Below the pieces are notes generated by a model that did no database searches, had not been told where the DNA came from, and saw only the letters and a program-made list of their open reading frames with translations. DNA of 50,347 bases, from positions 1 to 50,347 of the forward strand of contig JAFGIE010000186.1 of assembly GCA_016929775.1 (NCBI GenBank). The letters run 5' to 3'. The position numbers were made by a program, and so were the translations under genes. Shown piece by piece: positions 1-50,347 of this stretch. Each line of letters opens with the position of its first letter. Within the stretch, counting starts at the first letter, position 1. The stretch comes from Anaerolineae bacterium (GTDB lineage Bacteria; Chloroflexota; Anaerolineae; JAFGEY01).

Positions 1-201
1 CGCGGCAGATTGGCCCTTGCCACGCAGGAGCAGCTGTGGTAAACTGAGCATACCAAACGGAGTCGACAACATCACGCGCTGCAGCATCCGACACTCGCCC
101 TGCGCCCGCAGACTATGTGGCTATCCCTCTCCTTCTCCTGGTCAACTCCGGACGTATCGCCCGCCACATGATTCTTCGCGCCATACGAGGAGGCCAATGA
201 T

Positions 202-669
202 ATGGAATGTAGAGAGCGCATGGAGGGCTACCTGCGCGAGAACGGCGTTCCGTTTGAACTGCTGGAACACGACCGCGCGTATACGATGCAGGAGGCGGCT
301 GCCGCCCTCCACCTGCCGGGTAAGCAGGTCGCAAAGGTGGTGATCGTCAAGGCAGGCGACGCTATATGCATGGTCATCATTCCTGCCCCGTACCGTCTCA
401 ACCTGACGGCGGTGAGTACCGCACTCGGCAAGAAAGCCAGCCTGGCAAAGGAGGCAGAGTTCGCAGGCCTCTTTCCCGACTGCGCCCCAGGTGCCATGCC
501 ACCCTTTGGTAACCTGTATGACATACCGGTCTATGTTGACAGCGCCCTCGCGGACGAGTCCGACATCGTCTTTCGAGTCGGGACCCACCGGCACGTTATC
601 CGCATCGCCTACACGGACTTTGTACGGCTGTCACATCCGGTTGTCGGCGAGTTCGGCTACCTCGTCTAG
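202..669 (+). CDS. YbaK/ProX-type aminoacyl-tRNA deacylase domain protein
   Basis: The 155-residue protein is a single YbaK-like domain, the fold that hydrolyses mischarged aminoacyl-tRNAs (for example Cys-tRNAPro or Ala-tRNAPro) in the cytoplasm. The N-terminal part reads like the family opening (YLRENGVPFELLEHDRAYT, residues 10-28). It is followed by the conserved K-rich strand KQVAKVVIVKAGD (about 47-59) and by the late GTHRHVIRI segment. The length is normal for a stand-alone domain. The ATG at 202 lies 8 nt after GAGGAGG (187-193). Which misacylated tRNA it edits cannot be told from sequence. It appears to be monocistronic, and the next gene starts 236 nt downstream. Confidence 0.8.
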   Translation: MECRERMEGYLRENGVPFELLEHDRAYTMQEAAAALHLPGKQVAKVVIVKAGDAICMVIIPAPYRLNLTAVSTALGKKASLAKEAEFAGLFPDCAPGAMPPFGNLYDIPVYVDSALADESDIVFRVGTHRHVIRIAYTDFVRLSHPVVGEFGYLV

Positions 670-905
670 GGGCTTCCCGCACGACCGAGGTGTGCCGCAC
701 AGCACCCTTCTTGGCCGTCGCAGGCAAGGTCCCGAGCGCTCACCAAGCCGGTCCGGTGGTGACGGTGTGAGGCCGTGCTTTACGCCGCGGACGGTCCAAG
801 GCTGTGGCTTGCCGCCTGTGAGGGGAATGCCGTCTCGAGATCGAGACGATCGAGCAGCAGCCACCCAGACACAAGCAGCTCTGGTGGAGAAAAAGGAGAA
901 CCACG

Positions 906-1808
906 ATGCCACTCTTTGGACCGCCAAATGTAGAAAGACTGAAGGCAAAGGGAGATATCAAAGGGTTGATCAAGGCCCTGGGCTACGAAAAGGACCCACT
1001 TGTGCGCCAAGCCGCCTCCTTGGCGCTGGTCGAGCTCGGAGCTGCGGCTGTTGAGCCGCTGATCGCGACACTAGAGCACAAGGACGATGCGCTGCGCCAG
1101 GCTGCCGCCGAGACGCTGGCCAAGCTCGGCGGCCCAGCGATAGAGCCACTGATTGCGGCTACCCAGCGCTACCCGGTACAGAGTGCCGCTGCCGACGCTC
1201 TGATCAAGATCGGTGAACCGGCGGTGTCGCTGGCGGTTGAGCGGCTTGTCGCTGCCCTCGTGAGCGCGAACGACGACATCATCAGGAAGGTCGAGGCGCT
1301 GGTCGAGATTGGCACTCCCGCTGTAGACGAGCTTGTCGCTATCCTCACAGACAAGAGCGCGAAAAGAATGTGCCGAATTGGCCCCCAAATGCTGGTGATG
1401 CGTCGAGAGAATGAAGAGGTCATACCACATCTCCATGACCTCGCGAAAGAGCTGCTTGTCTTCGGGGATAGTGGCCTGAACTTGCGGGGGATCGCCGCTA
1501 TGGCGCTGGGCAAGATCGGCGATACGCGGGCAGTAGCGCCATTGATCAACGCTGTCCAGGATGAGGACAAGTTTGTGCGCTGGACTGCCGCCGGGGCGCT
1601 CTTTGCGATCGGCGATGACCGAGCCTTAGCACCACTGGTTGCCGAGCTAGACGATGGGGACTTGGTCGTGAAAGGGCACAACGTGTGGGTGCTCATCGGC
1701 GATGGGCAAACACTGAAGCCGCTCATGGCCGACCTCATAGCCGAGAACCCGGAAGCTCGTCTGCACGCCGCCGAGACGCTCAAGAGACTGGGGTGGGGAT
1801 CAGGCTGA
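906..1808 (+). CDS. HEAT-repeat protein (PBS-lyase HEAT-like)
   Basis: The 300-residue protein has no signal peptide and consists of repeated helical pairs with the HEAT-like pattern, for example DPLVRQAASLALVELG (about 31-46), DDALRQAAAETLAKLG (61-76) and DKFVRWTAAGALFAIGDD (219-236). Such alpha-solenoids usually mediate protein-protein contact, and relatives of phycobilin-lyase repeats are widespread in non-phototrophs. No catalytic residues are evident. The start at 906 is set by the AAAAAGGAGAA site just upstream. A small dyad, GTCTCGA-GA-TCGAGAC, lies at 832-847 and may be regulatory. Partner and function are unknown. Confidence 0.75.
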   Translation: MPLFGPPNVERLKAKGDIKGLIKALGYEKDPLVRQAASLALVELGAAAVEPLIATLEHKDDALRQAAAETLAKLGGPAIEPLIAATQRYPVQSAAADALIKIGEPAVSLAVERLVAALVSANDDIIRKVEALVEIGTPAVDELVAILTDKSAKRMCRIGPQMLVMRRENEEVIPHLHDLAKELLVFGDSGLNLRGIAAMALGKIGDTRAVAPLINAVQDEDKFVRWTAAGALFAIGDDRALAPLVAELDDGDLVVKGHNVWVLIGDGQTLKPLMADLIAENPEARLHAAETLKRLGWGSG

Positions 1809-2088
1809 GGCGAGACGGACTCAGCGAAGGGGAACAGCCAGCACGAATCGGGTGACCGGAGGCTGAGCCCAAGGCCAGCGTGCGATGCGCAGCAGCGTGG
1901 AGACTGGTGCTGGTCCGATCGCGCAGATGACTCTGCCGTTCTGCGCGCTTTTGCCGTTGCTTGCCTGATGGTGTGTGCCGACCGGGATGGCTCGTTCGAG
2001 CCATCGCAACGCAGTGCAGCTGAGGGCACGAGCCCAACTTCCGTGCCGTTGCCCGGTTTCGACCCTCTCGAGGAGTTAGTGAGACACC

Positions 2089-3411
2089 ATGTCCATCAAG
2101 ATCACCCTCATCGGCGCCGGTTCGGCCTTTGCGTACCACATCGTGTCCGATCTGATCCGCGATCCCGCGCTTGCCGGCAGTACGGTCGCCCTGGTCGACG
2201 TCAACCCCCGGGCGCTCGACCTATCGGCTCGCATCATCGACCGCATGGTCGAGCAGACACAAGCCGACCTGCGCGTCGAGCAGTCGACCGAGCGGCAGGA
2301 CGTGCTCCCGGGAAGCGACGCCGTCTTGAACTCGATCTCTGTCGGCGAGCCGTGGGCGCGCGAGCGTGACGTCGCGATCGGGGAACGGTTCGGCATCTAC
2401 CAGCCCACCTCCCAGACGGTCGGCCCTGCCGGCTTTGCGCGCGGGCTGCGGGTGATTCCCCCTGCCGTCGAGATCGCCCGCGACGTCGCCGCACGCTGCC
2501 CTGGCGCGCTCGTCATCAACCTCGCCAACCCCCTGGCAGCGGTGACGCGCGCCATGATCCGCGAGGCGGGGGTGACCGCGATCGGCCTCTGCCACGCCTG
2601 GCAACAGCGTCTGCCGGCCTTTGCTTCGCTGCTCGACCTCCCCCAGGAAGAGCTGGCGTGCGTCTCGGTTGGCACCAACCATCTGAGCTGGACCCTCGCC
2701 CTCACCCACCAGGGGCGAGACGTCTTGCCCCGCTTCCTGGAACGCCTGGACGAGCCGGAAGGGCAAGCGCTGCTGGACTCGATGCCCGTTACGCGCGAGA
2801 TCTATCGCGCCTTCGGCCTGTGGCCTACCGGGTACGACCTGCACCTAGCCGAGTTCTTCCCTTACTTCCTGACGCCCAGCACACATGGCGGCGCGGATTA
2901 CGGGCTCGTCACCCGCCACACCACACAGGCGGACTGGGAGGCGATGTGGGCCAAGCGTGAGGCATGGGCTGCCGGTTCACGCCCCCTGGACGAACTGCTG
3001 CAGCCATCGCAAGAGGGCGTGGTCGAGATCATCTGCGCCTGGCTCGGGATCGAGGAACCGGCACCGCACACGATCAACATGCCCAACGCCGGCCTGATCG
3101 AGAACTTGCCGCCAGAGACGATCGTCGAGTTGCCGGTGACTGTCGGCCCCGGCACGCTGGACGGGCTCGAGGTGGGCGCGTTCCCCCAGCCGGTCGCCCA
3201 CCTGTTGGCCACGCGCGCCGTGCAGCAGGAACGGCTCGTCGACGCAGCGCTCTCGGGAGACCGCCGTATCGCCCTGCAGGGGCTGCTGCTCGACGCCCAG
3301 ATCGTCTCGCTGGATGTCGCGCGCAGCATCTTGGTCGAATCCCTGGCTGCCAATGCAGCGTGGCTGCCCCGTTTCCACGCCGCGCCGCCCAAAGGCAACA
3401 TGTGCGGATGA
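2089..3411 (+). CDS. Glycoside hydrolase family 4 (NAD-dependent alpha-glycosidase-type)
   Basis: The 440-residue enzyme resembles GH4, which cleaves glycosides through an NAD+-dependent oxidation-elimination mechanism with a divalent metal. The N-terminal Rossmann motif ITLIGAGSAF (residues 5-14) binds NAD. NLANPLAA (about 143-150), the cysteine of GLCHAW (about 166) and the histidine of GTNHLSW (about 194) correspond to the substrate- and metal-binding motifs of the family. Length is typical and there is no signal peptide, so it acts on imported sugars. GH4 includes alpha-galactosidases, alpha-glucuronidases and 6-phospho-glycosidases, and the substrate cannot be fixed here. GAGGAGTTAG precedes the ATG. 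The 280 nt upstream hold no promoter I could recognise. Confidence 0.85.
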   Translation: MSIKITLIGAGSAFAYHIVSDLIRDPALAGSTVALVDVNPRALDLSARIIDRMVEQTQADLRVEQSTERQDVLPGSDAVLNSISVGEPWARERDVAIGERFGIYQPTSQTVGPAGFARGLRVIPPAVEIARDVAARCPGALVINLANPLAAVTRAMIREAGVTAIGLCHAWQQRLPAFASLLDLPQEELACVSVGTNHLSWTLALTHQGRDVLPRFLERLDEPEGQALLDSMPVTREIYRAFGLWPTGYDLHLAEFFPYFLTPSTHGGADYGLVTRHTTQADWEAMWAKREAWAAGSRPLDELLQPSQEGVVEIICAWLGIEEPAPHTINMPNAGLIENLPPETIVELPVTVGPGTLDGLEVGAFPQPVAHLLATRAVQQERLVDAALSGDRRIALQGLLLDAQIVSLDVARSILVESLAANAAWLPRFHAAPPKGNMCG

Positions 3412-3439
3412 GTTCGTTCGTTATGCGCGATGTTGCCCC

Positions 3440-3468
3440 TTGCAGTCTGTCCCAGCTCGTGATATCAT
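3440..3468 (+). promoter_or_regulatory. Sigma70-type promoter for the SAHH-like gene
   Basis: TTGCAG (3440-3445) is followed after 17 nt by TATCAT (3463-3468). It would start transcription about 215 nt before the ATG at 3689. Confidence 0.5.
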
Positions 3469-3688
3469 GCACGTGCGCATGCGGTGCGGTCCTCGCCCGC
3501 CAGCACGGTACTCCTCTCTCGCCGCTGCGCACTGCCAACTTGACACACAGGGCCTGAACGCGGGGTCCTCACGGTCAACCCCAGTCGAGACGGGCAAGCA
3601 CAGGACGGGACCCGACCCGTTGCTGGACGTGCACGACCCAGCAGACCACGGAAGGGAAAAAGCGCCGCCAGAGGAAGGAGCAGCCACG

Positions 3689-4861
3689 ATGAACCGATCG
3701 CGGATCGCCGATCCAGACCTCGCCCGGCAGGTCGACGAAGGGGAGTTGGCCTGGTACCGCCATATCACGCCGATCACCGAGCACTACTGCGGGCAGGTCG
3801 CCCAGCGCGACTACCGGGGCAAGCGCGTTGCCTATTGGGGACACGTGACCTACGAGACGATCTCGATGGCGCTCGCCCTCCAGCGGTCGGGCGCCGCCGT
3901 GGCGGTCGGCGCGTGCAACGTCGACAGCACCGACGACGTCGCCGCCGCCTACATGGCCTCCAAGGGGATAAGCGTGTACGGCTGGCGGGGGATGAGCCGC
4001 GCCGACTATCTCGAGAACCTGTCCCTGGTGCGCGCGTTCGAGGCCGAATACCTGTGCGACATGGGCGGGGAGTTGAGCGTGGCATACCTCGACAAGCAGC
4101 CCCCCGTCGTGGGCGCACTCGAGGCCACAACCAGCGGGCTCCATCTGCTCAGGCGCCACGAGCTGCCCTTCCCCGTCTACGACTGGAACGGCATCCCGCT
4201 CAAGGATGGCCTGCACAACCGCTTCCACGTCGGGGATGCGGTGTGGCCCGTATTCAGCCACGTGACCGGCTTGGGGTTGTACGGGCGGCGCGTGCTGGTC
4301 ATCGGCTGCGGCCCGGTGGGCAAGGGGATCGCCGAGCGCGCTCGGGCACTGGGTGCTTTGGTGTACGTGGCCGACCTCGATCCGCTGCGCCTCCTCGAGG
4401 CGCGCCACCTGGGATGTGAGACCGTCACCGTCGAGGAGGGTCTGGCGCGCTGCCGGATCGTCGTCACCGCCACCGGAGTCGAAGGGGTGCTGCGCGAGGA
4501 GCACCTGCGCCACGCCAGACCAGGGGCTGTGTTCTTTAACGCCGGTCACTCGAACCGCGAGATCGACATCGACTGGCTCTACGCGCAGCCCCACCGCCGG
4601 ATGCGCGCGCACATCGAGCAGTTTGACGTCGACGGCGTACCGATCTACGTGCTCGCAAAAGGCAGCCTGCTCAACCTTGCCGCCGCGGGCGGGCTGGACG
4701 GGCATGGCTTGTTCGACCTCTACATTGCCGTCATGCTCGCCGGGATCGCCTGGATGATGGACGGCATCTCCGCGGAGGTGCGGCCCGGGCTGCAGCCCTA
4801 CCCCGCCCATCTGGAGCGCGAGATCGCAGCGCTGGCGGTCCGCCTCCAGCAAGAGGGCTAG
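3689..4861 (+). CDS. Atypical adenosylhomocysteinase-like protein
   Basis: The 390-residue protein aligns in architecture with S-adenosylhomocysteine hydrolase: an N-terminal substrate part with EATTSGLHLL (about 148-157), an NAD-binding Rossmann segment VLVIGCGPVGKG (about 205-216), and a C-terminal SLLNLAAAGGLDGHG match to the SAHH NLAAAxGHP motif. It is shorter than usual (420-470). The SAHH catalytic stretch DSVTKSKFDN, with its lysine and aspartate, is replaced by a stretch reading HNRFHVGDAVWPVF, so ordinary AdoHcy hydrolysis is doubtful. It may act on another nucleoside or thioether. The ATG at 3689 follows GAGGAAGGAG. An in-frame extension upstream to 3314 overlaps the GH4 gene and crosses the promoter, so it is unlikely to be coding. 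Confidence 0.7.
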   Translation: MNRSRIADPDLARQVDEGELAWYRHITPITEHYCGQVAQRDYRGKRVAYWGHVTYETISMALALQRSGAAVAVGACNVDSTDDVAAAYMASKGISVYGWRGMSRADYLENLSLVRAFEAEYLCDMGGELSVAYLDKQPPVVGALEATTSGLHLLRRHELPFPVYDWNGIPLKDGLHNRFHVGDAVWPVFSHVTGLGLYGRRVLVIGCGPVGKGIAERARALGALVYVADLDPLRLLEARHLGCETVTVEEGLARCRIVVTATGVEGVLREEHLRHARPGAVFFNAGHSNREIDIDWLYAQPHRRMRAHIEQFDVDGVPIYVLAKGSLLNLAAAGGLDGHGLFDLYIAVMLAGIAWMMDGISAEVRPGLQPYPAHLEREIAALAVRLQQEG

Positions 4862-4987
4862 GGCTGCGCAAAAGATGACACTTGGCTGACCGGCGTCGCG
4901 CTGATCGCACTCCCCTCGCCCCACCACTCGACCCTGAGGTCGCTCGCCGCCTACATGCAAGAAGTGCACGACCGCGATCCAGGCGAT

Positions 4988-5015
4988 TTGCGCACCTCCC
5001 GGGATGCGGTATAAT
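4988..5015 (+). promoter_or_regulatory. Promoter of the tungstate/molybdate uptake locus
   Basis: TTGCGC (4988-4993), a 16-nt spacer and a perfect TATAAT (5010-5015). The first coding start lies about 250 nt downstream, leaving a long leader. Confidence 0.6.
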
Positions 5016-5039
5016 GGGCCAACAATCTCATACTCGTTC

Positions 5040-5150
5040 TCCGACCCAACGATCCTACCGGCACGGCGTGCCCACGGACGTTGGGCGATAGGGTGCCGCT
5101 GGAAACGGCGTCGCCTCCCGCGTGGGTTTCTGCAAGCCCCTGGAAAGGAG
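5040..5150 (+). ncRNA. Structured 5' leader, candidate Moco/Tuco-type riboswitch
   Basis: The leader of the tungstate locus can fold into consecutive helices. CCCAACG (5045-5051) pairs with CGTTGGG (5079-5085) around a GGCAC/GTGCC hairpin. GCCG/CGGC (5095-5098 with 5106-5109) closes a GGAAA-containing loop. CTCC (5115-5118) pairs with GGAG (5147-5150) around GGGTTT/AAGCCC (5124-5129 with 5134-5139). The stretches GGAAACGGC, GCCTCCCG and GGAAAGGAG recall the molybdenum-cofactor riboswitch class, and the gene context (W/Mo transport) fits. I recall that consensus only partly, so the class is inference; the pairings are seen directly. Confidence 0.4.
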
Positions 5151-5268
5151 AATGCGCTGTGTGTACGCACGATGCATGAGCGTGCTCATTTGTGTTGCGC
5201 GGCGACTCCTTGACGGTGGGCTACCCTCGGAGCCGCCGCGTTGTCTTGCACCAGCATAGGAGGAGATC

Positions 5269-6756
5269 GTGCGCAACCGTCACATCCTGCACAGCGTCTG
5301 GATCCTGATCATGATCGGCGCCTTGGTCGCCTGCGCCCAGCAGGCGCCCACAGCGACCCCCATCCCGCCCACGGCGACGGCTCTTCCGCCTACGGCGACT
5401 CCCATCCCGCCCACGGCGACCCCCGTCCCGCCGACGCCCACCCCCGAGGCCCCCGTGCTCGAGATCATCGGCCCTGACGGGTCCACGTCGTTCACGCTGA
5501 CCGATCTGGCGGCGCTGCCCACCACCGAGGGGTACGGCGGGATCAAATCCAGCACGGGCCGGATCACGCTGCCGGCGCTGTACACGGGCGTCGCGCTCAA
5601 GGACCTGGTCGCCGCGCTCGGCGCGTTCGACGAAGAGATGGGCGTCAACGTGGTCGCCGAGGACGGGTACGGGATCACGTTTTCGTACCAGCAGGTCATG
5701 AACGGCACGTTCATCGCCTACGATCCCGGCACCGGAGACGAACTCAAGGCCCCCGATCCGCTGACTGCGATCTTGGCCTACGCGCGCGACGGCGAACCGC
5801 TCGATCCCGTGGAGGACGGCACGCTGCGCCTGGCGATCGTCAGCGCCAAGGGAAACCAGGTAACCGACGGGCACTGGTCGGTCAAGTGGGTCACTACGCT
5901 CGAGGTCAAGTCCCTGGGCGAGGAGTGGACGCTGCACCTGGAGGGGGCGATCGTCGAAGAAATGGACCGCGCCACGTTCGAGTCGGGCGCGGCGCCCGGC
6001 TGCCACGCCGCCACCTGGACCGACGACCACGCGCAGCGTTGGGTCGGGATCCCGCTCTGGCTGTTGGTCGGGCGCGTGGACGACGAGATCAGGCACGAGG
6101 GCCCGGCGTTCAACGATGCCCTGGCGGAGGTGGGCTACACGGTCGACGTGGTCGCAGCCGACGGGTACAGCGTCTCCTTTGACAGCGCCCGCATCACGCG
6201 CAACGACCAGATCGTGGTCGCATATCTCGTCAACGACAACCCGCTGCCCGAGCAACACTTCCCGCTACGCCTGGTGGGCGACGAGCTGGAAAAGAAAGAA
6301 ATGGTCGGCATGATCGCCCAGATCGTGGTCCACGTGGAGGGCATCGTCGCGCCGACCCCCACGCCCGAACCGACGGCGACGCCCGCACCCGTGACGGTCG
6401 AGGGCGACCTAGTCGTGATCGGCCTGGTCGACCAGCCGCTCGGGCTGAGCGAGGAGGACCTGCGCGGCATGGAGGTCGTCGAGATCAGCGCCGAGCATCC
6501 CAAGAGCGGGACGCAGCAGTACGAAGGCGTCCGCCTCAACGCCCTGCTCGACCAGGCGGGCCTGCAAGAGGCTGCACTCAAGCTGGTCGTCACCGCCGCC
6601 GACGGGTACACTGCCGAGGTCTTTATCGCCGAAGTGCGCGCCTGCGCCGACTGCCTGCTCGGGTTTACGAACACGCCGGGCAAGTTCAAGCTGGTCATGC
6701 CCGGACTGCCGAGCAGCGTGTGGGTCAAGGACGTCGTCCAGATCGAGGCCCAGTGA
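5269..6756 (+). CDS. Lipoprotein with three sulfite-oxidase/molybdopterin-like domains
   Basis: The 495-residue exported lipoprotein has a signal peptide and lipobox LVAC (Cys22), then a PT-rich linker (about 26-60). Three related beta-rich domains follow, at about 61-215, 222-360 and 380-495. Each carries the pattern of the molybdopterin-oxidoreductase (SUOX-like) domain: a DLAALP-type helix, Y-x-GV-x-L, V-x-AxDGY and a proline-rich end near PLRLV. The third domain follows a second PT linker and contains a C-x-x-C pair in RACADCLLGF. That domain is closely similar to the lipoprotein at 9107-9631. The GTG start at 5269 follows TAGGAGGAG. It is the first gene of the W/Mo operon, so an extracytoplasmic role linked to that metal or its cofactor is inferred. 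No Moco-ligating cysteine can be assigned with certainty. Confidence 0.6.
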   Translation: MRNRHILHSVWILIMIGALVACAQQAPTATPIPPTATALPPTATPIPPTATPVPPTPTPEAPVLEIIGPDGSTSFTLTDLAALPTTEGYGGIKSSTGRITLPALYTGVALKDLVAALGAFDEEMGVNVVAEDGYGITFSYQQVMNGTFIAYDPGTGDELKAPDPLTAILAYARDGEPLDPVEDGTLRLAIVSAKGNQVTDGHWSVKWVTTLEVKSLGEEWTLHLEGAIVEEMDRATFESGAAPGCHAATWTDDHAQRWVGIPLWLLVGRVDDEIRHEGPAFNDALAEVGYTVDVVAADGYSVSFDSARITRNDQIVVAYLVNDNPLPEQHFPLRLVGDELEKKEMVGMIAQIVVHVEGIVAPTPTPEPTATPAPVTVEGDLVVIGLVDQPLGLSEEDLRGMEVVEISAEHPKSGTQQYEGVRLNALLDQAGLQEAALKLVVTAADGYTAEVFIAEVRACADCLLGFTNTPGKFKLVMPGLPSSVWVKDVVQIEAQ

Positions 6757-6780
6757 ACGCCGCATGCCCGGGGGTGCTCG

Positions 6781-7947
6781 ATGAAACCTAGACCGCTGCT
6801 CTGCCTGGTGCTCGCGGCTGCGCTGGTAGCCTGCGCGCAGACCAGGGCGCCTGCCTCCCAGGCGACACAGGCCCAGCCCGCGGCGACCTTGCCAGCGCGC
6901 GCGCAACCCGTGCCGACGCCGACCGAGGCGATCGCGCCGCAGGTCGAGCGCGTGCCGCTGGTGGTCTTTGCCGCCGGCAGCTTGATCGTGCCCTTTGCCG
7001 CCCTGGAAAGCGCGTTCGAGGCGCAGTACCCACACATCGACGTGCGCGCCGAGTATCACGGCAGCATCCAGGTCATCCGCCACGTGACGGAACTGCACGA
7101 CGAGATCGACGTGGTCACCACTGCGGACGCAACGCTGATCCCGATGCTGATGTACGCAGTGGACGTGCCGGAGACCGGACAGCCCTACGCCGCGTGGTAC
7201 GCGCGCTTTGCCAGCAACCGGATCGCCGTCGCCTATACGCCGCACAGCCAGCGCGCTGCCGAGATCGACGCCGCCAACTGGACGGAGGTGCTGTCGGATC
7301 GCAGCGTGCGCGTGGGGCTGTCCGACCCGCGCTTCGACGCTCTGGGCTACCGGGCGCTGATGGTCTTTGCCCTGGCGCAAGAGCTGTATGAGCGCCCGAC
7401 CCTGTTTGCCGACATGTACAACGGGCGCTTCACCAGGCCCGTGACGCTCTTTTGGGACGACGACCGGGCGACGGTGACCGTGCCCGAGATCCTCGAGAGC
7501 CGCCCGGAGACGGGCCTGATCCTGCGCGGAGCGAGCATTCAGCTGATCGCCCTGCTCCAGTCTGGCGACGTCGACTATGCGTTCGAGTACGAGTCGGTGA
7601 TCCAGCAGCACGGGCTGCAGATGCTGCCGCTGCCCGAGGCGCTGAACCTGGGCGGAGATGGGATGGAAGACGTGTACAGCCAGGTACAGGTCAACCTGGA
7701 CTTCCGCCGCTTCGCCTCGGTCAAGCCCCAGTTTCAGGGCGAGCGGATCGGCTACGGGATCACCATCCCATCCAATGCCCCGCACCCCAAAGAGGCAGCG
7801 ACCTACATCGCCTTCCTGCTGGGGCCGGAGGGGCGCGCGATCATGGAGGCCCATCACCACCCGCTCTTCGATCCGCCAGTCGGCGAGGGGTATGCGCACA
7901 TGCCGACCGAGATACGAGCCCTGTGCGCGCCGGCGGAGGCGCCGTGA
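6781..7947 (+). CDS. wtpA: Tungstate/molybdate ABC transporter substrate-binding lipoprotein WtpA
   Basis: The 388-residue protein has signal peptide and lipobox LVAC (Cys18), a short linker, then a type II periplasmic-binding fold. VVFAAGSLIVPF (about 61-72), the HGSIQVIRHVTELHDEIDVV block, TADATLIPMLM, AWYARFASNRIAVAYT and SDPRFDALGYRALMV match the WtpA series closely. In WtpA of Pyrococcus an Asp and a Glu complete an octahedral oxyanion site. Asp186 (FDALGYR) and Glu269 (AFEYESV) are at equivalent places here. Tungstate or molybdate capture outside the membrane is therefore well supported, with tungstate favoured. The gene starts 24 nt after the preceding lipoprotein and its stop overlaps the wtpB start. 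Confidence 0.88.
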   Translation: MKPRPLLCLVLAAALVACAQTRAPASQATQAQPAATLPARAQPVPTPTEAIAPQVERVPLVVFAAGSLIVPFAALESAFEAQYPHIDVRAEYHGSIQVIRHVTELHDEIDVVTTADATLIPMLMYAVDVPETGQPYAAWYARFASNRIAVAYTPHSQRAAEIDAANWTEVLSDRSVRVGLSDPRFDALGYRALMVFALAQELYERPTLFADMYNGRFTRPVTLFWDDDRATVTVPEILESRPETGLILRGASIQLIALLQSGDVDYAFEYESVIQQHGLQMLPLPEALNLGGDGMEDVYSQVQVNLDFRRFASVKPQFQGERIGYGITIPSNAPHPKEAATYIAFLLGPEGRAIMEAHHHPLFDPPVGEGYAHMPTEIRALCAPAEAP

Positions 7948-8753
7948 GCCGTCGCACGATGAGCCGTAGAGCGGCAGGTCAGCGCGCCTTCGACGTGGCG
8001 CTGAGCGCCTTGGGCGGGCTCCTGGTGCTGTTCGTGCTCCTGCCGCTGGGCGGCATCCTGCTCACGCTCGACCCGCACCAGTTCTGGCTGGCGCTGGCAG
8101 ACCCGGAGGTGCTGCGTGCGGTCTGGCTCACCGTGCTGGCTGCCGCGATCGCCACGCTGGTCGCGCTCCTCACTGGCGTCCCGTTGGCGTACCTGCTGGC
8201 GCGGCGGCGCTTCGCCGGCAAGCGGCTGGTCGAGGCGCTGATCGACCTGCCGGTCGTGCTGCCGCACACCGCTGCCGGGGTCGCGCTGCTCCTCGTGTGG
8301 GGCCGACGGGGCCTGGTCGGGCGCTGGTTGGCCCCGCTGGGCGTAGCCCTGATCGACAACCTGGGCGGGATCGTGATCGCGATGCTCTTTGTCAGCCTCC
8401 CGTTCCTGGTCACCATGAGCCGCGAAGCGTTCGCCCAGGTCGACCAGGAGCTGGAGCGAGTGGCCCTGATCGATGGCGCGACGCCCTGGCAGGCGTTCTG
8501 GTTCGTGGCGCTGCCCTTGGCCTGGCGCGGGGTGTTTGGCGGCGCACTCACCATGTGGGCGCGCGGGATGAGCGAGTTCGGCGCCGTGGTGATCCTGGCG
8601 TACCATCCCAAGATCGCGCCGGTGCTGGTCTACGAGCGGTTCCAGGGCTTTGGACTGGACGCCGCGCAGCCCGTGGCAGTGTTGATCATCCTGGCGGCGC
8701 TGCTTGCCTTTGGGCTGCTGCGGGTTGTGCTGCGATCGAGTCCGCCGGGGTAG
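7944..8753 (+). CDS. wtpB: Tungstate/molybdate ABC transporter permease WtpB
   Basis: The 269-residue inner-membrane permease has about six hydrophobic segments, beginning with ALSALGGLLVLFVLLPLGG. It has a clear EAA loop (REAFAQVDQELERVALIDGA followed by TPWQAFWFVALPLA) that docks onto the ATPase. PVVLPHTAAGVALLLVWG and MSEFGAVVILAYHP are typical of ModB/WtpB. I take GTG at 7944, which overlaps the wtpA stop (GTGA, translational coupling). ATG at 7959 is an in-frame alternative, five codons shorter. It should form the channel with WtpA, but the cognate ATPase is truncated immediately downstream. Confidence 0.88.
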   Translation: MSRRTMSRRAAGQRAFDVALSALGGLLVLFVLLPLGGILLTLDPHQFWLALADPEVLRAVWLTVLAAAIATLVALLTGVPLAYLLARRRFAGKRLVEALIDLPVVLPHTAAGVALLLVWGRRGLVGRWLAPLGVALIDNLGGIVIAMLFVSLPFLVTMSREAFAQVDQELERVALIDGATPWQAFWFVALPLAWRGVFGGALTMWARGMSEFGAVVILAYHPKIAPVLVYERFQGFGLDAAQPVAVLIILAALLAFGLLRVVLRSSPPG

Positions 8754-8809
8754 AAGGGAGAGCCCGATCGACGAGCTGTTGCGTGGCCTGATCCAGGCCT
8801 TTCAACTGA

Positions 8810-9055
8810 TTGTGGGACGCGATCAAGCACTCCGTACAACGTGGACTTGAAAGCAGCGTGCGCGCGCTCAACCGAGAACGGGGGACGACGCTCGTGCTGA
8901 TCACGCACAACGTCTTCCAGGCGCGGCGACTGGCGGATCGTGTGGGCCTGCTCCTCGACGGGCGGCTGGTGGAGGTGGACGAGGCGGAACGCTTTTTCGA
9001 GCAGCCGCGCGATCCGCGCACGACGGCGTTCGTGCGGGGCGAGATGGTGTATTGA
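8810..9055 (+). pseudogene. wtpC: Truncated ATPase remnant of the tungstate transporter (wtpC tail)
   Basis: Residues from about 15 on match the end of an ABC ATPase: VRALNRERGTTLVLITHNVF (the H-loop His is in ITHN), then ADRVGLLLDGRLVEVDEAE and FFEQPRDPRTTAFVRGEMVY. Walker A, Q-loop, signature and Walker B are all absent. The first 14 codons (MWDAIKHS...) do not resemble the family, so about 200 residues have been lost. The 80 nt before it (8767-8848) can be read as ELLRGLIQAFQLIVGRDQAL up to a stop. That vaguely resembles the C-terminal region of ISL3-type transposases and may be a scar of the event. The remnant cannot hydrolyse ATP, so transport needs an ATPase encoded elsewhere. Confidence 0.8.
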
Positions 9056-9106
9056 CGTGGCGCGCGGAGGCACGCGCGCCGCGAGTGACTCAATCAGGAG
9101 GAGAAT

Positions 9107-9631
9107 ATGATGAAGAGACTCAGATACGGATTGGCCGCTGTACTGATCGTGATCGGCCTGCTGGCAGGGTGCGCCACCCCGGCAGCCACGCCGACGACCG
9201 CCCCACCAGCCCCGACGGCGACGACAGCCGTTGAGCCAACCGCAACCACGGCGGCAGCAGAAGGAGCGCCCGCCGGTGACATCGCGCTGCGGATCACCGG
9301 CATGGTCGAGCAAGAGCTGGCCTGGACCGAGGAGCAGGTGTTGGCCATGGAGACCATGGAGGCCAAGTCCACCAACAAGGCGGGCGAGGTAAGCACGTAC
9401 ACGGGCGTGTCGATCGCGGCGCTGCTCGCGCAAGCCAAGCCGGCGGCGGACGCCCAGACCGTCATCTATGTCGCCGACGACGGCTTCACCGGCGAGGTCG
9501 CGCTGTCCGAGGTCGCCGCCTGCGCGGACTGCATCGTCTCCTTCCGCAACCAGGGCGGGTTCAGCATCGTCATGCCGGGCTACCCCGGAAACCTGCAGGT
9601 CAAGGGCGTGGTCGAGATCCAGGTCAAGTAG
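9107..9631 (+). CDS. Single-domain lipoprotein paralogous to the third SUOX-like domain
   Basis: The 174-residue lipoprotein has lipobox LAGC (Cys22), a PT/A-rich linker to about residue 60, and one beta-rich domain. That domain parallels domain 3 of the protein at 5269-6756: ITGMVEQELAWTEEQV, a YTGVSIAALLAQA core, VADDGFTGEVALSEV, a conserved CxxC in AACADCIVSF, VMPGYPGNLQVKGVVEI. The shared ACADC motif and shared end (VMPG...VKxVVxIxxQ/K) indicate duplication. It follows the ATPase remnant by 51 nt, with a good CAGGAGGAG site, and ends the locus before a strong terminator. Its function is unknown. The CxxC pair could bind a metal or form a disulfide. Confidence 0.65.
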   Translation: MMKRLRYGLAAVLIVIGLLAGCATPAATPTTAPPAPTATTAVEPTATTAAAEGAPAGDIALRITGMVEQELAWTEEQVLAMETMEAKSTNKAGEVSTYTGVSIAALLAQAKPAADAQTVIYVADDGFTGEVALSEVAACADCIVSFRNQGGFSIVMPGYPGNLQVKGVVEIQVK

Positions 9632-9649
9632 ACGCACGTCGCAAAGCAA

Positions 9650-9681
9650 ACCAGGGAGGCGGGCAGACCCGCCTCCCTGGT
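9650..9681 (+). terminator. Strong hairpin terminating the tungstate locus
   Basis: A perfect 14-bp inverted repeat (9650-9663 with 9668-9681) with loop CAGA, 19 nt after the stop codon. There is no T-run, but the stem is very stable and may end transcription in both directions between the convergent genes. Confidence 0.75.
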
Positions 9682-9740
9682 CGCGTGTCCTCCTGCGCTG
9701 ACCGCGCCTCTACCGGATCGGCTTGGATGGGCAGGGCTGT

Positions 9741-10247
9741 CTACAGCTTGGGCCAGGCCAACACGCCCCGGTCGTTCAGCGCCCAATACACGCCGGTCAG
9801 CAGCTTGAGGTGCGACTGCTCTTCCTTGGCCAATTTCTCAAACATCGCCTTCCCGTCCGGGTCGGACGTCTGCGCTGCCAAGGCCGAGTAGTGCTTGTCC
9901 GCCTGCTTCTCCGTGTCCTGGGCCACAGTCAGCACGTCCATGAGGCTGAGTCTCTTGGCCTCGAGGGCTTCTGCCGCCCCCGCGGAGAACTCGATCTCGC
10001 TCTGCGCCGGGATCGAGATCGCGGAGGCTTCGTAGACGATGTACTTGCCCTCTTTTTGGAGGCGTGCCGCCAGTTCGGTCACCTTGTCATAGTGGTACTG
10101 CTCAAAGCGAGCCAACCCGCCGAACAGCCGCTCGAGCGCCGCGTGCGGCGCACTCTCTGCCGCCTCCCGATAGAGCGCCGCCATTCGCTTCTCAGCTTCC
10201 AACGCGATCTGGATGGCATCCACGAGGTTCAGATCCTTTTCGCTCAC
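9741..10247 (-). CDS. Rubrerythrin/ferritin-like diiron protein
   Basis: The 168-residue four-helix bundle has the diiron ligand pattern: Glu in ALEAEKRM (helix 1), ExxH in FEQYHYDK (helix 2), Glu in AQDTEKQAD (helix 3) and ExxH in EEQSHLKLL (helix 4). There is no rubredoxin-like C-terminal domain, so it is a ferritin-like or short rubrerythrin protein. It is probably involved in peroxide reduction or iron handling in the cytoplasm. I choose the GTG at 10247 (VSEKDLNLVDAIQ), preceded by GAAAGGACAAAGC; an ORF extension to 10295 has no such site. It is convergent with the tungstate locus and has its own promoter at 10318-10346. Confidence 0.8.
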   Translation of the reverse strand: MSEKDLNLVDAIQIALEAEKRMAALYREAAESAPHAALERLFGGLARFEQYHYDKVTELAARLQKEGKYIVYEASAISIPAQSEIEFSAGAAEALEAKRLSLMDVLTVAQDTEKQADKHYSALAAQTSDPDGKAMFEKLAKEEQSHLKLLTGVYWALNDRGVLAWPKL

Positions 10248-10317
10248 GCTTTGTCCTTTCTGCCCGACGTGCGCTGCGCACGCGGAGCCTCTCACGACTC
10301 ACAGACCCACGCCCCCC

Positions 10318-10346
10318 ATTATACCACCCGTCCGACTGCTTGTCCA
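10318..10346 (-). promoter_or_regulatory. Promoter of the ferritin-like gene
   Basis: On the minus strand TGGACA (10346-10341), a 17-nt spacer and a perfect TATAAT (10323-10318), about 70 nt before the GTG start. Confidence 0.65.
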
Positions 10347-10360
10347 TACGTGATCTGCGA

Positions 10361-10388
10361 TTGACAAGCCCCTGGTTCCGCGTATACT
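10361..10388 (+). promoter_or_regulatory. Promoter of the URO-D-like gene
   Basis: Perfect TTGACA (10361-10366), a 16-nt spacer and TATACT (10383-10388). It is back to back with the ferritin-like promoter. The leader to the start at 10543 is about 150 nt. Confidence 0.65.
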
Positions 10389-10542
10389 GGTCACGTCACC
10401 ATGGCACGAGCGGTCGGTCTGTACGCGTGTCCCGCGATCTATGAGCAGGATCCCGATGCCGACCATGCGTGACGACGCACGGCAGTCAGGTGCTGACCCG
10501 ATCACCCTCTCGCGCGACCAACAGGCCCAAGGGGGATAGACT

Positions 10543-11793
10543 TTGATCTCGACGCACGATCGATCGGTGCTTCGCCGCCTAGTGGCGCAGCGGGCCCGCA
10601 TCGCGGCGCTGCCCGTCCACGCCGAGCGCGCCGAGCTGTGGCGCGGGCTCAACGACCTGGAACGCGTACGCCCCATGGTCTGGATCGACGAGATCCCGTG
10701 GCACGAGATGAACGTCGACGACGAGTTGACGCTGCAGTGCACGGGCGGTTGGGCGCGCCATGTCGAGCTTGGACTGCGCCGTACGCTCTACCAGTGGCGC
10801 CACATGCCGTGCGACATGATCGTGGACGGGTATGTCCCCTGTCCCAAGGTGATCCACAGCACTGGGTTCGGCATTGCAGAGGACGTGGACATTGTCCGCA
10901 CGGACGACGCGAACACCGTCGTGTCGCGCCGCTTTCACCGCCAGATCGCCGCGCCCGAGGACATCCACAAGATCAAGATGCCTGTCGTCACGTATGACGA
11001 GCCGGAAACCATGGCGCGCTATAGCGCCCTCAGCGACGCGGTAGGCGACATCCTTCCCGTCCGGCTGACCGGCGTCAAGGGGAGCTGGTTCGCGCCGTGG
11101 GACGAGCTGATCCGCTGGTGGGGCGTCGAGGAAGCGATGATCGACCTCGTGCTCCGCCCACAGATGGTCAACGACATCATGTCGCACCTCGTCGACGCCT
11201 ACCTCTGCATGCTGGACCAGTGGGTCGACCTGAACCTGCTGACGCGCAACGACGACAACACGCGGATCGGCTCCGGCGCCTACGGCTACACGCGCCAGTT
11301 GCCCAGCTCGGACTATGACCCGGCGCACCCGTTGCCCAAGGACCTGTGGGGCAGCGCTACCGCCCAGATCTTTGTCAGCGTCTCGCCCGACATGCACTGG
11401 GAATTCGCCCTCCGGCACGAGATGCGTTGGCTGGAGCGTTGGGGCCTGACCTACTATGGCTGCTGCGAGCCACTCGACGTCAAGATGGCGATCATGCGCC
11501 GCATTCCCAACCTGCGCAAGATCTCGATGAGCCCGTGGGTCGACGTCGAGCGCGCCGTCGCAGAGGTGGGCGTCGACTATGTCTTTTCGCGCAAGCCCAC
11601 GCCCGCCGTGCTCGCCGAGGACGACTGGCGCCCCGAGCTCGCGCGCCAGCAGCTGCGCGCGTTCCTGGAGCGGGCGCGAGGATGCCGCATCGAGATCATC
11701 ATGAAGGACATCTCGACCGTCCGCTACCAACCGCAGCGGCTGTGGCAGTGGGCCGACATGGCGATGGAACTGGCAGAGGCATTCGCGCCCTAG
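10543..11793 (+). CDS. URO-D/cobamide-methyltransferase-fold protein
   Basis: The 416-residue protein resembles the large group of uroporphyrinogen-decarboxylase-like TIM barrels that includes corrinoid-dependent methyltransferases. Visible hallmarks are the late barrel strands: WLERWGLTYYGCCEPLD (about 304-320), where C-x-E or H-x-C residues bind zinc in methyltransferases, and a final strand IEIIMKDISTVRYQP. HEB-type haem biosynthesis is unlikely, because the N-terminal RGxR-type substrate motif of HemE is not seen. The TTG start at 10543 follows AAGGGGGATAGAC. The zinc dehydrogenase starts 85 nt later, so the two may be co-transcribed. No corrinoid protein gene is adjacent, and the substrate is unknown. 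Confidence 0.6.
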   Translation: MISTHDRSVLRRLVAQRARIAALPVHAERAELWRGLNDLERVRPMVWIDEIPWHEMNVDDELTLQCTGGWARHVELGLRRTLYQWRHMPCDMIVDGYVPCPKVIHSTGFGIAEDVDIVRTDDANTVVSRRFHRQIAAPEDIHKIKMPVVTYDEPETMARYSALSDAVGDILPVRLTGVKGSWFAPWDELIRWWGVEEAMIDLVLRPQMVNDIMSHLVDAYLCMLDQWVDLNLLTRNDDNTRIGSGAYGYTRQLPSSDYDPAHPLPKDLWGSATAQIFVSVSPDMHWEFALRHEMRWLERWGLTYYGCCEPLDVKMAIMRRIPNLRKISMSPWVDVERAVAEVGVDYVFSRKPTPAVLAEDDWRPELARQQLRAFLERARGCRIEIIMKDISTVRYQPQRLWQWADMAMELAEAFAP

Positions 11794-11878
11794 TTGCGGC
11801 GCACAGATGACCGCGCCCTTGGCGTGACAGGAGCAGCGGGATCTGACATGGGTCCGTCACTACCGACGAGGAGGGATC

Positions 11879-12925
11879 ATGCGTGGGACGATGCTGAAAG
11901 CGGTCGTGCTCGGCGTACGGCAAGCCGGATTGGTCGAGATGCCCATCCCGCGCCCTGTCGCCGATTGGGCGTTGGTCAAGATGCACGTCGTGCCCATGTG
12001 CACCGAGTACAAGGCGTGGCTGCAGGGACCGGGAGCGCGCCCGCGTATCGACGCCCTGGGCCACGAGGGCGTCGGCGAGGTCGTCGAGGTCGCACAGCCG
12101 TGCGGCGTGGAGGTGGGCGATCGCGTGGTCTTGATGGGCGCGGGCCCCTGCGGGCGCTGCGCGACCTGCCGCGCCGGCGACTGGCTGCACTGCCCGTACC
12201 AGACCAGCTATGCCGCCATGACGGGCGAGTCCGAGCCGACGGGCGCCTATGCCCAGTATCGGCTCGGCGCGGCATGGCTCCTGCCGCGCATCCCGGACGA
12301 CGTGTCGTACGAGCACGCGGCGATGGCGTGGTGCGGGCTGGGCCCCACCTTTGGCGCCATGCAGAGCGCACGCGTCGACGCCTTTGACACGGTCCTGATC
12401 ACGGGGGCAGGCCCGGTCGGGCAGGGCGGGATCGTCAACGCCAAGTACCGCGGCGCGCGCGTCATCGTGGCTGAGCCGGAGCCGTGGCGCATAGAGTGCG
12501 CTCGCCTGCTGGGCGCAGACGCCGTCCTCGACCCGCGCGACGGCGACCTCGTGGACCAGATCCGGGGCATGACCGACGACGGGCTCGGCGTGAGCTGCGC
12601 GATCGACTGCGCGGGCGTCACCGCCTCCCAGCGGCTGTGCATCGACGCCACGCGCACCAAGGGCCGAGTCTGCTTTGTCGCCGAGAGCAACGACCCACTG
12701 CCGATCCGGGTCAGCCCCGACCTGCTGCGCAAGGGCCTGACCGTGATCGGCCAATGGCACTATAGCCTGAACGACTATGACCAGATCGTGCAGGTGATCC
12801 GCGCCTCGGGCGAACAGATCGAGACCCTGATCAGCCACCGTTTCCCGATGAGCCGAGTGCAGGATGCGCTGGCGCTTTCGGCCTCGCACCAGTGCGGCAA
12901 GATCCTGCTCGATCCCTGGGCCTGA
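11879..12925 (+). CDS. Zinc-dependent medium-chain alcohol/polyol dehydrogenase
   Basis: The 348-residue MDR protein has a GroES-like N-terminal half and a Rossmann NAD(P) half (VLITGAGPVGQGG, about 171-183). The structural-zinc cysteines are present as CGRCATCRAGDWLHC (about 90-104), and GHEGVGEVVE (about 61-70) carries the catalytic histidine-glutamate pair. The first catalytic-zinc cysteine is likely in PMCTEYKAW. These features fit sugar-alcohol or threonine-type dehydrogenases, and its place next to an alpha-L-fucosidase suggests a sugar oxidation role. The start at 11879 follows GAGGAGGGATC; ATG 11891 is an alternative. Confidence 0.82.
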   Translation: MRGTMLKAVVLGVRQAGLVEMPIPRPVADWALVKMHVVPMCTEYKAWLQGPGARPRIDALGHEGVGEVVEVAQPCGVEVGDRVVLMGAGPCGRCATCRAGDWLHCPYQTSYAAMTGESEPTGAYAQYRLGAAWLLPRIPDDVSYEHAAMAWCGLGPTFGAMQSARVDAFDTVLITGAGPVGQGGIVNAKYRGARVIVAEPEPWRIECARLLGADAVLDPRDGDLVDQIRGMTDDGLGVSCAIDCAGVTASQRLCIDATRTKGRVCFVAESNDPLPIRVSPDLLRKGLTVIGQWHYSLNDYDQIVQVIRASGEQIETLISHRFPMSRVQDALALSASHQCGKILLDPWA

Positions 12926-12983
12926 GCGGCGCGAGCCGACGCCGATCGACCCATTACCGCACAGAGAAGAAAGGACGACGATC

Positions 12984-14255
12984 ATGACCACTTTGGAGCA
13001 GGCACGCCCGGCGATCGCCCCCGACCGGGGACAGCGCGCGGGCGCCACGGGGGACCCGCGCCTCGACTGGTGGCGCGCGGCGCGCTTTGGCATGTTCATC
13101 CACTGGGGGCTGTATGCCCTGCCCGCCGGCGAGTGGAAGGGCGAGCGGATCCCGGGCATCGGGGAGTGGATCATGCACCGCGCCCGGATCCCGGTCGCCG
13201 AGTACGAGCAGCTCGCCGCGCAGTTCAACCCGGTCCGGTTCGACGCCGCGGAATGGGTGTCGCTCGCCAGGCGCGCAGGCCAAAAGTACATCACGATCAC
13301 GGCCAAGCATCACGATGGCTTTTGCATGTTCAAGTCGGCCTACACCGGCTACAACATCGTCGACGCCACGCCCTTTGGACGCGACCCCATGGCCGAACTT
13401 GCCGCCGAGTGCCGGAAGCAGGGGATCAGGCTCTGCTTTTACTACTCGCAGACCCAGGACTGGCATCACCCCAACGGGGACGGCAACGACTGGGACTATG
13501 ACGAGGCAAGCAAAGACTTTGCGGGCTATGTCGAGACCTATGTCAAGCCACAAGTACGCGAGCTGCTGACCAACTATGGGCCGATCGGCCTGATCTGGTT
13601 CGACACGCCCAAGCGCATGACCGCCGCGCAGAGCCGATCGCTGCTCGACCTATGCCACGCGATCCAGCCCGACTGCATCGTCTCGGGGCGCGTGGGCAAC
13701 ACCCTGGGCGACTATGCCTCGGCGGGCGACAACCGCATCCCCGAGCGCGCGGTGGGCGGCGACTGGGAGACCCCGGCGACGATCAATGACACGTGGGGCT
13801 TCAAGCACTATGACGACAACTGGAAGTCGACGCAGGAGCTGATCCGCAAGTTGGTGGACATTGCCAGCAAGAATGGCAACTACCTGCTCAACGTCGGGCC
13901 GACGGCTGAGGGCGCAATCCCACAGCCCAGCGTCGACCGCCTGCTGGCGATGGGCGCCTGGCTCGACGCGAACGGCGAAGCCGTGTACGGCACGCAGCCC
14001 GGCCCGATCCAAGGCGAGGCGTGGGTGCGCAGCACGTCCAAGCCGGGCGCCGTCTACCTGCACGTCTTTGACTGGCCTGCAGGGGGACAGATCCGTGTCG
14101 CCAGCCCCGGGCCTGTCACCGGCGCGTACCTGCTCGCGGACGCGGGACGCGCGCCGCTGCCCGTGCGGCAGGAGGGGGACCAGATCGTCGTCTCTGCGCC
14201 CGGCGAGGCCCCAGACGCGATCGACACGGTCGTCGTGCTCACGACCGCCGCATAG
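12984..14255 (+). CDS. Alpha-L-fucosidase (GH29), cytoplasmic
   Basis: The 423-residue enzyme shows the GH29 order: RFGMFIHWGLYALP (about 34-47), ITAKHHDGFCMF (about 105-116), then SQTQDWHHPNG, and GLIWFDTP. The aspartate of WFD is the family's catalytic nucleophile. GNYLLNVGPTAEGAI marks the end of the barrel and is followed by a short beta domain. No signal peptide is present, so it should act on imported fucosides. The ATG at 12984 is preceded by GAAAGGACGACG; an ORF extension to 12864 overlaps the dehydrogenase gene. It lies 58 nt after that gene and is probably in one transcript with it. Confidence 0.88.
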   Translation: MTTLEQARPAIAPDRGQRAGATGDPRLDWWRAARFGMFIHWGLYALPAGEWKGERIPGIGEWIMHRARIPVAEYEQLAAQFNPVRFDAAEWVSLARRAGQKYITITAKHHDGFCMFKSAYTGYNIVDATPFGRDPMAELAAECRKQGIRLCFYYSQTQDWHHPNGDGNDWDYDEASKDFAGYVETYVKPQVRELLTNYGPIGLIWFDTPKRMTAAQSRSLLDLCHAIQPDCIVSGRVGNTLGDYASAGDNRIPERAVGGDWETPATINDTWGFKHYDDNWKSTQELIRKLVDIASKNGNYLLNVGPTAEGAIPQPSVDRLLAMGAWLDANGEAVYGTQPGPIQGEAWVRSTSKPGAVYLHVFDWPAGGQIRVASPGPVTGAYLLADAGRAPLPVRQEGDQIVVSAPGEAPDAIDTVVVLTTAA

Positions 14256-14289
14256 CGCGCCTGCGGCGGACGCAGCCGCGCCCCGTTGC

Positions 14290-14503
14290 CCAACGGCTGC
14301 CCCCCCGCCCGACACGCTGCGCTACTTCGGCCAAAGGGAGAGATGCGTCCACGCCCTCGCGGCGCGCCAGCGCCTGGGTTAGGTCGGCGCGCGAGGGCAG
14401 ACCGGTCACTGCCTGGGGTAGATCCGCCCCGAGGAACAGGACCAGCTGCCCCCCCTGCCATGTGCTCGCGCAATTCCCGTGCGATCTGCCCATTGACCGT
14501 CAA
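14290..14503 (-). pseudogene. Frameshifted fragment of a SIR2-like domain gene
   Basis: On the minus strand the stretch reads GQLVLFLGADLPQAVTGLPS followed by RADLTQALARREGV, the start of SIR2-like domains found in Chloroflexota STAND-type or defence proteins. The preceding residues GQIARELREHMAGG fit the same protein but lie in another frame. The frame changes within a run of seven G (plus-strand C run ending near 14458). The match stops near GGSRW, close to the 3' end of the fucosidase gene. It is a decayed fragment of about 70 codons, not a gene. Identification is from memory of the family. Confidence 0.5.
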
Positions 14504-14609
14504 GGCACGCCTCCTGCATGGCCTGCTGGATGCTGGACATGGGCACCTCACAGCCGCCAGCGAACTGCGCCCCGGCTCCACGGGCTCACCGGAATCCAGC
14601 CCAAACAGC

Positions 14610-14646
14610 GAGACCGCCGGCAGAAGTCCCTTCTGCCAGCGGTCTC
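14610..14646 (-). terminator. Terminator of the sigma-factor gene
   Basis: A 16-bp stem with one mismatch (14610-14625 with 14631-14646). On the minus strand it is followed by GCTGTTTGGG. It sits 23 nt past the stop of the minus-strand sigma gene. Confidence 0.65.
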
Positions 14647-14668
14647 TCGTATCCGCCTCGCGCGACAA

Positions 14669-15685
14669 CTACCGGGGCCCGTCCTGCAACCGGCGACGGC
14701 GCCTGGGGTGCCGCAGGCGATGCAGCGCTTCGCCCTCGATCTGCCGGATCCGTTCTCGCGTCAGGCCGAACTCCTGCCCGACCTCTTCCAGGGTGTGGGT
14801 TCCCTCGTCCTGCAGCCCAAAGCGGAGACACAGAATCCGCGCCTCGCGGGGCGTGAGCGTGCTCAGCGCCTGCTGCACCCTGTCCCGCAGCAGCTCGTGG
14901 TGTGCGCTCTCTTCGGGCGAAGGCGCCTGCTCGTCCTCGATCAAGGCCTCCAGCTCGCTGTCGCCCTCCTCGCCCACCGGCTGCGCCAGCGAGACCGGGT
15001 GCCGAGACACGTCGAGCATCCACTTGACCTTTTCGGGCGGCATCCCCAAGTCGGCTGCGATCTCTTCCGGGGTAGGCTGGCGCCCACATTCCTGCACCAA
15101 GCGGTGCATCACCCTGTAGAGGCGCCGGATCTGGGCGCTCATGTGCACAGGGATGCGGATCGTCCGCCCCTGATCGGCTACTGCGCGCCCGATCGACTGC
15201 CGGATCCACCAAGTGGCGTACGTACTGAAGCGATAGCCGCGCGTGTGATCGTACTTTTCCACCGTCTTGATCAGGCCCAGGTTGCCCTCCTGGATCAAAT
15301 CCAGGAAGGGAACCCCCTGCCCGACATACCGCTTGGCAATGCTGACGACCAACCGCGTGTTCGCCTCGATCAGGTGTGCGCGCGCCGCGCGTCCCTGCTC
15401 GACGCACTGCTCCAGGCAGCGCCGTCGATCCGGAGCGACGCCATCGCGCTTGAGTTCGCGCGCCGCCTGCCGCCCCCGGCATACGGCTTTGGCCAACTCG
15501 AGCTCCTCCTCCCGCGAGAGCAGGGGCACACATCCCATCTCCTTGAGGTACAGTCCTGTGGCATCATCGTGTGGAATCGCGCTCAGGTCGAACGCGTACT
15601 TGGGCGTCGCCAGCTCTTCGCGCGCCGTCCCCTCCTGGTCGTTCTCTGTGAGGTCGCTCTCAGCACGATCCCTGGCACAGGTCAT
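14669..15685 (-). CDS. Sigma70-family RNA polymerase sigma factor (RpoD/group 2-like)
   Basis: The 338-residue factor has region 1.2 (GLYLKEMGCVPLLSREEELE, about 44-63), region 2 (LIEANTRLVVSIAKRYVGQG, then LDLIQEGNLGLIKTVEKYD and FSTYATWWIRQSIGRA), region 3 (PTPEEIAADLGMPPEKVKWM) and region 4 (TPREARILCLRFGL ... LTRERIRQIEGEALHRLR). It lacks the long acidic N-terminal domain 1.1 of large housekeeping factors, so it may be the primary factor of a group with short RpoD or a group 2 paralogue. The ORF opens with an ATG near GAGAGGAGCATCGCG. Its promoter at 15951-15979 carries a dyad near the start of transcription, which suggests regulation. Confidence 0.9.
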   Translation of the reverse strand: MTCARDRAESDLTENDQEGTAREELATPKYAFDLSAIPHDDATGLYLKEMGCVPLLSREEELELAKAVCRGRQAARELKRDGVAPDRRRCLEQCVEQGRAARAHLIEANTRLVVSIAKRYVGQGVPFLDLIQEGNLGLIKTVEKYDHTRGYRFSTYATWWIRQSIGRAVADQGRTIRIPVHMSAQIRRLYRVMHRLVQECGRQPTPEEIAADLGMPPEKVKWMLDVSRHPVSLAQPVGEEGDSELEALIEDEQAPSPEESAHHELLRDRVQQALSTLTPREARILCLRFGLQDEGTHTLEEVGQEFGLTRERIRQIEGEALHRLRHPRRRRRLQDGPR

Positions 15686-15910
15686 CGCGATGCTCCTCTC
15701 TCAGGGCAAGCCACGAACCGGTCGCGCGGGTGCGTGACCGGTCAGACGCCTGCGTGACCAGTGAGTGAGAGCAGCCTTGCCAGAACGGAGCACGTGCGCC
15801 AGAGACGAGTGCCATGAGGGAAGGGACCGTAGGAATCGTCGTCCTGGACACGCGAGCCAGATCGGCATCAGGTGCACATCACCCCCAACAGGACACAAAA
15901 GTTCCTACTT

Positions 15911-15939
15911 GACACATTGACTCGCAAGCCGAATGTGTC
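15911..15939. promoter_or_regulatory. Inverted repeat, possible operator of the sigma gene
   Basis: GACACATT (15911-15918) and AATGTGTC (15932-15939) form a perfect 8-bp dyad with a 13-nt spacer. It lies just downstream of the minus-strand -10 box, where a repressor would block initiation. Confidence 0.45.
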
Positions 15940-15950
15940 CTACAGGTAAC

Positions 15951-15979
15951 ATGATAACAGATTGTGCAAGATTTGTCAA
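15951..15979 (-). promoter_or_regulatory. Promoter of the sigma-factor gene
   Basis: On the minus strand a perfect TTGACA (15979-15974), 17 nt and TATCAT (15956-15951). It leaves a leader of about 260 nt, which contains two TGCGTGACC-type direct repeats (about 15730-15765). Confidence 0.65.
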
Positions 15980-16033
15980 CTCGTACACTCATCCATCTGT
16001 CGAGATCATCCACCTGGGTCATCCTTATGCATG

Positions 16034-16063
16034 ATGACATCTCATCCTGTCGTGCGGTAGAAT
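16034..16063 (+). promoter_or_regulatory. Probable promoter of the GNAT gene
   Basis: ATGACA (16034-16039), 18 nt, TAGAAT (16058-16063). The start codon is at 16099. Confidence 0.4.
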
Positions 16064-16098
16064 GGACGCAGAGCCACACGATGGAGGGAGGAAGTAGC

Positions 16099-16665
16099 AT
16101 GAGCGAGATCACGGTCCGGGCATACGATGAACGCGACGCCCAGAGCGTAGGTCGGCTGATCGCCGACACCTTTGGCGAGATCAACCTCGCCTATGCCCCA
16201 CCTGAGGAGCGCCAGCTGCTCCTCGGACCCTTCCGGCACGCCTACTCGCCTGACCCGGCGCACCAGGCGGCGATCGCCGAGACGGTTCGCGCCGACATGG
16301 CCTTCGTCGCCGAAGACGAGGGCCAGATCGTGGGCGTCCTGCGCGGGCGGGTCGACCTCGTAGAGGAGGCAGATCCTGCGCAGCTCGCCGCTTCCGTCCA
16401 GGGCGCCGTGCAGCGGTCCGCCAAGCTGCAGAGCTTGTTCGTGCGCAAGGACCACCATCACCGCGGGATCGGGCGCCGCTTGGTCGAGCAGTTCGAACGT
16501 GCCTGCCGCCAACAGGGCGCGACGGTGATCCGCTTACAGGCGACGCTGTACGCCGTGCCCTTTTACCAGGCTGCCGGCTACAAGCGATCGACCGGCGTGC
16601 GATCGTGCCCGATCTTTGACGGGACGGGTTTCCCCTACCAGCCGATGAGAAAGGTGCTGGGATAG
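16099..16665 (+). CDS. GNAT-family N-acetyltransferase
   Basis: The 188-residue protein is a GCN5-related acetyltransferase that uses acetyl-CoA in the cytoplasm. The acetyl-CoA pyrophosphate loop appears as VRKDHHHRGIGRRLVEQFE (about 115-133, matching Q/RxxGxG/A). Before it stands the central strand LQSLFV, and after it AVPFYQAAGYKRS, the usual FYxxxGF end motif. The acceptor is unknown. The ATG at 16099 follows GGAGGGAGGAAGTAGC; the ORF is open further upstream but crosses the promoter. The next gene starts 16 nt after its stop, so the two form an operon. Confidence 0.82.
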   Translation: MSEITVRAYDERDAQSVGRLIADTFGEINLAYAPPEERQLLLGPFRHAYSPDPAHQAAIAETVRADMAFVAEDEGQIVGVLRGRVDLVEEADPAQLAASVQGAVQRSAKLQSLFVRKDHHHRGIGRRLVEQFERACRQQGATVIRLQATLYAVPFYQAAGYKRSTGVRSCPIFDGTGFPYQPMRKVLG

Positions 16666-16681
16666 AAAGAGGAGGATCGAC

Positions 16682-18433
16682 GTGAGGACGCACAAGAAGG
16701 TACGTTTGGGGCTGGCCCTGGCGCTGTGCGCCGTGGCGCTCTCGCTGGCAGCGAGCATCGCCCTGGCACAGGGGACGTCCACCTCGACCGCCAGTGCGGG
16801 GCCGCGCGCGACGGTTCCCTACGCACAGGAGCCCCTCCACGGCTGCACGGTCTTTACCGTAGCCAAGGGCGACCAGGTCTTCTTTGGCGGCAGCGACGAC
16901 TATATCGAGCCGGATAGCTACTACTGGGTCGATCCGGGGCGCACAGGCAGGTATGGTGCGATCTGGGTCGGCAAGCCAGACAACGTGCAGCAGGGGGTCA
17001 ACGAGGTCGGGTTGGCCTACGACAGCAACGGGCTGGCGAGGGTCGAGGTCAACCCGCATCGCGAGCGCCAGTGGTTCTCGGGCGGGTATACGAGCATCCC
17101 GATCCACATCCTCCACGAATGCGCCACAGTGCAGGAGGCGATCGACTGGATCGACACACACCAGCGGCCCGACTATATGCACGACCAGATGCAGTTCGCC
17201 GACCGATCGGGCGATGCGGTGCTGATCAGCCCGGGCACAGATGGGGAGATGGTCTTGACCCGCAAGCCGCGCGGAGACGGCTATCTCGTCTCGACCAACT
17301 TTAACGTCGCCAACCCGGTCCCCGGCCAAAACTACCCCTGCACGCGCTACGACACGGCAACCGAGATGCTGAGCGAGTTGGTCGCCGGAGAGGGCGAGCT
17401 GCGCCTCGCGGACGCCGTGAGCGTCCTGGACGCAGTACACGTCGAGAGGACAACCAGCTGGACGATCGCGTCGCTCCTCGTGGACCTCGTCGAGGGCAAG
17501 GTCTACCTCTACCTGTTCTACCAGTTCGACCGCCCGCTGGTCCTAGACGTGGCGCAAGAGTTGGCCCATCCCCGCGCCGCGGGGCCACTGAGCAGGCTCT
17601 TTCCCGAGGATGTGCGGCAGGAAGCGACGCGCCGCTACCAGAGCATCCAGGCGAGGGGCAGCCGCTGCGAGTGGCTGGGCATGGGCTGGCTCGGCGCCCT
17701 CCTTGCCAGCCTGGTCGTCCTCGCGCTGTGGTCGGTCCGTGCGCCAGGTGGACTGGTCACGTGGGCGCCAGTGGGGGCTGTGTTCGGCCCCCTGGGTCTT
17801 CTCGTCCGCCTGATCGGCGGTCGTGGACGCAGGCACAGCTGCTGGCGTGCAGCGCTGATCGAGACGGCGGGCGACGCCGCGCCCACGGTGATCGCCGTGA
17901 TGGTCTTTATCGCCGTGCTGCTCGCCCTCCAGGTCGGCGGCACCGGTACGCAGCTCCACCAGGTGCTCCTGATCCTGGTGCCGCCGGTGGCGATCGGTTG
18001 GCTGCTCGTGCAGGGCCCGCTACTGGCCCTGGGGAGCGGCGCGCCCTACCTGCGCGTCTTGTGGCGGCGGCTGCCACACGCACTGGTGGTCGCCAACCTG
18101 GGGATGGGAGGCGCCTTTGCCTTTGCCATACCGTTGCTCAACCTGAGCCTGTACAGCTGTCGCATCCTGCCCCTGCCGCCATCGGGCTGGGTCGCCCTCG
18201 CCTGGTGGGCGCTCGTCGTCCTGAGCGTGCTGGCGGGCGGTCTGCCACTCTACCTGTACGAGGTGTGGGCCCTACACCGCGGGTTCCGCGCCTGGAGCGC
18301 CGTCGCCCAGGGCGGCGATGACGTGGCCTACGGCCCGTGGCGCAAGCTGTGGTGGTGGGTCCTAGTGAGCTATGCCGCCCTGGTCGGCGGCGTGGTCGCC
18401 AGCACGCTGCTGCAGCAGCTGCTCGGCCCGTAG
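16682..18433 (+). CDS. Secreted Ntn-hydrolase-like domain fused to a polytopic membrane domain
   Basis: The 583-residue protein has a signal peptide (cleavage near ALAQ, residue 30). An extracytoplasmic domain of about 290 residues begins GCTVFTVAKGDQVFFGGSDD. A cysteine followed by T-x-F and a G-x-D-D/N-Y pattern is typical of C45/choloylglycine-type amide hydrolases, with Cys55 as candidate nucleophile, although it is not exposed by simple initiator removal. From about residue 335 on, about seven hydrophobic helices follow (for example LGALLASLVVLALW, VIAVMVFIAVLLALQV, ALAWWALVVLSVLAGGLPLY). This fusion is unusual. The GTG at 16682 follows AGAGGAGGATCGAC. Substrate unknown. Confidence 0.55.
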   Translation: MRTHKKVRLGLALALCAVALSLAASIALAQGTSTSTASAGPRATVPYAQEPLHGCTVFTVAKGDQVFFGGSDDYIEPDSYYWVDPGRTGRYGAIWVGKPDNVQQGVNEVGLAYDSNGLARVEVNPHRERQWFSGGYTSIPIHILHECATVQEAIDWIDTHQRPDYMHDQMQFADRSGDAVLISPGTDGEMVLTRKPRGDGYLVSTNFNVANPVPGQNYPCTRYDTATEMLSELVAGEGELRLADAVSVLDAVHVERTTSWTIASLLVDLVEGKVYLYLFYQFDRPLVLDVAQELAHPRAAGPLSRLFPEDVRQEATRRYQSIQARGSRCEWLGMGWLGALLASLVVLALWSVRAPGGLVTWAPVGAVFGPLGLLVRLIGGRGRRHSCWRAALIETAGDAAPTVIAVMVFIAVLLALQVGGTGTQLHQVLLILVPPVAIGWLLVQGPLLALGSGAPYLRVLWRRLPHALVVANLGMGGAFAFAIPLLNLSLYSCRILPLPPSGWVALAWWALVVLSVLAGGLPLYLYEVWALHRGFRAWSAVAQGGDDVAYGPWRKLWWWVLVSYAALVGGVVASTLLQQLLGP

Positions 18434-18453
18434 GCGCCATATCCTTCACCCAG

Positions 18454-18494
18454 GCCCGCCGGCGTAAGCGGCAGCGCTCCTCACGCCGGCGGGC
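18454..18494 (+). terminator. Hairpin after the Ntn-hydrolase gene
   Basis: A perfect 12-bp stem (18454-18465 with 18483-18494) with a 17-nt loop, 20 nt after the stop. A second 7-bp hairpin, AGCCCCG/CGGGGCT, follows at 18513-18540. No T-run is present. Confidence 0.55.
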
Positions 18495-18633
18495 AGACAC
18501 AGACGGACGTGGAGCCCCGGGGTCCCGGTGACGCGGGGCTCTGGCATCTCGGGCGCCTGTCTGTCGACCCGCTGCCGTCTTGCGGATCGCAGGATTCCCC
18601 TCAGCAGATCCTGACCCCTCTCTTCGCGTACGG

Positions 18634-18677
18634 ACTCTCAGCAGACTCTCAGCCTTTTCTCGGCTGTTTCTCAGGCG
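18634..18677 (+). promoter_or_regulatory. Four phased 11-nt direct repeats, likely response-regulator site
   Basis: TCTCAG occurs at 18636, 18647 and 18669 and TCTCGG at 18658, each exactly 11 nt apart. The repeat units are ACTCTCAGCAG, ACTCTCAGCCT, TTTCTCGGCTG and TTTCTCAGGCG. One helical turn per repeat is the arrangement bound by OmpR/PhoB-type regulators. A possible -10 box, TACCCT, lies at 18685-18690, so the array would replace the -35 region of the gene at 18796. Confidence 0.6.
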
Positions 18678-18795
18678 CACGTGGTACCCTATTGTCAGGT
18701 GGGGGCGCGAGACACCGAGAAAGGAGGCCAAGCTGTAGCGTAGACTGGGACCGACGGCAAAATGACGAACACACCACTACCAGAAAGGATAGACT

Positions 18796-19788
18796 ATGTA
18801 CACCAGACGAGTACGCAAAATCGCATCACTGGCAGGCGCACTGGCGCTGGCGCTCGCCATCGTCGGGGTCACGCTCTATGCGCGCACAGCCGCTGTACAC
18901 GCGTCCGAGGTTACCGCCGATGACCTACAGACCCTCACCCAGTCTACCACTGGGCCGGGCCTGCTCGACGAAGGCTATCTCGGACACGGGGGCTGGGGGC
19001 GCGATGGCCTGAAGGGCATCGACTACCAGCGGCTGCTGGCGGAAGCCCTGGGCATTGAGGTCGACGCACTGCAGGCAGCCTACGAGGCGGCGCGCACGGC
19101 GGCGATCGAGCAGGCAGTGGCAGAGGGCCTGATCACGCGCGAGCGGGCAGATGAGATGCTGGTCTGGGGCGGCAGGGGCCTGGACGTCTTCCACTTGGGC
19201 CGGCGCCCGAAGGACGTGACCAGCAGCACGATCGATGAGGAGGCCCTGCTCGCCGAGGCGCTCGGGATCACGGTCGACGCGCTGCAGGAAGCGCGCCAGG
19301 AGGCCAACCAGGCAGCGATCGCCCAGGCGATCGCAGATGGGCTGATCACACAGGAGCAAGCCGATCAGATGCAGTCGCGCCGGGATCTGGAGCGCTACCT
19401 CGACAAGAACACCCTGCTGGCACAGGCCCTGGGCATGACGGTCGAGGAGCTCGAGTCGGCGTACGACGCGGACAAGACACTGTCTGACCTGTTGAGCGAG
19501 ACCGGTCTCGACGCGGCGACCGTGCGCGATCGCCTGCAGGAGGCGTATCAGAGCGCGATCGCGCAGGCTGTCGCCGACGGCGTGATCACGCAAGCACAGG
19601 CGGACGAACTGCTGGACCGGCCTTTCGGAGCCCCTGCGCTCGGCGGTCCAATGGGCGACCGTATGGGCGGTCGCGGTGGGCATCGGGGTTTGCCTGGCGG
19701 GTGTCCGCCTGACCCCGATGCAGACGACGATGCGGGTGTGCGGTATGGGCGCCCGAACCGCACGGTAGAACCGGGTAGCGCGCTGTAG
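18796..19788 (+). CDS. Exported helical-repeat protein (DUF2680-like repeats)
   Basis: The 330-residue protein has a signal peptide (hydrophobic stretch IASLAGALALALAIVGVTLY) and is predicted to be secreted. It contains three copies of a helical unit with the core LLAEALGI-x-V-x-L ... AIAQAVADGLIT-x-EQAD-x-M/L, at about 75-121, 150-195 and 203-275. The last copy carries an inserted segment. The tail is rich in Gly, Met and Arg, then Asp/Pro (GGPMGDRMGGRGG onward). Similar repeats occur in exported proteins of unknown function in Gram-positive bacteria and Chloroflexota. The ATG at 18796 follows GAAAGGATAGACT. The phased repeats upstream suggest control by a two-component system. Function unknown. 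Confidence 0.65.
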   Translation: MYTRRVRKIASLAGALALALAIVGVTLYARTAAVHASEVTADDLQTLTQSTTGPGLLDEGYLGHGGWGRDGLKGIDYQRLLAEALGIEVDALQAAYEAARTAAIEQAVAEGLITRERADEMLVWGGRGLDVFHLGRRPKDVTSSTIDEEALLAEALGITVDALQEARQEANQAAIAQAIADGLITQEQADQMQSRRDLERYLDKNTLLAQALGMTVEELESAYDADKTLSDLLSETGLDAATVRDRLQEAYQSAIAQAVADGVITQAQADELLDRPFGAPALGGPMGDRMGGRGGHRGLPGGCPPDPDADDDAGVRYGRPNRTVEPGSAL

Positions 19789-19845
19789 CAAGGGCGCACC
19801 TGTCTGGAGACGCGAGTACGGCGCCAGGCAGTCCTCTTCCTAGAG

Positions 19846-19887
19846 AGCGATCTCGTGCGGCAGCGATGCCGCCGAGATCGCTTCTTT
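19846..19887 (+). terminator. Rho-independent terminator
   Basis: AGCGATCTCG (19846-19855) pairs with CGAGATCGCT (19873-19882) around an inner GCGGCA/TGCCGC hairpin, and TCTTT follows. It lies about 60 nt after the stop of the repeat protein. Confidence 0.75.
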
Positions 19888-19974
19888 CCTGCCAGGCGTG
19901 CGGACCCCGGAGCGTCCCACGCTCGCACGCCGCGCTTCCGTGCCACGCATAGGATCGAATGCCAACCGCAGCCT

Positions 19975-20003
19975 TTGCTCAGGGGTCGCAGTCGTGATAC
20001 AAT
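19975..20003 (+). promoter_or_regulatory. Promoter of the Wzz-like gene
   Basis: TTGCTC (19975-19980), 17 nt, TACAAT (19998-20003). The start codon is at 20088. Confidence 0.55.
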
Positions 20004-20087
20004 GCAGGGGTCAGGGTCCTGAGAACCGCATCCGTCCGAATGGGCAGCGCAGTGCGCCAGGAGCGGCACTGCGAAGGATCGCAGAGC

Positions 20088-20774
20088 ATGGAATTCCACG
20101 AGTACGTCCGGATCGTGCGCCGCCGGGCATGGATCGTCGTCGTGCTTGCCCTGCTGCTCGCCGGAGTGGCCTACCTGTATGGCGAACGGCAGACGCCGAT
20201 CTATGAGGCCCGTCTCACCATCTCGGTGCGCCCGGCGCGCACCGACCTCGACCTCGGGCAGACGGTCAGCGCACTGCTGCGTAGCCTGGCAGGCGACATC
20301 ACCACGCACAGTTTCCTGCAGCAGGTGATCGACCGCGGCGGTTTTGGCACGCTCAGCACCGACAAGCTGCTGAACGGCAAGACACTGTTCGTGGAGGCCA
20401 AGCCGGGCGACTTTGCGATCGACGTCGCCGTCCGCGATCCCGACCCAGGCATCGCGGTGGGCGTCGCCAACGAGATCGCCGCCCTCTTTACCGCCCAGCG
20501 CGAGGCATGGAACGAGGAACAGGATCAAGAAGACCGGATCGCGCTCGAGACACCGGATCTGGCGCGCAACGCCGACCTCAGCTCGCCCAGCAGCAAAGTC
20601 TACGTCGCCGCGGGAGGCGCGCTCGGCGCGAGCCTTGGCGCGGCGATCGCTGCCCTCCTGGAATGGTCGGAGGCGAGCCGCGTGCGCACCTGGCACGACG
20701 TCTTGCGGCTGAGCGTGCCCGTCCTGGGCACGATCCCGCCACGTCCTGCGCGCCGGCGCCGCCCCTCTGCCTAG
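20088..20774 (+). CDS. Wzz/chain-length-determinant-like membrane protein
   Basis: The 228-residue protein has the Wzz arrangement: a short cytoplasmic start (MEFHEYVRIVRRRAW), a first membrane helix (IVVVLALLLAGVAYLYG, about 16-32), an extracytoplasmic domain beginning with the typical YEARLTISV strand, and a second membrane helix (VYVAAGGALGASLGAAIAAL, about 169-188). A cytoplasmic basic tail with PVLGTIPPRP follows, a remnant of the linker that precedes the tyrosine-kinase part in fused polysaccharide co-polymerases. The kinase domain is absent. It probably takes part in surface polysaccharide chain control, although no polysaccharide genes are adjacent. ATG at 20088 is chosen to fit the membrane topology. 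Confidence 0.65.
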   Translation: MEFHEYVRIVRRRAWIVVVLALLLAGVAYLYGERQTPIYEARLTISVRPARTDLDLGQTVSALLRSLAGDITTHSFLQQVIDRGGFGTLSTDKLLNGKTLFVEAKPGDFAIDVAVRDPDPGIAVGVANEIAALFTAQREAWNEEQDQEDRIALETPDLARNADLSSPSSKVYVAAGGALGASLGAAIAALLEWSEASRVRTWHDVLRLSVPVLGTIPPRPARRRRPSA

Positions 20775-20837
20775 CCCGCGGTAGGTCGTTCGCGCTGCCT
20801 GGCGCGCAGGCGCCCATCCCGGATCGGGGAGGCGAGT

Positions 20838-21866
20838 ATGTCATCCAATGCTGACGCGATCGCGCGCGCTTTGGCACAGCTCTACCCAAGCGAGGAACAC
20901 GTCCGCATCCTCGATCTGACACGGATCAGCGACGGATGGGAGACCGAGGTCTATGCGTTCGCCGTGGAACGTGAGCGCTGCGGCGGACGTGCACGCGAAA
21001 CGGAGATCCTCAGGCTCTACCCAGGGGCAGATGCACACGACAAATCGGGGCGCGAGTTCCACGCCATGGCCAAGCTCCACCAAATGGGCTACCCGGTACC
21101 GCAGGTGCTGCACCTGGAGCAGGACAGCGCGCTGCTGGGCATGCCGTTCGTGATCATGGAGCGGATCGACGGAGAGCCGCTTGGCGTCGTGGCAGATCGC
21201 GCCTCGCTCCCGGAAAAGAGGGCGCTGCTGACGCGCTTTTGCCATATGTTCGCCGACCTGCACGCGCTCGACTGGCGCCCCTTTGCCCCCGACGTTTCGC
21301 TGTACGAGGCCCTCGGCGCGTCCGGCATCCTGCGACGCCAGCTCGCACAGTGGCACGCCTTCACGCACGCGCTCCAGAACCACACCTTCGACCCCGTCTT
21401 TGCCTGGCTGGAGGAGCGGGTCGCCAGCATCCGTTGTGGCTCGCCCGCCGTGATCCACATGGACTACCATCCCCGCAACGTCCTGCTCGCCGAGGACGGC
21501 GCCGCCTATGTGATCGACTGGACGAACGTAGACGTCTTGGATCACCGCCTTGACCTCGCTTGGACCCTGCTCTTGACGAGCGCGTACGGACATCCGGAGA
21601 TGCGCGAGATCGTGCTGGACGCGTATCAGCGCGTCGCCGGGCACGAGGTGGAGCAGATCGACTACTTTGAGGTCATGGCGTGCGCGAGGAGGCTGTTCAG
21701 CATCTTGGTCTCGCTCGGCGCCGGCGCCGAGACGCTTGGCATGCGCCCGGGCGCGGAAGCGATGATGAAGAACCGCGCGCACATCGCGAGCGTGTATGAC
21801 TGGCTGTGCGCGCGGACAGCCCTGCGGATTCCCGAGGTCGAAGGGCTGCTCTCCGCTCTCGGCTAG
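20838..21866 (+). CDS. APH-family (aminoglycoside phosphotransferase fold) kinase
   Basis: The 342-residue protein has the APH kinase hallmarks: a nucleotide-binding N-lobe, PFVIMERIDGEPL as hinge (about 109-121), the catalytic loop VIHMDYHPRNVLL (about 207-219), where HxDxxxxN is intact, and the metal-binding VIDWTNVDV (the DFG equivalent). Such kinases phosphorylate small molecules such as choline, homoserine, hydroxyurea or sugars, and only some confer drug resistance. Nothing here points to resistance. ATG at 20838 follows GGGGAGGCGAGT. It starts 63 nt after the Wzz-like gene and may be co-transcribed. Confidence 0.8.
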   Translation: MSSNADAIARALAQLYPSEEHVRILDLTRISDGWETEVYAFAVERERCGGRARETEILRLYPGADAHDKSGREFHAMAKLHQMGYPVPQVLHLEQDSALLGMPFVIMERIDGEPLGVVADRASLPEKRALLTRFCHMFADLHALDWRPFAPDVSLYEALGASGILRRQLAQWHAFTHALQNHTFDPVFAWLEERVASIRCGSPAVIHMDYHPRNVLLAEDGAAYVIDWTNVDVLDHRLDLAWTLLLTSAYGHPEMREIVLDAYQRVAGHEVEQIDYFEVMACARRLFSILVSLGAGAETLGMRPGAEAMMKNRAHIASVYDWLCARTALRIPEVEGLLSALG

Positions 21867-21920
21867 CAGCGCCGGCTCCGTTGCCAGGCTGCGCCTGCTC
21901 CCCGTGCGGAGCGCTCGGCT

Positions 21921-21949
21921 TTGGCGGATCGCTGGCGCGAGGGTATAAT
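21921..21949 (+). promoter_or_regulatory. Promoter of the M29 aminopeptidase gene
   Basis: TTGGCG (21921-21926), 17 nt, perfect TATAAT (21944-21949). Confidence 0.7.
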
Positions 21950-22001
21950 CTGGCAAACGATCGGTTCCCCGTCACAGTCCCGTGACCAAGGAGGAGGTAC
22001 G

Positions 22002-23129
22002 ATGGCAGATCCGCGCGTAGACAAGCTGGCTGAGGTCCTGGTCAGCTATTCCGTCGCCGTGCAGCCCGGCGACAAGGTCCTGATCCGGGGGAGCGCCGAG
22101 GCGAGCCCCCTGCTCCAGGCAGTGTACGCCCGCGTCTTGCAGGCGGGCGGGCATCCCCTGATGCTCGTGTCCCTGCCGGGCGCGGACGAGCTCCTGTACC
22201 GGTATGCGTCGGACGAGCAATTGCAGTTCATCCCTGAACCGCAAAAGCTGATCATGGAGACATATGACGTCAGCATCGGCATCCGGGCTGAGGCCAACAC
22301 CAAGGCGCTGAGCGGCGTCGATCCGGCGCGCATGTCCCTCCATCGTCGGGCAGGCGCCGCGCTGATGCAGACCTTTTTCAGGCGCTCCGCATCGGGCGAG
22401 CTGCGCTGGACCGGCACGCTCTATCCCACAAATGCCTTTGCCCAAGACGCCGAGATGAGCCTCAGCGACTATGAGGACTTTGTGTATGGCGCCTGTATGC
22501 CCGACATGGACGACCCGGTCGGTCACTGGCAGCGTTTCTCGGCGTGGCAGCAAAAGATCGTGGACTGGCTTGCGGGCAAGGAGCAGGTACACGTGATCGC
22601 CCCCGACACCGACCTGCACCTCAAGATCGGCGGGCGCACCTTTATCAACAGCGATGGCAAGCACAACATGCCCAGCGGCGAGGTCTTTACTGGACCGGTT
22701 GAGGACAGCGTGGTCGGGCACGTGCACTTTTCGTACCCGGCGATCGTCGCCGGACGCGAGGTGTCGGGCATCCGGCTCTGGTTCGAGGAGGGTCGCGTGG
22801 TCAAGGCAAGCGCCGACAAGAACGAGGAGTACCTGCTGCAGACCCTCGACACCGACGCGGGATCGCGGTACGTCGGCGAGTTCGCCATTGGCACCAACAA
22901 GGGCATCACGCGTTTCACGCGGCAGATCCTGTTCGACGAAAAGATCAACGGCAGCTTCCATATGGCGCTCGGCGCGGGCTATCTAGAGACGGGCAGCCTG
23001 AACCAATCCGCCATCCATTGGGACATGATCTGCGACATGCGCGCGGGCGGCGAGATCTGGGTCGACGGCGAGCTGCTCTACAAGGATGGCGAGTTCGCGA
23101 TCCCGAGCTTGACACATCCGGGCGACTGA
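22002..23129 (+). CDS. M29-family metallo-aminopeptidase (AmpS/AmpT type)
   Basis: The 375-residue cytoplasmic enzyme resembles thermophilic aminopeptidases of family M29, which use a co-catalytic two-metal site to release N-terminal residues. The ligand series can be followed: Glu in MPSGEVFTGP (about 225-234), Glu in YVGEFAIGTNKGI (about 289-301), His in GSFHMALGAGY, and the His-Asp pair in IHWDMICDM. Length and order are normal. GAGGAGGTACG stands before the ATG at 22002. It is monocistronic, with a consensus promoter upstream and the next promoter overlapping its stop codon. Confidence 0.88.
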   Translation: MADPRVDKLAEVLVSYSVAVQPGDKVLIRGSAEASPLLQAVYARVLQAGGHPLMLVSLPGADELLYRYASDEQLQFIPEPQKLIMETYDVSIGIRAEANTKALSGVDPARMSLHRRAGAALMQTFFRRSASGELRWTGTLYPTNAFAQDAEMSLSDYEDFVYGACMPDMDDPVGHWQRFSAWQQKIVDWLAGKEQVHVIAPDTDLHLKIGGRTFINSDGKHNMPSGEVFTGPVEDSVVGHVHFSYPAIVAGREVSGIRLWFEEGRVVKASADKNEEYLLQTLDTDAGSRYVGEFAIGTNKGITRFTRQILFDEKINGSFHMALGAGYLETGSLNQSAIHWDMICDMRAGGEIWVDGELLYKDGEFAIPSLTHPGD

Positions 23130-23137
23130 TCTATAAT
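23109..23137 (+). promoter_or_regulatory. Consensus promoter of the selenoprotein peroxiredoxin gene
   Basis: Perfect TTGACA (23109-23114), 17 nt and perfect TATAAT (23132-23137), overlapping the end of the aminopeptidase gene. This is the strongest promoter in the window. Confidence 0.8.
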
Positions 23138-23153
23138 CGGTACAAACTACTTA

Positions 23154-23176
23154 TACGTACAGACAAGCTGTACGTA
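23154..23176. promoter_or_regulatory. 9-bp perfect dyad after the peroxiredoxin promoter
   Basis: TACGTACAG (23154-23162), loop ACAAG, CTGTACGTA (23168-23176). It begins 17 nt after the -10 box, where a repressor could block the consensus promoter. It could also act as an RNA hairpin at the 5' end. Confidence 0.55.
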
Positions 23177-23264
23177 GACATGCTTTCGAACTCCACACAT
23201 GTGTTGGGCCGCCCTTCATCGCCCCTAGGCGGTGGGCGCGTTGACGTTGATATAGGAGGATCAT

Positions 23265-23969
23265 ATGCCACAGTTGAAGGACGGGTGTGTCAAACCCGCA
23301 GGCGGGCCGATCCTGCCCGCAGCAGATGCCGGTTCCCCCGCTCTCGGGATGGCACCCCCACAGGAGGTGAAAAAGGTGTTGGCGCAAGTAGGAAAAGAAG
23401 CGATCGATTTTGAGGCCAACGCGTTTGTCGCAGGTGAAGGCTTCAAACAGGTCAAGCTCTCGGATTACAAAGGCAAGTGGATCGTCCTCTGTTTCTACCC
23501 GGGCGACTTTACCTTCGTTTGACCGACCGAGTTGGCAGCGGTCGCTGCCCTCTACGGTGAGTTCCAGGCACTGGGCGTCGAAGTCTTGGCGGCGAGCACC
23601 GACAGCCGCTTCGTGCACAAGATCTGGCAGGAGCAAGAGCTGACCAAGATGGTCGATGGCGGCGTGCCCTTCCCGATGTTGTCCGATGCAGGCGGCAAGA
23701 TCGGCACGATCTATGGTATCTATGACGACGCGGCAGGCGTTGACATCCGCGGACGCTTTCTGATCGACCCGGACTTTATGATCCGGGCAATGGAAGTACT
23801 GACCCCCGAAGTGGGACGCAATCCCGAGGAACTGATCCGACAGGTCAAGGCGTTCCAGCACGTGCGCAAGACGGGCGAGGTCACCCCCTCGGGGTGGCAG
23901 CCTGGGCAGACCACGCTCACCCCGGGCCCCGATCTGGTGGGCAAGGTATGGGAGGTGTGGAAGCCCTAG
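23265..23969 (+). CDS. Selenocysteine-containing peroxiredoxin (AhpC/Prx1 type), read through TGA
   Basis: The 234-residue selenoprotein reduces peroxides in the cytoplasm. The TGA at 23520-23522 is residue 86 and replaces the peroxidatic cysteine in [13 protein letters not shown]; Pro79 and Thr83 complete the PxxxTxxC motif. Typical AhpC sequence continues in frame ([49 protein letters not shown]) to the end. The resolving cysteine is missing: the usual CP at that place is TPSGW, and no cysteine follows U86. Other cysteines are Cys8 and Cys76. ATG at 23265 follows ATAGGAGGATCAT. A second start, GTG at 23376, has a near-perfect AGGAGGTGA site and would give 197 residues without Cys8. SECIS hairpin at 23534-23549. 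Confidence 0.92.
23523..23549 (+). promoter_or_regulatory. Bacterial SECIS element in the peroxiredoxin gene
   Basis: GGCAGC (23534-23539) pairs perfectly with GCTGCC (23544-23549) around loop GGTC. The loop begins 17 nt after the TGA and starts with G, both within the range described for bacterial SECIS elements read by SelB. Confidence 0.8.
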
Positions 23970-24002
23970 GCAGTGAGAGGGGCGGCCCAACACCTCCCTC
24001 TC
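23950..24002 (+). terminator. Hairpin region after the peroxiredoxin gene
   Basis: Two alternative stems are possible: GGGAGGTGT (23950-23958) with ACACCTCCC (23990-23998), or GAGAGGG (23975-23981) with CCCTCTC (23996-24002). From 24003 to 24321 I see no gene and no clear promoter. Confidence 0.45.
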
Positions 24003-24321
24003 ATCGCTTCGTCCCTTGGGCCCATACCGGGCGCGGACAGGCTAGGGGCCTCGACTGACCTCGGACCCCTTCCTACGGTCGTCGATCGGCGCGCGCGAGA
24101 CGCGTCCCCTCGCCAAGACGGCGGATCGACCCATCGACGCCTGCCCCGAACTGCCGGGCGGACGCAGCGCGGCATCCCGGACGACAAGGGACCCCGCTAT
24201 CCTGCGCGGGACTGCGCACTCGCGATTGGCGCAGAGCAAGAGATCGGCGTATCCTTGGGACGACTGCAGCCTAGCCGAGGTCGAGCAAGCTCGCTTCAGG
24301 TCACAGCCAAGGACGGTGCCC

Positions 24322-26421
24322 ATGCGATCCCCCCACACGCTGATGCACGATCTGGACATCATCGCGCAGCGTTTGCGCGCTGAACTGACCGCCGAGACCG
24401 TTCCGGCAGAGGAAGTGAGCGCCCATCTGGCGCGGCTTGCCCCTGACGGACGTTGGCCCGACATCGACTATGACGATCGATCGCGCACGCACTGGTCGCC
24501 AGGCCAACACGTCGCGCGCACGGCGCGCTTGGCGTCCGCCTATGCACAGTCGCTGTTCTACGCCGACGAGGGGGACGCCCTCTTGGCTGCCATCCGCTCG
24601 GCGCTGGCGTTGTGGGTGGAGCGCGACCCGCAGAGCGACAACTGGTGGTACAACTGCATCCACACACCCCGGCACGTGGGACAGATCCTGCTGCTGGTAG
24701 GCGACAACATCGCGCCGGCGGTGTGGGAGCGGGCAGCGGCGATCGTCCGCCGCAGCGGCTTCAGCCGCACAGGCGCCAACCTGACCTGGGAGGCGGGGAA
24801 CCTGCTCGTGCTGGCATGTGCGGCGCACGACCCCGACCTGCTGGAACAGGCGGTCGCGGCACTGAGCCGCGAGATCCGCATCACCACCGAGGAGGGCATT
24901 CAGCCCGATTGGAGCTTTCACCAGCACGGTCCCCAGCTCTACATGAGCAACTATGGCGAGGTCTTTTCAGCCGAGAACAGCCGCTTTGCCGTGCTCCTGG
25001 CAGGCACTGCCTACGCGCTCAGCGAGGAACAGATCCGCGCCCTCTCGGGGTTGGTGCGCGAGGGACAGCAGTGGTTCATCTGGGGGCGCCAGTTCGACTA
25101 TCACGCACAGGGCCGACAGCTGGACAGCCCGCGCGCCGCAGATCGCGCCGCCGGGTTCGCCGCGATCTGCCAACGCATGGCGCTCGCGGACCTGGAACAC
25201 GCTCAAGAGTACGCCGACCTATCGGAGCGCGTGACCGGCATCCAGGCGCCGGGCACAACGGGACCACGCGGCAACCGCCACTACTGGCGTTCCGACGTGA
25301 TGGTGCACCGCCCCGGCGGCTTTTACGCCTCGGTGCGCATGCACTCCACGCGCACCTATGCCACCGAAGTGCGCGTCAACCGCGAGAACCTCAAGGGGTA
25401 CCACCTTTCCGACGGGGTTTGCTACCTCATGCGGCGCGGCGACGAGTACCGCGACATTCAGCCCGTGTGGGACTGGCGCAAGCTGCCCGGCGCAACCTGC
25501 CGGGATACGACTGACCCGCTCCCCTACGGGCGCGACGTGCCCCCGCAGGGCACGACCGATTTCGTCGGCGGCGTCTCGGATGGGCGGGTGGGCGTTGCCG
25601 CCATGGACTATGGCCGGGACGGCGTCCAGGCGCGCAAGGCGTGGTTCTTTATGCCCGATGGGTGGGTAGCACTGGGCGCCGGCATCGCCAGCGCCAGCGA
25701 TGACCCGGTCACGACCTCGATCAACCAGTGCCTGCTCCGGTCGGACGTGCTCCTGTTGCGCGATGGAGAGCTAGAGGCGCTCGCCGGCATGCGCCTGCGC
25801 GGCGGTGACGTGCGCGGCGTCTACCACGACGGCGTGGGTTATTACGTGCTCGGCGCACACGACGTGGTCGTGCGCGCCGCCGAGCAGAGCGGCACGTGGA
25901 CGAGCATCGAGGAGCGCAGCCCTGACGACAGGCTGATCACCCAGCACGTCTTTTCGCTGTGGATCGAGCACGGGCGCCGCCCAGCCGGAGGCGGCTATGC
26001 CTACCGCATCGTGCCAGGGCTGGACGCGCGCGGCTTTGCGACGCACCCGGGCAGATTTCCCGTCACGGTCGTCGCGAACGACGCACGACTGCAAGCCGTC
26101 GCCTCGTCTGGATCGGCGCTCGTCCAGGCGGTGTTCTATGCTCCCGGTCGCCTGACCGCGGACGACGCCCTGTCGATCGAGGCAGAGGCGCCGTGCGCGC
26201 TGATCTTGCGGCGGCAAGCCGACGCCGCCACGCTGTCGATCGCCGACCCAACGCAGCTGCTCCGCCGCGTGCAGGTCCGCCTATCAGGGCGCTACGCCGG
26301 ACCAGGCTGCGCCTACGATCGCGCGCGCGAGAGCACGCTCGTCACGGTCGACCTGCCGGCGGACGCCTACGCGGGGCGCACGATCGAGGTGCGCCTGCGT
26401 GTGGGCCCAAAGTCCCCTTGA
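24322..26421 (+). CDS. Polysaccharide lyase family 8-like enzyme, cytoplasmic
   Basis: The 699-residue protein has the PL8 layout: an alpha/alpha toroid (to about 340), then beta-sandwich domains. PL8 enzymes (chondroitin, hyaluronan or xanthan lyases) cleave uronic-acid polymers by beta-elimination. Matching motifs are DNWWYNCIHTPR (about 109-120, with the Asn), DGSFHQHG-like DWSFHQHGPQLYMSNYGE (about 194-211, with catalytic His and Tyr) and KAWFFMPDGWVALGAGI in the beta domain. No signal peptide is seen, so it would act on imported oligosaccharides. ATG at 24322 follows CAAGGACGG; an in-frame TTG at 24226 is less convincing. Confidence 0.78.
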   Translation: MRSPHTLMHDLDIIAQRLRAELTAETVPAEEVSAHLARLAPDGRWPDIDYDDRSRTHWSPGQHVARTARLASAYAQSLFYADEGDALLAAIRSALALWVERDPQSDNWWYNCIHTPRHVGQILLLVGDNIAPAVWERAAAIVRRSGFSRTGANLTWEAGNLLVLACAAHDPDLLEQAVAALSREIRITTEEGIQPDWSFHQHGPQLYMSNYGEVFSAENSRFAVLLAGTAYALSEEQIRALSGLVREGQQWFIWGRQFDYHAQGRQLDSPRAADRAAGFAAICQRMALADLEHAQEYADLSERVTGIQAPGTTGPRGNRHYWRSDVMVHRPGGFYASVRMHSTRTYATEVRVNRENLKGYHLSDGVCYLMRRGDEYRDIQPVWDWRKLPGATCRDTTDPLPYGRDVPPQGTTDFVGGVSDGRVGVAAMDYGRDGVQARKAWFFMPDGWVALGAGIASASDDPVTTSINQCLLRSDVLLLRDGELEALAGMRLRGGDVRGVYHDGVGYYVLGAHDVVVRAAEQSGTWTSIEERSPDDRLITQHVFSLWIEHGRRPAGGGYAYRIVPGLDARGFATHPGRFPVTVVANDARLQAVASSGSALVQAVFYAPGRLTADDALSIEAEAPCALILRRQADAATLSIADPTQLLRRVQVRLSGRYAGPGCAYDRARESTLVTVDLPADAYAGRTIEVRLRVGPKSP

Positions 26422-26508
26422 GAGACAACTGCGCCTGAGCTAGACAGCGCATCACAGATCCGAGACCAGTTGCGCCGCAGCCCAACCTGGAGCAGAGGAG
26501 GAATCGTC

Positions 26509-27630
26509 GTGCCGTCGTCACACTCGGAGAAGGTGATCCACGAACTGCTGGACCTGGCGGACATTGCGGTCAACGGCAGTCGCCCATGGGACATCCAGAT
26601 CCACGACCCACGCCTATACGATCGCGTCCTGCGGGACGGGACGCTCGGCCTGGGAGAAGGCTACATGGATGGCTGGTGGGACTGTGAAGCGATCGACCAG
26701 CTCGTCGACCGCGCACTGCGCGCCGACCTGGAGACCAAGGTCAGCCGCAATTGGCGCCTGATCCTGCACGTCCTGCGCTCGAGGCTGCTCAACCTACAGG
26801 CCCCACGCCTGGCTTTCGAGGTCGGGGAGCAGCACTATGACCTGGGCAATGACCTGTACCAGGCAATGCTCGACAAGCGGCTGAACTATACCTGCGGCTA
26901 CTGGCGGGACGCCGCCACGCTGGACGAAGCGCAGGAGGCCAAGCTCGAGCTGGTCTGCAAAAAGATCGGACTCGAACCGGGCATGCGCGTGCTCGAGCTG
27001 GGCTGCGGTTGGGGCAGCTTTGCCAAGTATGCGGCAGAGCGATATGGCGCGCAGGTACTGGGCGTGACCGTCTCCAAGGAGCAGGTCGCACTGGGGATGG
27101 AGCTGTGCCAGGGGCTGCCCGTCGAGCTGCGTTTGCAGGACTATCGCGAGGTCGAGGGCACGTACGATGCCGTGATCTCGATCGGCATCATGGAGCACGT
27201 CGGCTACAAGAACTACCGGACCTACATGCGGGTCGTCGACCGCTGCCTCGCCGAGGGCGGCATCGCCTTCGTGCACACCATCGGCTCCAACCTGAGCGCG
27301 ACCACCGCCAACCCGTGGACCAACAAGTACATCTTTCCGAACGGCATGCTGCCCTCGATCGCCCAACTGGGCAAGGCGATGGAGGGGCTGTTTGTCATGG
27401 AGGATTGGCACAACATCGGGCCGCACTATGACAAGACGTTGATGGCCTGGCACGCCAACTTTGAGGCGGCGTGGCCCGAGCTCCAGCGCAACTATGACGA
27501 GCGCTTCCGCCGCATGTGGCGCTTCTACCTGTTGAGTTCTGCCGGCGGGTTCCGGGCGCGCGGTACACAGCTGTGGCAGATCGTCATGACCCGCCCCGGC
27601 ACCCCGCAGCCGGACTGCCGGTTCAGCTAG
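26509..27630 (+). CDS. cfa: Cyclopropane-fatty-acyl-phospholipid synthase family methyltransferase
   Basis: The 373-residue enzyme transfers a methylene or methyl group from S-adenosylmethionine to unsaturated phospholipid acyl chains at the membrane surface. The CFA N-terminal part (ADIAVNGSRPWDIQIHDPRL) is followed by HYDLGNDLYQAMLDKRLNYT (about 106-125) and the SAM motif RVLELGCGWGSFAKYAAERYG (motif I within about 150-170). SIGIMEHVGYKNY (about 214-226) and the end-segment QLWQIVMTRPG complete the family pattern. The GTG at 26509 is chosen for the GAGGAGGAATC site. The FAD reductase starts 9 nt after its stop. Confidence 0.88.
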   Translation: MPSSHSEKVIHELLDLADIAVNGSRPWDIQIHDPRLYDRVLRDGTLGLGEGYMDGWWDCEAIDQLVDRALRADLETKVSRNWRLILHVLRSRLLNLQAPRLAFEVGEQHYDLGNDLYQAMLDKRLNYTCGYWRDAATLDEAQEAKLELVCKKIGLEPGMRVLELGCGWGSFAKYAAERYGAQVLGVTVSKEQVALGMELCQGLPVELRLQDYREVEGTYDAVISIGIMEHVGYKNYRTYMRVVDRCLAEGGIAFVHTIGSNLSATTANPWTNKYIFPNGMLPSIAQLGKAMEGLFVMEDWHNIGPHYDKTLMAWHANFEAAWPELQRNYDERFRRMWRFYLLSSAGGFRARGTQLWQIVMTRPGTPQPDCRFS

Positions 27631-27639
27631 GCGCGCCCG

Positions 27640-28611
27640 GTGCACCGCACAGAGGTCGTGATCGTCGGCGGCGGGCCCGCGGGCGCAGCCTGCGCGGGGC
27701 GGCTGCGGCAGCGCGGCGTCGACTGTCTGATCCTCGACCGGCGCCGCTTCCCGCGCGCCAAGCCGTGCGCCGGCTGGATCACGCCGCTGGTGCTGCGCGA
27801 CCTCGACCTCGCCCCGGCGGACTATCCGGGCGGGTTGACCACCTTTGCCGCGCTGGTCATCTCGATCCGTGGTCTCACCTTCCGCCTCCCGACCCGGCAG
27901 CACGCCATCCGCCGCTGTGAGTTCGACGACTGGCTGCTGCGCCGGGCACAGGTCCCTGTGCACCACCACCAGGTGCGGACGATCGATCAGGTCGGGGGCG
28001 CCTACGTCGTGGACGGCGCCTTTGCCGCCAAGTACGTGGTCGGCGCTGGCGGGACGCGCTGCCCCGTGCGCCGGGCCCTGTTCCAGGGCGCGGAACCCCG
28101 GGACGCCGGATCGCTGGTCGTCACCCTCGAAGAAGAGTTCCCCTATCCGCATACCGACCCGCACTGCCGCCTGTGGTTCCTGGAGCACGGCTTGCCCGGC
28201 TATGCCTGGTACGTGCCCAAGGCCAACGGGATCGTCAACGTGGGAATTGGCGGGAAGGCTGAACCGCTGCGGGCCCGGGGCGACCCCCTGAAGCGCCACT
28301 GGGGACTGCTGCTGGACAAGCTGGACCGGCTGGGGCTGGTGCGCGGGCGCGCCTTCCGCCCACGCGGCTATGCCTACTACCTCCGCCAGGACCATCCCGA
28401 GGTGCGGCGCGACAACGCCCTCCTGGTCGGCGACGCAGTGGGCCTGGCGACGCTCGACATGGGCGAGGGGATCGGCCCGGCGGTCCGCAGCGGGCTGCTC
28501 GCGGCGGAGGCGATCCTTCACGACAGCGACTATGACGCCGCGTCGATCCCCAGGCTCTCGCTGCTGCCGAGCCTGGGCAGGTTCCGCGCTGCTCGCCGCC
28601 CGCCGCCATAG
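27640..28611 (+). CDS. Geranylgeranyl-reductase-family FAD oxidoreductase
   Basis: The 323-residue flavoprotein has an N-terminal FAD motif (VVIVGGGPAGAACAGRLRQRG, of which GGGPAGAACAG is the dinucleotide loop) and KPCAGWITP, the conserved PCxGG-like cysteine loop. The second FAD motif is GDAVGLATLDMGEGIGPAV (about 265-283). Members reduce C=C bonds in isoprenoid or lipid chains. It is shorter than usual (about 370-400), with an abbreviated C-terminal part. Coupling to cfa (9-nt gap) suggests it acts on the lipid made by that enzyme, for instance reducing a methylene intermediate. That is inference. GTG at 27640 is the only start close to the FAD motif. Confidence 0.75.
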   Translation: MHRTEVVIVGGGPAGAACAGRLRQRGVDCLILDRRRFPRAKPCAGWITPLVLRDLDLAPADYPGGLTTFAALVISIRGLTFRLPTRQHAIRRCEFDDWLLRRAQVPVHHHQVRTIDQVGGAYVVDGAFAAKYVVGAGGTRCPVRRALFQGAEPRDAGSLVVTLEEEFPYPHTDPHCRLWFLEHGLPGYAWYVPKANGIVNVGIGGKAEPLRARGDPLKRHWGLLLDKLDRLGLVRGRAFRPRGYAYYLRQDHPEVRRDNALLVGDAVGLATLDMGEGIGPAVRSGLLAAEAILHDSDYDAASIPRLSLLPSLGRFRAARRPPP

Positions 28612-28645
28612 CCTCGCTCGCCGCTACCCCCAGCCGATCCTGTCT

Positions 28646-28673
28646 TTGACAATCTCGGCAAACCAAGTAGACT
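28646..28673 (+). promoter_or_regulatory. Promoter of the M81 peptidase gene
   Basis: Perfect TTGACA (28646-28651), 16 nt, TAGACT (28668-28673). The start codon is at 28719. Confidence 0.6.
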
Positions 28674-28718
28674 AGTGAGCGAGCAGGTGTGGTGCGATAG
28701 GCAACCTGGGAGGGTGCG

Positions 28719-30203
28719 ATGCGCATTGCCCTGGGCGGCATCACGCACGAAGCGAACACCTTCTGCCCCTACGTCGCCGACATGGCCGATTTCGAGGCCC
28801 GGTACCTGGCGCGCGGCGAGGCGATACTCGACGACTGGCAGTCGACGCGCACCGAGCACGCCGGCGCCCTGACCGTCCTCGCGGCAGACCCCACGTGCAC
28901 GATCGTCCCTACGCTGCTGGCGCGCGCGCTTTCGAGCGCTCCGATCCGCGGCGACACGTTGCGCAGCCTGCTCGGCGAGCTGCTCGACCGCCTCCGCGCT
29001 GCGCTCCCCCTCGACGGCGTGCTGCTGGTGCTACACGGCGCGATGATGGCGGAGGACGAGCCAGACGCCACCGGCGCGATCCTCGAGCGGGTGCGCGCGC
29101 TCGTGGGCCCTGCCGTGCCCGTCGTCGGCACGCTCGACCTACACGCCAACGTCACCGCGCGCATGGTGGGCGCGGCAACCGCCCTGATCGGCTACCACAC
29201 TGCGCCGCACGTCGACATGTTCGAGACCGGGCAGCGCGCGGCGGAGATCTTGGCGGCGACCATCGCGCGCCGCATCGCGCCAACCACCGCCCTCGAGCGC
29301 CTGCCCATGCTCCTGCCCCCCGAAAACAGCACCCACAACTGGGGCCCCCTGGCCCAGGTGATCGATCGCGCGCTCGAGCTGGAACGCAGCGGCGCCGTGC
29401 TGCACGCCGGCGTCTACCCCGTCCAGCCGTGGATGGACACCGAGGACGTCGCCGCCTCGATCGTGGTGATCGCGGATCGCGACCCGCACGCGGCGCAGCG
29501 CCACGCGCACGACCTGGCAGCGGCCTTTTGGGCCCGGCGGCACGCGTTCGTCACGGACCTGGTGCCCCCCGACGAGGCAGTGCGCCGCGCCCTGTCGCGC
29601 CAAGCAGGGACGGTGATCCTGTGCGACTCTGCCGACAGCACGACGTCCGGTTCGACGGGCGACAGCACGGCGATCTTCAGCGCACTGCTGCGCGCGGCGC
29701 CCTTCCGAGAGCCTGCGTTGGCGAACGTCGTGGACCGGCGCGCCGTGGCGCAGGCGATCGAGGCGGGCGTGGGCGCTCCGGTCCGGGTCGTGGTCGGCGG
29801 ATCGGTCGCTCCCGGCTACTTCCGCCCGGTCCCGTTCACCGGGACCGTCAAGACGATCTCGGATGGGACCTTTACGTTCAGGGGGCCTGGCATGCGGGGC
29901 GTGCCCCACCACATGGGACGCACCGTCGTCCTGGTGTGCAACGGCATCCACCTCGTCGTGATGGAGCGCGCCGTCTCGCAGTGGGACCCACAGCTCTACC
30001 GCAGCCTGGGACTGGACCCAGCGGATGCGCGCGTGGTGCAGGTCAAGTCGCCCATGGCCTTCCGCGCCGCCTACGACGGCATCTACGACGAGGTGATCGT
30101 CGTCGCCGCACCCGGCGCCGCCAACCCGCAACTCGCGACGCTGCCCTGGCAGCGCCTGCCCAGGCCGATCTATCCCCTTGACCCGGACCTGGCTTGGCCG
30201 TAG
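28719..30203 (+). CDS. M81-family metallopeptidase (MlrC/microcystinase C-like)
   Basis: The 494-residue protein belongs to the M81 group, zinc enzymes related to MlrC, which finishes microcystin breakdown. Many members are of unknown substrate. The family signatures are in order: IALGGITHEANTF (3-15), VLLVLHGAMMAEDEPDATG (about 102-120), GTLDLHANVTARM (about 136-148, LDLHAN motif), YHTAPHVDM, and DSADSTTSGSTGDSTA (about 303-318). No signal peptide. It is followed after 11 nt by a class III aminotransferase, so an amidohydrolase-like role in degrading an amino compound is plausible. Length is normal. Confidence 0.83.
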   Translation: MRIALGGITHEANTFCPYVADMADFEARYLARGEAILDDWQSTRTEHAGALTVLAADPTCTIVPTLLARALSSAPIRGDTLRSLLGELLDRLRAALPLDGVLLVLHGAMMAEDEPDATGAILERVRALVGPAVPVVGTLDLHANVTARMVGAATALIGYHTAPHVDMFETGQRAAEILAATIARRIAPTTALERLPMLLPPENSTHNWGPLAQVIDRALELERSGAVLHAGVYPVQPWMDTEDVAASIVVIADRDPHAAQRHAHDLAAAFWARRHAFVTDLVPPDEAVRRALSRQAGTVILCDSADSTTSGSTGDSTAIFSALLRAAPFREPALANVVDRRAVAQAIEAGVGAPVRVVVGGSVAPGYFRPVPFTGTVKTISDGTFTFRGPGMRGVPHHMGRTVVLVCNGIHLVVMERAVSQWDPQLYRSLGLDPADARVVQVKSPMAFRAAYDGIYDEVIVVAAPGAANPQLATLPWQRLPRPIYPLDPDLAWP

Positions 30204-30214
30204 AGGAGGATGCG

Positions 30215-31534
30215 ATGTCCGGATCTGGATCACTGCCGCTCGAGAGGACGCGCGCGCTCTGGGCGCGCGCCCGGCGCGTCATGCCGGGTGGGGTCAACGC
30301 CTCGGCGCGCGCCAACGGGGCGCTCGGTCACCCGCTCTACTTCCAGCGGGGCGAGGGCGCCTACCTGTACGACGTGGACGGCAACCGCTACATCGACTAC
30401 TGTACCTCGCACGGAGCGAGCTTGCTGGGACACGGGCACCCGGCGGTCGTCCAAGCCGTGCAGGAAGCGCTGTCGATGGGCGTGCTCTTGGCGTGTGAGA
30501 CGGCGATCCAGGTCGAGGTGGCGGAGCGGCTGCTCGCCCTGTTCCCGGGCATGGAGATGGTGCGCTATGCCTGCTCGGGCACTGAGACGACCTGGCACGC
30601 GCTGCGCATCGCGCGCGCCTACACGGGTCGGTATGGCGTCGTCAAGTTCGAAGGCCACTATCACGGCGTCAACGACACCGTGGGCTACAGCCACTGGCCC
30701 GCGCTCGATCAGGCGGGCCCGGCGCGCCACCCGCGCCCCGTCCCCGACTCGGCAGGCATCCCGCCGGCGAACGACGCGTTGATCACCGTCCTGCCCTTCA
30801 ACGACGTGGAGGCGTTCGAGCGCTGTATGCGCGAGCAGGCGGGCACGCTGGCGGCGGTGATCATGGAGCCGGTCAACTATGACTCGTGTGGCCTCGTGCC
30901 GACGCCCGCCTTCCTGCACACCGTGCGCGCACGGACCCGCGAGCTGGGCGTGGTCCTGATCTTTGACGAGGTGCTCTCTGGCTTTCGCGTGCGGCCCGGG
31001 CCCGCCCTCGGCGCGGCGTGCATCCCCGACATGACCGTGCTCGGCAAGGCGGTCGGCGGCGGGATGCCCATCTCGGCGTTCATGGGCACGCGCGCGATCA
31101 TGGAGACCTGCACGCCCGTGGGCCCCGCGCTGCACAGCGGCACGTACAACGCCCCGCCCGCCATGGTGATCGCCATCCGCGCCCTCCTCGACGAGGTGAC
31201 GCAGCCCGGGTTCTACGCCCATCTCGACGCGCTGGGCGAGCGGCTCTATGCCGGGATGCGCGAGATCATGTCGCGGCGCGGGATCACAGCCTGGGTCCAG
31301 GGGGTCGGCGCGCGCTTTGGGCTGCTCTTTGGCCTGGACGAAGAGCCGCACGACTACCGCGACGTCGCACGGCAGGACATGGACATGATGCGCCGCTTCC
31401 ACCTTGCCTGCCTCCGGCGCGGCGTGTACCTGCACTATGTCTCGCCGCACCACGGCTACTCGAGCGCGCACACTGTGGCGGACGTCGACGAGACACTGGA
31501 CCGCATGGACGGCGCAGCCCGCGAGCTGGCGTAG
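30215..31534 (+). CDS. Class III PLP aminotransferase, glutamate-1-semialdehyde aminomutase-like
   Basis: The 439-residue enzyme shows the GSA-aminomutase series: RRVMPGGVNASARAN (about 21-35), the SGTETTWHALRIARAYTGR helix, FEGHYHG, VIMEPVNYD, LIFDEVLSGFR (Asp binds the PLP pyridine) and the PLP lysine in TVLGKAVGGGMP (about 275-286). HemL proper would show SGTEAT and SPVRA, while here SGTETT and NASARAN occur. With no haem genes nearby, this is more likely a catabolic transaminase or mutase. ATG at 30215 follows AGAGGAGGATGCG; the open frame extends to 30194 without support. The gene is in one operon with the M81 gene. Confidence 0.85.
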   Translation: MSGSGSLPLERTRALWARARRVMPGGVNASARANGALGHPLYFQRGEGAYLYDVDGNRYIDYCTSHGASLLGHGHPAVVQAVQEALSMGVLLACETAIQVEVAERLLALFPGMEMVRYACSGTETTWHALRIARAYTGRYGVVKFEGHYHGVNDTVGYSHWPALDQAGPARHPRPVPDSAGIPPANDALITVLPFNDVEAFERCMREQAGTLAAVIMEPVNYDSCGLVPTPAFLHTVRARTRELGVVLIFDEVLSGFRVRPGPALGAACIPDMTVLGKAVGGGMPISAFMGTRAIMETCTPVGPALHSGTYNAPPAMVIAIRALLDEVTQPGFYAHLDALGERLYAGMREIMSRRGITAWVQGVGARFGLLFGLDEEPHDYRDVARQDMDMMRRFHLACLRRGVYLHYVSPHHGYSSAHTVADVDETLDRMDGAARELA

Positions 31535-31737
31535 CCCCTCGGGCGGGCGCCCTAGACACGCACACCACGCGACGGCGGCGCGGCAATCGGTGAGCGCACA
31601 GGGAAGAGGCGCGCAGCGGGAGCGGGCACGTGGCAAGGGACTGCCATCCCGCGAGGGGTGACGGGGCACGCTGGCAGGGCGCGCGGCAGCACAGGATCCG
31701 GCAGAGTGGCAAGCGAGGTGATGGCACAGGAGGACCG

Positions 31738-32568
31738 ATGACAGAGAGGTTCAAGTTCTGCATTCTGTTCGAAGAGGCGCCGGGACGCGATCTGGCGCAG
31801 ATCGCGCCGGGCTGGGAAATGGCCGAGATCCCGGTAGCGCTGATGGTCAAACCGTTCGAGAGCGCCGCAAACTGGGCGCAGCAGCGCCGCGTGATCGCTT
31901 CCTGGTCGCAGCTGCCGCCGATCAAGGCCTCGAGCCACTTTCTCCAGTTCTGGGGCTTGACGCCGGTCGGACCCGGGGTAGACTGGGATCAGCTCGAGTT
32001 CTGGACAAAGCGTGCCTTTGCGCGCCTGGCGGGCCTGGGCGTCGAGACGGTGGGCGTGTACGGCAGCTTTTTCGTGGGGCCAGAGGGCTTTTCGCAGGCC
32101 AAGGCCATGGATCAGGCGATCCGGTTCGTCGATCGGATGGCAGACTATGCCGAGATGTACGACATGCTGGTCGCGCTGGAACCGACGGCGGACCCCAAGT
32201 CGCTGTGGCCGATGTACCTCGACGGGATCCGGTTCGCCAAGCACGAGATCGGGCGCCCGTCGGTGCGGGTGATGGCGGACATCAACTACTTTCTCAAGGG
32301 GAACCAGCCGCTGGAGCTGCTCGCCCAGGAACCCGCCTACTGCCTGCACGTGCACATCGCGGGAGAACACGCGCAGCCGGGCGTCGGCGACATGGACGAC
32401 CTGTTCTTGCGCCTGTTCCGCATCCTGCGCGACATCGGCTACACGCGCGGCGTGTCGGCAGCCTGCCCGTGGGTCAGCACCAGCGGTGGGCCGGTCGATT
32501 TCGGCGCAGAGACAGCCAAGTCCTTGGCCTATCTCCAGGCTTTGCGCGAGAGTGTGTACGCCGAGTAG
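31738..32568 (+). CDS. Sugar-phosphate isomerase/epimerase-like TIM barrel
   Basis: The 276-residue protein has the xylose-isomerase-like barrel. Likely metal ligands sit at strand ends: Glu in VALEPTADP, Asp in VMADINYFLKGNQ, and His in HVHIAGEHAQPG. Members include sugar epimerases, AP endonuclease IV relatives and inosose dehydratases, so the substrate is open. The position between an aminotransferase and a GH5 enzyme favours sugar metabolism. ATG at 31738 follows CACAGGAGGACCG. The 203 nt before it carry no recognisable gene. Confidence 0.7.
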   Translation: MTERFKFCILFEEAPGRDLAQIAPGWEMAEIPVALMVKPFESAANWAQQRRVIASWSQLPPIKASSHFLQFWGLTPVGPGVDWDQLEFWTKRAFARLAGLGVETVGVYGSFFVGPEGFSQAKAMDQAIRFVDRMADYAEMYDMLVALEPTADPKSLWPMYLDGIRFAKHEIGRPSVRVMADINYFLKGNQPLELLAQEPAYCLHVHIAGEHAQPGVGDMDDLFLRLFRILRDIGYTRGVSAACPWVSTSGGPVDFGAETAKSLAYLQALRESVYAE

Positions 32569-32628
32569 CGCCTGGGCACTACAGCGTGCCTGTGGCGGAC
32601 GACTAGGCGAGTGCAAAGGAGCGAAAAG

Positions 32629-33582
32629 ATGGCTCAGCAAGTAGATGCGTTTGGGCAGAACCGGCGCCTCGGTCGGGGCGTCAACGTGATCGGCTACGAC
32701 CGCGCGCTGTGGCAGTCGCGGGACATGGGGCGGATGCGCGAGCGGCACTTCCGGCTGATCGCGGAAGCCGGGTTCGACCACGTCCGGATCAACCTGCATC
32801 CCTTTGCGTTCATGGGCAGCGCGCCCGACTATGCGATCCAGGCAGGATGGCTCGACACCCTCGATTGGGCTGTCGCGCAGGCGCTGGACGTCGGCCTCGC
32901 CGTGATCTTGGACATGCACGAGTTCATCGCGATCGGCCGAGACCCGGTGGGCCTCAAGCCCAGGCTTATGGCGACGTGGGACCAGTTGGGCGCGCGCTAC
33001 CGCGGCTATCCGCCCACGGTGCTGTTCGAGCTCCTGAATGAGCCCAACGGGGCGCTCACCCCGGCGCTGTGGAACGACTACCTCGTCGCGCCCTATGAGC
33101 TCGTCCGCCGTACCAATCCAGAGCGGACACTGATCATCGGCCCGGCGTGGTGGAACGGGATCGACTATCTCGACGAACTGGAGCTGCCTGAGTCGGATCG
33201 CAACATCATCGCCACCGTTCACTACTACCACCCTATGCCCTTCACCCACCAGGGCGCGCCTTGGACCGAGCATCGCGACCTGTCGGGCGTCGAATGGCTG
33301 GGCACGCCCGAGGAACGGTCCCTGATCGCGCGCGAGCTGGGCGGGGTGCAGCGCTGGGCAGAACAGCACGATCGCCCGATCCTCCTCGGCGAGTTCGGCG
33401 CCTACGAGGCGGCGGACATGGCATCGCGCGCACGATGGACGGGCTATGTGGCCCGCGAGTGCGAGCGCATGGGGTGGAGCTGGTCGTACTGGCAGTTCGA
33501 CTCTGACTTTGTGCTGTACGACATCGACCGGGACGGCTGGGTCACGCCGATCCGCGACGCGCTGATCCCGCCCCAGGCGTAG
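32629..33582 (+). CDS. Glycoside hydrolase family 5-like cellulase-fold enzyme, cytoplasmic
   Basis: The 317-residue (beta/alpha)8 enzyme carries the clan GH-A motifs: FDHVRINLHPF (about 46-56), LFELLNEPNGA (about 132-142, acid/base Glu in NEP), HYYHPMPFTHQG and ILLGEFGAYEA (about 250-260, nucleophile Glu). WSYWQFDSDF closes the barrel. It hydrolyses beta-glycosidic bonds, probably of glucans or mannans. It lacks a signal peptide and carbohydrate-binding modules. ATG at 32629 follows CAAAGGAGCG. The start is 60 nt after the TIM-barrel gene, so co-transcription is likely. Confidence 0.82.
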   Translation: MAQQVDAFGQNRRLGRGVNVIGYDRALWQSRDMGRMRERHFRLIAEAGFDHVRINLHPFAFMGSAPDYAIQAGWLDTLDWAVAQALDVGLAVILDMHEFIAIGRDPVGLKPRLMATWDQLGARYRGYPPTVLFELLNEPNGALTPALWNDYLVAPYELVRRTNPERTLIIGPAWWNGIDYLDELELPESDRNIIATVHYYHPMPFTHQGAPWTEHRDLSGVEWLGTPEERSLIARELGGVQRWAEQHDRPILLGEFGAYEAADMASRARWTGYVARECERMGWSWSYWQFDSDFVLYDIDRDGWVTPIRDALIPPQA

Positions 33583-33682
33583 GAGGCGGGCCCGCGCGCC
33601 GCTCGTACGCGCGGCGTCCCATGCCACAACGGCGCGCGCCGGCTTGCTGCTCGTACGAGCCCCCGGCGCAGGAGAGATGATC

Positions 33683-35413
33683 ATGCTGCCGATCGATGCG
33701 CTCAGGACCGGCGTCGCCAGCTACGAACCCTATCTGCAGGCGTCGGGCGAGATGCTGGACCCGGTCTTTGCGGAACCGACGCAGTACGGGACGCCCTTTC
33801 ACGCCCTGTGCCAGGCGGTCTTGGCTGCCGTGGGCCTCCCCGCAGAACGAGATCAGCGCATGGCGCGGGCGATCGCAGGGCTAGACGCCTCGCTCACGTA
33901 CGTGAGCGACCCGCACCGCGCGTCGCCCGCGTCAGGGGTGGCGCGGACCACCGGCGCCCTGAGTGCGATCAACCACCGCGACTTTTTCTGGCCCCCGATC
34001 TTGAGGACCTATCTGATCCTGAGGGATCTCGGGGCGCCCGCTGCGGACGAGTTTGCGCGACGGATTGCCGCCGTGGACGTGCCGACCGTGTTCCGCATGC
34101 GCCCGCCGTCGAACTGGGCAGCAGTCTGGGTCGCGGGTGAGTGGCGCCGGATCCGGGCGGGCCTGTCGCCCACGACGGTGGAGCAGTTCGATCGCTGGCT
34201 GGAACCCTACTTTGCGAACAGCATCCTGATCGAGCAGGGCCTCTACCAAGAGCCAGGCCATCCCAACTCGTACGATCTCTTTACGCGCTTCCAGCTCGCC
34301 GACATCCTGACCGCCGGGTACGACGGCGCCTGGCGGGCGCAGTTGGAGCGCCTGATGGTGACGGGCCTGGACCGCAGCCTGAGCGTGCAGCTCTCCGACG
34401 GGTCCCTGGCTTCGGCGTTCCGGAGCACGGGGCTGACCTGGACAGTGGGCGCCCAGTGTGCATACCTGTGGCTGGCGGCGGGCTACTTTCGCGAGCGCGA
34501 CCCGCGCCGGAGCCTCCTCGCAATCGACGCAGCGCGACGTGCCTTCGCCTCGTTCGTGCGCTGGCAGCGACCGCTGGGCCCGTACAGCCCGGCGGAAAAC
34601 TTGCTGCCGCCCAGCTACCGTGTCGGCTATGAGTCCTACACCGCAGACGCGCACCACGGCAACCTGCCCCTCGCCTTTCTCGCCCTGGCGGTCCTCGACG
34701 GTTTCGACCAGCCCCCGATCCCGGACCATGCCGGTCGAGCGCCCGCGACGTTCGTCGAAGACGATCCGACCTACCGGGCGCTGGTCCACTGCGGTCCCTA
34801 CAGCGCCCACGTCAACGCGTTTCCCTCGTCCCAGTACGACGGGTTCGGGCTGGTCGACCTGACCTTTGGGCCGAACCGCGTCCTGCACCTTGCCTCCAGC
34901 GTGCGGCACCTCTCGGAGCCCGGCTTTTACAACCTCGGACTGGCGATCCGCGAACGCGCGGGGCGCTCGGCGCTGCGGGTCATCGCGCAGCAGGACCTCA
35001 GGCTGATCGGCCGGATCGAGCGTGGGCCGACGGAGGCGAGCCTGCACCTTCGCGCCAGGGCCAAGGGAGACCCCTACACCTACGAGATGTCCCTGTGCGC
35101 GGATGCGTCAGGCGTGCACGTCGAGGAACGGACGCCGAACCTGGTTGGGTACAAGACGCTGCTGATCCCCTACTTGCGCGACTGCGGCTCGGGGCAGGTC
35201 ACTGAGGTGGGGAGCGAGGCATGCGGCGACACGGCCGTGCTCCGGCTGCGCATGGGCCGCGAGGCGATACAGGTCCGCGTCGAGGGCGCGCTCGACCACA
35301 TGGTGGACCTGCCCTTCGGGTACGAGAACCGGCGTGGGCTGTGCGGACTCGCGCGCGTGGACATGGCGCACCCGTCGGACCGGATCCGCTACCACGTGGC
35401 GATCGAGACCTGA
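33683..35413 (+). CDS. DUF2264-like alpha/alpha-toroid protein, possible polysaccharide-active enzyme
   Basis: The 576-residue protein resembles DUF2264. An N-terminal helical toroid of about 350 residues contains SAINHRDFFWPPILRTYL, RPPSNWAAVWVAGEWRRI and HPNSYDLFTRFQLADIL. A C-terminal beta-sandwich of about 200 residues contains PSSQYDGFGLVDLTFGPNRV. The fold order is that of many polysaccharide lyases and unsaturated-glucuronyl hydrolases, but the catalytic residues are not established. AGGAGAG at 33670-33676 abuts ATG 33677 and stands 6 nt before ATG 33683, so the latter is the better start. It follows GH5 by 100 nt and closes this carbohydrate cluster. Confidence 0.65.
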   Translation: MLPIDALRTGVASYEPYLQASGEMLDPVFAEPTQYGTPFHALCQAVLAAVGLPAERDQRMARAIAGLDASLTYVSDPHRASPASGVARTTGALSAINHRDFFWPPILRTYLILRDLGAPAADEFARRIAAVDVPTVFRMRPPSNWAAVWVAGEWRRIRAGLSPTTVEQFDRWLEPYFANSILIEQGLYQEPGHPNSYDLFTRFQLADILTAGYDGAWRAQLERLMVTGLDRSLSVQLSDGSLASAFRSTGLTWTVGAQCAYLWLAAGYFRERDPRRSLLAIDAARRAFASFVRWQRPLGPYSPAENLLPPSYRVGYESYTADAHHGNLPLAFLALAVLDGFDQPPIPDHAGRAPATFVEDDPTYRALVHCGPYSAHVNAFPSSQYDGFGLVDLTFGPNRVLHLASSVRHLSEPGFYNLGLAIRERAGRSALRVIAQQDLRLIGRIERGPTEASLHLRARAKGDPYTYEMSLCADASGVHVEERTPNLVGYKTLLIPYLRDCGSGQVTEVGSEACGDTAVLRLRMGREAIQVRVEGALDHMVDLPFGYENRRGLCGLARVDMAHPSDRIRYHVAIET

Positions 35414-35429
35414 GGCAGCTCGAGAATTC

Positions 35430-36254
35430 CTAGCACTCTCTCAGGTGCTGATCGAACCAAGCCACGATCTCGGCGGCGATCTCGGGATCGGCGACCAGCC
35501 CAGGCCCGTGTACGCCTCCGGGCACGCGGCGCAGCTTGACCGGCACGCCTGCCCCGCACAGCGCTTCGACCATTGCCTCCGCGTGGGCGATGGGGACTGT
35601 GTCGTCCGCGTCGCCGTGAATGAGAAAGAAGGGCGGATCGTCCGGGGTGACGTGTGAGACCGGGGACGCTTCGCGCGCCCGCCGGTACTCGACGGACCCC
35701 GGATCGGCGTTGGGGTTGACCGCAGCCCCCAGGAACATCGACGGCGCGCCCCGCCCAGGCCAATCGGTCGTGAAACTGGCAGGAGCCGCGCGGGCGACGA
35801 CGCATTGGACCTTGGCGCTCAGGCGGTTGATCGGGCTCTCGTCCTCCGGGTCTCCACTTCCGTCTAGTACGCCGAGCATGCTCACCAGGTGCCCACCCGA
35901 AGAACCGCCGATCGCGCCGATGCGGTCCGGGTCGATGCCATAGTCGGTCGCGTGGTAGCGCACATAGCGAACCGCGCGCTGCGCGTCCTGGACCGGGTCC
36001 GGATACCGGAATCGCGGCGCAGCCCGGTGATTGATCGCAAAGAGCGTATAGCCGGCATCGACGAGCGGTCTGCCCTCGATCTGGACGTGGGGGCTCTCTT
36101 TGAGCGGCCTAGCGTCCAGGCCGAGGGGCGCGCTCCAGCCGCTGCCCGAGATGTGAACGATGCCACAGCCGTTTGGCTGCTCAGGATGGTGGACGTCCAG
36201 CAGCAGGGCCAGCCCCGAGACCATGCCATACACGACGTTCGCTTCTATCCTCAC
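35430..36254 (-). CDS. Alpha/beta-hydrolase (carboxylesterase/BD-FAE type)
   Basis: The 274-residue enzyme has the alpha/beta-hydrolase series: a GSGWSAPLG oxyanion region, the nucleophile elbow IGGSSGGHLVSML (about 116-128, Ser in GxSxG), Asp in FFLIHGDADDTVP and His in VPGGVHGPGLV. No signal peptide, so it is probably an intracellular esterase. The group includes acetyl-xylan and other sugar-ester esterases, in keeping with the carbohydrate genes that converge on it. The start at 36254 is on the minus strand and follows GGAGGAGCGTC. Its 3' end lies 16 nt from the end of the plus-strand DUF2264-like gene. Confidence 0.8.
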   Translation of the reverse strand: MRIEANVVYGMVSGLALLLDVHHPEQPNGCGIVHISGSGWSAPLGLDARPLKESPHVQIEGRPLVDAGYTLFAINHRAAPRFRYPDPVQDAQRAVRYVRYHATDYGIDPDRIGAIGGSSGGHLVSMLGVLDGSGDPEDESPINRLSAKVQCVVARAAPASFTTDWPGRGAPSMFLGAAVNPNADPGSVEYRRAREASPVSHVTPDDPPFFLIHGDADDTVPIAHAEAMVEALCGAGVPVKLRRVPGGVHGPGLVADPEIAAEIVAWFDQHLREC

Positions 36255-36331
36255 CGACGCTCCTCCTCATCACGCGCACCCCGTTCGCGGATCCGTCTGC
36301 TGGCGCAGACGCCAACGTAGCCGAGCAGATG

Positions 36332-36363
36332 GGGCTTCAGCCCACGAGCGGGCCTCAGCCCAC
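36332..36363. repeat. Short tandem degenerate repeat with palindromic core
   Basis: GGGCTTCAGCCCAC (36332-36345) and GGGCCTCAGCCCAC (36350-36363) differ at one base and are 18 nt apart. Each contains a GGGC...GCCC dyad. They lie between the acetyltransferase and the hydrolase gene, and are perhaps a REP-like element. Confidence 0.4.
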
Positions 36364-36379
36364 GCCGCACCCAGTACGC

Positions 36380-36871
36380 TCACAGCGCTGCCCGCTGCCG
36401 CGCGTTCTCGTCGCACCACGCCTCCGTCCGCTCGCGGCGCATCACTACCTTGTGCAGCCCGGGGGCGAACCCATCCTTGACAGTCTCGACGATACGAAAG
36501 CCCCCTACCCGTTCGTAGAACCCCGTGACGTGCTGGCTCGTCTCGAGCGTCACCGTCTGCAGGTCCGGAATGCGGCACACGTGATCCAGGCAGGTCTGGA
36601 AGAGGAGGCGCCCCACGCCGTGACCCTGCCAGCTGCGCGCGACCATGGTCCACGTGATGACGGCAACGGGTTTGCCGGGAATCCGCCAGTAGCCGCAGCA
36701 TCCGACGACCGTCCCGCTGTCATCCTCCGCAACCCAGTACCTGTCCCCGGGATCCTGCAGGAACGCCTCGAACTCGGCGCGCTCGTGCGGCGCGAAAAAG
36801 TCGGGCGTGTTGCCGTCGATCAGGCCAAGACAGGCCTGTTTGTCGCTCTGCCGATAGAGCCGCAGCTGCAT
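36380..36871 (-). CDS. GNAT-family N-acetyltransferase
   Basis: The 163-residue protein has the GNAT pattern: VVGCCGYWRIPGKPVAVITWTMVARSWQGHGVGRLLFQ contains the substrate strand and the acetyl-CoA loop QGHGVGRLL (about 86-94), and HVTGFYERVGGFRIV is the usual late FYxxxGF motif. The acceptor is not known. It is transcribed on the minus strand towards the esterase gene 125 nt away. A GGAGGCGCGCC site precedes the ATG. Confidence 0.82.
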   Translation of the reverse strand: MQLRLYRQSDKQACLGLIDGNTPDFFAPHERAEFEAFLQDPGDRYWVAEDDSGTVVGCCGYWRIPGKPVAVITWTMVARSWQGHGVGRLLFQTCLDHVCRIPDLQTVTLETSQHVTGFYERVGGFRIVETVKDGFAPGLHKVVMRRERTEAWCDENARQRAAL

Positions 36872-36984
36872 GGCGCGCCTCCTTGCCCGCGCGGGTCAAG
36901 AGATGAACGGCATCGGTTGTGTTGTACCATATCCGCCTCGTTTTGGCCAATCCACGCACGTGCGCGGCGCGCAGACGGAAAACA

Positions 36985-37014
36985 GGTTGGCAACCCGGTG
37001 CGGACCATGCTACA
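36985..37014 (+). promoter_or_regulatory. Promoter of the membrane-protein gene
   Basis: TTGGCA (36985-36990), 18 nt, TACAAT (37009-37014). The start codon is at 37086. Confidence 0.6.
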
Positions 37015-37085
37015 ATATACGCGATGCTCGCCCTGAGAAGCGGGCAGCGGAACCGCGCTCGTTACCGGACAAGGAGGTGCAGACC

Positions 37086-37751
37086 ATGGGCTCGCGCACG
37101 ATGAGACAGGGATGGATCTGGGGAACACTGCTGATCCTGCTGGGGGTCGTACTGCTGATCGAGGCGTTCACCGACCTGACAGCGTGGGCGTGGGTTGCCA
37201 TTCTGGGCGTCGCCGGGCTCGTCGCCTGCGGCGCCTTCTTGACCGATCGCCGCGACTGGGGATTGCTGATCCCGGCGTACGTGGCATGGGCGATCGCCGG
37301 GCTGATCGCGCTGATCACGCTTGATGTCCTGCGGGACGAAACCATCGCCACCTACGTGCTGGCGGCGGTCGCCCTGCCTTTCGTGGTCGGGTTCCTGCGC
37401 GACCGCCAACGGTGGGGACTGCTGATCCCTGCCTACATCATCGCGGCGGTCGCCCTCATGGTTGGCCTGATCGGCGCCGAGCTCCTCGACGACCTGCTGA
37501 TCCCGGCGTATGTCCTGTTTGCCGTCTCGCTGCCGTTCTTTGTCGTGTTCGCACGCAATTCCAAGCAGTGGTGGGCGCTGATTCCGGGCGGGATCACGGC
37601 AGTGATCGCGATCTCGTTCCTGATCGCCGAGAACGCAGCCCAGTACATCGCGGCGGTCGCGCTACTTGTCGTGGGCGGCTGGATCATCGTCCGCCAGTTG
37701 CTGCGCAAAGAGCCATCTGGCGCCGAGTCCGACGAACCGCCTGCCGAGTAG
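37086..37751 (+). CDS. Polytopic membrane protein, internal repeat of DUF5668/LiaI-like segments
   Basis: The 221-residue inner-membrane protein has about eight hydrophobic helices in pairs. The segment (R/K)xWGLLIPAY occurs in DWGLLIPAYVAWAIAGLIAL and RWGLLIPAYIIAAVALMVGL, and a variant occurs as DDLLIPAYVLFAVSLPFFVV and WWALIPGGITAVIAISFLI. The pattern implies internal duplication. The opening GWIWGTLLILLGVVLLIEAF resembles LiaF/LiaI-type or DUF5668 modules. No catalytic motif is visible. The ATG at 37086 follows ACAAGGAGGTGCAGACC, a near-perfect ribosome site. Function unknown. Confidence 0.7.
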   Translation: MGSRTMRQGWIWGTLLILLGVVLLIEAFTDLTAWAWVAILGVAGLVACGAFLTDRRDWGLLIPAYVAWAIAGLIALITLDVLRDETIATYVLAAVALPFVVGFLRDRQRWGLLIPAYIIAAVALMVGLIGAELLDDLLIPAYVLFAVSLPFFVVFARNSKQWWALIPGGITAVIAISFLIAENAAQYIAAVALLVVGGWIIVRQLLRKEPSGAESDEPPAE

Positions 37752-37996
37752 ACGAGTCCCTCCGAGGAGGCAGCGGCCCTACACGACAGTTGCTTCTTGG
37801 CGAACACGCTCGAGGAGGTAGAGGGGCGGGAATCGATCGCAGCGTCGTTTTGCAGTACAATAGCGCGACCGTGGGGGTGTCGACCCACCAGCGTGGTCCG
37901 GGCGGACTGCGTAGGAGATGATCGCGGGTGCCGACACCCGGGATGTGCGGCACGGAGCGCGCACAGCCGTGGTACGTCGCAGAGGATGCACGAGAT

Positions 37997-39766
37997 ATGG
38001 GTGCGATTCGCAAACTGATCCAGTTCTTGGGACCCTACCGGCACTGGGTGATCCTCGCACCCGTGACCATGTTGTTCGAGGTCGCCGTCGATCTGCTGCA
38101 GCCGCGGATGATCGAGCGCATCATCGACGACGGCATCGTCGGGGGCGACATGTCCGTGGTGATCAACGCGGGCCTGTGGATGTTGGGGCTGTCCGTGGTC
38201 GGCGCTGTGGGCGGGATCGCGTCGACGACCTTTGCCGTCCTCGCCTCGCAGGGCTTTGGCACCGACCTGCGGGACGCGCTCTTTGCCAAGGTCCACTCGC
38301 TCTCGTTCGGCAACTTTGACGAGCTGGAGACCGGCGGGCTGGTCACGCGGCTGACGAACGACGTGTCACAGCTCCAGCAGCTGGTCTCGATGATGCTGCG
38401 CATCATGATCCGCGCGCCGCTGCTGATCATCGGCAGCCTGATCATGGCGATCCTGACCAGCCCGCGCTTGGCGCTGATGTTCGTGATACTGGTGCCCCTG
38501 ATCGGCGCCATCCTGGGCTGGGTCGTCAACAAAGCTTACCCCATGTTCGGCGACGTCCAGGAACGCCTCGACAGCCTGAACACCGTCATGCAGGAGAACC
38601 TGGCGGGCGTGCGGGTAGTCAAGGCCTTTGTCCGCGGCGCCTACGAGATCGCGCGCTTCGGTCGCGTGAACGACGAGCTGATGGCGATCACGGTCCGCGC
38701 CGCCCGGGTCGTCGCCCTCTCCTCACCCGCGATCACGACCGCACTGCACGTCGGGGTCGTGGCGGCGGTGTACCTGGGCGGCTTCCAGGTGGTCGCGGGG
38801 ACGCTGCGGATCGGGCAGGTGATCGCCTTCATCTACTACCTGACGCGCACGTCCTGGGCGCTCATGTTCGTGAGCATGTTGTCGATGCGGGTCGCGCGCG
38901 CACAGGCTTCAGCCGAACGCGTCCAGGAGGTGCTCGACAGCATGCCCCACGTGCAGGACCGACCGGATGCACGGGACAGCTTTTCGCCCGAGGGACGCGT
39001 GGCGTTCGACGACGTGACCTTTGCGTACGCCGACGACGGCAACGAACCGGTCCTGCGGAACGTCACCTTTCGGGCTGAGCCGGGGCAGACGGTGGCAGTG
39101 CTCGGCGCCACGGGGTCGGGCAAGACGACGTTGGTGAACCTGATCCCGCGTTTCTATGACGTGAGCGGCGGCGCGGTGACGATCGACGGCGTCGACGTCC
39201 GCGATCTGGACCAGGCGGCGCTGCGCCAGCACATCGGCGTCGCGCTGCAAGAGCCCGTCCTGTTCAGCGGCACGATCCGCGACAACATCCGGTACGGGCG
39301 CCCGGACGCCACGGACGAGGAGGTCGTCGCAGCGGCAAAAGCCGCCCAAGCGGACGAGTTCATCATGGCCCTGCCCGCTGGGTATGACAGCGTGCTGGGA
39401 CAGCGGGGCGTCAACGTCTCTGGCGGGCAGAAGCAGCGTTTGGCGATCGCGCGGGCGCTGCTGGTCAAGCCCAAGGTCCTGATCCTGGATGACAGCACCA
39501 GCTCGGTCGACGTCGAGACCGAGGCCAAGATCCAGGAGGCGCTGGAGGCGCTGATCAACAGCCGAGATGGCCTCGCGGGACGGCTCAACACCACTTTTGT
39601 CATCGCACAGCGGATCAGCACCGTGCTCAACGCCGACAAGATCCTGGTCTTGGACCAAGGTCGCATCGCAGCCGAGGGCACGCACAAGGAGCTCATGGCG
39701 TCCAGCGCCATCTATCGCGAGATCTATGACTCGCAGTTGGGGAACGGAGTGGGCGGTCGTGGCTAA
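37997..39766 (+). CDS. ABC exporter half-transporter with degenerate ATP site (TM287/BmrC-like)
   Basis: The 589-residue protein has a six-helix type I exporter membrane domain (to about 310) and a nucleotide-binding domain. That domain has Walker A GATGSGKTT (about 370-378), Q-loop ALQEPVLF and signature VSGGQKQ. Walker B is VLILDDSTSSVD, with Asp in place of the catalytic Glu, and the H-loop His is Gln (VIAQRIST). Both changes mark the degenerate half of heterodimeric exporters such as TM287/288. It overlaps the next gene by 8 nt and should pair with that subunit. ATG at 37997 precedes the first hydrophobic region; the open frame extends further without support. Confidence 0.88.
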   Translation: MGAIRKLIQFLGPYRHWVILAPVTMLFEVAVDLLQPRMIERIIDDGIVGGDMSVVINAGLWMLGLSVVGAVGGIASTTFAVLASQGFGTDLRDALFAKVHSLSFGNFDELETGGLVTRLTNDVSQLQQLVSMMLRIMIRAPLLIIGSLIMAILTSPRLALMFVILVPLIGAILGWVVNKAYPMFGDVQERLDSLNTVMQENLAGVRVVKAFVRGAYEIARFGRVNDELMAITVRAARVVALSSPAITTALHVGVVAAVYLGGFQVVAGTLRIGQVIAFIYYLTRTSWALMFVSMLSMRVARAQASAERVQEVLDSMPHVQDRPDARDSFSPEGRVAFDDVTFAYADDGNEPVLRNVTFRAEPGQTVAVLGATGSGKTTLVNLIPRFYDVSGGAVTIDGVDVRDLDQAALRQHIGVALQEPVLFSGTIRDNIRYGRPDATDEEVVAAAKAAQADEFIMALPAGYDSVLGQRGVNVSGGQKQRLAIARALLVKPKVLILDDSTSSVDVETEAKIQEALEALINSRDGLAGRLNTTFVIAQRISTVLNADKILVLDQGRIAAEGTHKELMASSAIYREIYDSQLGNGVGGRG

Positions 39767-41624
39767 GGGCAACGCGACGGAAAAGACGACATCGCGGGAA
39801 CCCCGCAGACGCAGTGGCGGCGGGCCGATGGGGCACCTGCGAGGGCGGAAGGAGCGCGCGCATGACATACAGGGCACGCTGCTCCGGATCTGGGACTACC
39901 TAAAGCGGCAAGAGGGCGCGCTGGCGATCACGACGCTCCTAGTGATCGTCTCTTCGGGACTCGGCACACTGGGCCCCTACCTGATGGGCAGGACGATCGA
40001 CGAGTACATCGACACGGGCGACCTCGCGGGCCTGGCAGGCATGGCGCTGCTCATGCTGGCAGTCTATGTGAGCGAGGCCCTCGTCTCCTGGTTGCAGACC
40101 TACGTCATGGCCCAGGCATCGCAGCAAGCCGTCAACGACATCCGCGATGACCTCTTTGCCAAGCTCCAGACGCTTTCCCTGCGCTTCTTCGACCAGAGGA
40201 CGCACGGCGAGCTGATGAGCCGCCTGACCAACGACGTCGAGAACATCAGCAACGTGCTCACGTCCGGGGTGTCTGGCCTGATCTCCAACCTCCTGAGCCT
40301 GGTGGGCGTTGCGGCGATGATGCTCCTGCTCAACGTGCGGCTTGCCATCGTGACGCTGATCACAGTGCCGCTGATGGTGATGCTGAGCCGCTGGATCGCG
40401 CAGCGGACCCGGAGCGGTTTCCGCCAGCAGCAGGCTTTCCTGGGCGACCTGAACGGGATCATCGAGGAGACGGTGACAGGTGCGCGCGTCGTCAAGGCAT
40501 ACAGCCGCGAGCCGAACGTGGTCGCCGCGTTCAGGGAGGTCAATCGCAAGCTGCGCAAGGCATCGACACGCGCCGAGGTCTTTGCCGGTACGCTGCCTCC
40601 GATCACCAACCTGGTCAACAACACCGGGCTGACGATCGTCGCCGGCGTCGGCGGGTGGATGGCGGTGCGGGGCCTGGCGACCGTGGGCGACATCGCCAGC
40701 TTTGTGCAGTACGCGCGCCGTTTCGGGTGGCCCCTGAACGGCATCGCCAGCCTCTACAACACGATCCAGTCCGCCATTGCAGGCGCGGAGCGGGTATTCG
40801 CGATCCTCGACGAAGTGCCGGACGTGGCGGACGCAGCGGGCGCGCAGCCGCTCGGCGCCGTCAAGGGCGACGTCACCTTTGAGGACGTCTGCTTTGCCTA
40901 CGCGGCTGGGGTCCCCGTCCTCAAGCACGTCAGCTTGCACGCCGAGGCTGGGCAGTCGATCGCCCTGGTCGGGCCGACCGGCGCCGGCAAGACGACGATC
41001 GTCAACCTCTTGACGCGCTTCTATGACGTCGGCAGCGGCAGGATCCTGATTGACGGGATCGACATCCGCGACGTGCAGGTCCACGACCTGCGGCGCAAGC
41101 TGGGCATCGTGCTCCAGGACACCTACCTCTTTGCCGACACCGTTATGGAGAACATCCGCTATGGGCGCCTCGACGCCACGGACGAAGAGGTGGTGGCGGC
41201 GGCGGTGATCGCCAATGCGGACCCGTTCATCCGGCACCTACCGCACGGCTACGCGACGCCGCTCTCGGAACGCGGCAGCAACCTCAGCCAGGGGCAGCGC
41301 CAGCTCCTGGCGATCGCGCGCGCCGTCCTGGCAGACCCGAGCATCCTGGTGCTCGACGAGGCAACCAGCAGCATCGACACCCGCACCGAGCGGACGATCC
41401 AGGAGGCGATGCTGCGGCTCATGGAGGGCCGCACCAGCTTTGTCATCGCCCACCGCCTGAGCACGATCCGCGAAGCGGACCAGATCGTGGTGATCAATGA
41501 CGGTGAGACGATCGAGCGGGGCACGCACTGTGAGCTGCTGGCGCGCAAGGGATTCTACCACGACCTTTACTTGGCCCAGTTCAAGGGCCACCTCGACCTC
41601 GTGCCCGAGCTGGTGAGCGACTGA
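39759..41624 (+). CDS. ABC exporter half-transporter with consensus ATP site (TM288/BmrD-like)
   Basis: The 621-residue partner has six membrane helices and a complete ATPase: Walker A VGPTGAGKTT, signature LSQGQRQ, Walker B SILVLDEATSSID with the catalytic Glu, and H-loop FVIAHRLSTI. It would carry the hydrolytically competent site of the heterodimer that exports drugs or lipids from the inner leaflet. The basic N-terminal tail (KTTSREPRRRSGGG) is cytoplasmic. I take GTG at 39759, which overlaps the upstream stop; ATG 39828 (MGHLRGRKERA) is the alternative. A hairpin at 41636-41669 follows. Confidence 0.9.
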   Translation: MAKGNATEKTTSREPRRRSGGGPMGHLRGRKERAHDIQGTLLRIWDYLKRQEGALAITTLLVIVSSGLGTLGPYLMGRTIDEYIDTGDLAGLAGMALLMLAVYVSEALVSWLQTYVMAQASQQAVNDIRDDLFAKLQTLSLRFFDQRTHGELMSRLTNDVENISNVLTSGVSGLISNLLSLVGVAAMMLLLNVRLAIVTLITVPLMVMLSRWIAQRTRSGFRQQQAFLGDLNGIIEETVTGARVVKAYSREPNVVAAFREVNRKLRKASTRAEVFAGTLPPITNLVNNTGLTIVAGVGGWMAVRGLATVGDIASFVQYARRFGWPLNGIASLYNTIQSAIAGAERVFAILDEVPDVADAAGAQPLGAVKGDVTFEDVCFAYAAGVPVLKHVSLHAEAGQSIALVGPTGAGKTTIVNLLTRFYDVGSGRILIDGIDIRDVQVHDLRRKLGIVLQDTYLFADTVMENIRYGRLDATDEEVVAAAVIANADPFIRHLPHGYATPLSERGSNLSQGQRQLLAIARAVLADPSILVLDEATSSIDTRTERTIQEAMLRLMEGRTSFVIAHRLSTIREADQIVVINDGETIERGTHCELLARKGFYHDLYLAQFKGHLDLVPELVSD

Positions 41625-41635
41625 CGGACGCTACA

Positions 41636-41669
41636 GGCGACCGTCTCGCCAGCGAGAACGGCTGTCGCC
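41636..41669 (+). terminator. Hairpin after the exporter operon
   Basis: GGCGAC (41636-41641) pairs with GTCGCC (41664-41669), and inner CTCG pairs with CGAG around CCAG, with small internal mismatches. T follows weakly. It could end transcription 12 nt after the exporter stop. Confidence 0.5.
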
Positions 41670-41710
41670 TTGGACGAAACCCAACTATGTTCGACGAGAG
41701 GAGGCACGAC

Positions 41711-43120
41711 GTGCACAAGTCTACGTTCGCACTCTTTTTCGGGAACCGGGGCTTTTTCCCGGGGTCGCTGATGGCTGGAGCCAGGGAGGATTTGTCGCGC
41801 GCGCTCAAGGCGTGGGGACACGACGTCCTGATGATGGAGGAAGGCGCCACCCGGTTGGGCGCCGTCGAGACCGCGCGCGAAGGCGAGGTCTATGCCAACT
41901 GGCTGCGGGCGCACCGCGGGCAGTACGACGGCGTGATCCTCTGCCTGCCGAATTTCGGCGACGAGACCGGCGCGGTGGCTGCGCTCAAGGACGCGGGCGT
42001 GCCGATCCTGATCCAGGCGTACCCCGACGAGCTGGACAAGTTGGCCCCTGAAGTCCGGCGCGATGCGTTCTGCGGCAAGTTCTCCGTCATGGACGTCTTT
42101 TGTCAGTATGGCCTGCGCTTCACGGCGCTCAAGCCGCACGTCGTTCATCCAGCCAGCGATCGATTCCGGGAGAACGTCGACTACTTTGACCGGGTGTGCC
42201 GCGTGGTCAAGGGCATGAAGGGCATGGTCGTCGGCGCGATCGGGGCGCGGACCACCGCCTTCAAGACCGTGCGCATCGACGAGGTCGCGCTGCAGCGGCA
42301 CGACATCACGATGGAGACGTTCGACCTATCCAGCGTGTTCGCGCGGATGGACCAGCTCCGGACCTCCGATCCGGCGTACGTGGCGAAAGCGGATGCGCTG
42401 CAGGCGTACGTGGGGTGGGAGGGCGTGCCCGCAGCCGCGTTCGAGCGCATTACGCGCCTGGGCGTGGTGCTCGACGCATTGATCGACGAGTACCAGTTGG
42501 ACGCCATCGCCCTGCGCTGCTGGATCGAGCTGCAGGAGCAGCTGGGCATCTCGGGCTGCGTTCTGCTCGGCGAGCTGAACAACCGGGGCATCATCGCAGC
42601 GTGCGAAGTGGATGTCGGGAACGCAGTGGCGATGCGCGCGCTCAGCCTCGCCTCCGGTCAGCCGGCGACTTGCCTGGACTGGAACAACAACTATGGCCCA
42701 GACGACGACAAGTGCATTCTCTTTCACTGCGGGCCCGTGCCCAAGCGCTTGATGTCCGGCGAAGGCAGGATCGTCGACCACGCCATCCTCGCCAACTCGG
42801 TGGGCCCAGGGCGCAGCTACGGCTGCCACGTCGGGCGCATCGCCGCCCAGCCGATCACGTTCGGCAGCATGATGACCGATGCGGGAGAGCTGCGCTTCTA
42901 TCTGGGTCAGGGTCGCTTCACCGACGACGAGATCCCGCCCGAGTTCTTTGGGTGCGGCGGGGTTGCCGAGATCGCCCGGCTGCAGGACGTGCTGCTGCAC
43001 GTGGGCTACAACGGCTACCGCCACCACGTCAGCGTGACCCCCGGCTTGCACCTCGAACCTGTGCGGGAGGCGCTGACCCGGTACCTGGGATTCGAGGTCT
43101 CGGTTCCACAGGAGGAATAG
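41711..43120 (+). CDS. L-fucose/L-arabinose-isomerase-family protein
   Basis: The 469-residue protein matches the FucI/AraA-type sugar isomerase fold: STFALFFGNRGFFPGSLM at the start, NFGDETGAVAAL, a C-terminal metal region with CWIELQEQLGISGCVLLGELNN (Glu ligands) and YGCHVGRIAAQP followed by FGSMMTD. It probably converts an aldose to a ketose in the cytoplasm, and the sugar is unknown. I choose GTG at 41711, with GAGAGGAGG 5-8 nt upstream; ATG 41687 has no such site. It is the first gene of an operon with an aldolase and a kinase. It is shorter than FucI (about 590) and lacks its N-terminal domain 1 length. Confidence 0.72.
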   Translation: MHKSTFALFFGNRGFFPGSLMAGAREDLSRALKAWGHDVLMMEEGATRLGAVETAREGEVYANWLRAHRGQYDGVILCLPNFGDETGAVAALKDAGVPILIQAYPDELDKLAPEVRRDAFCGKFSVMDVFCQYGLRFTALKPHVVHPASDRFRENVDYFDRVCRVVKGMKGMVVGAIGARTTAFKTVRIDEVALQRHDITMETFDLSSVFARMDQLRTSDPAYVAKADALQAYVGWEGVPAAAFERITRLGVVLDALIDEYQLDAIALRCWIELQEQLGISGCVLLGELNNRGIIAACEVDVGNAVAMRALSLASGQPATCLDWNNNYGPDDDKCILFHCGPVPKRLMSGEGRIVDHAILANSVGPGRSYGCHVGRIAAQPITFGSMMTDAGELRFYLGQGRFTDDEIPPEFFGCGGVAEIARLQDVLLHVGYNGYRHHVSVTPGLHLEPVREALTRYLGFEVSVPQEE

Positions 43121-43125
43121 CGCCG

Positions 43126-44040
43126 ATGTGGAGCACAGCCGACGCAGTACGGCGCGCGCAGGCGGCAGGCATCGTCATCCCAGCCTTCAACGTACCTTAC
43201 CTGCCGATGATCGAGCCCGTGGTCTGCGCCATCGTGGACATGGACGCGTTTGCCCTGATCGAGACGGCGCGGCTGGAGTGGCTCAAGTTCGAAAGCATTG
43301 GCCCCGCTGCGGTGATGGCCGAATTCGCGCGCTGGGCCGACCTGGACCACGTGCGGCTGCACCTGGACCACGTTCCGGCGATCGACGAAGACGACCTGCG
43401 CGTGGACTATTTGCCGATCTTGGAGCAGGCGATTGGATTGGGCTACGGGTCGGTGATGATCGACGGCTCGCGGCTCGACCTCGAGGAGAACATCCGTGTG
43501 ACGCGACAGGTGGTCGAGATGGCCCACCGGGCAGGTATCCCGTGCGAAGCCGAACTGGGCGCTGTGCTGGGGCACGGCGCAGGGCCTCTTCCCCCTTACG
43601 AGGAGCTGTACGCCTCGGGGAGGGGCTTCACGGATGTGCGCGAAGCCTCTCGCTTTGTGCGCGAAACGGGCTGCGATTGGCTCTCGGTAGCCGTGGGCAA
43701 CATTCACGGCGCGATCTCGGGCGCAGCCAGAGATCGCCCCAAGATCGAGACCCGGCTCAACCTGGAACACCTGGAGCGTCTGCGGCAGGCAACGGGCGTG
43801 CCGCTCGTCTTGCACGGCGGATCGGGCGTACAGCACGCGAGCCTGTTGGCGGCGATCCCGCACGGGATCGCCAAGGTCAACGTGGCTTCCGAGATCCGGC
43901 GGGCGTACGAGGACGCACGCTCCGCTTCGGGGATGGCGGCGGCGCAAGCGGCAGTACATGCGCGCACCTGCGAACTGCTGCGCGACTACTTTCGCGTCGC
44001 CGGCAAGCAGCGCACGATCGCGGGGGAGGAGGCGCCATGA
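43126..44040 (+). CDS. Class II (FBA/tagatose-type) aldolase
   Basis: The 304-residue protein follows class II fructose-bisphosphate-type aldolases: VIPAFNVPYLPM (about 17-28), HVRLHLDHVPAIDEDDL (about 77-93, zinc His in LDH), YGSVMIDGSRLDLEEN (about 109-124), CEAELGAVLGHGAG, VAVGNIHG (zinc His), LVLHGGSGVQ and KVNVASEIRRAY. The usual Asp (LDHG...D) and GxSG phosphate-binding series are intact. It would cleave a phosphorylated ketose into a C3 unit and a product aldehyde. It begins 5 nt after the isomerase stop and overlaps the kinase start by 4 nt (ATGA). Confidence 0.85.
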   Translation: MWSTADAVRRAQAAGIVIPAFNVPYLPMIEPVVCAIVDMDAFALIETARLEWLKFESIGPAAVMAEFARWADLDHVRLHLDHVPAIDEDDLRVDYLPILEQAIGLGYGSVMIDGSRLDLEENIRVTRQVVEMAHRAGIPCEAELGAVLGHGAGPLPPYEELYASGRGFTDVREASRFVRETGCDWLSVAVGNIHGAISGAARDRPKIETRLNLEHLERLRQATGVPLVLHGGSGVQHASLLAAIPHGIAKVNVASEIRRAYEDARSASGMAAAQAAVHARTCELLRDYFRVAGKQRTIAGEEAP

Positions 44041-45554
44041 GCCTGCTCGGGATCGACGTCGGCACGACCGGGTGCAAGGCGATCGTGTTTGCGGTGGATG
44101 GAAGGCAGATCGCGTCGGCGTACCGGGAATACGACCTGCAGCGCCCCCACCCCGGTTGGGCCGAGCTCGACGCCGTCGAGGTGTGGGGGAAGGTCAAGGA
44201 GACGATCCGCCAGGCAGCAGCGCAGTCGACCGCCGATCCGGTTTCGGCCCTGTCTGTCTCGTCGATGGGAGAGGCGATGGTCCCGGTCAGTCGGGATCGC
44301 CAGATCCTCGGTCCGTCGATCAACCCCAACTTTGACCTGCGCGGCGAGGCCTACCTGAACGCATTGGGGCGGGCGCTCGACAACGAGCGCCTGTACCGGA
44401 CCAACGGGAATACGCTCGGCAACCCCTACAGCTTGACGCGGCTCAAATGGATCCAGGAGCACCAGCCCGAGCTGTACGAGCGCACGTTCCAGTTCCTGCT
44501 GTGGGGCGGTCTGGTCCTCTACCTGCTCGGAGCAGAGGCCTGTACCGACTATTCGCTTGCCAACCGCACCCTCTTGTTCGACATCGACCGCGGGGACTGG
44601 TCCGACGAGCTCTTGGCGTGGTCTGGACTGGATCGTGAGAAACTGCCCCACACAGTGCCCTCGGGCACGGTGGTGGGCCAGATTCCGCCGGGGATCGCGT
44701 CTGAGCTGGGCCTGCCGCCGCGCGTTCGCCTTGTCGCCGGAGCCCACGACCAGTGCGCCAACGCGGTAGGCTGCGGCGCGATCGAGCCCGGACGCGCGGT
44801 ATATGGCATGGGCACCTTTTTCTGCATCACGCCGGTCTTTGCCCAACGACCTGCAGCGGCGACCATGATCGCGCGCGGGCTCAACACCGAGCACCACGCC
44901 GTGCCGGGGCTGTATGTGACCTTTATCTACAACCAGGGCGGCGCGCTCCTCAAGTGGTACCGCGATACGTTTGCGATCGCCGAGCATCGACAGGCGCAGG
45001 CGTGCGGCGGCGACGTGTACGCCGATCTGATCGCCGAGATGCCGCCCCAGCCCAGCAGCGTCCTATCCTTGCCACACTTTGCCCCCACAGGCCCGCCCGA
45101 CTTTGTCGCCGATTCGAGCGGGGTGCTCGCCGGCTTGCGGTTGGACACGACGCGCGGCGACATCTTGAAGGGGCTGCTCGAGGGCGTGGCGTTCTATCTC
45201 AGGGCGTGCGTGGAGGATCTGCCACAGACCGGCATCCAGATCGCCGATTTCAGAGCTGTGGGGGGCGGCAGCAAGTCAGACGCGTGGATCCAGCTCTCTG
45301 CCGACATCTTTGGTGTGCCGTTCGTGCGCCCCCAGGTCACCGAAGCCGGCGCGCTGGGCGCCGCGATCGTGGCGGGCGTGGGCAGCGGGACGTTCGCGTC
45401 CTACCAGAGCGGCGTCGAGGCGATGGTCCGGCTCGACCGCACCTTCACACCCCAAGCACGCCTGCATCGCCACTACCAGGCGCGGTTCGACAAGTACCGG
45501 GCGCTATGGCCCACGATGCGCGACTTGTTGACGACGCTGACCTCGCCTCGATGA
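44037..45554 (+). CDS. FGGY-family carbohydrate kinase
   Basis: The 505-residue kinase has the FGGY series: LLGIDVGTTGCKAIVF (3-18, phosphate loop 1), SSMGEAMVPVS, GAHDQCANAVGCGA (about 239-252, with catalytic Asp), and the adenosine motif DFRAVGGGSKSDAWIQLSAD (about 401-420). EAGALGAAIVAG closes the C-terminal domain. It phosphorylates a ketose or polyol with ATP. The order isomerase, aldolase, kinase makes a complete route from aldose to triose, and the kinase presumably feeds the aldolase. The 4-nt overlap with the aldolase gene indicates coupling. Confidence 0.9.
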   Translation: MSLLGIDVGTTGCKAIVFAVDGRQIASAYREYDLQRPHPGWAELDAVEVWGKVKETIRQAAAQSTADPVSALSVSSMGEAMVPVSRDRQILGPSINPNFDLRGEAYLNALGRALDNERLYRTNGNTLGNPYSLTRLKWIQEHQPELYERTFQFLLWGGLVLYLLGAEACTDYSLANRTLLFDIDRGDWSDELLAWSGLDREKLPHTVPSGTVVGQIPPGIASELGLPPRVRLVAGAHDQCANAVGCGAIEPGRAVYGMGTFFCITPVFAQRPAAATMIARGLNTEHHAVPGLYVTFIYNQGGALLKWYRDTFAIAEHRQAQACGGDVYADLIAEMPPQPSSVLSLPHFAPTGPPDFVADSSGVLAGLRLDTTRGDILKGLLEGVAFYLRACVEDLPQTGIQIADFRAVGGGSKSDAWIQLSADIFGVPFVRPQVTEAGALGAAIVAGVGSGTFASYQSGVEAMVRLDRTFTPQARLHRHYQARFDKYRALWPTMRDLLTTLTSPR

Positions 45555-45740
45555 TGCTTCGCGTCGACTCGCTCACCCAGCGGGCCCCAGGGGGGTGCGC
45601 CACACGTGGTGCAGGCGGACATCCCCAATCTCGGCTCCCCTCGCGTACACCGTGACCCGCCTGGCAAAGGCGTGCCCAGTCAACTGAGCGCCGCTGGGCG
45701 CTTGGTCCGGTCGGGCGCGGTCCACAGCGGCATCTAGAAC

Positions 45741-45769
45741 TTGACTCTCACGTGTTTTCGTGCTACACT
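45741..45769 (+). promoter_or_regulatory. Promoter of the vapBC operon with flanking CACGTG sites
   Basis: TTGACT (45741-45746), 17 nt, TACACT (45764-45769). CACGTG occurs at 45749-45754 and 45774-45779 on both sides of the -10, likely operator half-sites for the antitoxin. Between 45555 and 45740 I see no gene. Confidence 0.6.
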
Positions 45770-45788
45770 TGATCACGTGGAGGACACG

Positions 45789-46034
45789 ATGGAAACACAA
45801 AACATCACACTCGCGCTTCCCAAAGACGTGTTGCTCAAAGTCAAACTGCTTGCCGTTAGACGCAACACCTCTGTCTCTGGCCTACTCACTCAGACATTGG
45901 AGCAGCTGGTCCAGCAAGAGGATGCCTATGCCCACGCGCGACAACGACACCTGCAGCGCCTTGAGCGGAGCGTCGACCTAGGCACAGGGGGCAAGGTCCT
46001 AACTCGGCGAGATGAGCTTCATGAGCGAGCCTAG
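45789..46034 (+). CDS. vapB: Ribbon-helix-helix-type antitoxin (VapB-like)
   Basis: The 81-residue protein opens with a ribbon-helix-helix motif: the beta strand NITLALPKDVLLKVKLLAV (about 5-23) and helix SVSGLLTQTLEQLV. Such antitoxins bind their own promoter as dimers and neutralise the toxin with the C-terminal part. The ATG at 45789 follows GTGGAGGACACG. The stop overlaps the next start by 23 nt, typical for a toxin-antitoxin pair. CopG/Arc relation is from pattern only. Confidence 0.75.
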   Translation: METQNITLALPKDVLLKVKLLAVRRNTSVSGLLTQTLEQLVQQEDAYAHARQRHLQRLERSVDLGTGGKVLTRRDELHERA

Positions 46035-46446
46035 GGACCTGCAGTTCGTCGACACAAACATCCTGATCTATGCTCACGACTACTCCGCAAGGGAAAAGCA
46101 CACCCGAGCACGTGACCTGGTACGCACGTTGTGGCAGTCGGGCGAAGGTTGCCTGAGCATCCAGGTACTGCAGGAATTCTATGTGACCATCACTCAAAAG
46201 GTCGCCAAGCCGCTGACGCCCGATGCAGCAGCGCAGATCATCGCCGACCTTTCGGTGTGGCAGGTACACCGCCCGGGAGTGGAGGACGTCCTGGACGCGA
46301 TTCGCCTGCAAGACCGGTATCAGACCTCATTCTGGGACGCGATGATCATCGCCAGCGCCATTCAATTGGGCTGCCGCACGATCTGGTCAGAAGACCTGAA
46401 CCCGGACCAGGTCTATGACACGGTAACCGTAACCAGTCCCTTCTAG
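46012..46446 (+). CDS. vapC: PIN-domain toxin (VapC-like ribonuclease)
   Basis: The 144-residue protein is a PIN domain, the Mg-dependent RNase fold of VapC toxins. The acidic residues are visible: Asp14 in QFVDTNILIYA, the Glu in QVLQEFYVT, an Asp in TSFWDAMIIASAI and Asp in WSEDLNPDQ. All four are conserved, so the active site looks intact. Start either at ATG 46012 (MSFMSEPRD) or ATG 46021. It is encoded with and overlaps the vapB gene. The hairpin at 46474-46522 lies just downstream. Confidence 0.85.
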   Translation: MSFMSEPRDLQFVDTNILIYAHDYSAREKHTRARDLVRTLWQSGEGCLSIQVLQEFYVTITQKVAKPLTPDAAAQIIADLSVWQVHRPGVEDVLDAIRLQDRYQTSFWDAMIIASAIQLGCRTIWSEDLNPDQVYDTVTVTSPF

Positions 46447-46473
46447 AGCACACTTTCCGGATACAAGACGCAA

Positions 46474-46522
46474 AGCCCCCAAGGGTTGGGGCGAACCCAT
46501 GGTTCGCACACTCTTGGGGGCT
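46474..46522 (-). terminator. Terminator of tRNA-Arg, possibly bidirectional
   Basis: AGCCCCCAAG (46474-46483) pairs with CTTGGGGGCT (46513-46522) around an inner GCGAAC/GTTCGC hairpin. On the minus strand TTTGCGTCTTG follows. It may also end vapC transcription. Confidence 0.7.
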
Positions 46523-46530
46523 ATCTCGTT

Positions 46531-46606
46531 TGGCGCGCCCGGCGGGACTCGAACCCACAACCTTCTGATTCGAAGTCAGCGACTCTATCCATTGAGCTAC
46601 GGGCGC
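46531..46606 (-). tRNA. tRNA-Arg (anticodon UCG)
   Basis: The minus-strand cloverleaf begins GCGCCCG (acceptor, 46606-46600) and pairs with CGGGCGC at the 3' end. The anticodon loop CTTCGAA gives anticodon UCG (reads CGA). T arm GTGGG-TTCGAGT-CCCGC is intact. CCA is encoded at the 3' end (46533-46531). Confidence 0.92.
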
Positions 46607-46617
46607 ATGCGCAGGCT

Positions 46618-46646
46618 ATTGTAGCACGGCGCCGGGTGCTTGTCAA
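46618..46646 (-). promoter_or_regulatory. Promoter of tRNA-Arg
   Basis: On the minus strand a perfect TTGACA (46646-46641), 17 nt, TACAAT (46623-46618), with the tRNA 5' end 11 nt later. Confidence 0.8.
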
Positions 46647-46669
46647 AAGAACGGGGCCCGTGCTATAAT
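46640..46669 (+). promoter_or_regulatory. Possible plus-strand promoter overlapping the tRNA-Arg promoter
   Basis: TTGTCA (46640-46645), 18 nt, perfect TATAAT (46664-46669). It would read antisense through tRNA-His towards the guaA operon; the -35 boxes of the two promoters overlap. Confidence 0.4.
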
Positions 46670-46690
46670 AGCCCGCGTGGATAACGCAAA

Positions 46691-46711
46691 CAGCCCCTTG
46701 TGTAGGGGCTG
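46691..46711 (-). terminator. Terminator of tRNA-His
   Basis: CAGCCCCT/AGGGGCTG stem (46691-46698 with 46704-46711). On the minus strand TTTGCG follows. Confidence 0.65.
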
Positions 46712-46717
46712 TCGAGG

Positions 46718-46791
46718 GGTGACTGGTGGGATTCGAACCCACGGTCTTCTGGGCCACAACCAGATGCCTTATCCACTCGGCTACAGTCACC
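46718..46791 (-). tRNA. tRNA-His (anticodon GUG)
   Basis: The minus-strand acceptor has the 8 bp typical of tRNA-His, GGTGACTG with CAGTCACC, including G-1 paired to C73. The anticodon loop TTGTGGC within TCTGG/CCAGA gives GUG. The T arm GTGGG-TTCGAAT-CCCAC is intact. CCA is not encoded (CCT follows). Confidence 0.92.
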
Positions 46792-46802
46792 GTGTAGGGA
46801 GC

Positions 46803-46831
46803 ATTGTAGCATAGAACCGGCGTCTGTGCAA
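46803..46831 (-). promoter_or_regulatory. Promoter of tRNA-His
   Basis: On the minus strand TTGCAC (46831-46826), 17 nt, TACAAT (46808-46803), 11 nt before the tRNA. Confidence 0.75.
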
Positions 46832-46948
46832 ATCGCGGCGCCCCAAGGGCTCGTCCTTTCGCAGGTTTGGCCAGGCATCTCGTGGTGACAAGCGGGCGCA
46901 CGCTGCTTTCGCGAAGGCATAGACCGTGCCAGTCCCCAGGAGGCGACC

Positions 46949-47455
46949 ATGGAAGTCAGGCGACGATCCTACCCGGTCGATCTGTACACCGCTACGCACC
47001 ACGTCGCAGGCGTGTATGACCCGATCGGCTCCTTTGCGATCGCCATCAACGCCCCGGACACGATCTGCTTCTCCCTTGCCGATGCGACCTTTGCACCGCT
47101 CCTACGCGGCGCCCCGCTCCGGGCGATCAGCGTGCCCCGGCTGACCGTCAACAAGGCCCAGATCCTGTTCATCACCTTTCAGGACGACACCGTGCAGCAA
47201 GAGAGCGCCATACTGCGACGCGTCGAGCGCACGATCGTCTACATGCCGGGCTTTGTCCTGCGCGGCGGGCTGCACCTGGGCGCCGAGGACCAGATCAACG
47301 ACGTTTTCGACACCCTGCACGGGGACTTTCAGCCCTTGACCGAAGCCACCATCTACCCACTGCGCGAGATCCAAGCCGACCTCCGGCGTGAGCACGACCT
47401 GGTGATGATCAACACCCGCGCCATCCAGCACTACCATCCCGAGGCCACGACCTAG
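46949..47455 (+). CDS. Conserved hypothetical protein upstream of guaA
   Basis: The 168-residue protein has no signal peptide and no membrane helices. It consists of alternating beta strands (SFAIAINAPDTICFSLAD, RLTVNKAQILFITFQ, RTIVYMPGFVLRGGLHLGAE) that may form two small barrel-like units, followed by a segment predicted to be helical. The phrase VNKAQILFI and the later FVLRGGLHLG ... D-x-L-x-x-DFQPLT-x-A suggest two related halves. Similar proteins of unknown function are common in Chloroflexota and resemble the DUF6812 type; this is a guess. ATG at 46949 follows GGAGGCGACC. The guaA gene starts 10 nt after its stop, so the two are co-transcribed. Confidence 0.5.
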   Translation: MEVRRRSYPVDLYTATHHVAGVYDPIGSFAIAINAPDTICFSLADATFAPLLRGAPLRAISVPRLTVNKAQILFITFQDDTVQQESAILRRVERTIVYMPGFVLRGGLHLGAEDQINDVFDTLHGDFQPLTEATIYPLREIQADLRREHDLVMINTRAIQHYHPEATT

Positions 47456-47464
47456 AGGGACCAC

Positions 47465-49027
47465 ATGCCCGAGCACCAGGAAACGATCGTCATCCTCGAC
47501 TATGGCTCGCAGTACACCCAGCTGATCGCGCGCCGCGTCCGCGAACTGAACGTCTACTGCCAGGTCCTGCCCTGGGATGCCCCGGCATCGGAGGCGTTGG
47601 CCCTCGATCCGCGCGGCTACATCCTCTCGGGGGGACCGAACAGCGTCTACGATCCGGGCGCGCCGTCGCTGCATCCCCACGTCACCGGGTCGGGGGTCCC
47701 GATCCTGGGGCTGTGCTACGGCATGCAGCTCTTGGCCCACAGCTTGGGCGGCGTGGTCGTCCCCTCCGGGCGGCGCGAGTACGGCGCCGCGCAGGCGACC
47801 GTCGTCGACGCGGCGAGCCCGCTCTTTGCCGGACTGCCGCCCGTCCTCGAGGTATGGATGAGCCACGGCGACCACGTGGAGCGCATCCCGCCCGGTTTCC
47901 ACCCACTCGCCGAGAGCGACAACACACCCGTCGCCGCCATGGGCGACGACGCGCGCCGCTGGTATGGGATCCAATTCCACCCCGAGGTCCAGCATACCCC
48001 GCGCGGGATGGAGATCCTGCGTCGTTTCCTGTACGACGTGTGCGGCTGCACGGGCGCGTGGACCACCGGGCATTTCATCGAGCAGGCGACGGCGCGCATC
48101 TGCGCACAGGTCGGCGATGGGCTCGTCGTGTGCGGGCTGAGCGGGGGCGTCGACTCGGCGGTCGCCGCGACGCTCGTCCACCGCGCCGTGGGCGACCAGT
48201 TGACGTGTGTCTTTGTCAACAACGGCCTCATGCGCAGCGGTGAGCCGGCGCAGGTCGTGGAAACCTTTCAGCGCGCCCTGGGCATGCGCCTGATCGCGGT
48301 CGATGCGACCGAGGAGTTCCTGAGCGCCCTGCAGGGCGTGATCGACCCGGAGCAGAAGCGGCGTGTGATCGGCGAACGGTTCGTCCGCATCTTTGAGCGC
48401 GAGGCGGCTCGCATCGCCGCACGCGCAGGGCGCGACGTGCGGCGATTCCTCGCCCAGGGCACCATCTATCCCGACGTGATCGAGAGCGCCGGGCGCCCCG
48501 ACGCGCACCGCATCAAGAGCCATCACAACGTCGGCGGTCTGCCCGAGGACATGGACTTTGAGCTCGTCGAGCCGCTGCGCGACCTGTTCAAGGACGAGGT
48601 GCGCCGCGTGGGCGAGGCCCTTGGCCTGTCGCACGACATGGTCTGGCGCCACCCCTTTCCCGGTCCGGGCCTAGGCGTGCGCGTCCTGGGCGAGATCACG
48701 TGGGAGCGGCTCGAGATCCTGCGCGCCGCCGACGCGATCTGGATCGACGAGCTGCGCGCCGCCGGGCAGTACCACAACGTGGCGCAGGCCTTTGCCGTCC
48801 TCCTCGCGGTGCGCAGCGTAGGCGTGATGGGCGACGGGCGTACGTACCAGCAGGTCGTGGCGCTGCGTGCGGTGACTACGGGCGATTTCATGACCGCCTC
48901 CTGGGCTGCCCTGCCACACGACCTGCTCGGTCGAGCCAGCAGCCGCATCGTGAACGAGGTCGAGGGCGTCAACCGGGTCGTATACGACATCAGTTCCAAG
49001 CCGCCTGCGACGATCGAATGGGAGTGA
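47465..49027 (+). CDS. guaA: GMP synthase (glutamine-hydrolysing)
   Basis: The 520-residue enzyme makes GMP from XMP, ATP and glutamine, the last step of guanine nucleotide synthesis. The class I glutaminase domain has the triad: Cys in [11 protein letters not shown] (about 81-91), His and Glu in [10 protein letters not shown] (about 170-179). The ATP-pyrophosphatase domain starts with the P-loop [15 protein letters not shown] (about 222-236), and the C-terminal dimerisation domain has [16 protein letters not shown] and the ending KPPATIEWE, identical to the usual GuaA end. Length is normal. It is followed 27 nt later by a selenoprotein gene, which may share the transcript. Confidence 0.97.
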
Positions 49028-49053
49028 GAGATGCGAGAGGAGAGGAGAACCGT

Positions 49054-49536
49054 ATGGCACGCGTAGAGCTGAACGCCGTCGCGCCCGAGTTCGCACTGCT
49101 GGACTGGAAGGGCGAGACGGTCCGCCTGTCCGACTATCGGGATCGGAAGCACGTGGTGCTGGTGTTCAACCGCACCTTCATGTGACCGTTCTGCCGCCGG
49201 CACATGGCGCAGTTGCGCCAGGGATACGAGGAGTTCGTGTCGCGGGACGCCGAGGTCGTCGTCGTTGGCCCCGAAGATCAGGCAGCATTTGCCGCGTACT
49301 GGCAGGAGGAGGGCTTGCCCTTTGTGGGCCTCCCGGACCCCGAGCACAGCGTGCTCAAGCTGTACGGGCAAGAGGTCAAACTGTTCAAGATGGGCCGCAT
49401 GCCAGCCCAGGTGATCGTGGACAAGTCCGGGCGAGCGCGCTATGTGCACTATGGGCATTCGATGAGCGACATCCCGTCCAACGCCGAGCTGTTGGCGTTG
49501 CTCGATCAGATCAACCAAGAGAACGCCGAGGCATAG
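49054..49536 (+). CDS. Selenocysteine-containing thioredoxin-fold peroxiredoxin-like protein (UxxC), read through TGA
   Basis: The 160-residue protein is an AhpC/TSA-type thioredoxin fold. The TGA at 49183-49185 is residue 44 in VLVFNRTFM-U-PFC-RRH, that is, the motif U44-P-F-C47, where relatives have CPFC. The frame continues with MAQLRQGYEEFVSRDAEVVV, FAAYWQEEGLPFVGLPDPEH and the end VHYGHSMSDIPSNAELLALL, all of which fit redoxin family members. Thr41 stands three residues before U44. Cys47 can resolve the selenenic acid, so a selenylsulfide pair is likely. ATG at 49054 follows GAGAGGAGAACCGT. SECIS hairpin at 49205-49220. The start of the family match and the product length support one gene, not two. 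Confidence 0.92.
49186..49220 (+). promoter_or_regulatory. Bacterial SECIS element in the UxxC redoxin gene
   Basis: TGGCGC (49205-49210) pairs perfectly with GCGCCA (49215-49220) around loop AGTT. An A-T pair can extend the stem to 7 bp. The loop starts 25 nt after the TGA and has G at its second position, as expected for bacterial SECIS. Confidence 0.8.
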
Positions 49537-49594
49537 GCCTGGTACGGTTCCCCGCGCCGCCGCTGCCGGGACGCGCATCCGACCGGTAGGACCG

Positions 49595-50197
49595 CTAGCG
49601 GACCACGATCAGGTGCTCGATCTCGGCGTACGTCGACGGGCCGATGCCCCGTACGTTCATGATCTCTTCCGGGCTGACGAACCCACCGTACGCCTCCCGG
49701 TAGTCGATGATCCGTTGCGCGATCGCCGGGCCGATTCCGGGCAGCGCGTCGAGCTCTTCCAGCGAAGCGTGGTTGATGTCGACCTCGGCAGGTGGACCAA
49801 CCGTCGGGGCAGGCCCAGTGGTTGCCGCACTTGGGGCGCCCTCGCCCACGCACGGCACGTGTACCTGCTGCTGATCGCGGAGCGCGACCGCCAGGTTGAC
49901 TCGCGTCAGATCCGCATGCTCGGTGGCGCCGCCAGCGGCGGCAAGCGCATCCTTGACGATGCTCCCTGGCGGCAGGAGGTAGACGTCCGGCTGTACGACG
50001 GCGCCGCTGACATAGACACGCAGCGGCGAAGGCGTCGGCGAGGGGACAGGAGACGGCGTCTGAGTGGGCGCTGGCGTCGAGATCACGATCGGGCCCGGAC
50101 GAGGCCAACGGCGCCACAGGACAACGCCGCCGATCACGATCGCGAGCGCAAGGGTCGAAGCGAGGACCCACCTATAGCGCTGCATCCCCTCGTTCAC
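49595..50197 (-). CDS. ComEA-like membrane-anchored helix-hairpin-helix DNA-binding protein
   Basis: The 200-residue protein (from GTG 50197) has an N-terminal membrane anchor (YRWVLASTLALAIVIGGVVLW), a PT-rich linker, an SLBB-like soluble domain (LRVYVSGAVVQPDVYLLPPG) and a C-terminal double HhH domain (VDINHASLEELDALPGIGPA, then IAQRIIDYREAYGGFVSPEE and MNVRGIGPSTYAEI). ComEA binds incoming DNA in competence, and similar proteins occur in non-competent bacteria too. The ORF can be extended to 50263, but the promoter's -35 begins there, so GTG 50197 (after GGAGGGCGAG) or ATG 50185 is the start. Confidence 0.85.
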   Translation of the reverse strand: MNEGMQRYRWVLASTLALAIVIGGVVLWRRWPRPGPIVISTPAPTQTPSPVPSPTPSPLRVYVSGAVVQPDVYLLPPGSIVKDALAAAGGATEHADLTRVNLAVALRDQQQVHVPCVGEGAPSAATTGPAPTVGPPAEVDINHASLEELDALPGIGPAIAQRIIDYREAYGGFVSPEEIMNVRGIGPSTYAEIEHLIVVR

Positions 50198-50234
50198 CTC
50201 GCCCTCCACGTGCTCACGGCGACCCGACGCACAC

Positions 50235-50263
50235 ATTATACTGCAGATCGCGCCCTCTATCAA
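50235..50263 (-). promoter_or_regulatory. Promoter of the ComEA-like gene
   Basis: On the minus strand TTGATA (50263-50258), 17 nt, perfect TATAAT (50240-50235). It excludes translation starts upstream of about 50230. Confidence 0.75.
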
Positions 50264-50293
50264 GGACGTTTTCGCGCGCCTGTGCTCCTGTGG

Positions 50294-50299
50294 TATAAT
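50294..50299 (+). promoter_or_regulatory. Plus-strand -10 box at the window edge
   Basis: Perfect TATAAT (50294-50299) divergent from the ComEA-like promoter. The -35 region is poor (TTCGCG at 50271-50276). It would serve a gene beyond the window. Confidence 0.4.
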
Positions 50300-50347
50300 G
50301 GAGCACGATTCGACCTGCGTACACGCATTGCGCCCTGCGGGCGCCCA

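Follow-up and report, generated by a model that had tools for sequence, protein, structure and literature searches.

Does the TGA codon inside a small gene behind guaA end translation, or is it read as selenocysteine (Sec)? The question arises near the end of a 50,347-nucleotide stretch of Anaerolineae DNA, here called the window. Judging from sequence comparisons, the most likely answer is that the internal stop codon is read as selenocysteine and that the product is a small peroxiredoxin-like redox enzyme.

An open frame with an internal TGA codon

The gene (49054..49536, plus strand) extends from an ATG at 49054 to a TAG at 49534-49536, and a Shine-Dalgarno-like AGGAG can be read directly 6 nt before the ATG (49043..49047, plus strand). 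Codon 44 is a TGA (49183..49185, plus strand), and the read-through translation, 160 amino acids with Sec44, contains the site motif F-M-U-P-F-C-R, in which Cys47 (codon at 49192..49194, plus strand) is the partner of Sec44 in UPFC. The preliminary description had placed a TGA where a CPFC motif would have its first cysteine, in a frame that runs on to the C-terminus of a redoxin-like protein behind guaA. All of this is confirmed, and the term redoxin-like can be sharpened to a peroxiredoxin fold by the structure comparison given below. The protein matches the AhpC/TSA domain PF00578 with 86 bits (cut-off 26), and guaA, encoding GMP synthase (47465..49027, plus strand), ends 26 nt upstream of the ATG with a TGA stop codon at 49027.

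The open frame by itself is weak proof, since the DNA is GC-rich and the window contains 231 open reading frames of at least 80 amino acids. In the tree, the window protein lies closest to sequences from Chloroflexota (L003 at 76% identity, L031 and L002), which on the strength of this one gene makes an origin of the window in that phylum most likely. No guaA was found beside the gene at E 1e-30 in the flanking DNA of the 80 loci of the genome scan described below (flanks of up to 5 kb, many shorter), and a functional link with guaA is therefore not claimed.

Conservation of the TGA codon among relatives

The preliminary description had proposed to ask which residue the homologs align to the TGA; the answer is TGA itself nearly everywhere and Cys in a few, an outcome in favor of its reading. 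The genome scan kept 80 of 88 relatives, representing 80 loci from 79 genomes in the Chloroflexota, Thermodesulfobacteriota, Bacillota, KSB1 and other taxa, and all 80 carry TGA at the aligned codon (79 by pattern and L044 by eye). The scan includes cultured strains, among them Longilinea arvoryzae KOME-1, Levilinea saccharolytica KIBI-1 and Fusibacter tunisiensis DSM 24436. In loci L085-L156, which come partly from the same genomes as the first 80, TGA was present in 68 of 72, and the sense codon found in three of them encodes Cys each time. Over 171 distinct aligned proteins, a tally in which related sequences are counted repeatedly, the codons were TGA (161), TGC (6), TGT (1), TAA (1) and ACC (2). 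The ACC in L169 and L176 is an alignment artefact, both being frameshifted matches, and it stays in this tally as one distinct protein (ACC,P). The 117 distinct fetched relatives with at least 55% identity comprise 116 with TGA and one frameshifted match, followed by 17 TGA, 1 TGC and 1 TAA at 48-55% identity, 22 TGA at 42-48%, and 6 TGA, 5 TGC, 1 TGT and 1 ACC below 42%.

Broader scans followed; in the two class scans (298 and 149 genomes) and in the phylum scan of 247 genomes, the site codon itself was read for the fetched loci only. Matches were obtained in 93 of 298 genomes from the class of Longilinea (E 1e-30), where G504 holds the sole stop-free match spanning residue 44 and three other stop-free matches are fragments starting later, and in 52 of 149 genomes from the class of G020 (E 1e-25), where the matches without TGA are that of G563 (TAG and TAA) and two starting after residue 44. 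The phylum of Longilinea had matches in 24 of 201 genomes (E 1e-20), with TGA in 24 of 26 matches. In the phylum of G020, matches occurred in 16 of 247 genomes (E 1e-15), and the 5 of 22 without TGA are four Cys forms in G761 and one ordinary TPGC peroxiredoxin. The wider family is represented in G761 by one TGA form and four Cys forms (L167, L174, L177, L178, L179). A scan for Geobacter-type relatives in the class of G034 covered 4 genomes and returned one match, G034's own; no relatives in viral contigs were found by pattern match.

These patterns bear on the idea that the gene is a pseudogene or carries a sequencing error. One decayed-looking relative (L156) does have TAA at the site, but the identical TGA recurs in 80 loci of 79 genomes from several phyla, which makes a sequencing error unlikely, and both halves of the gene are conserved. 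We give this explanation next to no credence.

Truncated and misread copies in the databases

Among the best 120 of 7936 homologs (E 0.001; 7998 candidates scored), 54 begin after the motif, whereas the residue at the site is W in 55, C in 7 and R, L or D in 4. Seven Cys-bearing database proteins (P0003, P0012, P0013, P0015, P0046, P0076, P0082) are protein records only and were left out of the Cys forms. The many records that begin late could be taken to mean that TGA is a true stop and that the functional product is a protein of 110 amino acids starting at Met51. Yet purifying selection acts on codons 2-43 (dN 0.24-0.40 versus dS 0.65-1.68 in 7 pairs), the part missing from such a product holds strands and active-site residues of the predicted peroxiredoxin fold, and Met51 is replaced by Leu in some relatives (for example L079, L091 and L102-L106). 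A true stop is thus very improbable.

The Trp at the site in 55 of the best 120 homologs might instead point to a changed genetic code in which TGA encodes Trp, although these residues probably stem from gene calls with code 4. Against such a change, the neighboring guaA terminates with TGA, the tRNA-Sec anticodon is TCA in four of four loci inspected, and the sense codons at the site in three of the loci L085-L156 are Cys and never Trp. A recoded TGA is accordingly about as implausible as a pseudogene. This kind of selenoprotein is often truncated or misread in databases.

A hairpin under selection downstream of the UGA codon

The perfect hairpin noted in the preliminary description lies at 49205..49220 (plus strand), beginning 20 nt after the TGA. 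Its sequence, TGGCGC-AGTT-GCGCCA, folds into a 6-bp stem with the loop AGUU at 49211-49214, and its proposed role as a bacterial SECIS element is supported both by published rules and by selection in the family. According to a passage in PMC13188914, bacterial SECIS elements have an apical loop of 3-9 nt, a stem of 4-16 bp, a G in one of the first two loop positions, a UGA-to-loop distance of 16-37 nt and a minimum free energy of at most -7.5 kcal/mol. The window hairpin combines a 4-nt loop with 6 bp, the loop G is present in AGUU and, through the codons CAG-TTG, in all 81 genes of a first set, 25 nt separate the UGA from the loop (16 nt in the clade with the displaced hairpin described below), and the folding energy over window codons +6 to +13 is -10.9 kcal/mol.

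The 81 genes had been picked without regard to the hairpin. In all of them, codons +9 and +10 are invariably CAG and TTG, whereas elsewhere in the same genes 244 of 1167 Leu codons are TTG and 272 of 425 Gln codons are CAG; Ala52 is encoded by GCG in 74 of 81. When synonymous codons were shuffled across the 81 genes, the mean z was -2.44 over codons +6 to +13 and -2.61 over +5 to +12, versus values within 0.43 of zero for 15 other codon stretches, one containing the TGA being left out. Taken singly, 48% of the 81 genes reached p 0.05, and the hairpin of the window gene itself is not significant in this shuffle (z -2.43, p 0.08). In 26 sequences chosen from the 81, two-sided changes were observed at four of the six base pairs and the six-pair stem was paired in 96.8% of the cells (0 of 500 shuffles as high in both cases), while the number of further pair types was matched or exceeded in 24 of 500 shuffles. 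Folds of 45 or 42 bases gave another minimum-energy structure in some relatives (L005, L009, L159-L161). Pairs were also counted in 119 distinct elements, but this count was set aside as evidence for the loop, since the codons CAG-TTG had served to select its rows.

Over the 81 genes, the choice of synonymous codons favors a hairpin at that one place, and it is the family evidence, rather than the window gene alone, that decides the reading as Sec.

Selenocysteine machinery and a second selenoprotein gene

tRNA-Sec was identified in 70 of the 79 genomes of the 80 loci (44 of 50 scoring at least 62.8 bits, plus 26 of another 29 at E 1e-9), and nine assemblies lacked a clear match. Weaker matches were not counted, since at a loose threshold every one of the 50 genomes and 14 controls was positive. 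In the phylum of Longilinea, 151 of 201 genomes contain tRNA-Sec at E 1e-9, namely all 24 genomes with a homolog versus 127 of the 177 others, an association with p 6e-4 without correction for kinship; three of 14 controls were positive at the same threshold (E. coli, Thermus composti and M. jannaschii). SelB scored above its cut-off in 158 of the 201 genomes, including 23 of the 24 with a homolog (the exception is G094), and in two of 14 controls. Within the phylum, tRNA-Sec is frequent with or without the homolog, and so is SelB.

The window also contains a PrxU-type selenoperoxiredoxin gene (23265..23969, plus strand; NF040737 with 370.8 bits, cut-off 270). Its UGA codon for Sec (23520..23522, plus strand) lies in the motif T-F-V-U-P-T, and in a fold of this one gene a SECIS-type hairpin, GGCAGC-GGUC-GCUGCC (23534..23549, plus strand), has its loop beginning 17 nt after the UGA. 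This is an ordinary PrxU, and it supports the use of Sec by the organism. The preliminary description had regarded the two genes as cases with the same logic. The second TGA gene stands, but the two are of different types: because Sec occupies the Thr position (UxxC) in the gene behind guaA and the peroxidatic position in the gene with the TGA at 23520, a shared motif logic is not supported.

Other features were observed in the window. Positions 5027-5165 contain a molybdenum/tungsten cofactor riboswitch, and a gene for the tungstate-binding protein WtpA (6781-7947) is located 1.6 kb downstream of it on the same strand. Positions 20838-21866 gave a weak match to APH(3') aminoglycoside phosphotransferase (46.5 bits versus a cut-off of 205), and the product probably has a general phosphotransferase fold.

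Fold and placement of the protein

The best NCBIfam match, NF040769 (SelL-related), scored 84.5 bits against a curated cut-off of 120 and covers residues 10-105 only; all 36 members scanned matched it at E 0.001. PrxU (NF040737) is not among the six families that match the window protein at E 0.001. A structure predicted from 36 aligned sequences, with Cys in place of Sec, had a pLDDT of 90.6, with residues 109-112 low. Structure comparison identified it as a peroxiredoxin fold, with chains of Bcp1, Bcp4, Tsa2, Prx4 and AhpE tied at the top. Residue 44 aligned with the peroxiredoxin Thr and Cys47 with the peroxidatic Cys (3drn; AhpE chain 5c04), and an ordinary TPGC relative (L172) aligned in the same manner, with its Thr on residue 44.

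The canonical peroxiredoxin motif is PxxxTxxC, from which the window protein departs with Arg40 for Pro and Sec44 for Thr. It has instead a UxxC motif with an in-frame UGA, U44-P-F-C47, in which Sec by alignment takes the Thr position of the peroxiredoxin TxxC. A passage in PMC13188914 gives the peroxiredoxin motif as PxxxTxxU.

Natural variants of the site and of the hairpin

Cys forms are few. The G504 protein, with 49% identity to the window protein, has a CPFC site whose first Cys is encoded by TGC; the codons at the place of the hairpin are CTG ACT CAA CTT CGG, and the short hairpin is gone. tRNA-Sec was not found in the G504 assembly, a single assembly of unknown completeness. Two other Cys forms (L108 and L109), with 37-38% identity, belong to a separate branch. 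Only G504 fits the picture of a Cys form without tRNA-Sec, since the genomes of the other two (G096 and G068) do contain it. L156, from G563, looks like a decaying copy, with TAA in place of the Sec codon and an additional TAG; its hairpin is retained, and the genome contains tRNA-Sec.

In ten relatives (L089, L090, L093, L095-L101), which form a clade with an SH-aLRT value of 99 in a quick tree, the loop is located 9 nt nearer the UGA. The hairpin reads GCGCGCAGUUGGCGCGC in eight of them and GCGCGUCGUUGGCGCGC in two, and the protein has Q/S-L-A-R at positions 50-53, compared to H-M-A-Q-L at 50-54. The Gln/Ser-Leu pair thus follows the RNA loop, as it is displaced along with the hairpin in this clade.

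Eighteen distinct relatives retain the TGA while having Ala, Ser or Thr in place of Cys47, and in 15 of them the matched stretch (126-151 residues) contains no further Cys. A set of 16 distinct, more distant proteins carries UPFA or UPYA (L165, L167, L168, L170, L171, L180-L189, L192), and 14 of them lack another Cys in the matched part. Ten of the 16 belong to the class of G020, five to the phylum of G020 and one to the class of Longilinea. By reading, the hairpin is CATCTG-NNN-CAGATG in 12 of these 16, including one with a wobble; the stem differs in three, and L192 has the AGUU hairpin. UxxU forms are listed in passages of PMC9312934 and PMC13188914. Neither the hairpin shift nor the UxxA forms were met in the portions of the cited selenoprotein literature at hand, which were not searched for these by name.

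Which residue attacks, Sec44 or Cys47?

We hold with high confidence that the gene encodes a selenoprotein of the peroxiredoxin fold in which the hairpin would direct the insertion of Sec at position 44, with Sec44 at the Thr place, Cys47 at the peroxidatic place and Sec44 as the likely nucleophile. The hairpin after the UGA would recruit SelB with Sec-tRNA(Sec), whereby selenocysteine would be inserted at position 44. Located near the N-terminus of the active-site helix, Sec44 would most likely be the selenolate that attacks a peroxide or a disulfide-type substrate. Cys47 may then resolve Sec44 as an intramolecular Se-S bond, which a thioredoxin-like reductant could reopen. Since the window protein has no Cys or Sec besides Sec44 and Cys47, the Se-S bond within UPFC would be the natural oxidized form.

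The roles could also be reversed, with Cys47 as the peroxidatic residue and Sec44 as a mere resolving partner in what is still a selenoprotein. In its favor, Cys47 aligns with the residue that is the peroxidatic Cys in AhpE and in the TPGC relative, but the 18 relatives that keep the TGA without Cys47 suggest that Sec, rather than Cys47, is essential. We consider the reversed roles unlikely, albeit far from negligible, and it is more likely from these comparisons that Sec44 is the nucleophile and Cys47 a helper.

One hypothesis, which is tentative, is that these proteins form a Sec-dependent peroxiredoxin-like branch in which Sec at the Thr position is the sole essential nucleophile and Cys47 is optional (UxxC, UxxA, UxxS and UxxT), while reversion to Cys is rarely kept. 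The RNA element might even write part of the protein, the Gln/Ser-Leu pair moving by 9 nt with the SECIS loop along the active-site helix.

The redox gene is widespread and nearly always carries the TGA. Because gene callers either halve the gene at this codon or take it for Trp, the peptides and the function of the protein probably escape notice in anaerobic communities. The shifted hairpin offers a tractable case for studying how far an mRNA element shapes a protein sequence. Likewise, the natural UxxC, UxxA and Cys forms offer one for determining which chalcogen acts when Sec is placed at the Thr position of a peroxiredoxin fold.

Comparison with known selenoproteins

The protein is most likely a Prx-like UxxC selenoprotein, a kind that was in print by 2005. 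A passage in the Sargasso Sea paper of that year already lists Prx-like UxxC under known families (PMC1088965), part of a 2006 survey mentions it with Syntrophus and Geobacter (PMC1794560), and the GOS paper has, in the part at hand, a Prx-like 1 (PMC2398784); nothing on the Prx-like family was found in passages of PMC1242214, and PMC12013277 contained no match to the terms looked for. The literature search returned no paper with "UPFC" together with "selenoprotein". The Prx-like UxxC thiol:disulfide oxidoreductases share with the window protein the AhpC/TSA domain and the UxxC motif, and WP_010940744.1, listed as Prx-like UxxC with PF00578 in passages of two reviews (PMC13188914 and PMC9312934), matches by description. 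The relatives identified here are mostly from the Anaerolineae and the class of G020 (with Smithella and Syntrophaceae titles), their site is U-P-(F/Y/H)-C, and the AGUU loop is invariant in the first 81 genes. The SelL-related family NF040769 is the best family match, yet the window protein falls below its cut-off.

The legend to Fig. 3 of PMC1914089 describes the TxxU and UxxC peroxiredoxin-like selenoproteins as having homologous motifs with Sec at different positions, and going by this legend the place of Sec in the window protein differs from TxxU in the same way as in those UxxC families. PrxU (NF040737) is also a Sec peroxiredoxin, but its Sec is peroxidatic (T-F-V-U-P-T), whereas that of the window protein is located three residues earlier, at the Thr. 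In the BCP/PrxQ and AhpE proteins (3drn, 3hjp, 5id2, 1xxu), the Pro and the Thr correspond to Arg40 and Sec44 of the window protein.
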